Shown here: positions 1 to 64,000 of the stretch, piece after piece
Layout of the letters: each line of letters begins with the position of its first letter
Numbering within the stretch: the first letter of the stretch is position 1
Source: Morinoia aosen
Lineage: Eukaryota; Arthropoda; Malacostraca; Amphipoda; Talitridae
DNA length: 64,000 nucleotides
Direction of reading: 5' to 3'
NCBI GenBank assembly: GCA_030386875.1
Contig: CM059562.1
Coordinates: forward strand, 72,600,201 to 72,664,200
The notes under the pieces: model-generated
Told to the model about the DNA's origin: nothing
The model's database searches: none
The model's input: only the letters and a program-made list of their open reading frames with translations
Translations under genes and position numbers: made by a program

Positions 1-1090
1 ATCTTACACTCTTACACAGGCGCCTTTAACGCGCGGGAAAATTGTGGTCGAAAAACTGTGCGCAAGTTAGATTTCTCGTCAGAGATCTTGACTACATGAG
101 ACACATCTAATGGAGCAATTGATCCATTGAGACACGTCGGCACTTCGAACATTAATGAGGCACAAAGTTAATGAATTTTAGATGAAGATTCTTTCACAGT
201 GTGAAATATCAAAAGATGTAAACAAAATTGTCACTAGGTATGAATAAAAGATCTTTGTGACAAATACATTTTTTTCACTCCACGTTCGATAATTCAGACA
301 AATAAAGTGTTGTGTTACGTCTCCGGTCTCGGAAGAGCGAGCATCGATGTGGTATCATGACATAATGATGAACATTGCACCAGGCCTTCGAGATGCTACA
401 GGATTGGCGACGTTCTAAGACATAAATACATTTATTGTTTGCAGGTGTTCCTAACACAGAATGTTTTGCTTGAGTATTGTTGTATTTCAGCACAAAAAAT
501 AATGAAGATACGGAAATAAATATAAAGGCTGACATGAGACGGAAGAGCGATATTTATTTTTAACGAACGAAAACGATATTTGTCTTTCAGGAAAGCTATC
601 CAAGGCTTTATTATATTTGTATCCTTGATGCGCTTATCTGTTAAAGACGAATTAGAGAAATATTCAACCCCATATTTTAGCTCCCTTCCCGGTCACCTTT
701 TTTTGATGTACGTTTTATTCTAACGAATTTTGTTTTTTTTATGATACTTTTATTGCTAGTCTTGTTGACAGCCGAAAAGTACTCAGGATCGACGTTTAAA
801 CCACATATAAGGTGTGTCTGTTTTTGATGCACTGCATTTTGGACCAGTTTACTGGGTGCTTTTTGGAAAAAACAAATTTGACGAAGCCAGATGAACTCTC
901 AAGGGCTGAATCGTTTTTATTATTTAAATATTTTAAGGGAAGTCCTTGAAAGCGTCAATCCTCATTCGTTTGCACCTGATTTTCGAAGACTCAATAACCG
1001 CAGAAGACTTCCTAACTCTTTTAATTGCTATACAAAATTATAAAAAAAGAACCATTTACACTGTACTCAGTGCAAGTTAAATGAATCTAG
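1..1090. other. Unassigned AT-rich DNA
   Basis: No gene, transposon or tandem array could be recognised here. The longest open frame, 86 codons on the minus strand at 275-535, is of a length expected by chance in DNA of this composition and shows no known motif. Confidence 0.5.
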
Positions 1091-1099
1091 CAAAATTTC

Positions 1100-1640
1100 A
1101 GAAAAAACATTAGTCAAAAATGCTTCGAGCAAAAAAAATAAGAACGGGCAAAGGCACAAGCAGGTGATGCAAAGACACAGACCGAAGATGTAAAAGCAGA
1201 GGCAGGTGATGCAAACACACATGGGGAGACGCAAATGCCCAGCTACGTGGTGCAAATACACAGCCTCGTGATGCAAACACTCAGCCACGTGATGCGAACA
1301 CACGTGCAGGCCGGGGATCCAAAGGCACACACAGGGGATTGAAAGAGACATGCTGGGAATGCAAAGACAGATGCATGAAATACAATGTCATAAACAGAAC
1401 ATGTGAAGGTACATGCAGCTGATACAGAGACAGCCCAGTGATTCCAACACACATGCCAGGGATGGAAAAAACACACTCATGGAGTGCAATGACAGACAGA
1501 AGTTTTAAAGGCACATGATGCACAGACACAGTCAGAGGATGCAAAGACACACAGATGATGGAGAGTGAAATACAGGTGATGCAAAGACACGTGCAGGTGA
1601 TGCAAAGACACAGTTAAGTGATGCAGTTCGAGTGGCCAAA
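1100..1640. repeat. Degenerate minisatellite built on GATGCAAAGACACA
   Basis: The core GATGCAAAGACACA recurs many times with variants such as GATGCAAACACACA and GTGATGCGAACACACG, spaced irregularly at about 15-30 bp. Homogenisation is poor, so it looks like an old array. The cysteine- and histidine-rich minus-strand frames across it (for example 1067-1351 and 1281-1550) are by-products of the repeat. Confidence 0.75.
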
Positions 1641-2094
1641 GCAAACGGTAGTTTGTCGCTCGGTTAAAGTGATCCAAGGCGCTAAATCGAACTCCAAGTT
1701 AAGGTAAAAAGCTTCCTGGTTTTTGTTCCAGGGAGAGAAAGAAGGCCTAATCTGTGTTATCTTAGAGCTAATCCCCTCTGGCTCAAACCTACGCGCTTGG
1801 AAAAGCCAACATCCAAGCACAGTCAGAGATTTGAGGAGATTCTTTTGAGTGATTTTGGAGCGAACGATCTGAAACTTATTGCGAGAGCACAACTTTTAAA
1901 TTCCGTGAGAGTTTTTACAAAATGCCTTAATTTCGCTTAACAATGCAAAATCATTTTTGATTTGGAAATCCCGGGAAAATTTACAGTGTTCATGAGTCGA
2001 CTGCTATCGTCAGCCGGAGTAGATACATATTATGACCATACCAGTGTACCAACGTCGTTAAAAATACCGGTGTTATTCCATCGTCGTAATTCGT
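1641..2094. other. Unassigned DNA before a possible small gene
   Basis: No repeat or recognisable protein similarity was seen. A 92-codon minus-strand frame at 1614-1892 is within chance expectation. Confidence 0.4.
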
Positions 2095-2337
2095 TTGTCG
2101 AGAATGAGTTCTAGTGAACTTTCTCTTTTGAATGCGCTTTCAAGATTGCATTTGAATGAATTGCAGTCGTTAATGAGAATCAATCAAAATTTAATTCTGT
2201 ATAATTTGTCGGCTTTAAATAGGGTGCCGTTATTTAATAATTCTCAGGGAGGTTGTGAGGACGTTAAAACGATGCAAACCAGCAAAAAAGAATTAATAAA
2301 CTATGTGTTAATGCTTAAGGGTATGCTATACCTGTAG
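2095..2337 (+). CDS. Possible small protein or first exon, unrecognised
   Basis: This is an open frame of 80 codons. The more natural start is the second ATG at 2104, which gives a leucine-, serine- and asparagine-rich peptide with two stretches (roughly residues 7-35 and 66-78) that could form amphipathic helices. I do not recognise a family. The last few codons run into the first unit of the 74-bp array, so if the gene is real the coding exon probably ends near 2321, where AAGG/GTATGC resembles a splice donor. Without splicing the frame ends at a TAG inside the array. The length is not significant against chance, so the call rests only on amino-acid composition. Confidence 0.25.
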   Translation: MSRMSSSELSLLNALSRLHLNELQSLMRINQNLILYNLSALNRVPLFNNSQGGCEDVKTMQTSKKELINYVLMLKGMLYL

Positions 2338-2910
2338 AAGATAAATTAGCCTGATAGAAATTATGTTTTGTGAGTGAAAGTATGCGGATTAAGGGTATAC
2401 TATACCTGTAGAAGATAATTTAGCCTGATAGAAATTATGTTTTGTGAGTGAAAGTGTGCGGATTAAGGGTATGCTATACCTGTAGAAGATAATTTAGCCT
2501 GATAGAAATTATGTTTTGTGAGTGAAAGTATGTGGATTAAGGGTATGCTATACCTGTAGAAGATAAGTTAGCCTGATAGAAATTATGTTTTGTGAGTGAA
2601 AGTATGCGGATTAAGGGTATACTATACCTGTAGAAGATAATTTAGCCTGATAGAAATTATGTTTTGTGAGTGAAAGTGTGCGGATTAAGGGTATGCTATA
2701 CCTGTAGAAGATAAGTTAGCCTGATAGAAATTATGTTTTGTGAGTGAAAGTATGCGGATTAAGGGTATGCTATACCTGTAGAAGATAAGTTAGCCTGATA
2801 GAAATTATGTTTTGTGAGTGAAAGTATGCGGATTAAGGGTATACTATACCTGTAGAAGATAATTTAGCCTGAAAGAAATTATGTTTTGTGAGTGAAAGTG
2901 TGCGGAAAAT
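2315..2910. repeat. 74-bp tandem array, eight units
   Basis: Units begin with TTAAGGGTATGCTATACC at 2315, 2389, 2463, 2537, 2611, 2685, 2759 and 2833, so the period is exactly 74 bp with no indels. Units differ at only a few sites: GTATGC or GTATAC, GATAAATT or GATAATTT or GATAAGTT, and TATGCGG, TGTGCGG or TATGTGG. The array ends abruptly after the eighth unit at about 2906. The regular period and low divergence suggest recent amplification. Confidence 0.95.
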
Positions 2911-3685
2911 TCCCGTAACTTTTATATGGAAGAAGATAGTAGGGCTTTTGTTTATTCCTCGGTGTTTTGACTCTGAAAACCTAATATTGAATGTTAAGAG
3001 GCATGTACATGCAGGGCATAATAATTATACTACTATATACATATGAAATAACAGCTAAAATGTGAAACTAGTGAAAATAACGTCTTCTACTTTATTATAT
3101 TAACTGAAAACGCAAAAACTAAAAAGGATAATTAAAAAGAAACGCGTTACTCAAAAAAAATCTCCGCATATGGCGATTCAGCTTACAAAAGTTGAATTTG
3201 ACAACAAGAAATAGTTAGTAAGGCCTGTCATCTATCTAAATGTACTCTAAAACGTTTCGGCAAGGCCCAGCACAACAATCTAAATTAACCAAGAGTTGTG
3301 ATGCACTTACAGATCAAGATAACCAGACAAATTTTTATCAAAATTCCCGAGTTCTTCCATTAACGTTAATCATAAATACCAGCATGACAGCCTGCAGGGT
3401 ACCCCGCAGTGGTCTGGCTCACCAAATTTTCTTGAAGAAAAATCCTAAACTAGAGGATCTTTTTAAAAGGGATTCTAATAAGCCTGGGAACCAAGGCTCG
3501 CTATTTTGCGAAGCGTTTCGCAAGCAGTTGCACCGGCCTGCCCGGAGCTACTCATAACATCGTCGGCCAGTAGACCGACGCTGTGGCAGGTCTCTAATTC
3601 TGCCTCCGGGTGCCACAAGCCGACGTCTCAGAGGTCCGTGCAACAATACACACACGAGACGCTCTGTCGGGAGATAGTGGGGTTG
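2911..3685. other. Unassigned DNA
   Basis: Two short plus-strand frames (3240-3557, 105 codons; 3506-3700) overlap in different phases and resemble no protein I know. A locally GC-richer patch lies at 3480-3680. No transposon end or RNA gene was seen. Confidence 0.35.
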
Positions 3686-3905
3686 AAAGTTTTATTATGA
3701 AGTTCTGTTTATGATTACTAGCCTCTGCCATATGGTTCGAGGATATATAAACAGAATATCTGCGACGAAAAGAAATAATTCAAGTTATGTAGTGAGACTG
3801 TGAGCATAAAAGTTTTATTATGAAGTTCTGTTTATGATTACTAGCCTCTGTCATGTGGTTCGAGGATACGTAGAGGACAGAATACCTACGATGTTAACAC
3901 TTTGA
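3686..3905. repeat. Two-copy local tandem duplication, period 122 bp
   Basis: AAAGTTTTATTATGAAGTTC starts at 3686 and again at 3808. Both copies continue through a segment containing GATTACTAGCCTCTG and a GTGGTTCGAGGATA-like block before diverging. The copies differ by scattered substitutions and small indels. Confidence 0.85.
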
Positions 3906-6216
3906 CAGCGACGTGAGCCACCGGTGGTACGCGGAGGTAATTTTCCTAATGCTGCTGACCGGCCAGTAGTCGCAAACTCAATTTTCATAAATACTTAATC
4001 AAAGCTAAATAAAGGCACGATCCAGATCATGTTTGGTTTTGCCCAAATATCTTAATACAATTGACTTTAAATGTGAGTTTCGTGTTGAACTTAATATTTA
4101 GTTGCCGCAGTCAAAATGTTAAGAAATTATTTATGTTTTTTTTTACGGGAGAATAATATAATAGAACAATTGCAATGCTCTTCGGAAGATACAGTGGAAT
4201 CGAATATAAGTACGAAACGGATAATATTCGCATGAAATTTATTTTAATGCTTAGAATTCGATGATTTTTGGATTAATCAGTAATTTATTAGCATTGGACA
4301 TTCAAGTACATTTGATTGCATGTATCAGTTTTATATTACTGATTTTGTTTCACGCGGCTGCCAGTTGACTTCTAGCCGTAGACACTGTCGGGATATTTTT
4401 TAGGTACTACACAACGTTGGGAGGGGAAGATTGCTTCAACGGTTGGTTCAAGCCCCTGCTCTCAAATATTAATTGTAATTGAACGCGTAAATTTCTTGCG
4501 AGTCGCGATCTTATCTTTTTTAGTAGTTCAATGTCATAATTTAGTGCAACTGTATCTAAAGTAACTAAATTTGCCTAAACGCTTAGTCATTTTATCGATC
4601 TTCAAGTCAAGGGAGAAATAATTCCAGCGATTTCAAACTATATTCATAAGAGAAGGCATGTTCTTCACAAGCTCACTCACAAGGTCAATGTTTTTGCGAA
4701 ATTTTGGAACAGTTATGACATTTGAACAATCGATTTTCATTCTATAGCAATTCCAGAACTTTTCAGCACAGTTCAGTAATCACCTTTACTTACGTTTTCT
4801 TTCTTTTCATCCATCAAATCAATCTCATCGCTCGTTCTTTATTTCCAGTTGCTTCAAAGTTCTCTACATAATTGATGTTACCTAATATACCACGAACTTA
4901 GAATAAACAATAATAAAAGAAACAATTCTTTTCAAAGTTAACGATACCTGTGATACACCGCAAACGTGGGAGAAACCAACTCATAATAGAGTTACATTAC
5001 CTCAACTCTGTGTTCAGCTACGAACGCGAGCCACTGCCAGCGTCGCTATATCGCATGCAAGGGGAACCCGGAAAAAGATATCATGTTTGTCCTAACAATT
5101 TGATGACCCGAGTTTTTAGTAGCTCGAACTTCAGTTAGATTAGAGTGCGTGTGTGAATGACTGCTGGACACGCCATGCAGTCTCCCGGCTGCCGCGCTGA
5201 ACTGCAGGCAGAGGCGGCAGCGAGGGAAAACCAACTGAAGTGGTTCATGGCTAGCGAAAAGGAGAAATGATGGCAAGAAAGGATGAAAATCAGTGTAATG
5301 GGGATAAAGTTTTCCCGTATCGTACGATGGATGATTGCTTTTTATATTTTTTAATTTTACTCAATAGTGAAGTTCCATACATGCGAGCCGCGCATATTTT
5401 TGGGTTAGAAATGGTTAGATAATTCGAAATTTTTCCAATTTAGTTATCGACAAAAAATGAATCATTCATCTATTCTCTAACTTCTTTAATCTAAAGCATT
5501 TAATAGAAATTCCCGTCGTCGCTAAGATACTGTAAATTGAGAGCGTCGTTACAGAGCAGCGGAACTTAATACAAACGGATCTCTGGCCACAATGAAGAAA
5601 CTCAAAATTTAAAGACCATGGCTACGCTCTGAACTGAGATACCATCGCTGCGTCAATAAATTCTTTCGATCTGTACTATTTTGTTCTGATTAGCAGAATA
5701 AACCTTTGTACTACTATCTGCGCTGTGCTACTCTTCAGGGATGATCGTGAAAATTCACACCACAGATAATGTAATTTTTCCAGAACTTCGTTATACCACC
5801 AACGCCCGTGTCGAATTCAGCGCACGTGGATTTTAGCACAAGCCTCACATCCCCGTTCGCATCCCAACACCCACTTCCCGATGCAACACTAACTGCGGCC
5901 TAAGCGCCAATCATCTTACGTTGCCTAGTCTGTAAAATACCATTCACATCCAAGCATTTGCTCTCTTCCCACCGAAATGTCAGATCAGAATCAACGATTT
6001 ATTTGCGACTTTGGTGTTGGCTCAGCGCCGACAAACCAACGGTAAACGCTGGCCGAGAGCTGGTTGTGCCAAAGCTGCCGTCCTCGGACTGATGGTAATG
6101 GACGTTGCTGACGCAGTCATAGACGTCAACTATAATTCAGCGATGTCCCGGACCAAAATCCGGACTGGGTGTTTTCCTCAGAGTTAGTGACCAGTACTGA
6201 CGCTAAACTTGCGTCT

Positions 6217-6217
<1 letters not shown>
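3906..6217. other. Unassigned DNA with GC-richer patches
   Basis: No gene or transposable element was recognised. The patches at about 5140-5260 and 5790-6210 are visibly richer in G and C than their surroundings, which could mark unrecognised exons or old insertions. No open frame there exceeds chance length. Confidence 0.35.

Positions 6218-6249
<32 letters not shown>
6218..6249. repeat. (AG)n microsatellite
   Basis: An uninterrupted AG dinucleotide run of about 30 bp begins directly after CGTCTGA. Confidence 0.95.
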
Positions 6250-6251
<2 letters not shown>

Positions 6252-6836
6252 TTTTTGTATTGCTTTGCAAAACATCGTTCGGTTGAAGTTGGTGGAGTTT
6301 ATTTGGAGCTGACTGGTTTCAGAAAGATGGCCATTTTTTTGGAGGAAGGTGAAGTTGCGGAAGAAGCAAGAGTTTACACGTTCTAGAAATTAACACATCA
6401 CGAAGCATTTAATGAGATTCCAAGATTTTGGTATTTAAGGGGTTCTATTTCACTATAAATGAATGTTCCTAATGAGTTAGCCAGCAAAAATCGCTTCAGT
6501 TATAATCCTATGATTGAGTTGATGTATACCTATATATAAACAGTACAAATTAATTCACTGGTCGTTAATCGACCTTAGAAAACTTTCGGTTAGTTCTGAT
6601 AACGTCCCACAAATATTTTTCCTACATGATTTTTGTAATATAGCAGAATAATAAGATTTTGATATCTATCACAAATTAGTTAAACATTGAAAATTAAATA
6701 GATTACACATTTCCCCAAAAACATTAAAATAATTCAGATAATGCTCAGGAATCAGAGGTTTAACGCAAGTCATCAAACTTGAGAATGTAAAATACGTGAT
6801 TTAAAAGATTTAGAACCACCGTTCTAGAGTAGATAT
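6250..6836. other. Unassigned DNA
   Basis: AT-rich sequence in which no coding, RNA or repeat feature was recognised. Confidence 0.35.
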
Positions 6837-7002
6837 TGAGTTGTGGAAGATCTAGCTTAGATCTAAGCCTAACTGAGATAAAAATAAAGATTAGTTTTGA
6901 ACAATTTTGGATCTAGAAAGCTTTGAATCATCTGAAGAGTTGTGGAGTAGATCTAGTTTAGATCTAAAACTGACTGAAATAAAAATAAAGATTAGTTTCG
7001 AA
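6837..7002. repeat. Two-copy local duplication
   Basis: GAGTTGTGGA starts at 6838 and again at 6937. Each is followed by a GATCTAG/TTAGATCTAA palindromic stretch, ACTGA and ATAAAAATAAAGATTAGTTT. The period is about 100 bp with substitutions and indels between copies. Confidence 0.8.
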
Positions 7003-7335
7003 TCCTAACTCACCATTAATGCAGTGAACTAAGCACCAGAATTTCAACGATGAACTGATTTTAATTTGATTTTGGTCCCTGACCATGACGTCAGCATTGC
7101 CACATGGTCGACGAAAAAAGACTGGTTTGACCCTACCTTGTTTCTTCTACCGTGAGGTCCACCTTGCACAAGAGCCGGCAGCAGGGTGAGTGGAGCGAGC
7201 GTGTGGTGGCAGCAGGACTGCGTCACACGGAAGCAATTATGCAAAGTTTGTGGTCGTGCTTGAGCGCGAATAAAAATGTCCTCCGTACTCGTGCTGCTGT
7301 ACGGATACAAGCTTTTGCTGACACGCACACCCTAA

Positions 7336-7485
7336 AATAACTACAGATGCTCCAACAAGAATGCGAATTGTCTGCGGGTTGTTAGGGTCTTCCTGAAATC
7401 GTTTTGTTTCTTTGACGGTCATCATTGGACGAACTCCCTCTCCCAATACAGTGCTTAGGAATTCCTTTCGTTTGATCGGCTTCAT
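7336..7485 (-). CDS. Possible exon of a small membrane protein
   Basis: The minus-strand frame opens with an ATG at 7485 and reads as a basic and acidic segment followed by a hydrophobic stretch (IRILVGASVVILG) that could begin a membrane helix. Just upstream on the same strand are a branch-point-like CTTAAC and an AACAG/CAG acceptor-like site. A GG/GTGTGC donor-like site follows the hydrophobic stretch near 7334. The composition looks protein-like, but I do not recognise the family, and the whole open frame (82 codons to 7237) is within chance length. Confidence 0.25.
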
Positions 7486-8368
7486 CTGCTGTTTATGCGA
7501 GGTTAAGAATTAATACAACTTCGCGTGCATGCAAAAGCTTTGAAATTTCAATACACTAGTTGATCTCCAAATAGATCAACTTGAACCAAGCGTAGGCAAA
7601 GTTTTGGCTAAAAAAGGACAGGATGCTGAACAGTGATAATGATGGGGGCATATTTAGTTTAAGATTACGAATAATTATATTTCAGACAATTTTAGAATAA
7701 CATGTTTTTAAGGCTTTTTGAGTGATATTCGAAATTGCATTTTCTAACTTATTATATACGCTAGCTGCATTTGCAGGTAAGAAATTTACTTACTTTATTT
7801 TGTTGTATTCTACGACTGTTGGAGACTAATCTCAAGTTAATTTTTAGGCGCTATTTACCTGGAAATTCATTAAAACGAAGGAAGTATGTAATAGAGAAGA
7901 AACTGAATTTACTGGAGGAATAATACGATTGTAGTACGTCCACGTAAAATTTTAAGCTTCAGTGTCGTATAACTGCATTGAATATTACATTGATAACAAC
8001 AACTATTCACCTATCCTATTTTAAAGGAGGCAAATCGCGCCACTATAAATAATTTACCAAAGATTCATTGCAGATCTTTTTCTCAGTGCCCATGTGTTCA
8101 AAAAACGTGTGTGATTTTTCAACATAAATGCTTGGAAAAGCTGAATGAATTAAAAACTGTTTGTTTAATTAGATTCTATTATCTGCATTCATTTGCCCCG
8201 CTATGACTAATGTACATAAAGACATTTTGGCGTGGTCGAAATGGAAAAACGAATTCATTGAACATTTCTTAGTAAAACAAATCCCAGGAAATCAACACAT
8301 GAAAACTTTCGAATTATAAATTCACTTCAAATAATTATATATTTTCTTGATGATGAAAAGGAATATTT

Positions 8369-8665
8369 TCAGTCAACAACATCCTCAGAGTGTAGTGACT
8401 GGGGAATAGGCAACAAAGAGAAATAAATGATGCCACCACCAATGTTGTAATAATAGTTTGTTTTGCTGCCATTCCTGAGCTTTCCCGTGTTTTTGTATTC
8501 GGAGAAAAGACCTCGCAAGGAAGGCCAGTCATTTTTTACCGAGCAATCAACTGCAAGCTGCAAACCAGCTGCCATACCCTCTTTTTTGAGCAGCATATCG
8601 CGTATTTCACACCCTGTGTCTTTATCGAGCCCAAATTTTTTGGCCGGTGAGGCGAAAAATTGAAA
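8369..8665 (-). CDS. Possible exon, unrecognised
   Basis: The minus-strand frame stays open from a TAA near 8680 down to 8369, with an internal ATG at 8596. The region 8640-8420 has an amino-acid mix typical of globular proteins, including EGMAAGLQLAVDC and NDWPSLRGLFSEY. No convincing splice acceptor is visible upstream, and a serine- and proline-rich plus-strand frame (8463-8663) overlaps it. I cannot name a family. It could be a decayed exon or a chance frame. Confidence 0.22.
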   Translation of the reverse strand, partial: FQFFASPAKKFGLDKDTGCEIRDMLLKKEGMAAGLQLAVDCSVKNDWPSLRGLFSEYKNTGKLRNGSKTNYYYNIGGGIIYFSLLPIPQSLHSEDVVD

Positions 8666-9844
8666 ACGACACAGAGATGAAAGAGATATAGTTTAGCGAC
8701 CGAGACTCCATAATCTGCGGACTACAGCCTGCCTGCTATGTCAATACTGGACCTGAATGCTCCAGTGAACCGCTGCAATGCCGAATTATTGAGTGGAAAA
8801 CATCGAGTTGTGCCTGTGCTTTCGAAACATGTAAGTGAGAATGAATGAACATTTTTTATTTTGATGAATGTCATCGTTGATGTAGCGTTAATTTTTTATT
8901 TCAGCTCAGCTCTTAAAATCAAATCGTAAATAAAAATTGAGGGTTTCAAGTCTCAAAACTGTCGGTATGAATTGAATTTGCCATAGCTGAAAACTTTGAT
9001 AATAATACGTAGAAAAAATTCCTGCCATTTCAAGCTTCAACAGGTTTTTAGTTACCAAACCAGGTGTGAATTATTTTCATGAGCTCACTTAGCATTTTTA
9101 ATTGAAGCCGGACCACAAAGTTAATCTTTATCATCTCTATACTTTGCAAGTACACACTCTTCTTAATCATTACGTGCAACGTAACTTGCTGAGAGATGTT
9201 TCTTTGCTTAGTGTTATTTCAAGATTTCTTCGGTATCTTAGTGTTCTCATTCGCATATGAGTTCCGTGATGATGACAGGAAATATTTGTAACTTCGGCCT
9301 ACAAGGCCTTCTTCACTTGCGAGAGCTGTTACTGTCGTAGTTGTATTCAACTTGCGTAATCAGTTTGAAATATCGAAGTGTGCTATTTGGTTTTTAGTAC
9401 ATCCTGCCGAAAGTGCAATATAAAGTGTCGCCAGTTCTTTTTATATGAGAATTAATTCTTTTTATCTGAGAATTAATTATTTTTTCTCTGAAAATTGTTC
9501 TATAATTTGCGGCACCTGTTCTCTCATGCTGTCTAGAACGTGTTCTTGTACGTATGGCACCTGTTCTTTAATGTCAGACCACTGTTTTGTTAAAAAATGA
9601 AGCCTGCTTCATCACTTGCTGCATTTTTCCTCATGTCTGGTTCCTGATTCCTCATTTCCGACGATCTATTCTCTCTTGCCTAGCGTTGGGCTGAATGCCT
9701 CACAACGACGTTAAGTTTATGACTTTCAAAGCTAAATTAATCGAATTATTGTCACAACATTTTGCTTCTACTATTATTTATTTCTACAAGTGAATACTAA
9801 TGTCTAAGAATTGCTTTTATAAGCCACTCATATTACTACACACA

Positions 9845-10397
9845 GGGTGGTTTAAAAAATGTATACCTCTTAAATACCGACAACTTTTTATATATATGAA
9901 ATTAGAAACCATACCATAGAAGATCCGAAAAACAGAATTCAATGTTTTCCTTGTGGTAGTTTTTAGCAGGACGGAGCTCCACCGCACACATCGGGTTCAT
10001 CCATAAGGTAGCTAAGTCAGCAATTTCCTAACAGGCTAATTTCTCACAGGAGTTCATTTCCCTGGCCGGCACGATCACCAGACCTTTCCCCGTTAGATTA
10101 CTTCGTTTGGGGTTATATCAAAGATCACGTATTCTGTTCAAATCCGGCAACACTAGAGAAGACCTCAAGAAAGAAGTTCTAGAAGAGGTAAGCACAATCA
10201 GCAGCGAAGTTCTTTAGATCGTCCTCAGAAATTTCGCTGGTCCCGTCGAGAAATGTATCGCAGCGAGTGCCGGGCATTTTGAATCGTAGGTTCAGCAAGG
10301 TAAATTAAAAATTAAAAATTACCAGTTTTATTTTCATGGCCTGTCTGTGAAAAAGGTTATCGCAATTTTAAAAAGTATACGTTTTTTGCAATCACCC
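9845..10397 (+). mobile_element. Short IS630/Tc1/mariner-type DNA transposon derivative
   Basis: The left end (GGGTGGTTTAAAAAATGTATAC) and the right end, read in reverse complement (GGGTGATTGCAAAAAACGTATAC), form imperfect inverted repeats of about 23 bp. TA follows the right end, and CA (possibly a mutated TA) precedes the left. The roughly 550-bp interior carries the C-terminal part of a transposase with two stops and a frameshift. A full element of this type is usually 1.2 kb or more, so the 5' half of the gene has been lost. It ends about 30 bp before the first Penelope composite. Confidence 0.75.
9967..10286 (+). pseudogene. Transposase C-terminal remnant (IS630/Tc1/mariner superfamily)
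   Basis: Translation gives QDGAPPHTS followed, after an in-frame TAG near 10006, by WPARSPDLSPLDYFVWGYIK. These correspond to the DxAPxH block with the second catalytic aspartate and the SPDLxPLD block with the third acidic residue of arthropod transposases of this superfamily. A one- or two-base indel near 10160 restores a continuing frame (DLKKEVLEEV), and another stop occurs near 10212. The first catalytic aspartate and the DNA-binding domain are absent. It is clearly non-functional. Confidence 0.85.
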
Positions 10398-10426
10398 TAC
10401 ACTTCTATAACTTATCTTTACCGCTA

Positions 10427-10441
10427 TAACTTATGTAACTG
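10427..10441. repeat. Left target-site duplication of Penelope composite 1
   Basis: TAACTTATGTAACTG matches 14 of 15 positions at 15011-15025. About 40 bp of sequence not shared with the opposite tail lies between this repeat and the start of tail homology near 10482. Confidence 0.75.
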
Positions 10442-10524
10442 AGATGGGTACGTGTCTTGGAAATCTAAGTTTCATCAGGAATAAAACCACAAAAAACGGA
10501 ATAAAATTCATTTTCTAAAAATGG

Positions 10525-10570
10525 GCATTCAGACTAGCACTAGTTTCGAATATTCATTATCAATGAATGC
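10525..10570 (-). ncRNA. Hammerhead-like ribozyme motif, minus PLE copy
   Basis: Read on the minus strand, helix I GCATTCA is followed by the core-like TTGATAA, one extra T, the short helix II GAAT/ATTC, the invariant-type GAAA, a helix III of CTAG-TG-CTAG, then TC and TGAATGC. The last element pairs with all seven bases of helix I. Helix I abuts the core on both sides in the register a hammerhead requires, and GAAAC...GTC is in place. The core should be CTGANGA, so two transitions (C to T, G to A) make activity doubtful. Short palindromic helix III hairpins are known in hammerheads of Penelope-like elements. An alternative simple hairpin (ATTCATT/AATGAAT) competes. Confidence 0.5.
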
Positions 10571-10623
10571 TCTGAAAATAAGATCAAAAATATATAAAAA
10601 TTAATATTTCAATAATTGCTTTA

Positions 10624-11393
10624 CGAGGCCTGTCGAAAAAGTATCCGACCTTAATTTTTCCCGCGCAAAGTAGTGATTCTAAGGCGGCGCCACTGTGCAC
10701 GGTGGAAGGAGGAATCTTAATGCGCATGCTTGACTTTTTTCGCCGCATTCACTTGGGCCAGTCACTGGCTGGTGGTCGCCAAGTAAGGTGCTGTTCTAAG
10801 TGTTTGTCGGATTTAGTTTTCTTGCAAGATGACTGAACGAATTGAGCAAAGACACTGCATCAAATTTTGTCAAAAGCTTGGTGATTCTCAAATTGAAACA
10901 ATTCGTAAGATTCAGCAGGTGTTTGGGGAAGATGCTATGGGTGTAACACAAATTAAGGAGTGGTTCAACCGATTCAAAGATGGCCGCACATCAGCGGAGA
11001 GTGAGCAGCGTTGTGGCAGGCGTTGTGGCAGGCCGCACATTCATCCCATTTGATCCGCAATTTCTTGGCCAAACATGGAATTACGACCGTTCGCCAACCT
11101 CCCTACTCTCCAGACCTGGCTCCTTGCGACTTCTGGTTGTTTCCAAAATTGAAGACACCACTGAAAGGATCCCGTTTTGAGAGTAGAGAAGAGATAATGC
11201 GGAACGCGACGACAGAGCTGAACACCATTCCAAAAGAAGACTTCCAGAGGTGTTTCCGGCAGTGGAAGGATCGGTGGGCTAAGTGTGTGGAAGCACAAGG
11301 AGCCTACTTTGAAGGGGATTAGGGTCCCAACCCCGTCAGGTTGTTGAAGTATATTTTCTGGCCAAAGGTCGGATACTTTTTCGACAGGCCTCG
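10624..11393 (+). mobile_element. Mariner deletion derivative, 770 bp
   Basis: Perfect inverted repeats of at least 27 bp (starting CGAGGCCTGTCGAAAAAGTA) lie at 10624-10650 and 11367-11393, flanked by TA at 10622-10623 and 11394-11395. The complete family is about 1.3 kb, so some 500 bp of the interior is missing. The insertion sits in the 3' tail of the minus Penelope copy: joining its flanks restores alignment with the intact tail of the plus copy at 14858-14890. That makes it younger than the composite. With perfect ends it could have been mobilised in trans by a related transposase. Confidence 0.95.
10829..11322 (+). pseudogene. Mariner transposase with internal deletion
   Basis: Frame one (10829-11053) starts MTERIEQRHCIKFCQKLGDS and contains the N-terminal helix-turn-helix region, including QIKEWFNRFKDGRTS. 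Frame two (11011-11322) holds the C-terminal part with YSPDLAPCDFWLFP, which carries the third catalytic aspartate of the DD34D triad, and ends in a TAG after YFEGD. The central part with the first two catalytic aspartates is deleted and the two parts are out of phase. At the junction GCGTTGTGGCAG is present twice in tandem (about 11007-11032), suggesting repair or slippage. It cannot encode an active transposase. Confidence 0.93.
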
Positions 11394-11407
11394 TATATAT
11401 ATACAGC

Positions 11408-11918
11408 CTAAATAATATACAATTGACAGGCACTTTGATCACAGTTAAGAAAAGGTTTCTTGTGAAAAATGTACATTGATTCTAAAATCCGGAAATCGCT
11501 ATTACACGTAGACTCTAAAATTGGAGAAAAATCATCCACCGAAAAAATATGGTTGGTGTTTTCACAGTGAAGTCTAGGCGAAGACTGAGAAGGAGTTGCT
11601 AGCGGCCTATTAGTTCTAAATGATTTTCCTTGATGCTGGTAAAATCTAATCTTTGACTGTTTCAGAGTGCTCCCTATGTAGGAACTCTGGCAAGTTCCAC
11701 ACTGATATTTGTACACAATCCTAGAGAGCAACTCTTTCGGCAGTCTGTCTTTATACTGGAAAAATGATTTTATTTGGAAACTGTTGCGAAAAACAAACTT
11801 GAAATCGAGTTGGGGATAAAATTTTCTCAAATTCCTAGTTAAAGATTGTTTTAGCTTATCAGAAGCTGGTCCAATATACGGAAAAGATGCATATAAAGCA
11901 CATTTGGAAACTGTAGCT
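11408..11918 (-). pseudogene. Penelope-like element GIY-YIG endonuclease, minus copy
   Basis: The open minus-strand frame (175 codons, with its ATG at 11935 in foreign junction sequence) begins in element sequence at ATVSKCALY. It contains the spacer between reverse transcriptase and endonuclease (KQSLTRNLRKFYPQLDFKFV), then the cysteine-bearing GIY-YIG block (YQCGTCQSSYIGST), a basic R..QH.GKSFR segment, the RLHCENTNH histidine block and a FRILESMYI glutamate block, ending ACQLYII. All expected endonuclease landmarks are present, but the reverse transcriptase is missing because the copy is 5'-truncated. It aligns closely with 14350-14857 on the other strand. Confidence 0.9.
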
Positions 11919-12031
11919 TTAGATCTGGTGTGCAACAGCTTGTTTTCTGTGAATAAATACCATCATGGTTTGAGCAGAAAGTCTTTCATGGATTTGTTGA
12001 AGCTGGCTGTTACCAAAACGTGTTTTTATTT
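11919..12031 (+). pseudogene. Penelope-like reverse transcriptase fragment, plus copy part A
   Basis: This short plus-strand piece encodes NKYHHGLSRKSFMDLLKLAV and then TKTCFY, the segment that directly precedes the YKQIDGLAMG block in Penelope-like reverse transcriptases. That block is found 1.75 kb downstream at 13796, beyond the LINE insertion. Joining 12031 to 13786 gives a continuous protein-like reading, which shows that the LINE interrupted this copy. Confidence 0.82.
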
Positions 12032-13785
12032 AAACAATTTAAACAATTTAAGCAATTTATTTACCACAGGTGATACAGAGGTAGAATGTTTCTTAAGTCT
12101 AGTACAATGGTTAAATTTGAGAATAGCTACCTGTGGGTCCGAACAAGTTCAGCGACTTCTAGGGCATCCTATTATCACGTTATTCTAAGGTGTACAATAA
12201 TATTTAACCTAGTTTACTTAACCTAGTTTCGCATTAGACTGATCATTGAGATAATTTACTCGATATTTTATGCTGTATTTTACAATACAGGTCAAATCGG
12301 CTATATTTAACAGTATGTTCGATAAAACGATTCAAGAGCAGACTGAAGATCGGTTATGTTACCCAAAGCAAGTTACATTATTACATTATCATTAGTTACA
12401 TGTAGGAGGCAAGATTCGACATGGTGATCTTACACGACTAGTATTCTGATAGGAAGTGAGACTCAAGATGTCTTTTGAATACTTTGTACGAATTACATTT
12501 ACGGATCTCCGCCGGTATAGAGTTCCAAGTTTTGGTTCCAACGAAGAGGATACTGTGTTGCGACCGGGCCTTCGAATAATAAGGAAGCATGAATTTACTT
12601 CTATTTCGGGTTAAATGGTTGTGATGACCAGTTTGCGCAGTCAATAATTGTCTTAGGCTATTGTCGCCATCATTTCTTAGTGTTTTGTAAATGAAATTAC
12701 GGATGGAGATTTTGTAGAGATCCGAAAGTTTAAGTATTTGTAAATTTTTGAAAGAATCATTTGTGTGAGCATTATATTCTAGGTTCTTTACCGCTCTGAC
12801 AGCTTTTTTCTGCAGAGTAAAAATTTTGTTGGTTTTATTTTTATCAGTTCCGTGCCACGCTTCTATTACGTATTGCAAGTATGGAGAAATAAGCGTTCGG
12901 TAGAGCATTTGTAAAGCTGTTTCAGGCAGAAAATTTTTAACTTTATTCAGGATTCCGATGGATTTTGATATTTTAGAACTAATATGAGTGATGTGCTCTT
13001 TGAAGGTCAGATGTTTATCTACTATGATGCCCAGAAACTTACATGAGTTGGTTTCTTCGATTTCACCTTCGCCAATTTTAATGCATGGACGAGATAAATC
13101 TTTCTTGTATGAGAATGTAATATAATTTGTTTTATCAATATTAAGGCTTATTTTATTAGCTTTGAGCCACGATGAAACCTTATGAAGTTCATTATTTATA
13201 CTCTCCACAATCATAGCGGGATTTTGGTTCGGAAGGACCGCAGAAAGCGTACTGTCATCGGCAAAAAGTATGAATTTGAAGAATGATGTAGATTTTACAA
13301 TATCATTGATAAAAATCAGAAACAGGAGAGGCCCAAGAACAGATCCTTGTGGAACTCCATGGCTAATTGTCTGTGGGTCTGATTTTGCGTCGTCAATGAC
13401 AACGTATTGCTTCCGATTTGTTAGGTATGATCTGAACCAATCATGGGCAATCCCTCGAATGCCATAACAGAGTAGTTTCGAGAGTAGTATTTTATGGTCC
13501 ACACAATCGAATGCTTTTCGAAAGTCAAGAAATACAGAGAAGACAGGCTTTCCTTCATCTATATTAGAATAGAGGAATTGTAAATGATTTAATATAGCCT
13601 GTGTTGTTGATTTTTTAGAGCGAAAGCCGTATTGTTTATCGTAAAGAAATGATTTTTGTTCAAAATAAGAGTACACTTTTTGTACACAATCTTTTCGAAT
13701 ACTTTGCTAATAATTGGTAGTACGGAGATAGGTCGATAATTGTTTACACAGGTTTTTACCATCATGGTTTTTACCATCATCATTT
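12032..13785 (-). mobile_element. 5'-truncated CR1/L2-like LINE inserted in the PLE plus copy
   Basis: The element lies on the minus strand. Its 3' end at about 12032 carries a short reiterated AAATTG/TTTAAATTG tail, typical of non-LTR elements that end in a microsatellite rather than poly(A). About 400 bp of apparent 3' untranslated sequence (12040-12437) follow the reverse transcriptase frame. The endonuclease region and the start of the reverse transcriptase are missing, so it is 5'-truncated near 13785. The target duplication is at most a few bases (ATTT) and is not decisive. Confidence 0.85.
12438..13783 (-). pseudogene. Non-LTR retrotransposon reverse transcriptase (CR1/L2-like)
   Basis: The main frame (412 codons, 13676-12438) has QYGFRSKKSTTQAI, FSVFLDFRKAFDCVDH, GVPQGSVLGPLLFLIFINDI and the catalytic LFADDSTL. 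A thumb-type LGIIVDKHLTFKEHI block follows, then the C-terminal WNSIPAEIRKCNSYKVFK tail common in the Jockey/CR1/L2 group. Upstream, NYRPISVLPIISKVFEKIVY is in another phase (13783-13670), so a frameshift lies near 13670-13690. The polymerase motifs are intact, but the protein lacks its apurinic-type endonuclease and its N-terminus. It was probably dead on arrival from 5' truncation. Confidence 0.92.
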
Positions 13786-14857
13786 CAATAATATTTTGTA
13801 CAAACAGATAGATGGCCTGGCAATGGGTAACCCTCTAGCCCCTACTTTGGCGAACATATTTATGTGCAATATGGAAAATAAGTACCTGTCTTCTTGTGCA
13901 GATTTTTTCAAACCTGTTTTTTATAACCGATATTTGGACGATACTTTTGTTATTTTTAATGATGTCACTCATGCCAATCTGTTTCTAGATCAGTCAACAC
14001 CCAAATATCAAATTCACTATGGATGTAGAAAATGATAAAGTTTTGCCTTTTTTTTTAGACGTTCGGGTTCAACGCTTTGACAATCATCTTCAACTAGGCA
14101 TTTATCGGAAACCGACTTTCACTGGTCTAAGAAATAGTTTCTTCAGCTTTACTCCTTTTATTTTTAAACTGAATAGTTTGAGAACATTTCTTCACAGAGC
14201 CTTTCACTTGTCATCAAACTACCATAAGTTTTGCGACGAACTAAATTATTTGAGAACATTTTTTTCTACCAATGGATACCCTCAATATATTTTTGACTAT
14301 ACTCTTAAAAAGTTTTTAAACAAAATGTTCGATAAGCCAGAGGTCACGGTAGCTACAGTTTCCAAATGTGCTTTATATGTATCTCTTCCGTATATTGGAA
14401 AAACTTCTGATGAGCTAAAACAATCTTTAACTAGGAATTTGAGAAAATTTTATCCCCAACTCGATTTCAAATTTGTTTTTCGCAACAGTTTCCAAATAAA
14501 ATCATTTTTCCAGTATAAAGACAGACTGCCGAAAGAGTTACTCTCTAGTATTGTGCACAAATATCAGTGTGGAACTTGCCAGAGTTCCTACATAGGGAGC
14601 ACTCTGAAACCGTCAAAGATTAGATTGTACCAGCATCTAGGCAAATCATTTAGAACTAATAGGCCGCTAGCAACTTCTTGTCAGTCTTCGCCTAGACTTC
14701 ACTGTGAAAACACCAACCATATTTTCTCGGTGGATGATTTTCAATTTTAGAGTCTACGTGTAATAGCGATCTCCGGATTTTAGAATCAATGCACATTTTT
14801 AAGCAGAAACCTGTTCTTAACTGTGATCAAAGTGCCTGTCAATTGTATATTATATAG
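13786..14857 (+). pseudogene. Penelope-like RT/GIY-YIG endonuclease, plus copy part B
   Basis: Reading resumes with YKQIDGLAMGNPLAPTLANI, then RYLDDTFVIF with the catalytic YLDD, then after a frameshift near 14025 FFLDVRVQRFDN, YRKPTFTGL, and the GIY-YIG block YQCGTCQSSYIGST with its following R, H and E blocks. A four-base deletion near 14741, relative to the minus copy, shifts the frame and gives an early stop at 14750. The remaining residues (LRILESMHI to ACQLYII, ending at 14857) are visible in another frame. The polymerase and endonuclease are both recognisable but the gene is broken at least twice, besides the LINE insertion. Confidence 0.92.
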
Positions 14858-14922
14858 GCTGTATATATATTTAGCAATTATTGAACTTTCAATTTTTATA
14901 TATTGTTGATCTTATTTTCAGA

Positions 14923-14968
14923 GCATTCATTGATAATGAATATTAGAAACTAGCGCTAGTCTGAATGA
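14923..14968 (+). ncRNA. Hammerhead-like ribozyme motif, plus PLE copy
   Basis: Same fold as the minus-copy motif: GCATTCA, TTGATAA, T, GAAT/ATTA, GAAAC, a CTAG-CG-CTAG helix III, TC, TGAATG. Helix III differs from the other copy in its loop (CG against TG) but keeps its pairing, while the closing base pair of helix II is lost (A for C). The motif lies about 45 bp before the end of the element. Confidence 0.5.
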
Positions 14969-15010
14969 CACTTTTCAGAAAAATGAATTTTATTCCGTTG
15001 TTTGTGGTTT

Positions 15011-15025
15011 TAACTTATGAAACTG
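15011..15025. repeat. Right target-site duplication of Penelope composite 1
   Basis: TAACTTATGAAACTG directly follows the plus-copy tail (GTTTGTGGTTT) and pairs with 10427-10441 with one mismatch. Confidence 0.75.
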
Positions 15026-17270
15026 CCACTGAAAATACTACTTTACAATAAGTTTTATTAATTCTATTCTCATAATACGTACCACTTGGTACTAGCATGC
15101 TTACCACGTGTGAACTCTTTTACATCAAACTACTAATTTCAATTGCTATTGCGCTGTACTTAGATTTCCCCCCGCTACCAAAGAACCGTGATCGTATACA
15201 CTGATCATGCTACAAAACGGTCGAACTGCCTAAAAATGCAACCTTTCAAAGCTGCGCGTCCCTCTTTCTGGCAATTGTTTTCCTAGAAACTTGTGCCTAA
15301 GAAAATCCATTCTTTGCTCCTTCACCGCAGACAGCGGTGCTCATTGTTTCAAGGCTGCTCTGGAGCTGCCCAGTTAATAAAACCGTATTTCTTTCCCTTA
15401 ACTTGCGCTCAGCAAGAACTTTTTTCTGTCTCCACCGCAGAAAGTTGCGGTCATTGTTTCAATGGTGCTGCGGAGAGCTGTGGTCTGCGAGTTTCTTTTG
15501 CTGGGACCGTGACAAGCAATTTATTTTCATAGGACACAAGATGATGGAGGGCCAGCGTGTCCAGCTTTTTCCTGATAAAATTCCAGTCTCATGAATGACA
15601 ACAGCGTCCGACCGGCGTCTCGGCAGCGCCTCAATGGCATGCTGGTTTGGCCAGCGTGAAACTAAGGGTTTCCATGATGATCCTCATGCTAAGCCACACC
15701 ACCTAATGTGCTTTTCTTTTTGGGGGGAAATAGTAAAAGAGTTGTCGTTTACGATGAAGTTTGGGCTGAACGTGAGATTTTTATCGTTTGCGCAATTGAA
15801 TTCTCGATGTAAGGTTACACGTCGTGATTCTTAGTCGCCAATTCATTTGAATTTTTTATAATGATTTCAGCAATTGAGTTCGAAATGACGCTAAGCATAT
15901 ATGCGTACGGTAAAGATTACTTGCACCATAATGTCTGGTATTTCAAGTTTCTGCCCAACGAAAATGTTTTAACATTTGATGAACCTAAATAAATGCAAAT
16001 GATTCGAACTAATGAATTTACTTGTAAAATAGATGTAAAATACTTGATAAAATCGACCCTCCCTCCTAGCGATCAGCATCTAATAGTCAGGGAGTTTTAG
16101 TTTACAAGCTGCTCAAGACTTGAAAATAAATCTCAAGTAGATTTTAAATCGTGAGGGACTGAATTTGTGGAATATATGGCTCACAGGTCAAACGGAGAAG
16201 ACTCCGTTAATTTGTTCCTGAGGTTGAAGTTGGCCTCTATCCTGCAACTTAAGTCGTCAGCTAAGTTTTTCCGCCCACAAATTGTTGCCAATTATGCGAG
16301 AGAGACTTTTGATATGAGGGGAGGAATGATGGAGAGCTTAGGGATTTCCAATTCTGCTCTTTAAATAAATCGTTCGGAGTAATTGGCCTGAAGCCGATCA
16401 GCATGGTGAAAAATTTTAATGATTGCTGAAATCCTCAACTTTTCCAATGCACATGAGTGAGACTCATTCAACTATACTTCCAAAATGGCGACGAAAGATT
16501 TCACGTTGATATGCAAGTTCTTTGCCCGTAGGATCAATTAAAGTGAAAAATAATTAAGCTCGTGAATTATTTCAGTTTTGGACACTTGAAATACACAAAT
16601 TAAACTTTCGATAAAACTGTTAGTATGACTTTCAAAGTATGAACTTCTTACAAAATATTATTTTCTGTCAAATGGGCACCCCATCCAAGCATAAATGAGC
16701 GCTGTTTTATAAAGTGGGAGATGAAAAAATTCTATTAAAAATGACATCGAAATATTTTGTAACGAAGCCTTTCATTTATTCCTGTTTGCCCACCAACTCT
16801 CAGAAACATTTGAGAGCAGCAGTGGGGCTGTGTGATGCAAAAAAATAGGTAACATCGCTATAATTATGAACGGACAAATTATGCAGACGTCAATTTCTTC
16901 CTTTACTCACTATTTTTAGGTGATGTATTTTTTGCAGTTCAGCGACTTAGAGCGGACATGTTTACTGTTAAGAACGCTTGTTTCATGAATGCGTGAATTT
17001 TCCAATCTTCTTGTAGTTTCAATTAAGGTCTAATTTATTAAACGAAAACATGAAGTAATTAAGTTTTAACATTTGATTGGCTAGACGATTTAAACACGAA
17101 TTTTAGCACAATGAAATTTGAAAGCCAGAATATTTCCCTTCTCAAGTGTATTTTGCGATGTTTTCAGCGTGTAAAATGACCAGAATAACAAATGCTTATA
17201 TCATCAATGATCTCAAATTTGATAAATAGGTGAAAACAATGTTGCTCAACTCTCTAAGCTTTCTTAACAA
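15026..17270. other. Unassigned DNA
   Basis: No gene or mobile element was recognised. An imperfect duplication with a period near 110 bp is visible at 15315-15485: CACCGCAGACAGCGGT then CATTGTTTCAAGGCTGCTCTGGAGCTG, against CACCGCAGAAAGTTGCGGT then CATTGTTTCAATGGTGCTGCGG. Confidence 0.35.
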
Positions 17271-17271
17271 T

Positions 17272-17425
17272 ACAGTACAGCACAAAAAGTGCACCCAAGA
17301 ACGCTTAACTTATATACTCTTTTTTCGAACACAATATAGCACCAAAAATGATCCGAAGAACCCTTAACAGTAAAAGCCCAATTTTCAATAAATTGTAGCT
17401 CAAAAAACTACCATCAGAACATTTG
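17272..17425. repeat. Degenerate short tandem repeat, about 65 bp
   Basis: Blocks of the type AGCACAAAAAGTGCACCCAAGAACGC, ATAGCACCAAAAATGATCCGAAGAACCC and TAGCTCAAAAAACTACCATCAGAAC recur two to three times. The copies are poorly conserved. Confidence 0.5.
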
Positions 17426-17913
17426 GCTTTTCTGCTTTGCGCCTAAGCGTGCAGGTTAATCCGAGGGCAGAGATCCAGCGCTGTCTGGAATCCAGGTGCT
17501 GAAACCTGCCCAAACTCTGGTGTGATTGATGAACTGAAAATTATGGAGCATTAGCGAAGGTTGTGGCTACCCCATAGGTCAGGTCATGGAACGATCTCGG
17601 TCAGACATACGAAAGAATTGAAGGCGATGACATGCATGATACTCTCATGGGAGTTTTTAATGTTCCTAATGCTTCAATTGGCACTTGTAACGTGCGTTAT
17701 TGATTAGACTGAGGATTAAATAGAGTCATTTACTTTCCATAGGAGGATTGAGCATGTCCAGATTGGAGAACATTAGGTTAGACGCAGGTATTAGCACGGG
17801 CTCTAATTTCGAAAAGTGATGCCAAAAATTTGGCTGGAAAATGGTCCGATTCTCAAGGTAGTCATCCGATGTTACGGTGAAGTTGATTGTTACGTTCTAA
17901 TTTTACCTGAATT

Positions 17914-18150
17914 GAGGGTTCTTGAACTAAATGAACGTGGGGGAATCTAACTGAACAGCAAAATTTTGTGCTACGATTGTGCAAGAACATGGCACTAATC
18001 GTGAATGAAAATCTATCCTTAAATATTTGAGGGTTTTTGAACTAAACGCTCGAAGGAAACTTCATTGAAATCATTGAAACTTTATGCTTCAATTGTTCAA
18101 GAATGTGCCACTACCTGTGAATGAAAATCCGTCGTTAAATTTTTACTTGG
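17914..18150. repeat. Two-copy local duplication, period about 115 bp
   Basis: GAGGGTTCTTGAACTAAA at 17914 and GAGGGTTTTTGAACTAAA at 18029 are each followed by an AAGAA(C/T)(A/G)TG(G/C)CACTA block and GTGAATGAAAATC. The copies are clearly diverged. Confidence 0.8.
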
Positions 18151-18774
18151 TAGCTGTTAATTTATTAAACAAATAGCTAGAAAATATTTTCACTGGGGAA
18201 ACTTCAAAAACTAGAAAGAGAAATTTGAGTTTCGTAAATGAATTTAATTCATTAAGATATTATAAAGGTTGCTTTAATGACAAACTAATAATTCTAATTT
18301 CCAGTAATTACCGCAGATGACCACAAGCATATTCCAGATGACTGCAAGCATATTCCTCTACACCAAAAACACTTTCAAACTGATATCGATTGCAGTTCAG
18401 GTAAAAAATGGAACTGCATTTGACCTTCAGACCAAATTGATGATTCAATCCATACTGGAGTTAGGCATTTTCAATAATTAAGAATTTTCAGTTAATTAAA
18501 AGAATGTCAACGGTTGTTATCAGTCCGAAAGTATTGTTCTAAATGGAACAGTATCTGCATTCAAATATTATAGAATAAATATACACTGATTTTTAACCGA
18601 TTTTTTTATCTCACGAGCTAACAGTAAACAACATGAACCGCTCAATGCATCAAACGTAATATAGTGTCAAGCAGTTTTCAAATGAGAAAGAGCTTTTCAG
18701 AAAAATGATATGAAGTCTCTCATTTTAAAAACTGTTAACGTTTAAATAATTTTTATTCATTTTTAGAAAAGATT
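18151..18774. other. Unassigned AT-rich DNA
   Basis: No coding, RNA or repeat feature was recognised. Confidence 0.3.
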
Positions 18775-19115
18775 TTTAGTAAACTAAATATTTGTAGTGA
18801 AATCCGTAGACTTTCTGTTTGGAAGTTATTGTTGAGTAAATTAAATACATTTAGCAAAATCCGTAGACTTTTTTCTGAAAAGGTCGGGGTTCAGTAAACT
18901 AAATATTTGTAGCAAAGTCCGTAGACTTCATTTCAAAAATATGAGTAGAGTAAATCAAATATTTGCAATAAAATCCGTTGACTTTTGAAACAATTTTCAT
19001 ATCTCTAATTAGAACTTGAGAAAATAAATAAAATTTTCGTTGACTTTTGACACAATTTTCATTTCTCGAATTAGAGCTTGAGTAAATAAATAAAAAATTC
19101 CTTGATTGGAAAAAT
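18775..19115. repeat. Degenerate tandem array, about 60 bp, five to six units
   Basis: The block GTAAACTAAATATTTGTAG then AAATCCGTAGACTT recurs with increasing divergence, ending in two units of the form AAAATTTTCGTTGACTTTTG then CAATTTTCAT. Confidence 0.8.
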
Positions 19116-19610
19116 ACTTTTCAAGCGGCAATGTTGTATTTTCATGGTGATCCATTGGAATTTTCCTGCCCTGTCCTCACATACTTGCTGCTGAATTGCC
19201 GGTTACTTAGACAAAGTGGCCTTGAACTGTTGTTCTATTTGCTGTTAATGCTTACATATAATGTGCTGGCCACGGAGTAAGAATAGACGAAGCACTGACC
19301 AGCCATATTATTTTACGAACTGACCTGCCCTACTCTGGAGCACGCAACGAAGAACCAGAAATATATAATGAAGCATTAGTTATTACAACGCACGGACTCC
19401 TTCATGTCTGGTGAGCTGAAGAAAGCTTCTGTAGCAGAATAGAGGCTTAATGATAATTTATAACATAGGCGAACTTATCACAAACTTCACATTCAGGATA
19501 TACGTTTGCTCTTAAATTTCGTCTTGTTATATTTTTTTAACATTTTGACATAGAAACCGATTCAAATACAGGATGATATCGTCCAAAGGAGCATAAGATA
19601 GAGGACTGTG
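19116..19610. other. Unassigned DNA
   Basis: Nothing recognisable was seen. Confidence 0.3.
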
Positions 19611-19735
19611 CATGATAGATAGACAAAACAAGTGATCTGTACATGATAGACACACAAAACAAGTGATCTGTACATGACTAACAGACAAAACAGGGGATCT
19701 GTGCAAGATAGACTGACAAAATAGTTGATCTGTGT
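19611..19735. repeat. 31-bp tandem array, four units
   Basis: CATGATAGATAGACAAAAC then AAGTGATCTGTA repeats at 19611, 19642, 19673 and 19704 with a few substitutions per unit. Confidence 0.9.
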
Positions 19736-20650
19736 CAAAATGGCGTTTTGAAGATCACTGCAAGGTCAGATTGTAATATCATAATTAATTTACGCCAAAT
19801 AAAACTACATTTTAGCACAGGGTAAAATTGAACTTTTCGTCTGCATAGTATAATGAAACATACGAACTCTGAATAAACCTTAACACCTCTTGTATGTGAT
19901 CATCTTTGAGTTTATTATTTTTTGAACTTTATCATTTATTAATAAATTATTTATTTTTGCATTCATGTAGAATACTAAATAATACGAACTTCAAATGAAT
20001 ACCCAGACTTGTAATATGTGATAAATCCTGAGTTTAATAATTTTTCTGACTGCGATTTCTGACTTTGAAAAAAGTTTCTACACTTCGTTGTGCTTGTTGC
20101 TGCGGGAAAAACTCTCACAGCTCCTAAAAAAAGCGTCTCCAGAGTTAAATTCCCGAGCTTGAACAAGCTTCAACAAACTTTGCAATCAGCTTTAGCTCTT
20201 AGCAAATGTTTAGCTGATATTTACCATTTAAAAATTTCTGGGTGGAAGCTTTTGCTCGAACAGAGTTTGCTTGTTTTGATTTTGCAGCATGGAAAGAGTT
20301 TTAATTAAACGAAAATTCCTCATACTGCAGGAATGATGTGTGCTGCTTCAAAGGTGAATTGATAATATTTTCCGATTTATTAAAGAGTTGTTGTCTTAAT
20401 TGATTTAAGTTGCTTATTTTACCTTAGCTACGAGTTGATTATGATATTTGACGAAATGGTCAGTTAATAATTCTACTTGGCCAATGAATTTGTTATGCTA
20501 TTTCTAAATGAGTACGTTACATAATATGCAAAATGAAGGATAACCCAAAAACTCTTAACTAAAGGTAATCATGAAATTTAGCCTTTCGGATTTTCACAGG
20601 GAAAAATATACTGTGAGTTTTTTTAGTTTCAAATTTATCAACGCACTATA
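19736..20650. other. Unassigned AT-rich DNA
   Basis: No gene or element was recognised. Two opposing frames at 19975-20308 overlap and are of chance length. Confidence 0.3.
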
Positions 20651-20862
20651 GGTAGAAAATTTGTCGTAAGTCATCTCAGTAGAAAATATAAGTAAGCCGC
20701 AAGGGTTGAAAATTTAAGTAAGCCCATGGGTGGAAAATATAAGTAAGCCCAATGGGTAGAAAATTTACGTATGCCCTATGGATATAAAATTTAAGTAAGC
20801 CCGATAGATAGAAAATTTAAGTAAGTAGAAAAATTATGCAAGCTGTATGGGTAGGAAATTAA
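20651..20862. repeat. Degenerate 26-bp tandem array, about eight units
   Basis: The unit GTAGAAAATTTAAGTAAGCC then CAATGG recurs at about 20652, 20679, 20705, 20730 and 20756 and continues to about 20860 with degeneration. Confidence 0.85.
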
Positions 20863-21945
20863 CTGCAATTCTCCGGGCAGATTTTCATCGTAAGTTCTCT
20901 GGACAGCAAATGGAACATCAAGGAGTGGCGAATGATATGGGGAAATTTTTCACATCTGAGGCTTTTTTGCCATGCAGAGAAGACATCAGTCTTGTGCCTA
21001 GACGTGCCTGGTGGAATTACGACGAACGTTACGACCGCTGCTAAAGAGAAGCCATAAATGTCGACTGGGGCTCTTTTTATGGAAAATCAGTGCTGCGCAT
21101 TTTTCGTAGCGGAAAACATCAACGTGATTCTTAATGTGGAGGAATCTCATTTGTATTGTAAGCACACAAGTGTTTATCATCCTAGCCATTAAATTAGAGA
21201 TGTTGGTGCAAATGGAACACGTGTATTGGGATACGTAATTTTTGCGTATTGATGAAAAACTGAACGTCCACGTGATAAAAGTGTGACTCACATGGAGAAA
21301 AAGCAAGCCACCTGATGATAGAAGTTATGCACTCGGCAGAAAAATGATCCTTTTGGCACTAAAGTGTCTCTTGACTACAATAGTGACTCGCAATAGTGAA
21401 CGACAGGCCAACCGTATTTTAGATTACAAGCACGTTTCACAGTACCTTTGGTCGATCTCAGACCAGTATAGCATTGATTTGTGATCAGTCTTGAGTGTAC
21501 AATACTCTGTTATTAATGCAATTTACAGCTGCCACATGAGCATCTCCCTAGAGAGCTCGGTGTACATTCACGACTGATCAGGCTATTTCGATGCTTTCCT
21601 CAATTAACTCCACGTTTATCACCAGCTCGATCCAACGAGAACCACTTACGTTCAGGGTTCGTTCCTCTGTTTTACGGTCATCAGAGTAACTGCTTTTGAA
21701 ATACGAGTCCTGTGGCAACGCGTAGCTCCTCATTCGGTGTTAACTCTTGAAAGATGAGTCCTGCACGCACTCAACTCACTTTTCAGCACTCAACTGCCCT
21801 TTGTAATCGCAATGAGTCTCGCTGGCTAAGTCGCAGTCATAAATCTTCGTTAAGAGCTGGGCTCGGCTTCTGTATCACGTTAGCGGCAATTCCCTAATGT
21901 GCGTGCGCTCATTAATCAGATTGGCAAGTGCTGCTTACCAACCGC
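20863..21945. other. Unassigned DNA
   Basis: No gene or mobile element was recognised. The longest frame (102 codons, minus strand, 20998-21306) has no motif and is within chance length. Confidence 0.3.
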
Positions 21946-22165
21946 ATTCTGTAAATTCTCAAAAGTTCACTTGTGCCCCCTTTGTTCAAACATTTGTTTC
22001 ACAGGAGGGCTTGTTTAATCAACAGATGGAAATTTTTTACCGAACTCTGTGAATTCTCAAAAGATCAGTTGTGCTGCTTATATTCTCAATGGTTCAGTCG
22101 CTCCTTTAAGTTGAAACATCTGTTTCACTAGAGGATTTGTTGAACAGAATGATATTTTTTGCGTG
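21946..22165. repeat. Two-copy local duplication, about 105 bp
   Basis: CTGTAAATTCTCAAAAGTTC near 21949 and CTGTGAATTCTCAAAAGATC near 22054 are each followed by TTGTGC, an AAACAT(T/C)TGTTTCAC block and a GTT(T/G)AA-type segment. Confidence 0.75.
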
Positions 22166-23990
22166 TTTAAAATTACCAACCACAAATATTTCCTAACATG
22201 CGCATAAATAAGCACCTAAACTCACGAACAAAAACGCATAAATTTGAACTCATGTTCTCAAGCCGTCATGTTTGCGCTCACATTTTGTTTCATTTCAGGT
22301 TGCGTAAGCTGCATGCTTTCGTATTATTTTCCACGTTCACCATTTCTAATCTTGCCTGCTCACAGCTGTCCGATCACAAGGCTTAAGTTGAGTGAGAGCG
22401 ATTATCATTTGCATAAAAGCTATAAATGAGATCTTAGGTATCGATTTACGCCTCAGTGTCACGCTAATAGCAAGGCGTTGCTTGGGGTGATATAGTTAAT
22501 CTTCAAACAGGGAATCCACTCGAAAAAAAGACGCTAGGATAGCGAACAGATGCACACTCGCGCTTATGGAAGTCGTTTCCTTCTTTTCTAGCTTCAACGA
22601 GCGGAAATGAGATTGAATTAGGCATTTTTCGACGATAGAAGACGCTTCATAATGCGAGGTAATGGCACCGTTATGGAACAGCTCAAAACTCAAGGCCAGA
22701 CGTTGGCAAGGAGATTCTCATGCTTCTTAAAATTGAACGGCCAGGAAAGAAGCATCAAAAACGTTGTTAGAAGACGGACTTGAGAGTCATATGTGCGGTG
22801 CTAGCTCTTGTGACGAGGATTCAGGGATGATAGGCATGAGTTGGCTTAAACAGTATCCTGCCAGAAAGATTCAAGCATGAGTTGGTTTTAAGCTGAATCC
22901 TACTTTAAAGATTCAAATTATGAACAAATTATAGGTGAAAGCGAGCAGAGTTCTGTTTGTGCATTTTTTATGCAGTATTTTTAGTTTCATTGGGGGCCCG
23001 AGTTTTAAAAAGTACGCTAAGTTGTCCACTTATCAAGCAAAGCTCTTTTTTTCGGCTGTAAAATTTATTATTGAGAATTATAATCAGGAACGATAATCTT
23101 CGCTGATAGAGCAACCATTAGTTTAATAATTTAGGTAGCCATTTAATTTAAATTTAATTTAATTTAAAACATTAATCTTGATTTTTCGTTGTCCAACAAT
23201 TCAACATAGGAAAAAATTATCTATAGAAAAAATTTATAATGCGGACAATTCTTTGAAATAGTCAGATCTTAAAATAAAACTGACCACAAAGCAAATAGAC
23301 AAACTTAATATTCGAAAGATTTATAAATTACATATTTACTATGCCATAATAAAACAGGCTCTGAAGTGAAGCCAGATCTCGAGTCTCAACGCTAGACAGG
23401 AACCAGAGGTCGAATTTTCAAACAATTTACGTCGGCGCCACGGTACAACTCATAGCGTAAGTCCACTTGACAACGCTACGTTGCGTAAGACGTACTAAGT
23501 CCACCTTGAAGATCTTACACGTGCCCCAACTACGGTGTAAATATTTTAATAATCCACCTTAGAAGAGCACTGAAGTAAAGACACTCAAACGGTTTCTCGA
23601 CAGACTTGAGAGCAGCGCCCGTAAACTCTTCGCATGTTTGCAATGAACATTTCATGCGTGGGACAGTTTTCCTTAGTGCAAAACTGAATGACACTCGATG
23701 ATTTTTGTACCGGCGCGTAAATTTGATTCAACAGTTTTAATTCAGTTACTAAATTTCTTGAATTATCAGCATGTTAATACATTGTTAGTAAACGCTATGA
23801 GCAGGTTTGATAAATGCGAGATGTTAACACAATGTTTAGCTGCTTGCGAAATATTTGGTCGGTAGGATTTTATTCTTTAGAAAGGTAATAGCGAAGTTTA
23901 CGCTCTTGAGATCCAAAAAATATCGCAAAAATACGTTTAGGGCTGATCAGTTTGGCGAGATGAGCAGTTGACACTCGGGCAACCATGAAA
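22166..23990. other. Unassigned AT-rich DNA
   Basis: No gene was recognised. A small duplication (AAGATTCAAGCATGAGTTGG-type) occurs at about 22835-22920, and a TTTAATTTAAATT low-complexity patch at 23143-23170. Confidence 0.3.
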
Positions 23991-23991
23991 T

Positions 23992-24120
23992 CGAGCCTAA
24001 CCTAACCTATCTCAACCTAAGATTGCCTAACTTATCCTACCCTAATCTAACCTAACCTAACCCAACCCAACCGAGCCTAATCTAAACTAACCTAACCCAA
24101 CCTAACTTAGCATAACCTAT
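23992..24120. repeat. Degenerate telomere-like CCTAA island
   Basis: Many CCTAA pentamers, with CCCAA, TCTAA and ACTAA variants, run in the same orientation over about 125 bp. CCTAA/TTAGG is the canonical arthropod telomere repeat. The degeneracy points to an old interstitial island rather than a working telomere. Confidence 0.8.
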
Positions 24121-24385
24121 GACTTACTGCTACCAGTGTGAGAGACATTTTTTAACGAAACTTCACTTTCTAACTTGCATGAGCGACTGAAACCTGAGTC
24201 GCATCCGGCTGAAGGGAGATGCGTTTTCCAAGTCAGGCTTGCCTAAGTGAGTAGATTGACAGTCTCAGGTAGGAATGCACAATGTAGAAGAAGCTGCGAT
24301 TAATTTTGAGTTATATTAGTGATCAGATCATAACCAATGTTGAACATTTTTCTAAATGAAATTTGACAGTTTGGAGCTAATACAG

Positions 24386-24495
24386 TTATTTAGTGGATAG
24401 TCGACTACATAATATAATTATTTAGTGGATAGTGGACTACATAATAGAATTATTTAGTGGATAGTGGACTAAATAATAGAATTATTAAGTGACAG
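24386..24495. repeat. 32-bp tandem array, about three and a half units
   Basis: TTATTTAGTGGATAGTGGAC then TACATAATAGAA begins at 24386, 24418, 24450 and, partly, 24482. Confidence 0.9.
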
Positions 24496-25320
24496 CATCT
24501 GTGTTCGGAGAAAAATTTGAGAGAAGTAAAGCAACGAGATGTAAGGGTATCGATGCTTGAGAAGCGCTACGATGGTATTAAAATTCAATACAATGAAAAC
24601 ACGAATATGACAATGCCAAATTGAAGAATCATCGACAACCTCGTATAAATATGTCGATGCAAAACACGATTTTTGCATCTACCTAGTAAAAATACCACTA
24701 ATACAAACACAAAAACTCTGCAAGAATATTGAGTAAGGAACACTCGTTCAAAAACCTAAACTTAAAAAAGTCAACGGAAAAAGAGAAATACTAAAAATAC
24801 TGAACCCTCAAACTCTGCAATTCTGTCCGAAATATTCTAAACCAGGCTAGCATTGGTTGCAAAATTAAACTTTTGCCGGACCAACGATTTTCATAAGAAC
24901 ATTTAAGCGGTCAAAAAAAGCGGTCTGGTGGTGGGAGAGACATCTGAGGTCCCGAAATCGAGGCCTTTATTTCCATTTCAAAGGCGAAGAATCGGAGCGT
25001 TTATTTCACGCCCACTTAAAGTAGCAAATTTTGCGCGATCTAAGCAGCGACTTGATTGTTTTTGCCCAGACTGAGCACGGCTACTGCAGCCAGTTGTGCT
25101 GCTCCTGCTCGGCTCTGGTGCAGAAGTAAATGTCGCAGAATGAAAGAGAACTCTCCCAGCACACCTTGCGCATCGCTGGAGCAAAGCTCAAGGCGTGCCT
25201 GCGAGCAAAGCTTGGAAGTTTTGCAGTCTCGTTGTGAGATGAAATGTAAGCATCGAGTTAATATTGACGTGGTGGATATCAAAAGAGAGTACTTTACTCT
25301 ATTCAAGTCAGAGCGTGTTA
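24496..25320. other. Unassigned DNA with a GC-richer patch
   Basis: The part at 25020-25240 is GC-richer and open in several overlapping frames on both strands. The minus frame 25330-25040 includes a GVLGEFSFILRHLLL-type stretch with an acceptor-like TTGCTCGCAG upstream, but nothing I recognise. It may be a hidden exon or a chance effect of base composition. Confidence 0.3.
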
Positions 25321-25560
25321 TTCCATGCATTGGTTTTTAAATACATTGTTATCAAAGACAAGACGTAATGACGATAACCTATAATAGACATTCAAGTAGA
25401 AACTTTTCATTTCATGCATTTGTTTTTAAATAAATGTTAATCAAAGCCGAGACGTAAAGTCGGTCACCTACAATAAATACTAAGCAGAAAACCTTCAATT
25501 CCCGCATTTGGATTTTAAACTGTATTCAAATTAAAGTAAAATCGTAAGACGGTGGCTTCC
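25321..25560. repeat. Three-copy tandem repeat, about 89 bp
   Basis: Units starting TTCCATGCATTGGTTTTTAA (25321), TTCATGCATTTGTTTTTAAA (25411) and TTCCCGCATTTGGATTTTAA (25499) each continue with an ATCAAAG/GACGTAA block. The copies are diverged. Confidence 0.8.
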
Positions 25561-26936
25561 GGTATAGCTACCACCTCTTAATGCACCTCGAGTAGAGGTC
25601 TTTTGTGAATTCTTTTTACTTACTTATGGGAAGAAACATCGAGATTGCTCTGTGGGGTATCGCTGATGGTGCAATAGCACCATCGGCTATTTTACGTGAA
25701 AAGCATGCGCTTTTCAAGGAAGTATAGATAGAAAATTCTGATGTTCAAGGGTTCAATGATTTGGAAAAAAGTGGTTTAGATAAAACTTATTTTTAAGTCA
25801 GAAGTATACGTTGGTTCAAAATTTTAAGCAAACTACGTGATGTACTTCGTAACATTTTGAATACATGAAAATGACATTGCAAAATGTAGAATATATCTAT
25901 CAATGAATGAGCTCTTTATTGATGATATATTCAAGCAGACGTACAAATGTTGAACCATAATGTGATATTTTCGAGAAAAGAATCCCAATTTGCGTCAAAA
26001 ATTATGGCAATTTTTTATAGTTCTTTTGAGGAGAATAATTCAAATCTTTCATGAAATATTCTTGTAATGTGCTACGCACAGCCAGTAGCGATGGGTTGGA
26101 ACCGGGGTAGTAATCGATGAACACCAGAACGAACAAACTTATTTTTACACCCAACTGGGCTTCAACAAGTTAAAATGTAGAGTTTACTATAATAATTAAA
26201 GGAACTAGGATTCAAGCGTCACCTAGCACGAGCAAAGGCACGAGCAAAAAAAAAGAAAACTAAACGATACTATAGCTAGTGCAAGAGCGGATAGGAGCGG
26301 TCGGGAGGCGGGCGTAGCAAATCCTGAGACAGGAGATACAGTGCACGAATTAATGCCGACGGAATTTACAAGGTTACATTATATTCGTCTCCAATAAGAC
26401 TTCTATTATTTCACCTAACACAGGCAGATTTACCCCAAGCACAAGCCCCTCCGCCACAGTGACAGAGACCAAGTGTCCGCAGTCCGCTCCCCCGGAGGTC
26501 TATTCTCCAATCATCACTATAGTAGTAATTCTATGTACACAGCATGCTTTTCAACAACAAAATGCGCTCTACTTAATTTAACCTTACACAATACGCTTAC
26601 AATGTACAGGAATGGAATTCTAATCAACACACTACAATTCTATTTTGCTTTAGAGAAAATTTTACGAACTGTACAGTGGATTAAAAAACGATGCCAGGTA
26701 TTCAGTTCCGCAATCACACAAGCTAAAAAATAAGTCGATATGCATAAAGTTTAACGGAAAAAAGAGGGTCTGATTCGAGCATGTCAGATAAATTATCATG
26801 AATCTAAATCCTCCAAGCAAAAAATGCCTTTTTTGGAGCCAGCAATTAGGGCAATACACAAAAAATGCTCAGTCAAAAGAGGCGAAGGCAGATACGCAAC
26901 TCGGAGCGCGCACTGAGGTGATTTTTTCGAACAGTC
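25561..26936. other. Unassigned DNA
   Basis: No gene or element was recognised. Small duplicated GCACGAGCAAA motifs occur at 26228-26250. Confidence 0.3.
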
Positions 26937-27895
26937 TCAAGCAGCGCATGTTCAAAGGGAGGTAGGAGAGTAGTAATGGGCAGCACATGTTCAAAGGGAC
27001 GTAGGAGAGTAGGAATGGGCAGTGCATGTTCAAAGGGAGGTAGGAGAGTAGGAATGGGCAGCACATGTTCAAAGGGACGTAGGAGAGTAGGAATGGGCAG
27101 TGCATGTTCAAAGGGAGGTAGGAGAGTAGGAATGGGCAGCACATGTTCAAAGGGAGGTAGGAGAGTAGATATGGTCAGTGCATGTTCAAAGGGAGGTGGG
27201 AGAGTAGAAATGGGCAGCATATGTTTTAAGTTAGGTATGAGAGTAGGAATTGGCAGTGCATGTTCAAAGTAAGGTATGAGAGTAGGAATGGGCAGCACAT
27301 GTTCAAAGTTAGGTATGAGAGTAGGAATGGGCAGGACATGTTCAAAGTGAGGTATGAGAGTAGGAATTGGCAGCACATGTTTAAAGTTAGGTATCAGAGA
27401 AGGAATGGGCAGGACATGTTCAAAGTTAGGTATGAGAGTAGGAACGGGCAGGAACTGTTCAAAATATGGTTGGAGAGTAAGAATGGGAAGGACATGTTCA
27501 AAGTAAGGTGGGAGAGTAGGAGTTGGCAGAACATGTTCAAAGTTAGGAATCAGAGTAGGAATGGGCAGGACATGTTCAAATTTAGGTATGAGGGTAGGAA
27601 TGGGCAGGAACTGTTCAAAATATGGGAGGAGAATAGGAATGGGCAGGACATGTTAAAAGTGCGGTAGGAGAGTAGGAATGGGCAGGACATGTTCAAAGTA
27701 AGGTTAAAGAGTAGGAATGGGCAGGACATGCTTAAAGTGAGGTAGGAGAATAGGAATGGACAGGATATGTCCACAATAAGTTAGGAGAGTAGGAATAGGA
27801 AAGGAGATGTTCAAAATCAAATAGAAGAGTAGAAATGGGCAGGACATGTTCAAAAGAAGATAGAATAGTAGGAATGGGAATAAGTCTAGAATCAG
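26937..27895. repeat. 39-bp minisatellite, about 24 units
   Basis: The unit GTAGGAGAGTAGGAATGGGC then AG(C/T)(A/G)CATGTTCAAAGGGAG recurs with a 39-bp period (for example ATGTTCAAAG at 26948, 26987, 27026, 27065). In the left third, alternate units carry GCACATG and GTGCATG, giving a 78-bp higher-order period. Towards the right, GTTAGGTATGAG-type units replace GGGAGGTAGGAG-type units and divergence rises. Because 39 is a multiple of three, several frames stay open on both strands. Those frames are products of the period, not evidence of protein. Confidence 0.95.
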
Positions 27896-28304
27896 CAGGA
27901 GTATAGGAATGAGTCACTTTGTCCCACTTTAATACAAGTAGTACATACTTCAACTTTTAGTCTTTTTAGCGACGAGAAAATCCATCTCACCTTAATTACG
28001 GCCATTTTAAAATTAATGGCATTGAAGAAATATGTCGGTGAGTTTTTAGCCGTCTCGTGGGAAATCACAGTACAATTTAGTGAAGAGTTCACTTTCAAAG
28101 GAAAGTTTCTTAGCCAGATTGCAAGTTTTTTCTCAGTACTGCAGTTTTAAGTGTTCTGTGTATTTTACTTCAGTATTTCGAATAAAACTTGACTTGAATT
28201 CAATTCCTAATGAATGCTAGTGTACTCATGGCATCAAAAATGAAACTTTTTAACTCGTGAAGAAATTAACAGATATTTATTTACTATTAAGTAATTAACA
28301 GAAC
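27896..28304. other. Unassigned DNA
   Basis: Nothing recognisable was seen. Confidence 0.3.
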
Positions 28305-28400
28305 CTAATTTAACCTAACCCATCACATCTTATCTTAACTTTACCTATCTAGTCCAATCTCAGCCCATATTAACTTTTCTAACCTAACCTAGCCTAACCA
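28305..28400. repeat. Second degenerate CCTAA island
   Basis: ACCTAA, CCTAACC and CCTAGCCTAACC motifs in the same orientation as the 24.0-kb island are interspersed with decayed sequence over about 95 bp. Confidence 0.6.
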
Positions 28401-29165
28401 TTCATTTTGCTCTAAGCTACTGATTATTTAACTCATAGTATTTCAAATTTGAACGGTTTCTTCCCAGTCTATTTGCAAAGCAATGCGTTCAAATACGGGA
28501 CGTTGCACAGGCGTTTCTTCAGTGGCCATTATCATGCAATGATATCAAATAAAAGGAAACTCACGAAACAAAGGAAATTCATGAAGTGCTGCATTATGCT
28601 ATAAATTTTTGCAACCATTCTTGCAGCATTGTAGTCGCATCGTGTATCTGTCCTACGGACGTAATCTAGATGATGACATTCTATCCTTCTTCTATTCTAT
28701 TCTATTTTATCTACCTACAACAACAAGATAAATTGATAAATAGCTAGTCAAAATGACTGCATTCGTTACGGTGGTGATCAATAGAACACGTAAACCTTTT
28801 GCTGTTTTTAAATGAACCAAGAGAACCATCTCAGATCACGTGTCCCAGTGTATCAGTGTACGGATACAAAATAGTTGAATCGTGTATTTATGAGACAGTT
28901 CAAATCGTGGAATGTTTCAAAGTGTGGTTTACGACTGCATGGACGCAGTGCTCAAATCTTATAAAGTATAAAACAAAACAAATTATTAAAAATTATAAAT
29001 GACGTAAATTATTATAGTTTTTTTATGTGGTAAATTATTTTAAATTGAGTACGTATTGACAATGATCAAATGCTGTAGTAGTCAATCATAAATTGCCAAC
29101 CTGTGTGGGCTTCTGAAAGAGCTATTTTATGCGTAAAACATTTATATGTTATGCATTAGCGCCCC
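28401..29165. other. Unassigned AT-rich DNA
   Basis: No feature was recognised. Confidence 0.3.
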
Positions 29166-29204
29166 CAAAGAGAGAGAAAGAGAGAAAGAGAAAGTGAGAG
29201 AGCT
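29166..29204. repeat. Imperfect (AG)n purine microsatellite
   Basis: AGAGAGAGAAAGAGAGAAAG and similar purine sequence run for about 35 bp. Confidence 0.85.
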
Positions 29205-32200
29205 TCATAACCGTTCGATATTCCACAGTCGGACTGTCGATGAATGTGTTCATGAAGGTGAGTGCGTCACGCTCAATTCCAATGGCCGGGCATGTTAATA
29301 AATGCGATGTCATTAGACCCGCAGCGGTGGGCTGCGTTAATCCATCGATCTTTTTATCAAATCGTCGATTATTTGTCTTTGCTTATTTGAAGTTGATGTT
29401 TGGGGCATTGCAAGGCACAGTAGCTCACTGATGAAGCTCACTGCGTGGCTCATAGCTGTTAGTACGAAAAACTTAACAACTCATATTTTCTGCTGCAAGT
29501 TTCAGTCGTTGAAAAGTTGGGAATTTGCAGGGAAAAATATGAAAAATTAAGTCTAATATCCCCATAGACAGTCATTTTCCTCAAATTTAATTTTGCATCT
29601 GTGAAATACGTTACCTAAATATACATGGGGTGATCCTGAAGTTTAAAACTTTAGAAGTAATATTTAAAAAATGGAAATGGACTACGTTGAAGTTTTTAGT
29701 AATTGCTCTGAAGAGAAAGCTGAGCCAATGAAGGAAAATCCCAGCCCCTCACAAACATTCCTCTCAGAAGTTCTCTATGGAGCCACTGCAGCGGTACATA
29801 TTTGAAGGTTGAGAAGAATGTAATTTACACTTTCATTTATATGTTGCCTGGCATTAAGTTCACATACAATTTTCACGATGATTTTGGCAGAGAATTATCT
29901 TCAGAAATTACCATTGTAAAAATAGATTTATCCACAAAGCTCAAGTTCAACGCATTTATGAACAACAAGTAAGCTGATTTTTATCAAAAACATTTCCCGA
30001 AGCTTTTCTAAAAAAGAAGAAGTCAAATGTGCCCGTTTTCAAACATCAAATGCGAGCGAATGCAATGATTTGCAATCTTGTGCAATACCTTTGCGCTGAA
30101 GTGGTCTCGCTTTAGCACTTACGGCAGAGGTCAGCCGGAGGAATGCGTGAGCGTCTTCATATCGCCCTCATTATTATGCATGAGGTTATTCTTGTACTTT
30201 CACAAGGATTCAAAAAACGAGACGTAAGATTCCACAGACGAGATAAACGCCAGACTGAGGTCACATTATTCAGATCTCCCAGGGCGCCTCAAAGTTGTAC
30301 GCAGTTTTGTTTCGAACATTTACAGCGCCGAGCTCTCAGGGTGGGTCCCACTCGACGGTAAAATTCGAACTTAAGATAAAAATTATGGCTTCTTACAGCC
30401 CTTATTGACCGAGCCACACAATATAATGTGAAGGTATACGTTTTATATTTAAAACTGCACCCAAGAATGCATGTCATTGAGCAGGCATTTTTCGTAAATA
30501 ACATTTCATTAGCGAAGCACATGAAACAGCACTTAGACATTCTCTCAGCTTGTAAGAAAAACTAATTCTTCAGGTGCAAGCTCAGCTGCACATCTTAATA
30601 CAGGCACTGCATTCATCGAGCCGTAATCTAAATTTCCCAAGGTGTCCCCATTTGTTTTCCCTACCAAGTCTCAAATTCCCACGGCCAGGGAATTTTTTCC
30701 TGCCTTCTGCCCGTATAATTACGCTCGATCTTTTCCAGGAGTCCTCGAGTGTGCCGGCCGTGGTCGCCCAAAAAACCTGTAGTGCAGTGCAAGAGAGCGC
30801 CTGTTCTTCATGGTAAAAGGAGAATAATCCAGATGTTAAAGTGCCGACTCTGCTTCTGTTCGAGATAGCGATCGTAACTGCTCGTGGTATCAATGTTCTT
30901 TTAACGTGTTTTTCAATGTTTTTCCTAATTCAGCGTGGTTTCTTCAACTCTTCCAGACTTGAGGCCCAGAACTTAACAGTTAAACAACACGAAATCAGTT
31001 CAGATATACGGGGCACACACCTGCAATGGGTAAACATGAGGTTTGACCATGATTGGTTGGTTATTCTTTAGTTTGTTACAGTTTTCTAAATACTAAAAAT
31101 ACCAATGTACAGTTTCTAAGTATCAAAATCAAGGTGCAGCGCAGTCGCGGTAGATTTAGAGATTACCAAATAATCGTTACAGTGGTCTGGTAGGGGTAAT
31201 AATTCATGGAGATGCTTTTCGCTATAATTTGAGATCGGTCTTGCGTCGGTTGATAGAAGTACGCGATCGGTAATGAAAGCCGTTGTGAAAGATGTTATTT
31301 ATGAACTAGATGCATCTAAGTTAGTCGATAGCAATAAAAATATGAAAACCGATGTACAATAATATTTTTGAGGCCTAAAAATTAACGAAGTAGCTAATTA
31401 TGATATTGCTTAAAGCTTGAAAGTGAAATATAAATGAAGGTAATAGTTGCAACAAAATAATATTCAGAATTTAAATATATAATCAAAACATTTATTTAGA
31501 GTGAATAAAATGTTCTATGATGGAAGTGCACTATACTTTCCAGTAAATATGCTCGTTTAATGCTCATGTGGGCTCACGAACACAACCCCGCTGCCACAGA
31601 ATGTTTGTACACACACATTGTAACGTAGGTAAAAAATGCGCCTCCCCTCTTTAATTGCCTGTCAGTTTTGAGGAAGATCTTTGGCATTGCATCGTAATGT
31701 TTTGCAGGCGCAATAGTGCGCCAGGTCGTTGAGCATGGAACGAGAACTGCTCCTTTAACACTGAAATGTCAGCATTTTTGTATGCTCATATTACTGTTAT
31801 CACAACGACTATCATTAAACGGCTACTGGCATCAGGTGGTCACCGATATCAGAGTGAGGACGGAACTGCCACTCGACATTGAGCATCCAAGAACACATCA
31901 AGGAACAAATTTAACGAAAAATTTAATACATAGAGGCTATTTTCCAAGGAACAAATTTAGGAAGATATATAAAATTTATTGAGGCAATTTTCCAAAAAGA
32001 GCTTTATAATCCTGTGGGGCGTTAAAGGGTTAATTTTGAGCGCTGGAGTTCGGTGGCGGAGTGCCCAGAGCACCGTACGTCTGTATGGGACACCCGCATT
32101 CGCTCAGGAAATAGAGTTGCCTCCTGCAGTGACTGAGCGATCGCTTCTTAGACCAAAACAAGGCCTATGTTTAGGACTCCCAAACGATTTTCCAATGCAG

Positions 32201-35200
32201 AAATGGCTTCGATGGAATTATTTGAATAAGTTTACAACATTCGTGGAAGATTTTATTGGAGAAATGCCACATCACAGAGCAATCAATCCAATAGAAAACT
32301 CGATAATTCATGTGTTCGTAAAAGGCATTTAAAAAAGAGCCTATAGTCTCCATGTAGTACCTCAACATCTTTCGTTATCGTACTCCTGTAGAATCAGTAC
32401 GCTCGTGTGAGGCAATTGAGAATGGCTGAGTTTCTTTCTTGAAAACAAAGCGTAGTCAAGACTTATTACGAGCCATTCCGCTGTTGATTTCCATTGAGCG
32501 CCGAGTTTTCCAATACTGAAAGTACTGCCTTTAATGATCGTATCTTCGATACCAGATTCAGGATATTCGTGCGTCGTTATGGCCGTGATGCACGCTGCTT
32601 TTTGACGAAGAAATTACGCTTGTTGAGTTCTAGGACTCCGTTCTCATAACAGCCGCTGAACAAAACTGAAGACCTGCCCACAAAGCTACTCAAAAAACTC
32701 TAAATAATTCTTGCGCTGCAAACGAATCTTTTTTGCTGGCGCAAGCTCCAAAATGAGCAGACGCAAAAAATAAATCGACGCGAGAATTTTTTAGGGACAA
32801 CGTTTTCATTTCATGGAGCCAACCCTACTCGACGACTCATAATTGAAAGATTTGTACGAAGATTATTTTCTTGAAGCAAGCAAAGAGCCTTTAAATTTTG
32901 AGAGTGACAGAAGACAAATATTTATCATTTGGGAGTTCTATTCTAATGATAAACTCGTGTAAAGTAAAAATATGACGTCTGACCGATTGTAACTAAATTT
33001 ATTCTTTTATCTTAATTCAAATCAATTTAACTAAGTGGAAGTGAATGAAGTGTGATGGATGGTTACTGGTTAGGAGACTCGATAAATTCGGGCTTAATAA
33101 ATGAGAAAAATTTTGAAATGTGACTGAATTGAACCTTTCATTCAAACAGACAATTTGTGAAGAAAATTAAACGCCTTCAAGCGGAGTGTTTGAAGAACAG
33201 AGTAAGTACATTGAGAAAAGCTGCCTTAACCTTCATGCAATATGCCTCTGATGGTAATTTCTTCATATGATTTACCTTTATTTTCCAACTCATGATCAAT
33301 GAGCAAATGATGACAATGTTGAGCATTTGTATCACAAGGCAGCGAGTAGAAATTACCTAGCATTAACTGAACCGCACCAGGTTTAGATTTTGGACTCATA
33401 AATCCGTACTCCAATGTACAGAGAACTCTGGGCAATGCTACAAAGGCAATAAAAGCCCAAACTTATTAATGACCAGCATTAGTAAAAGCGTCTCTGAGTA
33501 TCAAAGGAAAACAGCAGTTTTTCACTAAAACCTTATCGGTTTTTAATAGTTATCACTGTCGGAAGCGTGGCAAATCTCTCGTTGAATTTTTTCTTCGGGT
33601 CTCCGAGTGAATTTACGATTGTTGTTTCAAGCTTACCATTCAAGAAACTTTCTTTGGGATATATGTTGAGTAAAAGGAATCTATGAATAGATCTATGAAA
33701 ATATTGAATACACTATTGCCATTGATAGAAGCCCTTTTCTATAATAGTTTTGAATAACTGAATACACAAATTTTTATCAATCGTCTTCTTTCTTTCAGAC
33801 GATGGCATCAATGCCCCGTTGTGCAATGCAAGCTTTTGCAGTAGGCGCTACCCGTGATGAAGATTAAAACACCTGAAAGTAATGATTACACCTGTAGTGA
33901 TGTTTAAGGTGCATAGATGCATTCAAAATACTATGTGATTCTGAATACCTTAACCTTGAAGGTCAACTAAGTTAAGGCGTCCTCCTTTATAAGTGTAAAA
34001 ATTATCGTCAATGAGATGCGTTTCATTTTTTTACCCTTATAATTTCCCCCTTTTGCGCACTAGAATAAAAATGTTCTTACGATGTACGAAGGAGACACAA
34101 ACAAAAAAGTTCCATAGCCCTCCCTCGCTTGTCTAAGAACCGGGCCCCGGCACCTGGTCTGAGTAATTCACTGTAACAACCGGGCAGAGAAGCGGTCATG
34201 CGAGAGCTGCAGGCAAACCCACCGATTTCTCTCCAGAACATCCTCGGCAAATTAGACTTGATTGACGTGTACTCCCGCTCGTTTGCGTGAGACCAATAGG
34301 ACAAGGGTGTCCTACGCTGTTTTCCTTTGATAATGTTTTCTCAGTAGGGGCCAATTGATTTAATGAGAGAGCGTTCACCCCAGGGGGACTAAATTGACGA
34401 TGCATCGCCGATTTATCGATCTGGCCTACGTAGGCGATGAGCTTCTTTCCCAGTGGAGGTTTTAACTGCCACTGATATTTTTAAAGATGATAGCCCTGGC
34501 CCTGGAAGAAAAATTAACTTATTAACCACGATGACAACTCAGATGAGCTAAGGTTAAACAGATGTGGGTATTGAGAGGCCGAAGACTATAAATCTATGGT
34601 GTTCTTCATACACAAAAAGAATTGAAACAATGTTGATTTTTTTTCAGTAAATATACTTTATAATGCACAGATCATTGTTTCAAAAAGAAGTGAAAGTGAA
34701 TTAAAATTTCCTGCGACAATTTAAAAAGCTTTCAAATACTTCCCTATGTTCGAAAAGGCTTGAAATTCACTATTGAGTAGCTACAATCAGTGTGAGCAAC
34801 GACAGCGCAATGATCATCTGTACTTTCACATCATACTAATATACTCGCCTGGTCTTTTGAGCTTGAGCGATCGCCTTTGTTCCAGTAAAACAATTTGAAA
34901 CAATTGAGAAAAAACGAGAGCAATTTAACTTGCAATTATTCATCCTATGTATGCTAAATTATCATTGACGAGGTTAGGCCTTTAGCCTCCCTGCTCATCT
35001 ACTTTTAGGCTTTAATTCATTAGTAAATGAAACCTTCCGTTTCTTTGGCAAACGTTTCTTTAACTTTTTCATAAAAAAAAGGAATGCGGGGTAGAATGAC
35101 GACTGAATGCCACCCTGCACATACATTTAGCTGAGAGAAAACTATTCCCAGGATTGTGAATGCGAAGCATTTTCTGCCACTTCGTTTGACAACTGAATCC

Positions 35201-36320
35201 TGAATAGATTTTTCCGTCGTAACTCGAAGATCGACAGGCGCATGCGCTCTCTTCAACCTCCCCAAAATAGAAACTTTACCCTTTCCGAAATGAGAAAGAA
35301 AGTCGTCGTTATGTCCAGTTTGCTGCAACGTTCCTCGTTCATCTGGGAGCTCTGCCCCCACTTTTGCAGATGCTGGACCTAACTTCGCTTTACTGTTTAC
35401 GTGCGAAGCCCAAATGAAGGCGGCCATCGGAAAAACGCAAGGCAGGCTCCCAACCCTGGTCTTCGTTCATGGTCTTGCCAAGCATCGCGGCGGATATTGA
35501 TGGGTGCAAGAAATTTCAGACATATTCCGGTCAACAAAGCGCCTCGTGTTTTACACGACAGCAACACCGGTTTAAACGACAACAATTTTGAACAAGGGTT
35601 TGAGTTCGTCGCTGAGACGAAACCAAGAGAGTTTCCAAGTCTGCCAAGGACTTGTGTCGAGCAGCAAATGCATCCTGCAGGGAGGAAAACACGGTAATCA
35701 GTGCGGATGAAGCAGTAGCTGCCTTATCTTACTTATTTACAATATTTCCATGTTTAGTTTGAGCGAATGAGTACAATGACGTTTTTTGGATCAAAGCTTG
35801 CTTTCGTATCAGTGCTAAAACTGGCGATCAATTGAAAAATCTGTTTCTGTTTCTGCTGAATTGAAATACACAATAATTTTAGCGCATTTTAATGTATTTC
35901 GGACATTTAATTGTATCATACATACTGCGATTTACAGTATATTTTGTTCTTTACACGAAACAAGGGATACAATGCTGACTTATGCTTCTTCTATTTTCCA
36001 GATTTCAGCCGCAATCATTCACGTAACCCACAGAGTAAAGAGAAATTTCAAATTACGTCAACTTTTTCACCAAGAAAATATTCAAGGTCTTATTTATAAC
36101 TCGATCGATGAACTTCAAAACAAAGAAACACAAAAGTTATGGCCCATCATTAATTCCGTAGGTAATTGATGTGTGTTCAATAATGATTGCAGTAGAATGG
36201 TTTATTTTTCTCTCCTCTTGCTCCCTTATCGAAGTTACTGGTCTATATATCACGGGCTAACGTATTTTTCAAGCGATTATTGCAGGTGTTGTTAAGGCGA
36301 TTGTAATAACCCGAAGAATA
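29205..36320. other. Long unassigned stretch
   Basis: No gene, RNA or mobile element could be supported in these 7 kb. A two-copy ~45-bp duplication lies at 31898-31990 (AAGGAACAAATTTA ... AGGCTATTTTCCAA). GC-richer patches lie at 30600-30780 and 35020-35700. The longest frame, 135 codons on the minus strand at 35020-35427, has no recognised motif and overlaps a dispersed repeat at 35208-35250. Confidence 0.35.
35208..35250. repeat. Dispersed repeat, copy 1
   Basis: TTTTTCCGTCGTAACTC then GATCGACAGGCGCATGCGC matches 37099-37137 with few differences. About 40 bp are shared in direct orientation, 1.9 kb apart. This could be the end of a mobile element. Confidence 0.7.
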
Positions 36321-36322
36321 AA

Positions 36323-36572
36323 TCAATACATAGACTATTTACTATCGACAGAATTTTCTAGACTCATCATATAGTGAGCAGAGAGGGTAGGCTTATGTTG
36401 GTAAAAGTGAAGAAAAAATTTCTGATTATGACCAGTTAGCGTCAATACATAGACTATTCACTATCGATTGAATTTTCTAGACTCGAACCTTCGCCCATTA
36501 TAGAGTGAGCAGAAAGGGTAGGTTTATGTTGGTAAAAGTGAAGAAAATATTTCTGATTATTACCAGTTAGCG
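36323..36572. repeat. Two-copy tandem duplication, about 120-130 bp
   Basis: TCAATACATAGACTATTTAC at 36323 and TCAATACATAGACTATTCAC at 36442 open two copies that share TTTTCTAGACTC, GTGAGCAGA(G/A)AGGGTAGG and GTTGGTAAAAGTGAAGAAAA blocks and end in CCAGTTAGCG. The second copy carries about 12 extra bases. Confidence 0.92.
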
Positions 36573-37680
36573 TTTAGCTATCATTATTTTGTCGGTTGGC
36601 TTTACTTTCGTGCGAATGACTTCACCATTCAGTAATCGAGTGAATGAGTCTTTTGTTTTGATACGCTAGCTTGTCTCAAATTTTACCTTGCTTCGGTACT
36701 TCAGATCAGGGCTAGTTGCATGAATCAGGTGGACACTAAACATGAAAAAATGTCAGAGGTACACACGACTCATAGGTCGCAAAAACTACACCAGATACAG
36801 CACGATGCACATACCGTTTCTATTATTCTCTACTTTGACTTTTATACCAGATGTAAACTAAGTCCCCCAAATGTTCCTGTTATACCAGATACACAAGTCT
36901 AGAAGATCATTTTACCACTCACACCAGCGTACTTGGCATACTAGTATCATGAATACCAGTTCCCTCACCTCTATAACTATCAAGTTATTCGTGTATCTGA
37001 ATCTGAATTACTCAACATCGTGGGAGCGAGCTGAAGTACGTGCACACAGTGTTTGTATCATACATAATATGTTTGTATCATACACTGTATACTAAGTATG
37101 TTTTTCCGTCGGAACTCAAGCATCGACAGGCGCATGCGCCTGCTACAAAATCTAAAATTCACAACAAGCACGTGCTTTTAAGTTCTAGCGTTGCAGTTCA
37201 GGAGTTTCTTGACTACTAAATTTCTTTCAGCCTAAATTTAATTCGAAGTTTATAGCATAAACTATGCTGACCAAGATAGTTAGACCAAGGTTTTCACTGC
37301 AAAATTTGGCCCAAGTTTCGAGCCTCATAATTAGAGAGCAAAATTTATTGCTCAGAAACAAGAAATAAACATTTCTTGCTCGAAAATGCGTCAATATTCA
37401 CTGTTCAAATACGGTGTATAGAATTTAGTTCGCATAATTTACAGTATTAAATTTTTTCGTGTTGCTGCATACAATCAACATATCGTCACAAATTCAATGA
37501 AAAAATAAACGAGTCCGCCTCAGAAACAAAATTTTTATTCATTAGTGGAATCAGTTTGACGGTTGCTGAGTAGCATGTAAAGAGTTAGTCACACGTGGGC
37601 GTGTTTTTGATGACTAGACAAAATCATGACTAAATTAACAACGCACAAAAATTATCTATCTGACGTAGATATAAATGTGA
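36573..37680. other. Unassigned DNA
   Basis: No gene was recognised. The second copy of the dispersed GACAGGCGCATGCGC repeat lies at 37099-37137. Confidence 0.35.
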
Positions 37681-37760
37681 TAAAAAATTACTTATTTGTA
37701 AAATTAATGATGGACACTCACGAAATATTCAATGTTGTCTTGAATTTTCAAAAGCTGTTA
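37681..37760. repeat. Dispersed direct repeat, copy 1
   Basis: ATGGACACTCACGAAATATT then CAATGT, with similar flanks (AAAAAATTACTT upstream, TTGAATTTTCA downstream), matches 39421-39500 over about 75 bp in the same orientation. Confidence 0.8.
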
Positions 37761-39420
37761 TCATTTTCGCACTACACCATGTTAATGTTAAGCACTTTAC
37801 AGTCTAAAGTATCCTAAGTAATTGATAACCAACAGAGAAATTTTCTGATCGTCTGCTCTGTGTCATCAGCAAACACAAATTGTAAAAGTTCAGCATAGTT
37901 AGGCGCACAGCACCAATGCGAAGTCAAAACCTACCGCTTAAGTTGGCTTAGTGAGAGTAACTCTGAAAATTAAGAACACACGTACATGTCGGCGACTCCA
38001 GACCCGGAATAAATGAAGGAGTTCTCTTCAGAGCTGAAGTATTCGTGGGAATAGTACTTCTGGACACAAGAAGCACGCGGTGAAAAGTCTGCAAACAGGG
38101 AGCGTATCGAACATGTGTCCGGTGAAGCCGGCATCTTCTTATAGCTTTCCGATGCTGCGATGCTAAATTAGCGTCCAGCCCCGGGCTGCTCGCCAAAACA
38201 GGGCGCCAGCACGCACGGAGCACGGGTCATATTTTTCAACAATTTTCATCATCGTAGTAGTACAGTTATGAGCGTGAGTCCTCTAAGGAGAACAGAGCAA
38301 AGCCCATATTTTACAGCAATTTATATCATCGTAGTGGTAGTTAGCAGCTAAACTAACGAAGAACAAGCGTAAACTAAGAAGAACTAGCACTGACACTTGT
38401 ATACCCTTGTTGAATACCACCACGACGATGAAGTTCTTCGAAGTCCTGCACAAGGTCTAACAAAACAGACGATGTTAGCGCGCAGCTTTTTACTGTAGAT
38501 CTACGAGACCAATAAAAGCACGGAGGGGTCAAAAACTTTATCTCATATTGCTGTTCACTGTTTTTGCCCAGAGATCCGCAATGGATGGAACCAAAGATAG
38601 GAAATAACCCGTAGAAATGACGATATTTTGTCGTACGAGATTGAGAAGGTAAATGACATTCTGTGGTTAAGGATGCGTAAGATCTGAGTCTACGGTAGAA
38701 ATGTCAAAGTTTACATTAAGTCAGTTAGTTTTCTGACAGCTTACGTAAGGGGACATAAGCTTCTTTTCCGTTGAATAGGTTCTTGTAAAGCTATCAAATA
38801 CGTGTGTTTGAGCTACTGAAAATTAGCTTGCTTTTTCTTCGTTAAAACTTGTTACCAAAATCAACTTGTTGCCAATTCGTCACCAAAAGAAGTTGTCTGA
38901 TTGGACCACTTCAGTGTGGCACAAATGCTTAAAATAACGATGATGATCACTATACTTTGCGTGCAGAATGATGCATGTGGATTAACAAAGAGTCGTATTT
39001 TACGAGGATGAATCAAGAATTAATTTTGCTTCTCGTTTCGCAATTTTCTAAAAAATTAATGCTTTAGCACAACTTATAACAATGACTGATGTTCAAAAAA
39101 GAAGCAACCTCATCTAGATTAACTCACCTGTCTGTCAGAACATTTCTTTAGGATGTTTAACGGTATTATAAGTGATTGATACTCGACAGACATCCAGCTC
39201 CGTTGTTTAATGCTGAATTTCTTGTCCGGGTATTCCGATCCTCTCAATCCATGAAATTGATGTTACAACACAAGCTAAGTGCTAGTCCAGTATTGTGATA
39301 AAAATCTTTGCTGAGTTGCACGACGTATTGCACTCTCTGGTAAAAAATTGAATAACAGGTCATGGTTTTTCTGCAGTGTAATTCGGTACCAGAGCATGGG
39401 TAACGTAAATATAAAATTGC
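37761..39420. other. Unassigned DNA
   Basis: No gene was recognised. A GC-richer patch at 38100-38225 holds a 91-codon minus-strand frame of chance length. Confidence 0.3.
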
Positions 39421-39500
39421 CAAAAAATAACTTGTACTTTAAAATAAATAATGGACACTCACGAAATATTCAATGTAATTTTGAATTGTCATAAGCTTGA
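39421..39500. repeat. Dispersed direct repeat, copy 2
   Basis: Diverged copy of 37681-37760 sharing ATGGACACTCACGAAATATT. It lies about 160 bp left of the second Penelope composite. Confidence 0.8.
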
Positions 39501-39661
39501 ATTTTTAAGGGCTTGAATTAAAACTTAATGCTGTTTTCGATAGCCATTGTTTTGGCAGCTAACTGATGCAATCGTGAAAAAATTCGCGCACAAAACTTCA
39601 GATGTCGCAAACGAAGTAACTCAAAGACCGCGCGTGCATGGGTCGCTCTGATGATCTGAAA

Positions 39662-39674
39662 ATATTGTTAAACT
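39662..39674. repeat. Left target-site duplication of Penelope composite 2
   Basis: ATATTGTTAAACT is identical to 44240-44252 and directly abuts the element end (AAAAAGGAGAACC). Confidence 0.88.
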
Positions 39675-39735
39675 AAAAAGGAGAACCAACGTACATATAT
39701 ACATATTTATTTATTTCTTTTAATGGCAAACGTTT

Positions 39736-39760
39736 CGGAATGTTTCAATTCCATCTTCAG
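39736..39760 (-). ncRNA. Hammerhead-core-like motif, minus PLE copy
   Basis: On the minus strand the sequence reads CTGAAGA, one T, GGAAT, a TGAAAC loop, ATTCC, then GAAAC. This is the CUGANGA core, a five-base-pair helix II and the GAAA core of a hammerhead. An ACGT that could form helix III recurs about 45 bases further on as ACGTT, but a helix I partner is not evident. Confidence 0.35.
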
Positions 39761-40054
39761 TGCTGAAAAACATACAAAAGGTCAAAAAGATCAAAAAACG
39801 TCAAAAAACTCAAAATACAGAAAGTTCATACATGTTAAAAAATAAAAAAAATTTTTTATAGCAAACAAACATCTATAAAACTTTAATCCTACTGATGATT
39901 CAACTACAGTAAAAACGATCATTCTCATCGGCTCATTCACCCACCATTTTACAGTACATACATTCATACATTTACACATGGGAACCTAACAAACAGACGC
40001 GCGCAAACACACTCCACATCCATACATACATACATACATACACACAGAAATATG

Positions 40055-42268
40055 TCAGTAGATTGACGCAATGTTCAGTTTCACGGCACTCAAGTCTTTA
40101 TTTAAGTCAGGTTTATGAGTAGATATGAACAAAGATTCTAAAATACGAAGATCTTGTTCGTTGTTGGTGGTACACAGAGTGGAGAAATTTTTTGTTCTGA
40201 AAGGATGATTAAATTGTTGACAATGATCTCGGATTGATGAATGAGAAGGAGAAGAAAGTATGCGACCGGTTCTATGGGAAATTCCTGAATGTTGGCTGTG
40301 TCTAATAAATTGTTGAAGTTTAGTACTACCAACATAAGTCTGCATGCAGCAGTCACACTTATAAAAATAAACACATCCACTCCACAGGCACTCCTCCAGA
40401 CGTTCTTTCCTCCTAAAATATGAAGCGATTTTAAAACTATTTCTATAAAACACCCTGACGTCAATTGAAGTGAAAAACCGACTAACCAGAGCTACAACTT
40501 CTCTTTTCAGCTCCGAGTTCAAATAGCCCAAAAAAGGTAGTTCTACATACAATTTCTGCTTTGCTACGCTCAAAGTGACCTGAGAGGAACAGTATTTTTT
40601 ATCTAGAAATTTTTTGACGAAATTATCAATGAGATATTTAGGATACATGTTCTTAATCAATAATGTCTTAATAAATTCTATTTCACGGTGGAATATTTCA
40701 AAACTGCTGGATACACGATATGCACGGTGAAGTAATGTAATTATGCAAGATTTGATATATCCCTTATAGATACAACTGAAATAGTTGGTACTTAAGCCAG
40801 TAAATGTAGGTTTCCTGTAGACAGAGGTAATAAGCCTGGAGTTTGACTTTTTTACGAGTACATCTAAGAAAGGAATTTGGCCATTTTGTTCTATTTCCAT
40901 AGTAAATTTGATATTTGGATGAGATGCATTGATATATTCATAGAAATTAGTAGCTTCACTTTCGGAACGGAACAAAACAAACGTATCGTCCAAATATCGA
41001 CGGTAGAATAAGGGCTTAAATTCTGTGGGGCAGTGGGCCAAAAATTTTTTCTCTAAGTTAGCCAGGAACGAATTTGCCAAGAGGGGAGACAAGCTTGAGC
41101 CCATTGCCAGACCATCAATTTGTTGGTAAGTTTTCCCGTTGAATACAAAAAATGAATCTTTTAGTGCGATGTCTAGCAAGCGTTTGAATTGAGCCCTGTC
41201 GTAATTCATTATGGTGAGATTGTCTTGAAAAATACGTTCAAGCAAAACATTAATTGATTCTTCTAGTGGTACGTTTGTATACATGGATTCTACATCAAAA
41301 CTACACATGAACAGATTTTCTATGCCGTCAACAGTCGATAAATCGTGTACAAAGTGATACGAGTTTTCCACGGAAAATTCACTATTACAAAAAGGTGTTA
41401 ACACCGGTACTAAATTTGAACAAAGTTTAGAATTAGGGGTATTACAGGCAGATAAAATTGGTCTCATCGGTACATCTGGTTTATGAATTTTAGGTAATCC
41501 ATATAAAACACCAAGTTGAGAACCCACTGAACGGCACGCATTGTATAATTCGTCAGTTAAAATGCCAAGCTCTTTGTCTTTTTTAAGTCTATAATTGATT
41601 TTATCCTCTAGTTTTAGCACCAACGTTTTTTTATCAATTGTTTCTTCACGAAATTTATCCCGATCGGCAAGAATGGATTCTATTTTCGAAATATAGTCGA
41701 GTTTATTGAGTATTACAACTCCATTCCCTTTATCTGGTTTGGTAACATGGATCGAATCGTTAGTGCCTAACTTTTTGAGAACTGAAAAATCTCTCGGTTT
41801 GAACATAGCACAAGTATTATTATTACGATCAAATTTGTTATAAAATTTATGCGCTAGATTTTTCAAACTGCTGTGAAACGTTTCCCGGCTGTTATGAATA
41901 TAAGGGGTAATTTGAAATTTAGACAGTCTCTCGTACAAGCGTTCAAAAGCTAAAAAATATTTGTGAAAGTTCAGTTTAGAAATTGGCAAACCGAATTCTA
42001 GTCCTAAGCACAGAACCCGTTTTTCGTCTGACGATAAAACTCTATTTGACAAATTAAAAATAACCGTTGATGGTTCAATGCTATTGCACAATGGAGAAAC
42101 ACCTAACCTGACTAGTTTGTTAGTTTGCACTCTTCTAACGTTGGTAACATATTGCACTTGTTTACGAGAAAGCCACAATCTGATACAAGCAAAATCAATT
42201 GACGATATTTTCGATTCGATGACGATCCATGAAAATCTGTTCATGTGTAGTTTTGATGTAGAATCCAT
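40055..42268 (-). CDS. Penelope-like reverse transcriptase/GIY-YIG endonuclease, intact frame
   Basis: This single 737-codon frame encodes the protein that primes and reverse-transcribes the element. In order it has LYGLPKIHKP and MRPILSACNTP (about residues 257-280), the palm block FDVESMYTNVPLEESI, YQQIDGLAMGSSLSPLLANS, the catalytic RYLDDTFVLF, FLDVLVKKSNSRL and YRKPTFTGLSTNYF. The C-terminal GIY-YIG endonuclease follows, with CVYFYKCDCCMQTYVGST, the RHSQHSGISHR block, a SIRDHCQQFNHPF histidine block and LRILESLFI with its glutamate. No stop or shift interrupts it. The annotated ATG at 42268 and the first dozen codons are antisense to the neighbouring plus copy, so the native N-terminus is probably missing. 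Family proteins are usually slightly longer. Confidence 0.93.
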   Translation of the reverse strand: MDSTSKLHMNRFSWIVIESKISSIDFACIRLWLSRKQVQYVTNVRRVQTNKLVRLGVSPLCNSIEPSTVIFNLSNRVLSSDEKRVLCLGLEFGLPISKLNFHKYFLAFERLYERLSKFQITPYIHNSRETFHSSLKNLAHKFYNKFDRNNNTCAMFKPRDFSVLKKLGTNDSIHVTKPDKGNGVVILNKLDYISKIESILADRDKFREETIDKKTLVLKLEDKINYRLKKDKELGILTDELYNACRSVGSQLGVLYGLPKIHKPDVPMRPILSACNTPNSKLCSNLVPVLTPFCNSEFSVENSYHFVHDLSTVDGIENLFMCSFDVESMYTNVPLEESINVLLERIFQDNLTIMNYDRAQFKRLLDIALKDSFFVFNGKTYQQIDGLAMGSSLSPLLANSFLANLEKKFLAHCPTEFKPLFYRRYLDDTFVLFRSESEATNFYEYINASHPNIKFTMEIEQNGQIPFLDVLVKKSNSRLITSVYRKPTFTGLSTNYFSCIYKGYIKSCIITLLHRAYRVSSSFEIFHREIEFIKTLLIKNMYPKYLIDNFVKKFLDKKYCSSQVTLSVAKQKLYVELPFLGYLNSELKREVVALVSRFFTSIDVRVFYRNSFKIASYFRRKERLEECLWSGCVYFYKCDCCMQTYVGSTKLQQFIRHSQHSGISHRTGRILSSPSHSSIRDHCQQFNHPFRTKNFSTLCTTNNEQDLRILESLFISTHKPDLNKDLSAVKLNIASIY

Positions 42269-42297
42269 GTATACAAACGTACCACTAGAAGAATCAA
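42231..42297 (+). repeat. 67-bp junction duplication between the two PLE copies
   Basis: GAAAATCTGTTCATGTGTAG and the bases following it at 42231-42297 are identical to 42551-42617, exactly 320 bp downstream in the plus copy. The segment is out of order: it encodes the FDVESMYTNVPLEES palm block but is joined to sequence that normally lies upstream of it. This points to a template switch when the composite formed. Confidence 0.95.
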
Positions 42298-43817
42298 AGA
42301 GCTTGGCATTTTAACTGACGAATTATACAATGCGTGCCGTTCAGTGGGTTCTCAACTTGGTGTTTTATATGGATTACCTAAAATTCATAAACCAGATGTA
42401 CCGATGAGACCAATTTTATCTGCCTGTAATACCCCTAATTCTAAACTTTGTTCAAATTTAGTACCGGTGTTAACACCTTTTTGTAATAGTGAATTTTCCG
42501 TGGAAAACTCGTATCACTTTGTACACGATTTATCGACTGTTGACGGCATAGAAAATCTGTTCATGTGTAGTTTTGATGTAGAATCCATGTATACAAACGT
42601 ACCACTAGAAGAATCAATTAATGTTTTGCTTGAACGTATTTTTCAAGACAATCTCACCATAATGAATTACGACAGGGCTCAATTCAAACGCTTGCTAGAC
42701 ATCGCACTAAAAGATTCATTTTTTGTATTCAACGGGAAAACTTACCAACAAATTGATGGTCTGGCAATGGGCTCAAGCTTGTCTCCCCTCTTGGCAAATT
42801 CGTTCCTGGCTAACTTAGAGAAAAAATTTTTGGCCCACTGCCCCACAGAATTTAAGCCCTTATTCTACCGTCGATATTTGGACGATACGTTTGTTTTGTT
42901 CCGTTCCGAAAGTGAAGCTACTAATTTCTATGAATATATCAATGCATCTCATCCAAATATCAAATTTACTATGGAAATAGAACAAAATGGCCAAATTCCT
43001 TTCTTAGATGTACTCGTAAAAAAGTCAAACTCCAGGCTTATTACCTCTGTCTACAGGAAACCTACATTTACTGGCTTAAGTACCAACTATTTCAGTTGTA
43101 TCTATAAGGGATATATCAAATCTTGCATAATTACATTACTTCACCGTGCATATCGTGTATCCAGCAGTTTTGAAATATTCCACCGTGAAATAGAATTTAT
43201 TAGGACATTATTGATTAAGAACATGTATCCTAAATATCTCATTGATAATTTCGTCAAAAAATTTCTAGATAAAAAATACTGTTCCTCTCAGGTCACTTTG
43301 AGCGTAGCAAAGCAGAAATTGTATGTAGAACTACCTTTTTTGGGCTATTTGAACTCGGAGCTGAAAAGAGAAGTTGTAGCTCTGGTTAGTCGGTTTTTCA
43401 CTTCAATTGACGTCAGGGTGTTTTATAGAAATAGTTTTTAAAATCGCTTCATATTTTAGGAGGAAAGAACGTCTGGAGGAGTGCCTGTGGAGTGGATGTG
43501 TTTATTTTTATAAGTGTGACTGCTGCATGCAGACTTATGTTGGTAGTACTAAACTTCAACAATTTATTAGACACAGCCAACATTCAGGAATTTCCCATAG
43601 AACCGGTCGCATACTTTCTTCTCCTTCTCATTCATCAATCCGAGATCATTGTCAACAATTTAATCATCCTTTCAGAACAAAAAATTTCTCCACTCTGTGT
43701 ACCACCAACAACGAACAAGATCTTCGTATTTTAGAATCTTTGTTCATATCTACTCATAAACCTGACTTAAATAAAGACTTGAGTGCCGTGAAACTGAACA
43801 TTGCGTCAATCTACTGA
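42296..43817 (+). pseudogene. Penelope-like RT/endonuclease, truncated and frameshifted plus copy
   Basis: The plus copy resumes at the codons for ELGILTDELYNACRS and stays open in frame 42344-43441 through all remaining reverse transcriptase motifs, including RYLDDTFVLF. One extra T in the run at about 43435-43439 (five T against four in the minus copy) stops the frame right after FYRNSF. The whole GIY-YIG part then follows in the next frame to 43817. Protein identity to the minus copy is essentially complete apart from one Lys/Arg change. It is inactive through 5' truncation and this single insertion. Confidence 0.95.
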
Positions 43818-44111
43818 CATATTTCTGTGTGTATGTATGTATGTATGTATGGATGTGGAGTGTGTTTGCGCGCGTCTGTTTGTTAGGTTCCCATGTGTAA
43901 ATGTATGAATGTATGTACTGTAAAATGGTGGGTGAATGAGCCGATGAGAATGATCGTTTTTACTGTAGTTGAATCATCAGTAGGATTAAAGTTTTATAGA
44001 TGTTTGTTTGCTATAAAAATTTTTTTTTATTTTTTAACATGTATGAACTTTCTGTATTTTGAGTTTTTTGACGTTTTTTGATCTTTTTGACCTTTTGTAT
44101 GTTTTTCAGCA

Positions 44112-44140
44112 CTGAAGATGGAATTGAAACATTCCGAAAC
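44112..44140 (+). ncRNA. Hammerhead-core-like motif, plus PLE copy
   Basis: CTGAAGA at 44112-44118, helix II GGAAT/ATTCC and GAAAC at 44136-44140 mirror the minus copy. As in the older composite, a single extra T separates the CTGANGA-like core from helix II. Confidence 0.35.
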
Positions 44141-44239
44141 GTTTGCCATTAAAAGAAATAAATAAATATGTATATATGTACGTTGGTTCTCCTTTTTATC
44201 TTACGCGTGAGATTCCCTAAGAATCGACCTATTGGAAAT

Positions 44240-44252
44240 ATATTGTTAAACT
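44240..44252. repeat. Right target-site duplication of Penelope composite 2
   Basis: ATATTGTTAAACT is identical to 39662-39674. About 40 bp starting ATCTTACGCGTGAGATTCCC lie between it and the end of arm homology. Confidence 0.88.
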
Positions 44253-44770
44253 GAGGTAATTTCAGGACTTGGGCCTAAATATTGTGTGGTTCGGTCCGTT
44301 CAAAGAAGGGCGCTCCGAAAAGGTATATTTAGATAACGATCTCCTTTTTCAGCGCTACTGTAGATTGTCCAGTGAATTTTCCTACTCTTAAGTGCGAACA
44401 TTAGGTGCCTCAGATGCCTTAATCGTTACCTTTTCTCATTCATTTAAGAATCGAGAATTTATAGTAAGAAGGTAAGCTTTCATTAAAACAATGCTATTAT
44501 CGATCACCATAGTTTTCGAATTATTGTTTGTTGTCATTATCTTTCTCTAGTCCACCCCCCTAAATTTGAAATAAGAGAGAAGGCGAAATAAAAGAAAGGC
44601 CGTAAAAATAGAAAGAATTCAATCTCTCGAGAGTTGATGAAGCTTGTATCACAGATACGCTCGTCATACACTGCAGGCTGGCTTCGGACAGACGGACGGA
44701 CGCGGCTCTTATTATAGTATATATATTATGACCAACGTAACGTGTTAAAATGAGTTCTATAACGATGATG
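44253..44770. other. Unassigned DNA
   Basis: Flank of the Penelope composite. No feature was recognised. Confidence 0.3.
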
Positions 44771-45090
44771 ATTCCCAATTCCCAGGTGAGATTCCAGTGA
44801 ATGAAAGGCGTTTCAGGTTCCTGCAAATTGATTAAGGCTGAACGAATTTACAGTGAATAAAGGTGAAATTCCTGTGAGTGAAAGCGGCTCCATATTTCTG
44901 TAAATGAAGGCCATCCCAGTTTCCAGCATAAGAAGATGGTCCCAGATTCCAGTAAATGGGATACCGGCCCAGGTTCTGGTAGAAGTAGGCAGTCCCAAAT
45001 TCCAGTAAGCAAAGGCAGTCCCAGGTTTCTGTAAATGATACCATCTCGAGTCTGGTAGAAGAAGGTTCCGGTAAATCTTGGCCGTCTCTT
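44771..45090. repeat. Degenerate minisatellite, about 30 bp
   Basis: Blocks of the type ATTCCAGTAAATGGG, TTCCAGTAAGCAAAGGCAGTCC, CAGGTTCTGGTAGAAG and CAGGTTTCTGTAAATG alternate irregularly. Open minus-strand frames of 94 and 99 codons here follow from the repeat. Confidence 0.7.
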
Positions 45091-47329
45091 GTTTCATTAA
45101 TTAAGTAAAAGCCTTCTAAAAAAGGCTTCACGATAGAGATCTTCAGCCCCAGTTACGGGAAGGTGCGAAGGTTGAATTATTCAGAATTAAAGATCAATTA
45201 TACAGTGAACAGTAGATTCTTGCTTTACAATTCACACTATTGGCTGAAACTTACAACCAAACCAAGCGTCGTTTTCAGGAACATGAACCTTTTTGATTCA
45301 GTTGACATTTGGAAATCCCAACGAACTAAGTAGCTCACGTGTTTTTGCAAACAGGAAATAAGTGTTTTGAAATTCCATTAATATTACTTAGATTACATGA
45401 GGAACGAATGAAACATTAAAGCTCAGCCTTTTGTTATTGACCAAAGAATTAGGTCCTTTGAGCAGGAAAATTAATAATTTTATTGTTTATGAATTTCGAA
45501 CAGCCGCAAAGGGCTCATAAGCAATAGATTGCATTTCACAAAGTCTTCTACTGCAAAACACGTGAAATTTTAGAGAAGTCATCCACGAAATGCCTCTTTT
45601 ATTGCTTATCGTTTCAACTAAAAATTTTCACCAAATAAAACCTGTTTTTCACTCGCTTATGAGCACACAGGTCTTTCCGAGAGCTCTCTCGGCAATCACT
45701 GTAACGCAACTCATTGAAATGAATTTCGATCTTCGTAGAAACTTTTGTTTTTTGTTCAAGAGTCGTCAAATTAAAGTTCCAGGAAAGAATTATCTTTCCT
45801 TAAAAAAATTTGCTCATATTTTGTGCCAAAAAATACGAGACGCAATGCGGCACTTTTTCATAACATAACCCTTGAAAAATAACTGAAACTTACCCCGTGG
45901 TCTACAATCCTGGCGTTGCAAGTAGCTCACCCTCCAATAAAAGCTTCCGTAGCATCCCTCCACATTGTGGCGAGCACAATTTCAAGACAGCTTCGCACCA
46001 GAAATTATGCAACGCGCATGTTCATTTTAACGCAAGTCCTGCGACGATACTGAGTGCTTATTACCGCGCTAACAGAACAAAGCCATGACTATGTAACGCT
46101 ACAGCAGCACAGGTAGCAAGCAACATAGTCTCTTGCGATGAAATTTGTTTGGAAACTCCGTATTTTAATATTGCGCTGCCTGAGAAAAGCCAAGTTTGCA
46201 AGAGCTTTGGTCAACATCAATAATGCAGAGGAGCTGGGGCCTGCAAGCGCAGATGTGCCTGCACAGGCCACGAATTTAAGGTGAGGAAAGCGTTGACGCG
46301 CAACTAAAAATTCTTTAAGAAGAAAGGGGGGATAAAGCGCTGCTCTTGTTTAGACTAAAGGCCCACTCAACTCGCGAACGGGTTGCAATGATTGTTGTTA
46401 AAAAATTTATGCATCCTATAAATGACCCACAAAGATTTTCATGCCACGAGTTAAAGTTATTGCATCCACATAAGAAGTCTTCGGACGCAGTTATATTTTC
46501 ACACAAAATTTAGTACGGGAGAGGCGCGGAATAGAGTTTGCTTTATGAGAAAAGTTTTGCCCAAGCGAAGAAGACTTTTTTCTGTTCCCTCACTCTTCTG
46601 ATGTTTCGATGCTCTTGGAAGAGCGAGATTCTGCCGCAGTATGCTCACGTTCATCTCTTCTGCTCTTATGAATCACGAATCCTCCCTGATTAATGCTTAA
46701 ATTGTATGGACAATACAGCCGTCGTTCTGGTTTTTACGGCTTCGTTACCGGTGAGAATGAAGTGGTTTCAAAACACACAAAAAAATGTCCCGAAAGATAT
46801 GAGGCATTGCAAGCAAAATGCAAATTTCAGCCGTCACTGAGAGTGCACTTTAAAATTCTCTTGCGACAACTTACATACCAGTCTCTCAGACCCTCAGGAA
46901 ACAGATTGTCTTAAATAAAATTTCAAGCATATTGGAATTAAATAACTGATTGACGGTCGAAAAGAGTTTTAAATGTACTAGAAAAATTGGATGAAAGGTA
47001 ATTTTTTAATGCTCGTTGTACAAGTTTAGGATTTCGAAAGAGATCACGACGGTAGCTTCAATATTGGGACTAAATTCAAGCGGAAGATCAAATAGTTTGG
47101 TTAATAACCGAGAGATTTTCTCTCATACACGTGAATCAAGACCTAGCAAGAATCGCTCCACAAGCAGGCTGTTTGAAAGCCTCTCCAACTGAACCGAGAA
47201 AAACTGTCGCCCGCAAATGACCGTTTCTAAAGCAGCAGAAGATGTTAAGGTAGTCCGTGAAATACGGAAAAGCGGGTGTGGGAATTCAAACTTCGTACCA
47301 ATTTCGAAAATAAAACCTAAGTAAATATA
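45091..47329. other. Unassigned DNA
   Basis: No gene or mobile element was recognised. The 92-codon plus frame at 45590-45868 is basic, has no motif and is within chance length. Confidence 0.3.
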
Positions 47330-50300
47330 TTCTCATGTAAATATATTTTCATGTAATATATTCTCATGTAATATATTCTCATGTAATATATTCTCATCTA
47401 AATATATTCTCATGTAATATATTCTCATGTAATATATTCTCATGTAATATATTCTCATGTAATATATTCTCATCTAAATATATTCTCATGTAATATATTC
47501 TCATGTAATATATTCTCATGTAATATATTCTCATGTAATATATTCTCATGTAATATATTCTCATGTAATATATTCTCATGTAATATATTCTCATGTAATA
47601 TATTCTCATGTAATATATTCTCATGTAATATATTCTCATGTAATATATTCTCATGTAAATATATTCTCATGTAAATATATTCTCATGTAATATATTCTCA
47701 TGTAATATATTCTCATGTAAATATATTCTCATGTAAATATATTCTCATGTAATATATTCTCATGTAATATATTCTCATGTAATATATTCTCATCTAAATA
47801 TATTCTCATGTAATATATTCTCATGTAATATATTCTCATGTAATATATTCTCATGTAATATATTCTCATGTAAATATATTCTAATGTAAATATATTCTCA
47901 TGTAATATATTCTCATGTAACATATTCTCATGTAATATATTCTCATGTAATATATTCTCATGTAATATATTCTCATGTAATATATTCTCATGTAATATAT
48001 TCTCATGTAATATATTCTCATGTAATATATTCTCATGTAATATATTCTCATGTAATATATCCTCATGTAATATATTCTCATCTAAATATATTCTCATGTA
48101 ATATATTCTCATGTAAATATATTCTCATGTAATATATTCTCATGTAATATATTCTCATGTAATATATTCTCATGTAATATATTCTCATGTAATATATTCT
48201 CGTGTAAATATATTCTCATGTAAATATATTTTCATGTAATATATTCTCATGTAATATATTCTCATGTAATATATTCTCATCTAAATATATTCTCATGTAA
48301 TATATTCTCATGTAAATATATTCTCATGTAATATGTTCTCATCTAAATATATTCTCGTGTAAATATATTCTCATGTAATATATTCTCATGTAAATATATT
48401 CTCATGTAATATATTCTCATGTAATATATTCTCATGTAATATATTCTCATCTAAATATATTCTCATGTAATATATTCTCATGTAAATATATTCTCATGTA
48501 ATATGTTCTCATCTAAATATATTCTCATGTAATATATTCTCATGTAATATATTCTCATCTAAATATATTCTCATGTAATATATTCTCATGTAAATATATT
48601 CTCATGTAATATGTTCTCATCTAAATATATTCTCATGTAATATATTCTCATGAAAATATATTCTCATGTAATATATTCTCATGTAAATATATTCTCATGT
48701 AATATATTCTCATGTAATATATTCTCATGTAATATATTCTCATCTAAATATATTCTCATGTAATATATTCTCATGTAAATATATTCTCATGTAATATGTT
48801 CTCATCTAAATATATTCTCATGTAATATATTCACATGTAATATATTCTCATGTAATATGTTCTCATCTAAATATATTCTCATGTAATATATTCTCATGTA
48901 ATATATTCTCATGTAAATATATTCTCATGTAATATATTCTCATGTAATATATTCTCATGTAATATATTCTCATGTAATATATTCTCATGTAATATGTTCT
49001 CATGTAATATATTCTCATGTAATATATTCTCATGTAATATATTCTCATGTAAATATATTCTCATGTAATATATTCTCATGTAAATATATTCTGATGTAAT
49101 ATATTCTCATGTAATATATTCTCATCTAAATATATTCTCATGTAATATATTCTCATGTAATATATTCTCATGTAAATATATTCTCATGTAATATATTCTC
49201 ATGTAATATATTCTCATGTAATATATTCTCATCTAAATATATTCTCATGTAATATATTCTCATGTAAATATATTCTCATGTAATATATTCTCATGTAATA
49301 TATTCTCATGTAATATATTCTCATGTAAATATATTCTCATGTAATATATTCTCATGTAAATATATTCTCATGTAATATATTCTCATCTAAATATATTCTC
49401 ATGTAATATATTCTCATGTAATATATTCTCATCTAAATATATTCTCATGTAAATATATTCTCATGTAATATATTCTCATGTAATATATTCGCATGTAATA
49501 TATTTTCATGTAATATATTCTCATCTAAATATGTTCTCATCTAAATATATTCTCATGTAAATATATTCTCATGTAATATATTCTCATGTAATATATTCTC
49601 ATCTAAATATATTCTCATGTAATATATTCTCATGTAATATATTCTCATCTAAATATATTCTCATGTAATATATTCTCATGTAAATATATTCTCATGTAAT
49701 ATATTCTCATGTAATATATTCTCATGTAATATATTCTCATGTAATATATTCTCATGTAATATATTCTCATGTAAATATATTCTCATGTAAATATATTCTC
49801 ATGTAATATATTCTCATGTAATCTATTCTCATCTAAATATATTCTCATGTAATATATTCTCATGTAATATATTCTCATGTAAATATATTCTCATGTAAAT
49901 ATATTCTCATGTAAATATATTCTCATGTAATATATTCTCATGTAATATATTCTCATCTAAATATATTCTCATGTAATATATTCTCATGTAAATATATTCT
50001 CATGTAATATATTCTCATGTAATATATTCTCATGTAATATACTCTCATGTAATATATTCTCATGTAATATATTCTCATGTAATATATTCTCATGTAATAT
50101 ATTCTCATGTAATATATTCTCATGTAAATATATTCTCATGTAAATATATTCTCATGTAAATATATTCTCATGTAATATATTCTCATCTAAATATATTCTC
50201 ATGTAATATATTCTCATGTAATATATTCTCATGTAAATATATTCTCATGTAAATATATTCTCATGTAAATATATTCTCATGTAATATATTCTCATGTAAT

Positions 50301-53300
50301 ATATTCTCATCTAAATATATTCTCATGTAATATATTCTCATGTAAATATATTCTCATGTAATATATTCTCATGTAATATATTCTCATGTAATATATTCTC
50401 ATGTAATATATTCTCATGCAATATATTCTCATGTAAATATATTTTCATGTAATATATTCTCATGTAATATATTCTCATGTAAATATATTCTCATGTAATA
50501 TATTCTCATGCAATATATTCTCATGTAATATATTCTCATGTAAATATATTCTCATGCAATATATTCTCATGTAATATATTCTCATGTAAATATATTCTCA
50601 TGTAATATATTCTCATGTAAATATATTCTCATGTAATATATTCTCATGTAAATATATTCTCATGTAATATATTCTCATGTAATATATTCTCATGTAATAT
50701 ATTCTCATGTAATATATTCTCATGTAAATATATTCTCATGTAATATATTCTCATGCAATATATTCTCATGTAATATATTCTCATGTAATATATTCTCATC
50801 TAAATATATTCTCATGTAATATATTCTCATGTAAATATATTCTCATGTAATATATTCTCATGTAAATATATTCTCATGTAATATATTCTCATGTAATATA
50901 TTCTCATGTAATATATTCTCATGTAATATATTCTCATGTAAATATATTCTCATGTAATATATTCTCATGCAATATATTCTCATGTAATATATTCTCATGC
51001 AATATATTCTCATGTAATATATTCTCATGCAATATATTCTCATGTAATATATTCTCATGTAATATATTCTCATGTAATATATTCTCATGTAATATATTCT
51101 CATGTAATATATTCTCATGTAATATATTCTCATGTAATATATTCTCATCTAAATATATTCTCATGTAATATATTCTCATGTAATATATTCTCATGTAATA
51201 TATTCTCATGTAATATATTCTCATGTAATATATTCTCATGTAAATATATTCTCATGTAATATATTCTCATGTAATATATTCTCATGTAAATATATTCTCA
51301 TGTAATATATTCTCATGTAATATATTCTCATGTAATATATTCTCATGTAAATATATTCTCATGCAATATATTCTCATGTAATATATTCTCATGTAATATA
51401 TTCTCATGTAAATATATTCTCATCTAAATATATTCTCATGTAAATATATTCTCATGTAATATATTCTCATCTAAATATATTCTCATGTAATATATTCTCA
51501 TGTAATATATTCTCATGTAATATATTCTCATGTAATATATTCTCATGTAATATATTCTCATGTAAATATATTCTCATGTAATATATTCTCATGTAATATA
51601 TTCTCATGTAAATATATTCTCATGTAATATATTCTCATGTAATATATTCTCATGTAATATATTCTCATGTAAATATATTCTCATGCAATATATTCTCATG
51701 TAATATATTCTCATGTAATATATTCTCATGTAAATATATTCTCATGTAATATATTCTCATGTAAATATATTCTCATGTAATATATTCTCATGTAAATATA
51801 TTCTCATGTAATATATTCTCATGTAATATATTCTCATGTAATATATTCTCATGTAATATATTCTCATGTAAATATATTCTCATGTAATATATTCTCATGC
51901 AATATATTCTCATATAATATATTCTCATGTAATATATTCTCATGTAATATATTCTCATGTAATATATTCTCATCTAAATATATTCTCATGTAATATATTC
52001 TCATCTAAATATATTCTCATGTAATATATTCTCATGTAATATATTCTCATGTAAATATATTCTCATGTAATATATTCTCATGTAATATATTCTCATGTAA
52101 ATATATTCTCATGTAATATATTCTCATGTAATATATTCTCATGTAATATATTCTCATGTAAATATATTCTCATGCAATATATTCTCATGTAATATATTCT
52201 CATGTAATATATTCTCATGTAAATATATTCTCATCTAAATATATTCTCATGTAAATATATTCTCATGTAATATATTCTCATCTAAATATATTCTCATGTA
52301 ATATATTCTCATGTAATATATTCTCATGTAATATATTCTCATGTAATATATTCTCATGTAATATATTCTCATGTAATATATTCTCATGTAATATATTCTC
52401 ATGTAATATATTCTCATGTAATATATTCTCATGTAAATATATTCTCATGTAATATATTCTCATGTAATATATTCTCATGTAAATATATTCTCATGTAATA
52501 TATTCTCATGTAATATATTCTCATGTAATATATTCTCATGTAAATATATTCTCATGCAATATATTCTCATGTAATATATTCTCATGTAATATATTCTCAT
52601 GTAAATATATTCTCATGTAATATATTCTCATGTAAATATATTCTCATGTAATATATTCTCATGTAAATATATTCTCATGTAATATATTCTCATGTAATAT
52701 ATTCTCATGTAATATATTCTCATGTAATATATTCTCATGTAAATATATTCTCATGTAATATATTCTCATGCAATATATTCTCATATAATATATTCTCATG
52801 TAATATATTCTCATGTAATATATTCTCATGTAATATATTCTCATGTAAATATATTCTCATGTAATATATTCTCATGTAATATATTCTCATGTAATATATT
52901 CTCATGCAATATATTCTCATATAATATATTCTCATGTAATATATTCTCATGTAATATATTCTCATGTAATATATTCTCATGTAAATATATTCTCATGTAA
53001 TATATTCTCATGTAATATATTCTCATGTAAATATATTCTCATGTAATATATTCTCATGCAATATATTCTCATATAATATATTCTCATGTAATATATTCTC
53101 ATGTAATATATTCTCATGTAATATATTCTCATGTAAATATATTCTCATGCAATATATTCTCATATAATATATTCTCATGTAATATATTCTCATGTAATAT
53201 ATTCTCATGTAAATATATTCTCATGTAATATATTCTCATGTAATATATTCTCATGTAATATATTCTCATGTAAATATATTCTCATGCAATATATTCTCAT

Positions 53301-55040
53301 GTAATATATTCTCATGTAATATATTCTCATGTAAATATATTCTCATGTAATATATTCTCATGTAAATATATTCTCATGTAATATATTCTCATGTAAATAT
53401 ATTCTCATGTAATATATTCTCATGTAATATATTCTCATGTAATATATTCTCATGTAATATATTCTCATGTAAATATATTCTCATGTAATATATTCTCATG
53501 CAATATATTCTCATATAATATATTCTCATGTAATATATTCTCATGTAATATATTCTCATGTAATATATTCTCATGTAAATATATTCTCATGTAATATATT
53601 CTCATGTAATATATTCTCATGTAATATATTCTCATGCAATATATTCTCATATAATATATTCTCATGTAATATATTCTCATGTAATATATTCTCATGTAAT
53701 ATATTCTCATGTAAATATATTCTCATGTAATATATTCTCATGTAATATATTCTCATGTAAATATATTCTCATGTAATATATTCTCATGCAATATATTCTC
53801 ATATAATATATTCTCATGTAATATATTCTCATGTAATATATTCTCATGTAATATATTCTCATGTAAATATATTCTCATGCAATATATTCTCATATAATAT
53901 ATTCTCATGTAATATATTCTCATGTAATATATTCTCATCTAAATATATTCTCATGTAATATATTCTCATCTAAATATATTCTCATGTAATATATTCTCAT
54001 GTAATATATTCTCATGTAAATATATTCTCATGTAATATATTCTCATGTAATATATTCTCATGTAATATATTCTCATCGAAATATATTCTCATGTAATATA
54101 TTCTTATGTAATATATTCTCATGTAAATATATTCCCATGTAATATATTCTCATGTAATATATTCTCATGTAATATATTCTCATGTAAATATATTCTCATG
54201 TAATATATTCTCATGTAATATATTCTCATGTAACATATTCTCATGTAAATATATTCTCATGTAATATATTCTCATGTAAATATATTCTCATGTAATATAT
54301 TCTCATGTAATATATTCTCATGTAAATATATTCTCATGTAATATATTCTCATGTAATATATTCTCATGTAATATATTCTCATGAAATATGTTCTCATCTA
54401 AATATATTCTCATGTAATATATTCTCATGTAATATATTCTCATGTAATATATTCTCATGAAATATGTTCTCATCTAAATATATTCTCATGTAAATATATT
54501 CTCATGTAATATATTCTCATGTAATATATTCTCATGTAATATATTCTCATCGAAATATATTCTCATGTAATATATTCTTATGTAATATATTCTCATCTGA
54601 ATATATTCTCATGTACTATATTCTCATGTAATATATTCTCATGTAATATATTCTCATGTACTATATTCTCATGTAATATATTCTCATGTAATATATTCTC
54701 ATGGAATATATTCTCATGTAATATATTCTCATGTAAATATATTCTCATGTAAATATATTCTCATGTAATATATTCTCATGTAATATGTTCTCATCTAAAT
54801 ATATTCTCATGTAATATATTCTCATGTAATATATTCTCATGTAATATATTCTCATGTAAATATATTCTCATGTAATATATTCTTATGTAATATATTCTCA
54901 TGTAATATATTCTCATGTAAATATATTCTCATGTAATATATTCTCATGTAATATATTCTCATGTAATATATTCTCATGTTAATATATTCTCATGTAATAT
55001 ATTCTCATGTAATATATTCTCATGTAAATATATTCTCATA
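47330..55040. repeat. 7.7-kb satellite of mixed 15/16-bp units
   Basis: About 500 units of TAATATATTCTCATG (15 bp) and TAAATATATTCTCATG (16 bp) alternate in irregular order. Variants are linked to length: CTAAA occurs in 16-bp units, whereas GCAA and ATAA occur in 15-bp units. GCAA units appear from about 50.42 kb rightwards and ATAA units from about 51.91 kb, while CTAAA units and ATATGTTC variants cluster at 47.4-50.3 kb and again near 54.4-54.8 kb. The 15-bp unit has no stop in two minus-strand phases, hence the many repetitive frames of MRIYY or HENIL type. Each 16-bp unit switches phase. These are not genes. Confidence 0.98.
52437..53938. repeat. 730-bp higher-order duplication inside the 15/16-bp satellite
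   Basis: The order of 15- and 16-bp units and of GCAA/ATAA variants at 52437-53208 recurs without visible change at 53167-53938, an offset of exactly 730 bp. A single base (G to C at 53939) ends the match. Offsets of about 811 bp (51361 against 52172) and 871 bp (51681 against 52552) mark other segment copies. Confidence 0.9.
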
Positions 55041-55489
55041 TTACTAGCATTTGCATCCAAAATTGTTATTCTTATGTCGATATTTAATTAAGAAACTACG
55101 ATATAAAAAAAAGTTCAGTTACCGTACGAATCATCATCAAAATAAATTCAGGGAGGTGGTATGGTTGAATACAAATCAAACATTTGTAATGAGACTCACA
55201 CGTATGGAATGCGTCGTGAAAACTATTTTAGATAGTTTTTGAGTTGTTAATATATATTTATTATATACTCGTATTCTTTACCCTGACAGCATACGTCCTC
55301 ACACCGTTTAACTTCGATAATAATTACATCTGAAATTTAGAATAATAATCATCGGTCCAACAATGAAACTTCAGCAGCGATATTATAAGGGAGTAAACTC
55401 CATGGAAAACGTGTGTGTCATTTTTAAGTATCATCATACATCATTCAAATCTTCAAAACCACAAAATGCTTGACCTCATGTAGTTAACG
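55041..55489. other. Unassigned DNA
   Basis: Right flank of the satellite. The 63-codon plus frame at 55051-55242 is not convincing. Confidence 0.3.
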
Positions 55490-55880
55490 CTTCGTTTCCT
55501 GGGCCCATGACCCAAGTGGAGCCTTGCATGTGAAGCAGCGGTGGGACCAGATTTTCTCTTGAACATGCGACCCATACGCAAGCTTTGCTCTCATGTAGCC
55601 CAGATTTTCTCTTGAATCTGGGCCTAAACGAAAGCTCTGCTCGCATGAGGCCCAGATTTTCTCTTGAATTTGTGACCTAAACGAAGGCTTTGCTCGCATG
55701 AGGCCCAGATTTTCTCTTGAATTTGTGACCTAAACGAAGGCCTTGCTCGCATGAGGCCCAGATTTTCTCTTGACTTTGTGACCTTAACGAAGGCTTCGTT
55801 CTTGTGGGGCATAAATTTTCTCTTGAATCTGTGACCTAAACGAAGGCTACGCTCTTGTGAGGCAGAGATTTTGTCGCTCT
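55490..55880. repeat. 53-bp tandem array, about seven units
   Basis: GAGGCCCAGATTTTCTCTTG then AATTTGTGACCTAAACGAAG and GCTTTGCTCGCAT recurs at 55647, 55700, 55753, 55806 and 55859, with two more diverged units to the left (55541 and 55595). The outer units are more diverged than the central ones. Confidence 0.93.
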
Positions 55881-56038
55881 CGCCTGCATTAGTTCACACA
55901 TTAACTCACTATCTTATTGTCGAGAAATTGAAATCACTATTGCCTCGCAAATTTCGCTGCGTAATTAACAAAATGGTTCACGGTGAAAACTAAACACGAC
56001 TAGTGAATCAAAGATACCGCTGTCAGCTGTAAAAATTA

Positions 56039-56250
56039 AACCAACACTCACTTCTGAACTAAAATTCGCTCTTTCCTAGTCCCTACCCACGTTTCATAAC
56101 ATCAAACACCCATCGAACACAGAAAACAAAATAAAAGTAGTATACAAAAGTATGAGGTAGTATGTATGGCCTTATATGAAAGAAATCATCTCTTGCGTGG
56201 TATTCATGGCGATAAAGTCATCTAAGAGACAGGAAGATTGAATTGCAGTA
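56039..56250. repeat. Left flanking repeat of the 16-bp satellite
   Basis: The segment AACACTCACTTCTGAACT ... CTACCCACGTTTCATAACAT ... TTGCGTGGTATTCATGGCGAT ... AAGAGACAGGAAGATTGAA matches 59851-60055 in direct orientation throughout, with many substitutions and indels. No coding potential is visible. Confidence 0.85.
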
Positions 56251-56480
56251 CCAAAGAGTTGCGTCAGGCGCAAGGGAGGGAGGCTGTGTTTGTTTAACCT
56301 CAATAGGCGCCTGAAAGAGGCAGCTCACAGAGCTCAACAGCAGAGAGAACTGCGGAGAAGAGGTCGCATGAAATAGCTGCGTCCGAGCGTCAGGACGAGG
56401 CTTAAATGAATGCTGTGATTAAACCGAACTGCCTTGCATGGCCCTTAAATGGCTGGGCTGCGGCTGCGAGCGAGGCTGTG
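56251..56480. other. Spacer before the 16-bp satellite
   Basis: A GC-richer 230-bp segment with no recognised gene. Confidence 0.3.
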
Positions 56481-59101
56481 TGAGTGTTGCGTATTGTGGT
56501 GCTGTGTTGCTGCAGTGCTGCAGTGTTGTGTTGTAACAGTGCTGGAGTGTTGTGTCGTAACTGTGCTACAGTGTTGTGTCGTAACTGTGCTGCAGTGTCG
56601 TGGCGCTGCAGTGTTGTAGTGCTGCAGCGTTGTGGTGCTGCTGTGTTGTAGCGCTGCAGTGTTGTAGTGCTGCAGTGTTGTGGTGCTGCTGTGTTGTAGT
56701 GCTGCAGCGTTGTGGTGCTGCTGTGTTGTAGCGCTGCAGTGTTGTAGTGCTGCAGTGTCGTGGCGCTGCAGTGTTGTAGTGCTGCAGCGTTGTGGTGCTG
56801 CTGTGTTGTAGCGCTGCAGTGTTGTAGTGCTGCAGCGTTGTGGTGCTGCTGTGTTGTAGCGCTGCAGTTTTGTAGTGCTGCAGCGTTGTAGTGCTGCAGT
56901 GTTGTAGTGCTGCAGTGTTGTAGTGCTGCAGCGTTGTAGTGCTGCAGCGTTGTGGTGCTGCTGTGTTGTAGCGCTGCAGTGTTGTAGTGCTGCAGCGTTG
57001 TAGTGCTGCAGTGTTGTAGTGCTGCAGTGTTGTAGTGCTGCAGCGTTGTAGTGCTGCAGCGTTGTGGTGCTGCTGTGTTGTAGCGCTGCAGTGTTGTAGT
57101 GCTGCAGCGTTGTAGTGCTGCAGTGTTGTAGTGCTGCAGTGTTGTAGTGCTGCAGTGTTGTAGTGCTGCAGTGTTGTAGCGCTGCAGTGTTGTAGTGCTG
57201 CAGCGTTGTAGTGCTGCAGCGTTGTAGTGCTGCAGTGTTGTAGTGCTGCAGCGTTGTAGTGCTGCAGTGTTGTAGTGCTGCAGTGTTGTAGTGCTGCAGT
57301 GTTGTAGTGCTGCAGCGTTGTAGTGCTGCAGCGTTGTAGTGCTGCAGTGTTGTAGTGTTGCAGTGTTGTCGTGCTGCAGTGTTGTAGTGCTGTAGTGTTG
57401 TAGTGCTGCAGTGTTGTAGTGCTGCAGTGTTGTAGCGCTGCAGTGTTGTAGTGCTGCAGTTGTAGTGGTGCAGTGTTGTAGTGCTGCAGTGTTGTAGTGC
57501 AGCAGTGTTGTAGTGCTGCAGTGTTGTAGCGCTGCAGTGTTGTAGTGCTGCAGTGTTGTAGTGCTGCAGCGTTGTAGTGCTGCAGTGTTGTAGTGCTGCA
57601 GTGTTGCAGTGCTGCAGTGTTGTAGTGCTGCCATGTTGTAGTGCTGCAGTGTTGTAGTGCTGCAGTGTTGTAGTGCTGCAGTGTTGTAGCGCTGCACTGT
57701 TGTAGTGCTGCAGTGTTGTAGTGCTGGAGCGTTGTAGTGTTGCAGTGTTGTAGTGCTGCAGTGTTGTAGCGCTGCAGTGTTGTAGTGTTGCAGTGTTGTA
57801 GTGCTGCAGTGTTGTAGTGCTGCAGTGTTGTAGTGCTGCAGTGTTGTAGTGCTGCAGTGTTGTAGTGCTGCAGTGTTGTAGTGCTGCAGTGTTGAAGTGC
57901 TGCAGTGTTGTAGTGCTGCAGTGTTGTAGTGCTGCAGCGTTGTAGTGCCGCAGTGTTGTAGTGCTGCAGCGTTGTGGTGCTGCAGTATTGTAGTGCTGCA
58001 GTGTTGTAGCGCAGCAGTGTTGTAGTGCTGCAGTGTTGTAGTGCTGCAATGTTGAAGTGCTGCAGTGTTAAAGTGCTGCAGTGTTGTAGTGCTGCAGTGT
58101 TGTAGTGCTGCAGTGTTGTAGTGCTGCAGTGCTGTAGTGCTGCAGCGTTGTAGTGCTGCAGTGTTGTAGTGCTGCAGCGTTGTAGCGCTGCAGTGTTGTA
58201 GTGCTGCAGTGTTGTAGTGCTGCAGTGTTGTAGTGCTGCAGTGTTGTAGTGTTGCAGTGTTGTAGTGCTGCAGTGTTTTAGTGCTGCAGTGTTGTAGTGC
58301 TGCAGCGTTGTAGTGCTGCAGTGTTGTAGAGCTGCAGTGTTGTAGTGCTGCAGTATTGTAGTGCTGCAGTGTTGTTGTGCTGCAGTGTTGTAGTGCTGAA
58401 GTGTTGTAGTACTGCAGTGTTGTAGTGCTGGAGTGTTGTAGTGCTGCAGTGCTGTAGTACTGCAGTGTTGTAGTGCTACAGTGTTGTAGTGCTGCAGTGT
58501 TGTAGTGCTGCAGTGTTGTAGTGCTACAGTGTTGTAGAGCTGCAGTGTTGTAGAGCTGCAGTGTTGTAGTACTGCAGTGTTGTAGTGCTGCAGTGTTGTA
58601 GTGCTGCAGTGTTGTAGTACTGCAGTGTTGTAGTGCTACAGTGTTGTAGTGCTGCAGTGTTGTAGTGCTGCAGTGTTGTAGTGCTGCAGCGTTGTAGTGC
58701 TGCAGTGTTGTAGAGCTGCAGTGTTGTAGTACTGCAGTGTTGCAGTGCTACAGTGTTGTAACGCTGCAGTGTTGTAGTGCTGCAGTGTTGTAGTGCTGCA
58801 GTGTTGTAGAGCTGCAGTGTTGTAGAGCTGCAGTGTTGTAGTACTGCAGTGTTGTAGTGCTGCAGTGTTGTAGTGCTGCAGTGTTGTAGTACTGCAGTGT
58901 TGTAGTGCTACAGTGTTGTAGTGCTGCAGTGTTGTAGTGCTGCAGTGTTGTAGTGCTGCAGCGTTGTAGTGCTGCAGTGTTGTAGAGCTGCAGTGTTGTA
59001 GTGCTGCAGTGTTGTAGTCCTGCAGTGTTGTAGTGCTGCAGTGCTGTAGTGCTGCAGCGTTGTAGTGCTGCAGTGTTGTAGTGCTGCACTACAACACTGC
59101 A
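56481..59101. repeat. 16-bp satellite GTGCTGCAGTGTTGTA, about 160 units
   Basis: The unit GTGCTGCAGTGTTGTA contains a CTGCAG hexamer and repeats for 2.6 kb. At the left, 48-bp trimers with GCAGCGTTGTGGTGCTGCTG-type units recur. At the right, GTACTGCAG, GTGCTACAG and GTAGAGCTGCAG variants follow a 272-bp (17-unit) order, seen at 58569 and again at 58841. The unit has no stop in any minus-strand phase, so frames of up to 534 codons (56445-58049) rich in Gln, His, Asn, Thr and Ala stay open. They are artefacts of sequence composition. Confidence 0.97.
59069..59101. repeat. Perfect terminal hairpin of the 16-bp satellite
   Basis: TGCAGTGTTGTAGTG (59069-59083), CTG, then CACTACAACACTGCA (59087-59101) form a 15-bp perfect inverted repeat with a three-base loop exactly where the array stops. 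The last unit has turned to the opposite orientation. Confidence 0.95.
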
Positions 59102-59850
59102 ATACAAAATTATTTCGATTTGAAAAATTTATAAATTTAAAACCACATACTTTGACAGATTTATATTTTAATATCACATCAATGTCAGGAAAAGGAAAAT
59201 TATAATTTTTGACTATCAATTACAGCAATTCAAATGTTGCACTTTAATTTAGTTTATTTCGGATGAGCTTAACGGTATTCTGGATTTCGAGGCCACATTC
59301 ATCGCGCATAATATCCGACGTCACGCAGTTCTTTCCGTTCTGCTGTAAACGATTCACGACAAGCGCACAATACTGGCAAGTAAACGAGCGAGAGTAGGAA
59401 CGAGCAAGCGATCAAGCGAGCAAGCGAGCAATTGCACATCAACCCAAGACACCATCAGAGCATGCAATCTCCTCCAGAAATAAAAAGGGGACTGGCAAAA
59501 GGAGAAAAGAGCCGTAAACGGCACAGTCTTTGCTATAAGACCAAGTAGAAGCATGGCTATCGGCACGACGCTTGAAGGTGTGGGTGCGCTGGACCAGATG
59601 GAACTGAACAGGTACGAATGTAGGCCAAAACAACGGTAGGAAAATAAAGTTGAAGAAGGTACCAAGATGAGGAAATGGGGCAAAAAGATGCGTTAAATGA
59701 AACTAACGATGAGATAATTTGAATGGGAATCAAGTCACTAGAAATGGCTAAGAAAGAGGCTGACAAAATGACACAAATAATTTACCACGGTATTACGGGA
59801 ATTCATGAGCACTTCCTAAGAATCTATGATGCTGTCTACTCCAATAGTTT
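59102..59850. other. Unassigned DNA
   Basis: A short GAGCAAGCGA-type repeat lies at 59380-59432. The 109-codon minus frame (59354-59683) has no motif I recognise. Confidence 0.35.
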
Positions 59851-60055
59851 AATCAACGCTCACTTCTGAATTGAAATTCCCTGCCTTTTCCTTGTCACTA
59901 CCCATATTTCATTACATCAGAAGGCCACTGAACACAGGCACAAGAATATAAGTATAGGAGAATGAAGGAGTGTTGTCTTAAATCAAAAAGATCATATTTT
60001 TGCGTGGTGTTCATGCCGATAGAAGTCAGTCAAGAGACAGCATGACTGAACTACT
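59851..60055. repeat. Right flanking repeat of the 16-bp satellite
   Basis: Diverged direct copy of 56039-56250, sharing AACGCTCACTTCTGAATT, TGTCACTACCCATATTTCAT, TTTGCGTGGTGTTCATGCCG and CAAGAGACAGCATGACTGAA. Confidence 0.85.
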
Positions 60056-60710
60056 ATTCCCTGTAGTTTTTCATATCTTTTACACAATGGATTAGTCACA
60101 CCAATTTTTGTTGTACTTTCTGTCGCTATAATTTATTATAATATGATTTAAAAATTACATGTCTTCTCAAATAAAAGAACGATTGCAATATCTATATGCA
60201 ATATGCAATTTTAATGACTAAGAACTTATCGAAAAAAAATATACTATTTTGAGTCATATTTTCTTGTGAAAATTTCAGCGCTAGCGATCAGTAATAAAAC
60301 AGTTATTACGATTGGTACCTTACTTGACTACTGTACAAAATACATTCTCGAGTTTCATAAAAATCATCACATTGACCTGTGAGAAAACTTTGAAATATCC
60401 AACGATGAATTCAGGTTATTTCCAATGAAAATCGGATCCCGAGGACATTCCATCGTATCGAACATCAAAATTACTTACTACATTAGAGGATCACAAAGGT
60501 TCACTGCAGTACAGTGTCTAGCGCGCTGTGTTTTGACCACGTGTCCCCGTTAACAAATTACCATCTCTGGCTGCTGAAGAAATTACCTCAGAAGCAAGCA
60601 CTTGACTCGACCTCAAGCGTTCGTGTCTAGAGTTCGTGTGTGAGAATAAATGCATTGTAAAATAGAGCCAAAGGTGATATATACCCGAAGACCATGAATA
60701 ATTTTACACT
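60056..60710. other. Unassigned AT-rich DNA
   Basis: Nothing recognisable was seen. Confidence 0.3.
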
Positions 60711-60762
60711 GAGCTGAGGTCCTGTTACACTTATTATAATAAGTGTAACAGGACCTCAGCTC
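60711..60762. repeat. 52-bp perfect palindrome
   Basis: GAGCTGAGGTCCTGTTACAC then TTATTA at 60711-60736 is the exact reverse complement of 60737-60762, with no spacer. Outside it, ACACT on the left and AGCTCAATGT on the right extend the symmetry imperfectly. It could extrude as a cruciform, be a tiny foldback element, or encode a hairpin RNA. Confidence 0.97.
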
Positions 60763-62225
60763 AGCTCAATGTGAACCTTTAATTTTTCGGGACTCTGTTA
60801 TTCAAACACAGAAATAACTTCGGTATGAGTTGTAAATGAAAGTCATTTTGTACACACCCGCTCAAGTCGTTTGAATTGCTCATTTTGGAGTATTGAGAAA
60901 TTCGTGCATCTACAATGAAATACAGTACAATGAGCGGCAATAAGGCTAGATTTGCTGCTGCTTTCAAAGGATTTGCAAGCCTTGGACAAAATTTATTTGT
61001 GACAAAATTAAAGATGCAGTGTGAATGTGAATACAATGAGCTGTTCATATGCAGCACATACGTATACGTATGTAAAGGTAATAATGCTATCTTAGCAAAA
61101 AATCTATAAGGAAAAATATACAAGAAATTTAAAATGTGCAAAATTATTTTTGTCTAGGATTTTGAAATTTGAATTATTTCTTGAGCAGTATAATGAAAAG
61201 TTATTGAATATGTTTTTTTAATTCTTCAGTAGTTAAAGGCTTTTTCCCTTTATTTGATCAAGTTGCAAACGCGTGCGCCTTAGTTTTTCACATTTATGCA
61301 TGAACGCTATTCAATCACGCATTTTTCAGATCACTTTTTTTGCAAAAGCAAACGAATTGTTTTTTCTCCCCATGCATAGTACGAACTTAGATATTGATAC
61401 AACTTGCCACGGTAGGAGAGCTCAAAAAAGTATTTTATTTTGTGTCGTTGGAAGGAGAGAATGTAACTCACTTTATAATGTGTCTTAGCTTTCTTGCTCT
61501 TTAGTCGTGTCATCTGGTATTAGTGCAAAATCAACCCAATCGCACTAGGTGGACTGCTCGTCCAAATGAAGTACATATTGAGCTCTACACTTCATCATCC
61601 GCTCCATCATCATACCATACAGCAACCCCCATGGACAATGCATGGTCACACACTCACAACTAAACTGCAATTCTTAAGAAAGATACATTCATACGAAATG
61701 ACCGGAAATATTTCAAAGTCTATCAAAGGACAGCTTTTAAAAATGCATTAAATAATCGCTGTACACGCAAAAAATGTCAGTCGTGTTGCGGAGGAGTTTT
61801 TGACCCTGGAACAAAGACTTTCCGCCGTGACGACACCGGAGCTTGCCAACAAGTTTGTCCGTCTTCATTAGCGCGCCGAGACAGAGAGAGATGAGACTCT
61901 AGGCCAAGGCGTTCAGTGATCATCGTGAGGCTAGAAGTTATTTTCTTAAGAGCCGTCCTCTACTTGTAACCCCTTGGCTTATTGGTGTACTTACAGGCAG
62001 CTAAGAAATTCCCTGCCACTTCGTGCACGTATATATTTTTCGAACAACTCAAAATAACTCATTAACTGTTACAACTGAAGGTTAAACGGATTTTTTTGTG
62101 CATTTCAGGGAAACTTTTATTGAAAATGGGGTAAACTTACCTCCATCTTCCCTTCGTTCTCTTGAACATTCAACCCAGAATACTTCACTGTTACTGAGAT
62201 TAATAAACTCAATCAGATAAAGTTT
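60763..62225. other. Unassigned DNA
   Basis: No gene was recognised. The 120-codon minus frame at 60779-61141 is hydrophobic and lacks a known motif. Its length is only mildly unusual for this composition. Confidence 0.3.
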
Positions 62226-62522
62226 ATGAGTTTCCACATAAAAATTGTTAGAGATAAGAAAGTAGAATGTGTCCCAGGACCGAGTTCTATTTACTGTTAT
62301 TTTCTATGCGATGGAATCGGAGTTATGGAGGAGGCTCTTATGCTTCTTTATGAAAAACTCTTGAGTGATAAAAAGAAAGATTTGTTCGATATACAGGGCG
62401 TTTTTAACAGACTTTTTAAATTTCAGTTACGAGCTCGGAAACTTTCCAAATTCCGGAGAAAAATACGCAATTCGAATGCGGCCGTACTTACCATTCGTGC
62501 GTTATATTTATTAGAAAAGTAA
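62226..62522 (+). CDS. Possible small protein, unrecognised
   Basis: The frame of 98 codons starts MSFHIKIVRDKK, has a central acidic/hydrophobic stretch (GVMEEALMLLYEKLLSDKKK) likely to be helical, and a very basic end (RARKLSKFRRKIRNS). I do not recognise a domain. The balanced composition is protein-like, but its length is within chance expectation for a 64-kb window, and no promoter or splice context is clear. Confidence 0.25.
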   Translation: MSFHIKIVRDKKVECVPGPSSIYCYFLCDGIGVMEEALMLLYEKLLSDKKKDLFDIQGVFNRLFKFQLRARKLSKFRRKIRNSNAAVLTIRALYLLEK

Positions 62523-63036
62523 TTCCTAAAACACTTCACAGCGGCTCTTTTACATTTTTGGAATTGTGTGCCGATATTAACAGTGTTTACTGGGAGTGAA
62601 AGGTGACTGAATACCAGACTGATTTTCTTTTGAACTGAACCCCGCATGTAAATGAACTTATTCCAAGAGGTGGTGGCGCTCTATTTTCAGAATTATCCAT
62701 CTTGTGACACAAAAGCGTCGCTCAGTGAGTAACTAGAGCGCCACAACACACACATCAGCAGAGTACACCGTGGAGTTCAAAAAGAAGAAAGAAAAAGCCT
62801 GGTTCGAGCCGATATTTTTCAAGGCTGTTAAAATATTAAGCCCTCTCGACCTCTAAGGAATAGATTCAAATGCCACAAGTGTTTACTAGCAGCCCCAAAT
62901 GAATCATTATTGTTGAAATATTAATGCAGGCGAGGAGGTGGTCGATGCAAGTCAATGTTTGTCAATTCGAGGTGACGCCTTCCGATGCTGTTCCATGTGC
63001 CTCGCGCTGACGCGAGTTTTGTGGTCAATACTAACG
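62523..63036. other. Unassigned DNA
   Basis: No feature was recognised. GGTTCGAGCC at about 62801 resembles a tRNA B-box, but no tRNA structure surrounds it. Confidence 0.35.
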
Positions 63037-64000
63037 TGGCGCAAACAATACTATAGTGAGGTAAACAATACTAAAGTGAGGTAAACAATACTAAAGTGAG
63101 GCAAACAATACTAAGGTGAGGTAAACAATACTAAAGCGAGGTAAACAATACTAAAGTGAGGTAAACAATTCTAAGGTGAGGTAAACAATACTAAGGTGAC
63201 GCAAACAATACTAAAGCGAGGTAAACAATGCTAAAGTGAGGTAAACAATACTAAAGTGAGGTAAACAATACTTAAGTGAGGTAAAGAATTCTAAAGTGAG
63301 GTAAACAATTCTAAAGTGAGGTAAACAATACTAAGGTGACGCAAACAATACTAAAGCGAGGTAAACAATTCTAAAGGGGGGTAAACAATTCTAAAATGAG
63401 GTAAACAATACTAAGGTGACGTAAACAATACTGTAGTGACGCAGACAATACTAAAGTGAGGTAAACAATACTAAAGTGAGGTAAACAATACTAAAGTGAG
63501 GTAAACAATACTAAAGTGAGGTAAGCATTTCTAAAGTGAGGTAAAAAATTCTAAAGTGAGGTAAACAATACTAAGGTGACGCAAACAATACTAAAGCGAG
63601 GTAAACAATACTAAAGTGAAGTATACAATACTAAAGTGAGGTAAACAATTCTAAAGTGAGGTAAACAATTCTAAAGTGAGGTAAACAATACTAAGGTGAC
63701 GCAAACAATACTGTAGTGATGCAAACAATACTAAAGTGAGGTAAACAATACTATAGTGAGGTGAACAATTCTAAAGTGAGGTAAACAATACTAAGGTGAC
63801 GCAAACAATGCTAAAGTGAGGTAAACAATACTAAAGCGAGGTAAACAATACTAAAGTGAGGCAAACAATACTAAAGTGAGGTAAACCATCCTAAAGTGAG
63901 GTGAACAATACTAAAGTGAGGCAAACAATACTAAAGTGAGGTAAACAATACTAAAGTGAGGTAAACAATACTAAAGTGAGGTAAACAGTACTAAAGTTAG
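63037..64000. repeat. 20-bp tandem array running past the window end
   Basis: The unit GAGGTAAACAATACTAAAGT repeats at an almost perfectly constant 20-bp period for about 48 copies. Variants (GACGCAAACAATAC, AAGCGAG, AACAATTCT) form a recurring sub-pattern: CTAAGGTGACGCAAACAATA then CTAAAGCGAG is seen at 63191, 63331 and 63571. The array continues beyond the window. Confidence 0.97.

Follow-up and report, generated by a model that had tools for sequence, protein, structure and literature searches.

The pair of Penelope-like elements (PLEs) found at positions 39662-44252 of the window (i.e., the whole 64-kb stretch of DNA analyzed here) was very probably created by a single insertion event, in which target-primed reverse transcription was initiated on each side of a single staggered cut. 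The two copies lie head-to-head, with their 5' sides central and their 3' ends outermost, and one target site duplication (TSD) brackets the whole unit (Table 1). This architecture, the TSD, the rule that one arm of a pair carries a 3' tail and the other does not, the unrelated lengths of the arms and an empty site corresponding to a sister pair were established directly. With less confidence, we lean toward the view that each two-ended insertion uses both start sites for reverse transcription once, one per strand; because each site would be used once, the head-to-head pair with a single tail would then be the primary PLE product, and single copies would be derived.

Table 1. Features of the two head-to-head PLE pairs in the window.
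Feature	Positions	Strand	Remarks
PLE1 pair, left TSD	39662..39674	+	ATATTGTTAAACT; 13 bp, exact match to 44240-44252
PLE1 pair, left copy	39675..42230	-	Outer 3' end at 39675 without tail, 5' truncation at 42230; 3' end aligned with other copies
Hammerhead-like core, left copy	39732..39760	-	Pattern match
Templated filler at head-to-head junction	42231..42297	+	67 bp; 100% identity to 42551-42617
PLE1 pair, right copy	42298..44198	+	5'-truncated; matched arm from 42295
Hammerhead ribozyme-like core, 3' region of right copy	44112..44140	+	CUGAAGA...GAAAC; pattern match
3' tail	44199..44239	+	41 bp; right arm only
PLE1 pair, right TSD	44240..44252	+	Same 13-mer as left
PLE2 pair, left TSD	10427..10439	+	TAACTTATGTAAC; 12/13 identical to 15011-15023
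PLE2 pair, left copy	10440..11918	-	Tailed (about 10440-10470)
PLE2 pair, right copy	11919..15010	+	Tailless; inner limit 11919 by eye from translation
PLE2 pair, right TSD	15011..15023	+	TAACTTATGAAAC

A preliminary description of this region had reported two inverted, nearly identical arms of about 1.9 kb with clean boundaries, bracketed together by an identical 13-bp direct repeat. Alignment of the arms (39674-41576 against 42295-44198) bore out their similarity, with 99.84% identity over 1904 alignment columns and three differing positions, comprising two substitutions and one 1-nt run-length difference. The bracketing repeat was likewise confirmed, as this 13-mer has exactly two occurrences across the 64 kb of the window, those given in Table 1, and is absent from the reverse complement; anchor pairs drawn at random from the window gave an anchored match of at least 13 bp within 80 bp in 3 of 179,367 trials. 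Since base 39674 belongs to both the 13-mer and the element end, the length of the duplication is best given as 12-13 bp. The boundaries are clean on the left, where the arm abuts the repeat and shares this base with it, but not on the right, where 41 bp lie between arm and repeat; while the inverted arms are present as described, this right tail and the 67-bp central filler had been overlooked. The 41 bp represent element sequence, because, among 40 listed matches to a query that included the tail, 37 (one of them the window itself) extend to the tail end.

The left copy is the longer of the two and contains a single open frame of 751 codons, the initial codons of which come from the central 67-bp piece, while the frame of the right copy is interrupted at 43435 by the 1-nt run-length difference. 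The filler is also a reverse copy of 41254-41320, and the trinucleotide CAA is common to both sides of the switch point at 42295-42297 (by eye). Comparison of either flank with the center of the pair gave a longest common string of 7 nt, and no second copy of the left flank was found in the genome except for a 95-bp stretch of 82% identity. Apart from the two pairs in Table 1, a tblastn search that used the PLE proteins as queries (E up to 1e-3) found no PLE copies in the window.

PLEs are an already known kind of element, and the proposed Penelope identity of the pair was supported by RVT_1 matches in both copies (E about 1e-13). In the family of this pair, designated PLE1, we found the PLE traits of a reverse transcriptase domain, tandem units, an optional tail, 5' truncation, TSDs and head-to-head copies; tails, TSDs and head-to-head copies also occur in a second family, PLE2. 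Both families also keep a C-terminal C-x2-C...Y-x-G-S-T...I-R pattern, which may be that of a GIY-YIG endonuclease; no Pfam GIY-YIG match was listed for the PLE protein up to E 10, the predicted model of the endonuclease region was poor (mean pLDDT 46) and a PDB sequence search gave non-significant matches only (best E 0.086), some of which were reverse transcriptases. The hammerhead-like core was matched twice, compared to 0.42 matches expected, with at least two matches in 6 of 100 shuffles and with both matches representing one sequence; an Rfam search gave no hammerhead hit in positions 1-48000 of the window at gathering score, nor with a cutoff of E 5 in 43700-44400. Outside the source genome, no relatives were found in viral-contig, genome-contig or plasmid collections.

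The window's own assembly (1.99 Gb, 29 contigs) was searched for further members of PLE1. The resulting 33 loci consisted of all 30 search clusters, including the window, and three additional loci, which were the best-scoring ones not yet examined among 13 further stretches found with the tail-containing query; since 40 of 3600 candidates were scored, this sample favors young, long copies. Head-to-head pairs with two outward 3' ends were present at 23/33 loci, so that the orientation reported for the window pair is shared by 22 further pairs, and what had been presented as a special case is the usual product among the loci sampled. No tail-to-tail pair was found in the sequence stretches examined at the 33 loci. 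When tails were tabulated for each arm, one arm was tailed and the other tailless in all 23 pairs, an outcome with a chance of about 1e-7 if tails assorted independently with a probability of one half.

Exact TSDs of at least 12 bp, mostly 12-14 bp, were identified at 21/23 PLE1 pairs, i.e., the first 20 pairs (12-18 bp) and L062 (13 bp). Of the two pairs excluded from this count, the TSD detected automatically for L063 is part of a tandem repeat, and the match at L064 is imperfect (11 of 12); the latter was read by eye and missed by the automatic search. When left flanks of the first 20 pairs were compared with right flanks of other loci, 0/380 comparisons gave a match of at least 12 bp (maximum 11). 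Moreover, the left flank of one pair, L024, has a 99% paralogue elsewhere in the genome, and this paralogous site (L024/L067) is empty, with a single copy of the 12-bp target, unbroken flanks and 778/791 identical columns. Together with the TSDs, this empty site supports the earlier proposal that both copies integrated in one event. The flank of L038 is single copy in the genome, and the left flank in the window is essentially so.

The outer ends of the arms differ in their precision. In the first 20 PLE1 pairs, the position of the tailed end hardly varies, at 39-45 nt past the tailless reference point, whereas tailless ends scatter across about 12 nt (0 to +11, with L028 at about -22). Homology between the target primer and the element RNA exceeded that of shuffled sequences at both ends in the 20 of the 23 pairs used for this comparison (L028, L063 and L064 were omitted), with a mean of 1.95 nt versus 0.67 nt at the tailless end (0/5000 shuffles) and of 2.35 nt versus 1.31 nt at the tailed end (17/5000 shuffles). 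RNA folding of the tail region was not better than that of shuffles. Arm lengths within the 23 pairs are uncorrelated (Spearman 0.17, p 0.45), with medians of 1356 for tailed and 1369 for tailless arms; the longer arm is the tailless one in 13/23 pairs and the tailed one in 10/23.

Twenty inner junctions were tabulated, excluding L062-L064. Eight show 1-2 nt of overlap, which is near chance, one has none, eight contain fillers of 2-17 nt, and the remaining three carry longer fillers, of 101 nt, 182 nt and, in the window, 67 bp. By eye, the fillers of L021, L023, L035 and the window seem to be templated. The 101-nt filler of L021 (883-985) consists of repeated short pieces that resemble neighboring element sequence (by eye), which suggests repeated re-engagement of the template before joining.

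Divergence between the arms of a PLE1 pair was 0.11-1.7% in 17/19 comparisons and 4-6% in two, and was not always lower than the divergence from the nearest other copy, a pattern compatible with either one or different source RNAs for the two arms. Tandem or partial-tandem units (pseudo-LTRs, pLTRs) occur at L009, L013/L014 (with a spacing of about 2.87 kb) and L016. At L013/L014 (G000:C7:35513801-35531370), the left arm of a head-to-head pair is about 14 kb long and comprises nearly five near-identical tandem units, which differ mostly by singletons, with two sites common to subsets of units. An RNA template that was multimeric or circular, as in a rolling-circle origin, would account for this array, as would its later expansion.

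Ten of the 33 PLE1 loci are not full pairs, and two-ended priming therefore appears to be common but not obligatory. Seven of these ten carry the tail. L017, L027 and L022 are single tailed arms with TSDs of 12, 11 and 9 bp, respectively, and with a gap of at most 15 nt between TSD and element; the 9-bp TSD of L022 is weak, as the same search yields other 9-bp matches. L034 has a partner arm of about 20 nt, all of it tail, and a 12-bp TSD. L020 and L033 contain an internal inverted piece only and have no TSD, and in the stretches examined for L018, L019, L025 and L029 neither a partner nor a TSD was found. At L017, the 5' end falls within a few bases of the element's own tail start, as if reverse transcription had stopped after one full unit.

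The window contains a second head-to-head pair, at 10440-15010, which belongs to PLE2, a family about 40% identical in protein to PLE1. This pair is older, with arms that are 90-95% identical, and its TSD is a 15-bp match with one mismatch. Since mismatched PLE2 flanks reach 10 bp (in 5/42 pairings, none longer), the exact 9-bp part of this match counts only with its one-mismatch extension. Seven PLE2 stretches were selected elsewhere for closely spaced opposite hits, and six of these and the window pair made up seven pairs; because of this selection, the PLE2 sample is uninformative on the frequency of pairs. L059 was omitted from the tail count because a 3' end is missing from its left piece. 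In 6/7 of these selected pairs, one arm is tailed and the other tailless, the exception being L056, in which both arms are tailed and no TSD is present. TSDs were found in 5/7 pairs, namely L055 (12 bp), L057 (11 bp), L058 (12 bp), L060 (16 bp, in simple repeat) and, with one mismatch, the window pair; none was found in L061. The tail is about 31-33 bp long in PLE2 and about 41 bp in PLE1. Both copies of the PLE2 window pair carry other elements. A mariner-like insertion with inverted ends TACGAGGCCTGTCGAAAAAGTATCCGACC, which appears internally deleted by eye, lies at about 10625-11394 in the left copy, and a LINE-like element, apparently 5'-truncated, lies at about 12050-13760 in the right copy and includes an RVT_1 frame at 12438-13706 (E 9e-27).

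Several of these features have precedents among PLEs. In the parts of the work on Adineta vaga consulted here (Arkhipova et al. 2013, PMC3846280), head-to-head is the most frequent inverted arrangement, TSDs of 8, 9 and 10 bp are described along with some insertions without TSD, and 5' truncation, partial tandems and an optional 31-bp tail on one inverted pLTR are reported; self-priming on an antisense template was suggested. As far as those parts show, head-to-head copies, TSDs, 5' truncation, partial tandems and the tail are thus common to A. vaga PLEs and PLE1 (PMC3846280). The inverted partner in A. vaga, however, is a pLTR, with palindromes at the inverted junction, whereas the arms of PLE1 pairs are often kilobase-long; moreover, the tail is described there as optional, whereas exactly one arm is tailed in all 23 PLE1 pairs, which have TSDs of mostly 12-14 bp. 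A guide to element curation (PMC8969392), in the part drawn upon here, mentions short 3' extensions and inverted pLTRs among the peculiarities that individual copies can show.

The Poseidon element PAc of Anolis carolinensis has been reported to cleave and extend both target strands in vitro, with two adjacent internal start sites for reverse transcription that bound the tail and with the same use of start sites on both strands (Frangieh et al. 2024, PMC11167929, in the sections considered here). PAc and PLE1 have in common a tail delimited by two adjacent start sites, and an AT-rich target, but PAc is known from an in vitro system and PLE1, here, from genomic insertions (PMC11167929, same sections). 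The PLE1 ends lie at about +81 and +122 from an ATG beside the hammerhead-like core and the preferred PAc site at +111-118; this analogy is a loose one, because that ATG opens a frame of 15 codons in this copy (by eye). In the same sections, the authors describe second-strand and later steps as yet to be validated, and we noted no statement there that each insertion uses both sites. As start sites did not differ between strands in vitro (PMC11167929), that result does not itself predict one of each per insertion. Within these parts of the two reports (PMC3846280 and PMC11167929), the PLE1 loci link the two sets of observations, in that both starts are used in one insertion. No statement of the one-tailed rule or of the two-ended model was found in the literature searched, which covered older PLE work incompletely, and priority is uncertain.

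The favored model of priming from both sides of the cut would proceed as follows. The element endonuclease would cut both target strands about 12-13 bp apart and leave two 3' overhangs, for which a length of about 12-13 nt is suggested by the TSD with both cDNAs growing from its outer edges. Each target 3'-OH would then prime reverse transcription of element RNA near the RNA 3' end; one strand would initiate at the tail site (44239 in this pair, and almost invariant across PLE1) and the other about 41 nt upstream at the tailless site (here 39675), with initiation possibly aided by 1-4 nt of homology between primer and RNA in most pairs. Each cDNA would extend for a variable length toward the 5' side of the RNA. 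The 5'-to-5' join between the two cDNAs would rely on little or no homology, or contain templated filler (67 bp in this pair), and the TSD would arise when the overhangs are filled in. The order of the cuts, the number of RNA templates, the stoichiometry of the protein and the host pathway used for joining are steps that we infer. Two-sided priming is supported by the one-tailed rule, the TSDs, the empty site, the unrelated arm lengths, the primer homology, the PLE2 pairs and the in vitro results for PAc (in the sections of PMC11167929 considered), while the double tail and missing TSD of L056, the lack of a TSD at L061, the 10/33 PLE1 loci that are not full pairs and the equal use of start sites on both strands in vitro count against it. 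Two independent cDNAs, one per side of the cut, would be expected to leave ends, arm lengths and joins such as those observed.

Self-priming, in which cDNA or antisense RNA folds back at the element 5' side and the second arm copies the first, was proposed from head-to-head pairs with palindromic junctions among A. vaga PLEs (PMC3846280, in the parts consulted). It would agree with the near-identity often seen between arms of young pairs and with the 67-bp filler, which is an inverted copy of left-arm sequence (the L023 filler is similar, with adjacent sequence, by eye). However, this process predicts a copy that is nested in its template and has the same 3' boundary, whereas the arms end differently in 23/23 pairs, and the tailless arm outreaches the tailed arm in 13/23 and hence is not nested. 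Moreover, a tailed arm cannot derive from a tailless one, and the 41-bp tail in the window has at most 5 nt in common with the inverted left flank. Self-priming is therefore already contradicted by the arm extents and the tail asymmetry, could be rescued only if tails were added separately, and appears improbable. Slightly less probable still is twin priming of the L1 type, in which priming by the second target strand takes place inside the RNA that is already being copied, and an inverted 5' segment results. In L1, as in the model favored here, the second cut strand primes reverse transcription and the inversion is joined by end joining; classical twin priming does not copy the 3' region twice, and only one arm has the element 3' end. 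L020 and L033 in PLE1 and L059 in PLE2, with short internal inverted pieces lacking an outward 3' end, would be compatible with such a process, but both outer ends are 3' ends in all 23 pairs, whose arms overlap from the 3' end onward, so that this region was copied twice. The second priming is thus internal in L1 and, in PLE1, would occur at a second 3'-terminal site, with overlapping arms and 3' ends on both sides.

The opposite orientation of the copies could also reflect two independent insertions, the second beside or into the first. We regard this as highly improbable given that a single TSD brackets the whole unit, that either flank and the center of the window pair share strings of at most 7 nt, that the pattern is found at 23 loci and that one empty site indicates a single event. 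A fold-back chimera has an equally minimal probability; near-perfect inverted repeats are a recognized form of assembly artefact, but the flanks are not inverted, the left flank in the window is essentially single copy, and the arms end at different places and differ in mutations. As many loci agree in this architecture, an artefact is very unlikely.

If the one-tailed head-to-head pair is indeed the primary PLE product, PLE integration would differ in mode from that of LINEs as well as from that of LTR elements. Inverted pLTRs, optional tails and the head-to-head bias would all be accounted for by one mechanism. This clean series of genomic insertions connects actual products of integration with the two start sites and the extension of both strands seen in vitro. 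Moreover, any PLE-rich genome can be examined for the simple rule of one tailed arm, one tailless arm and a TSD mostly 12-14 bp long, and the rule lends itself to biochemical reconstitution.

Beyond the PLE pairs, the window contains low-complexity arrays at 48001-54000 and 56402-59128, which comprise a strongly skewed stretch of about 20% GC and an array of 8/16-bp units. The latter leaves several long frames open.
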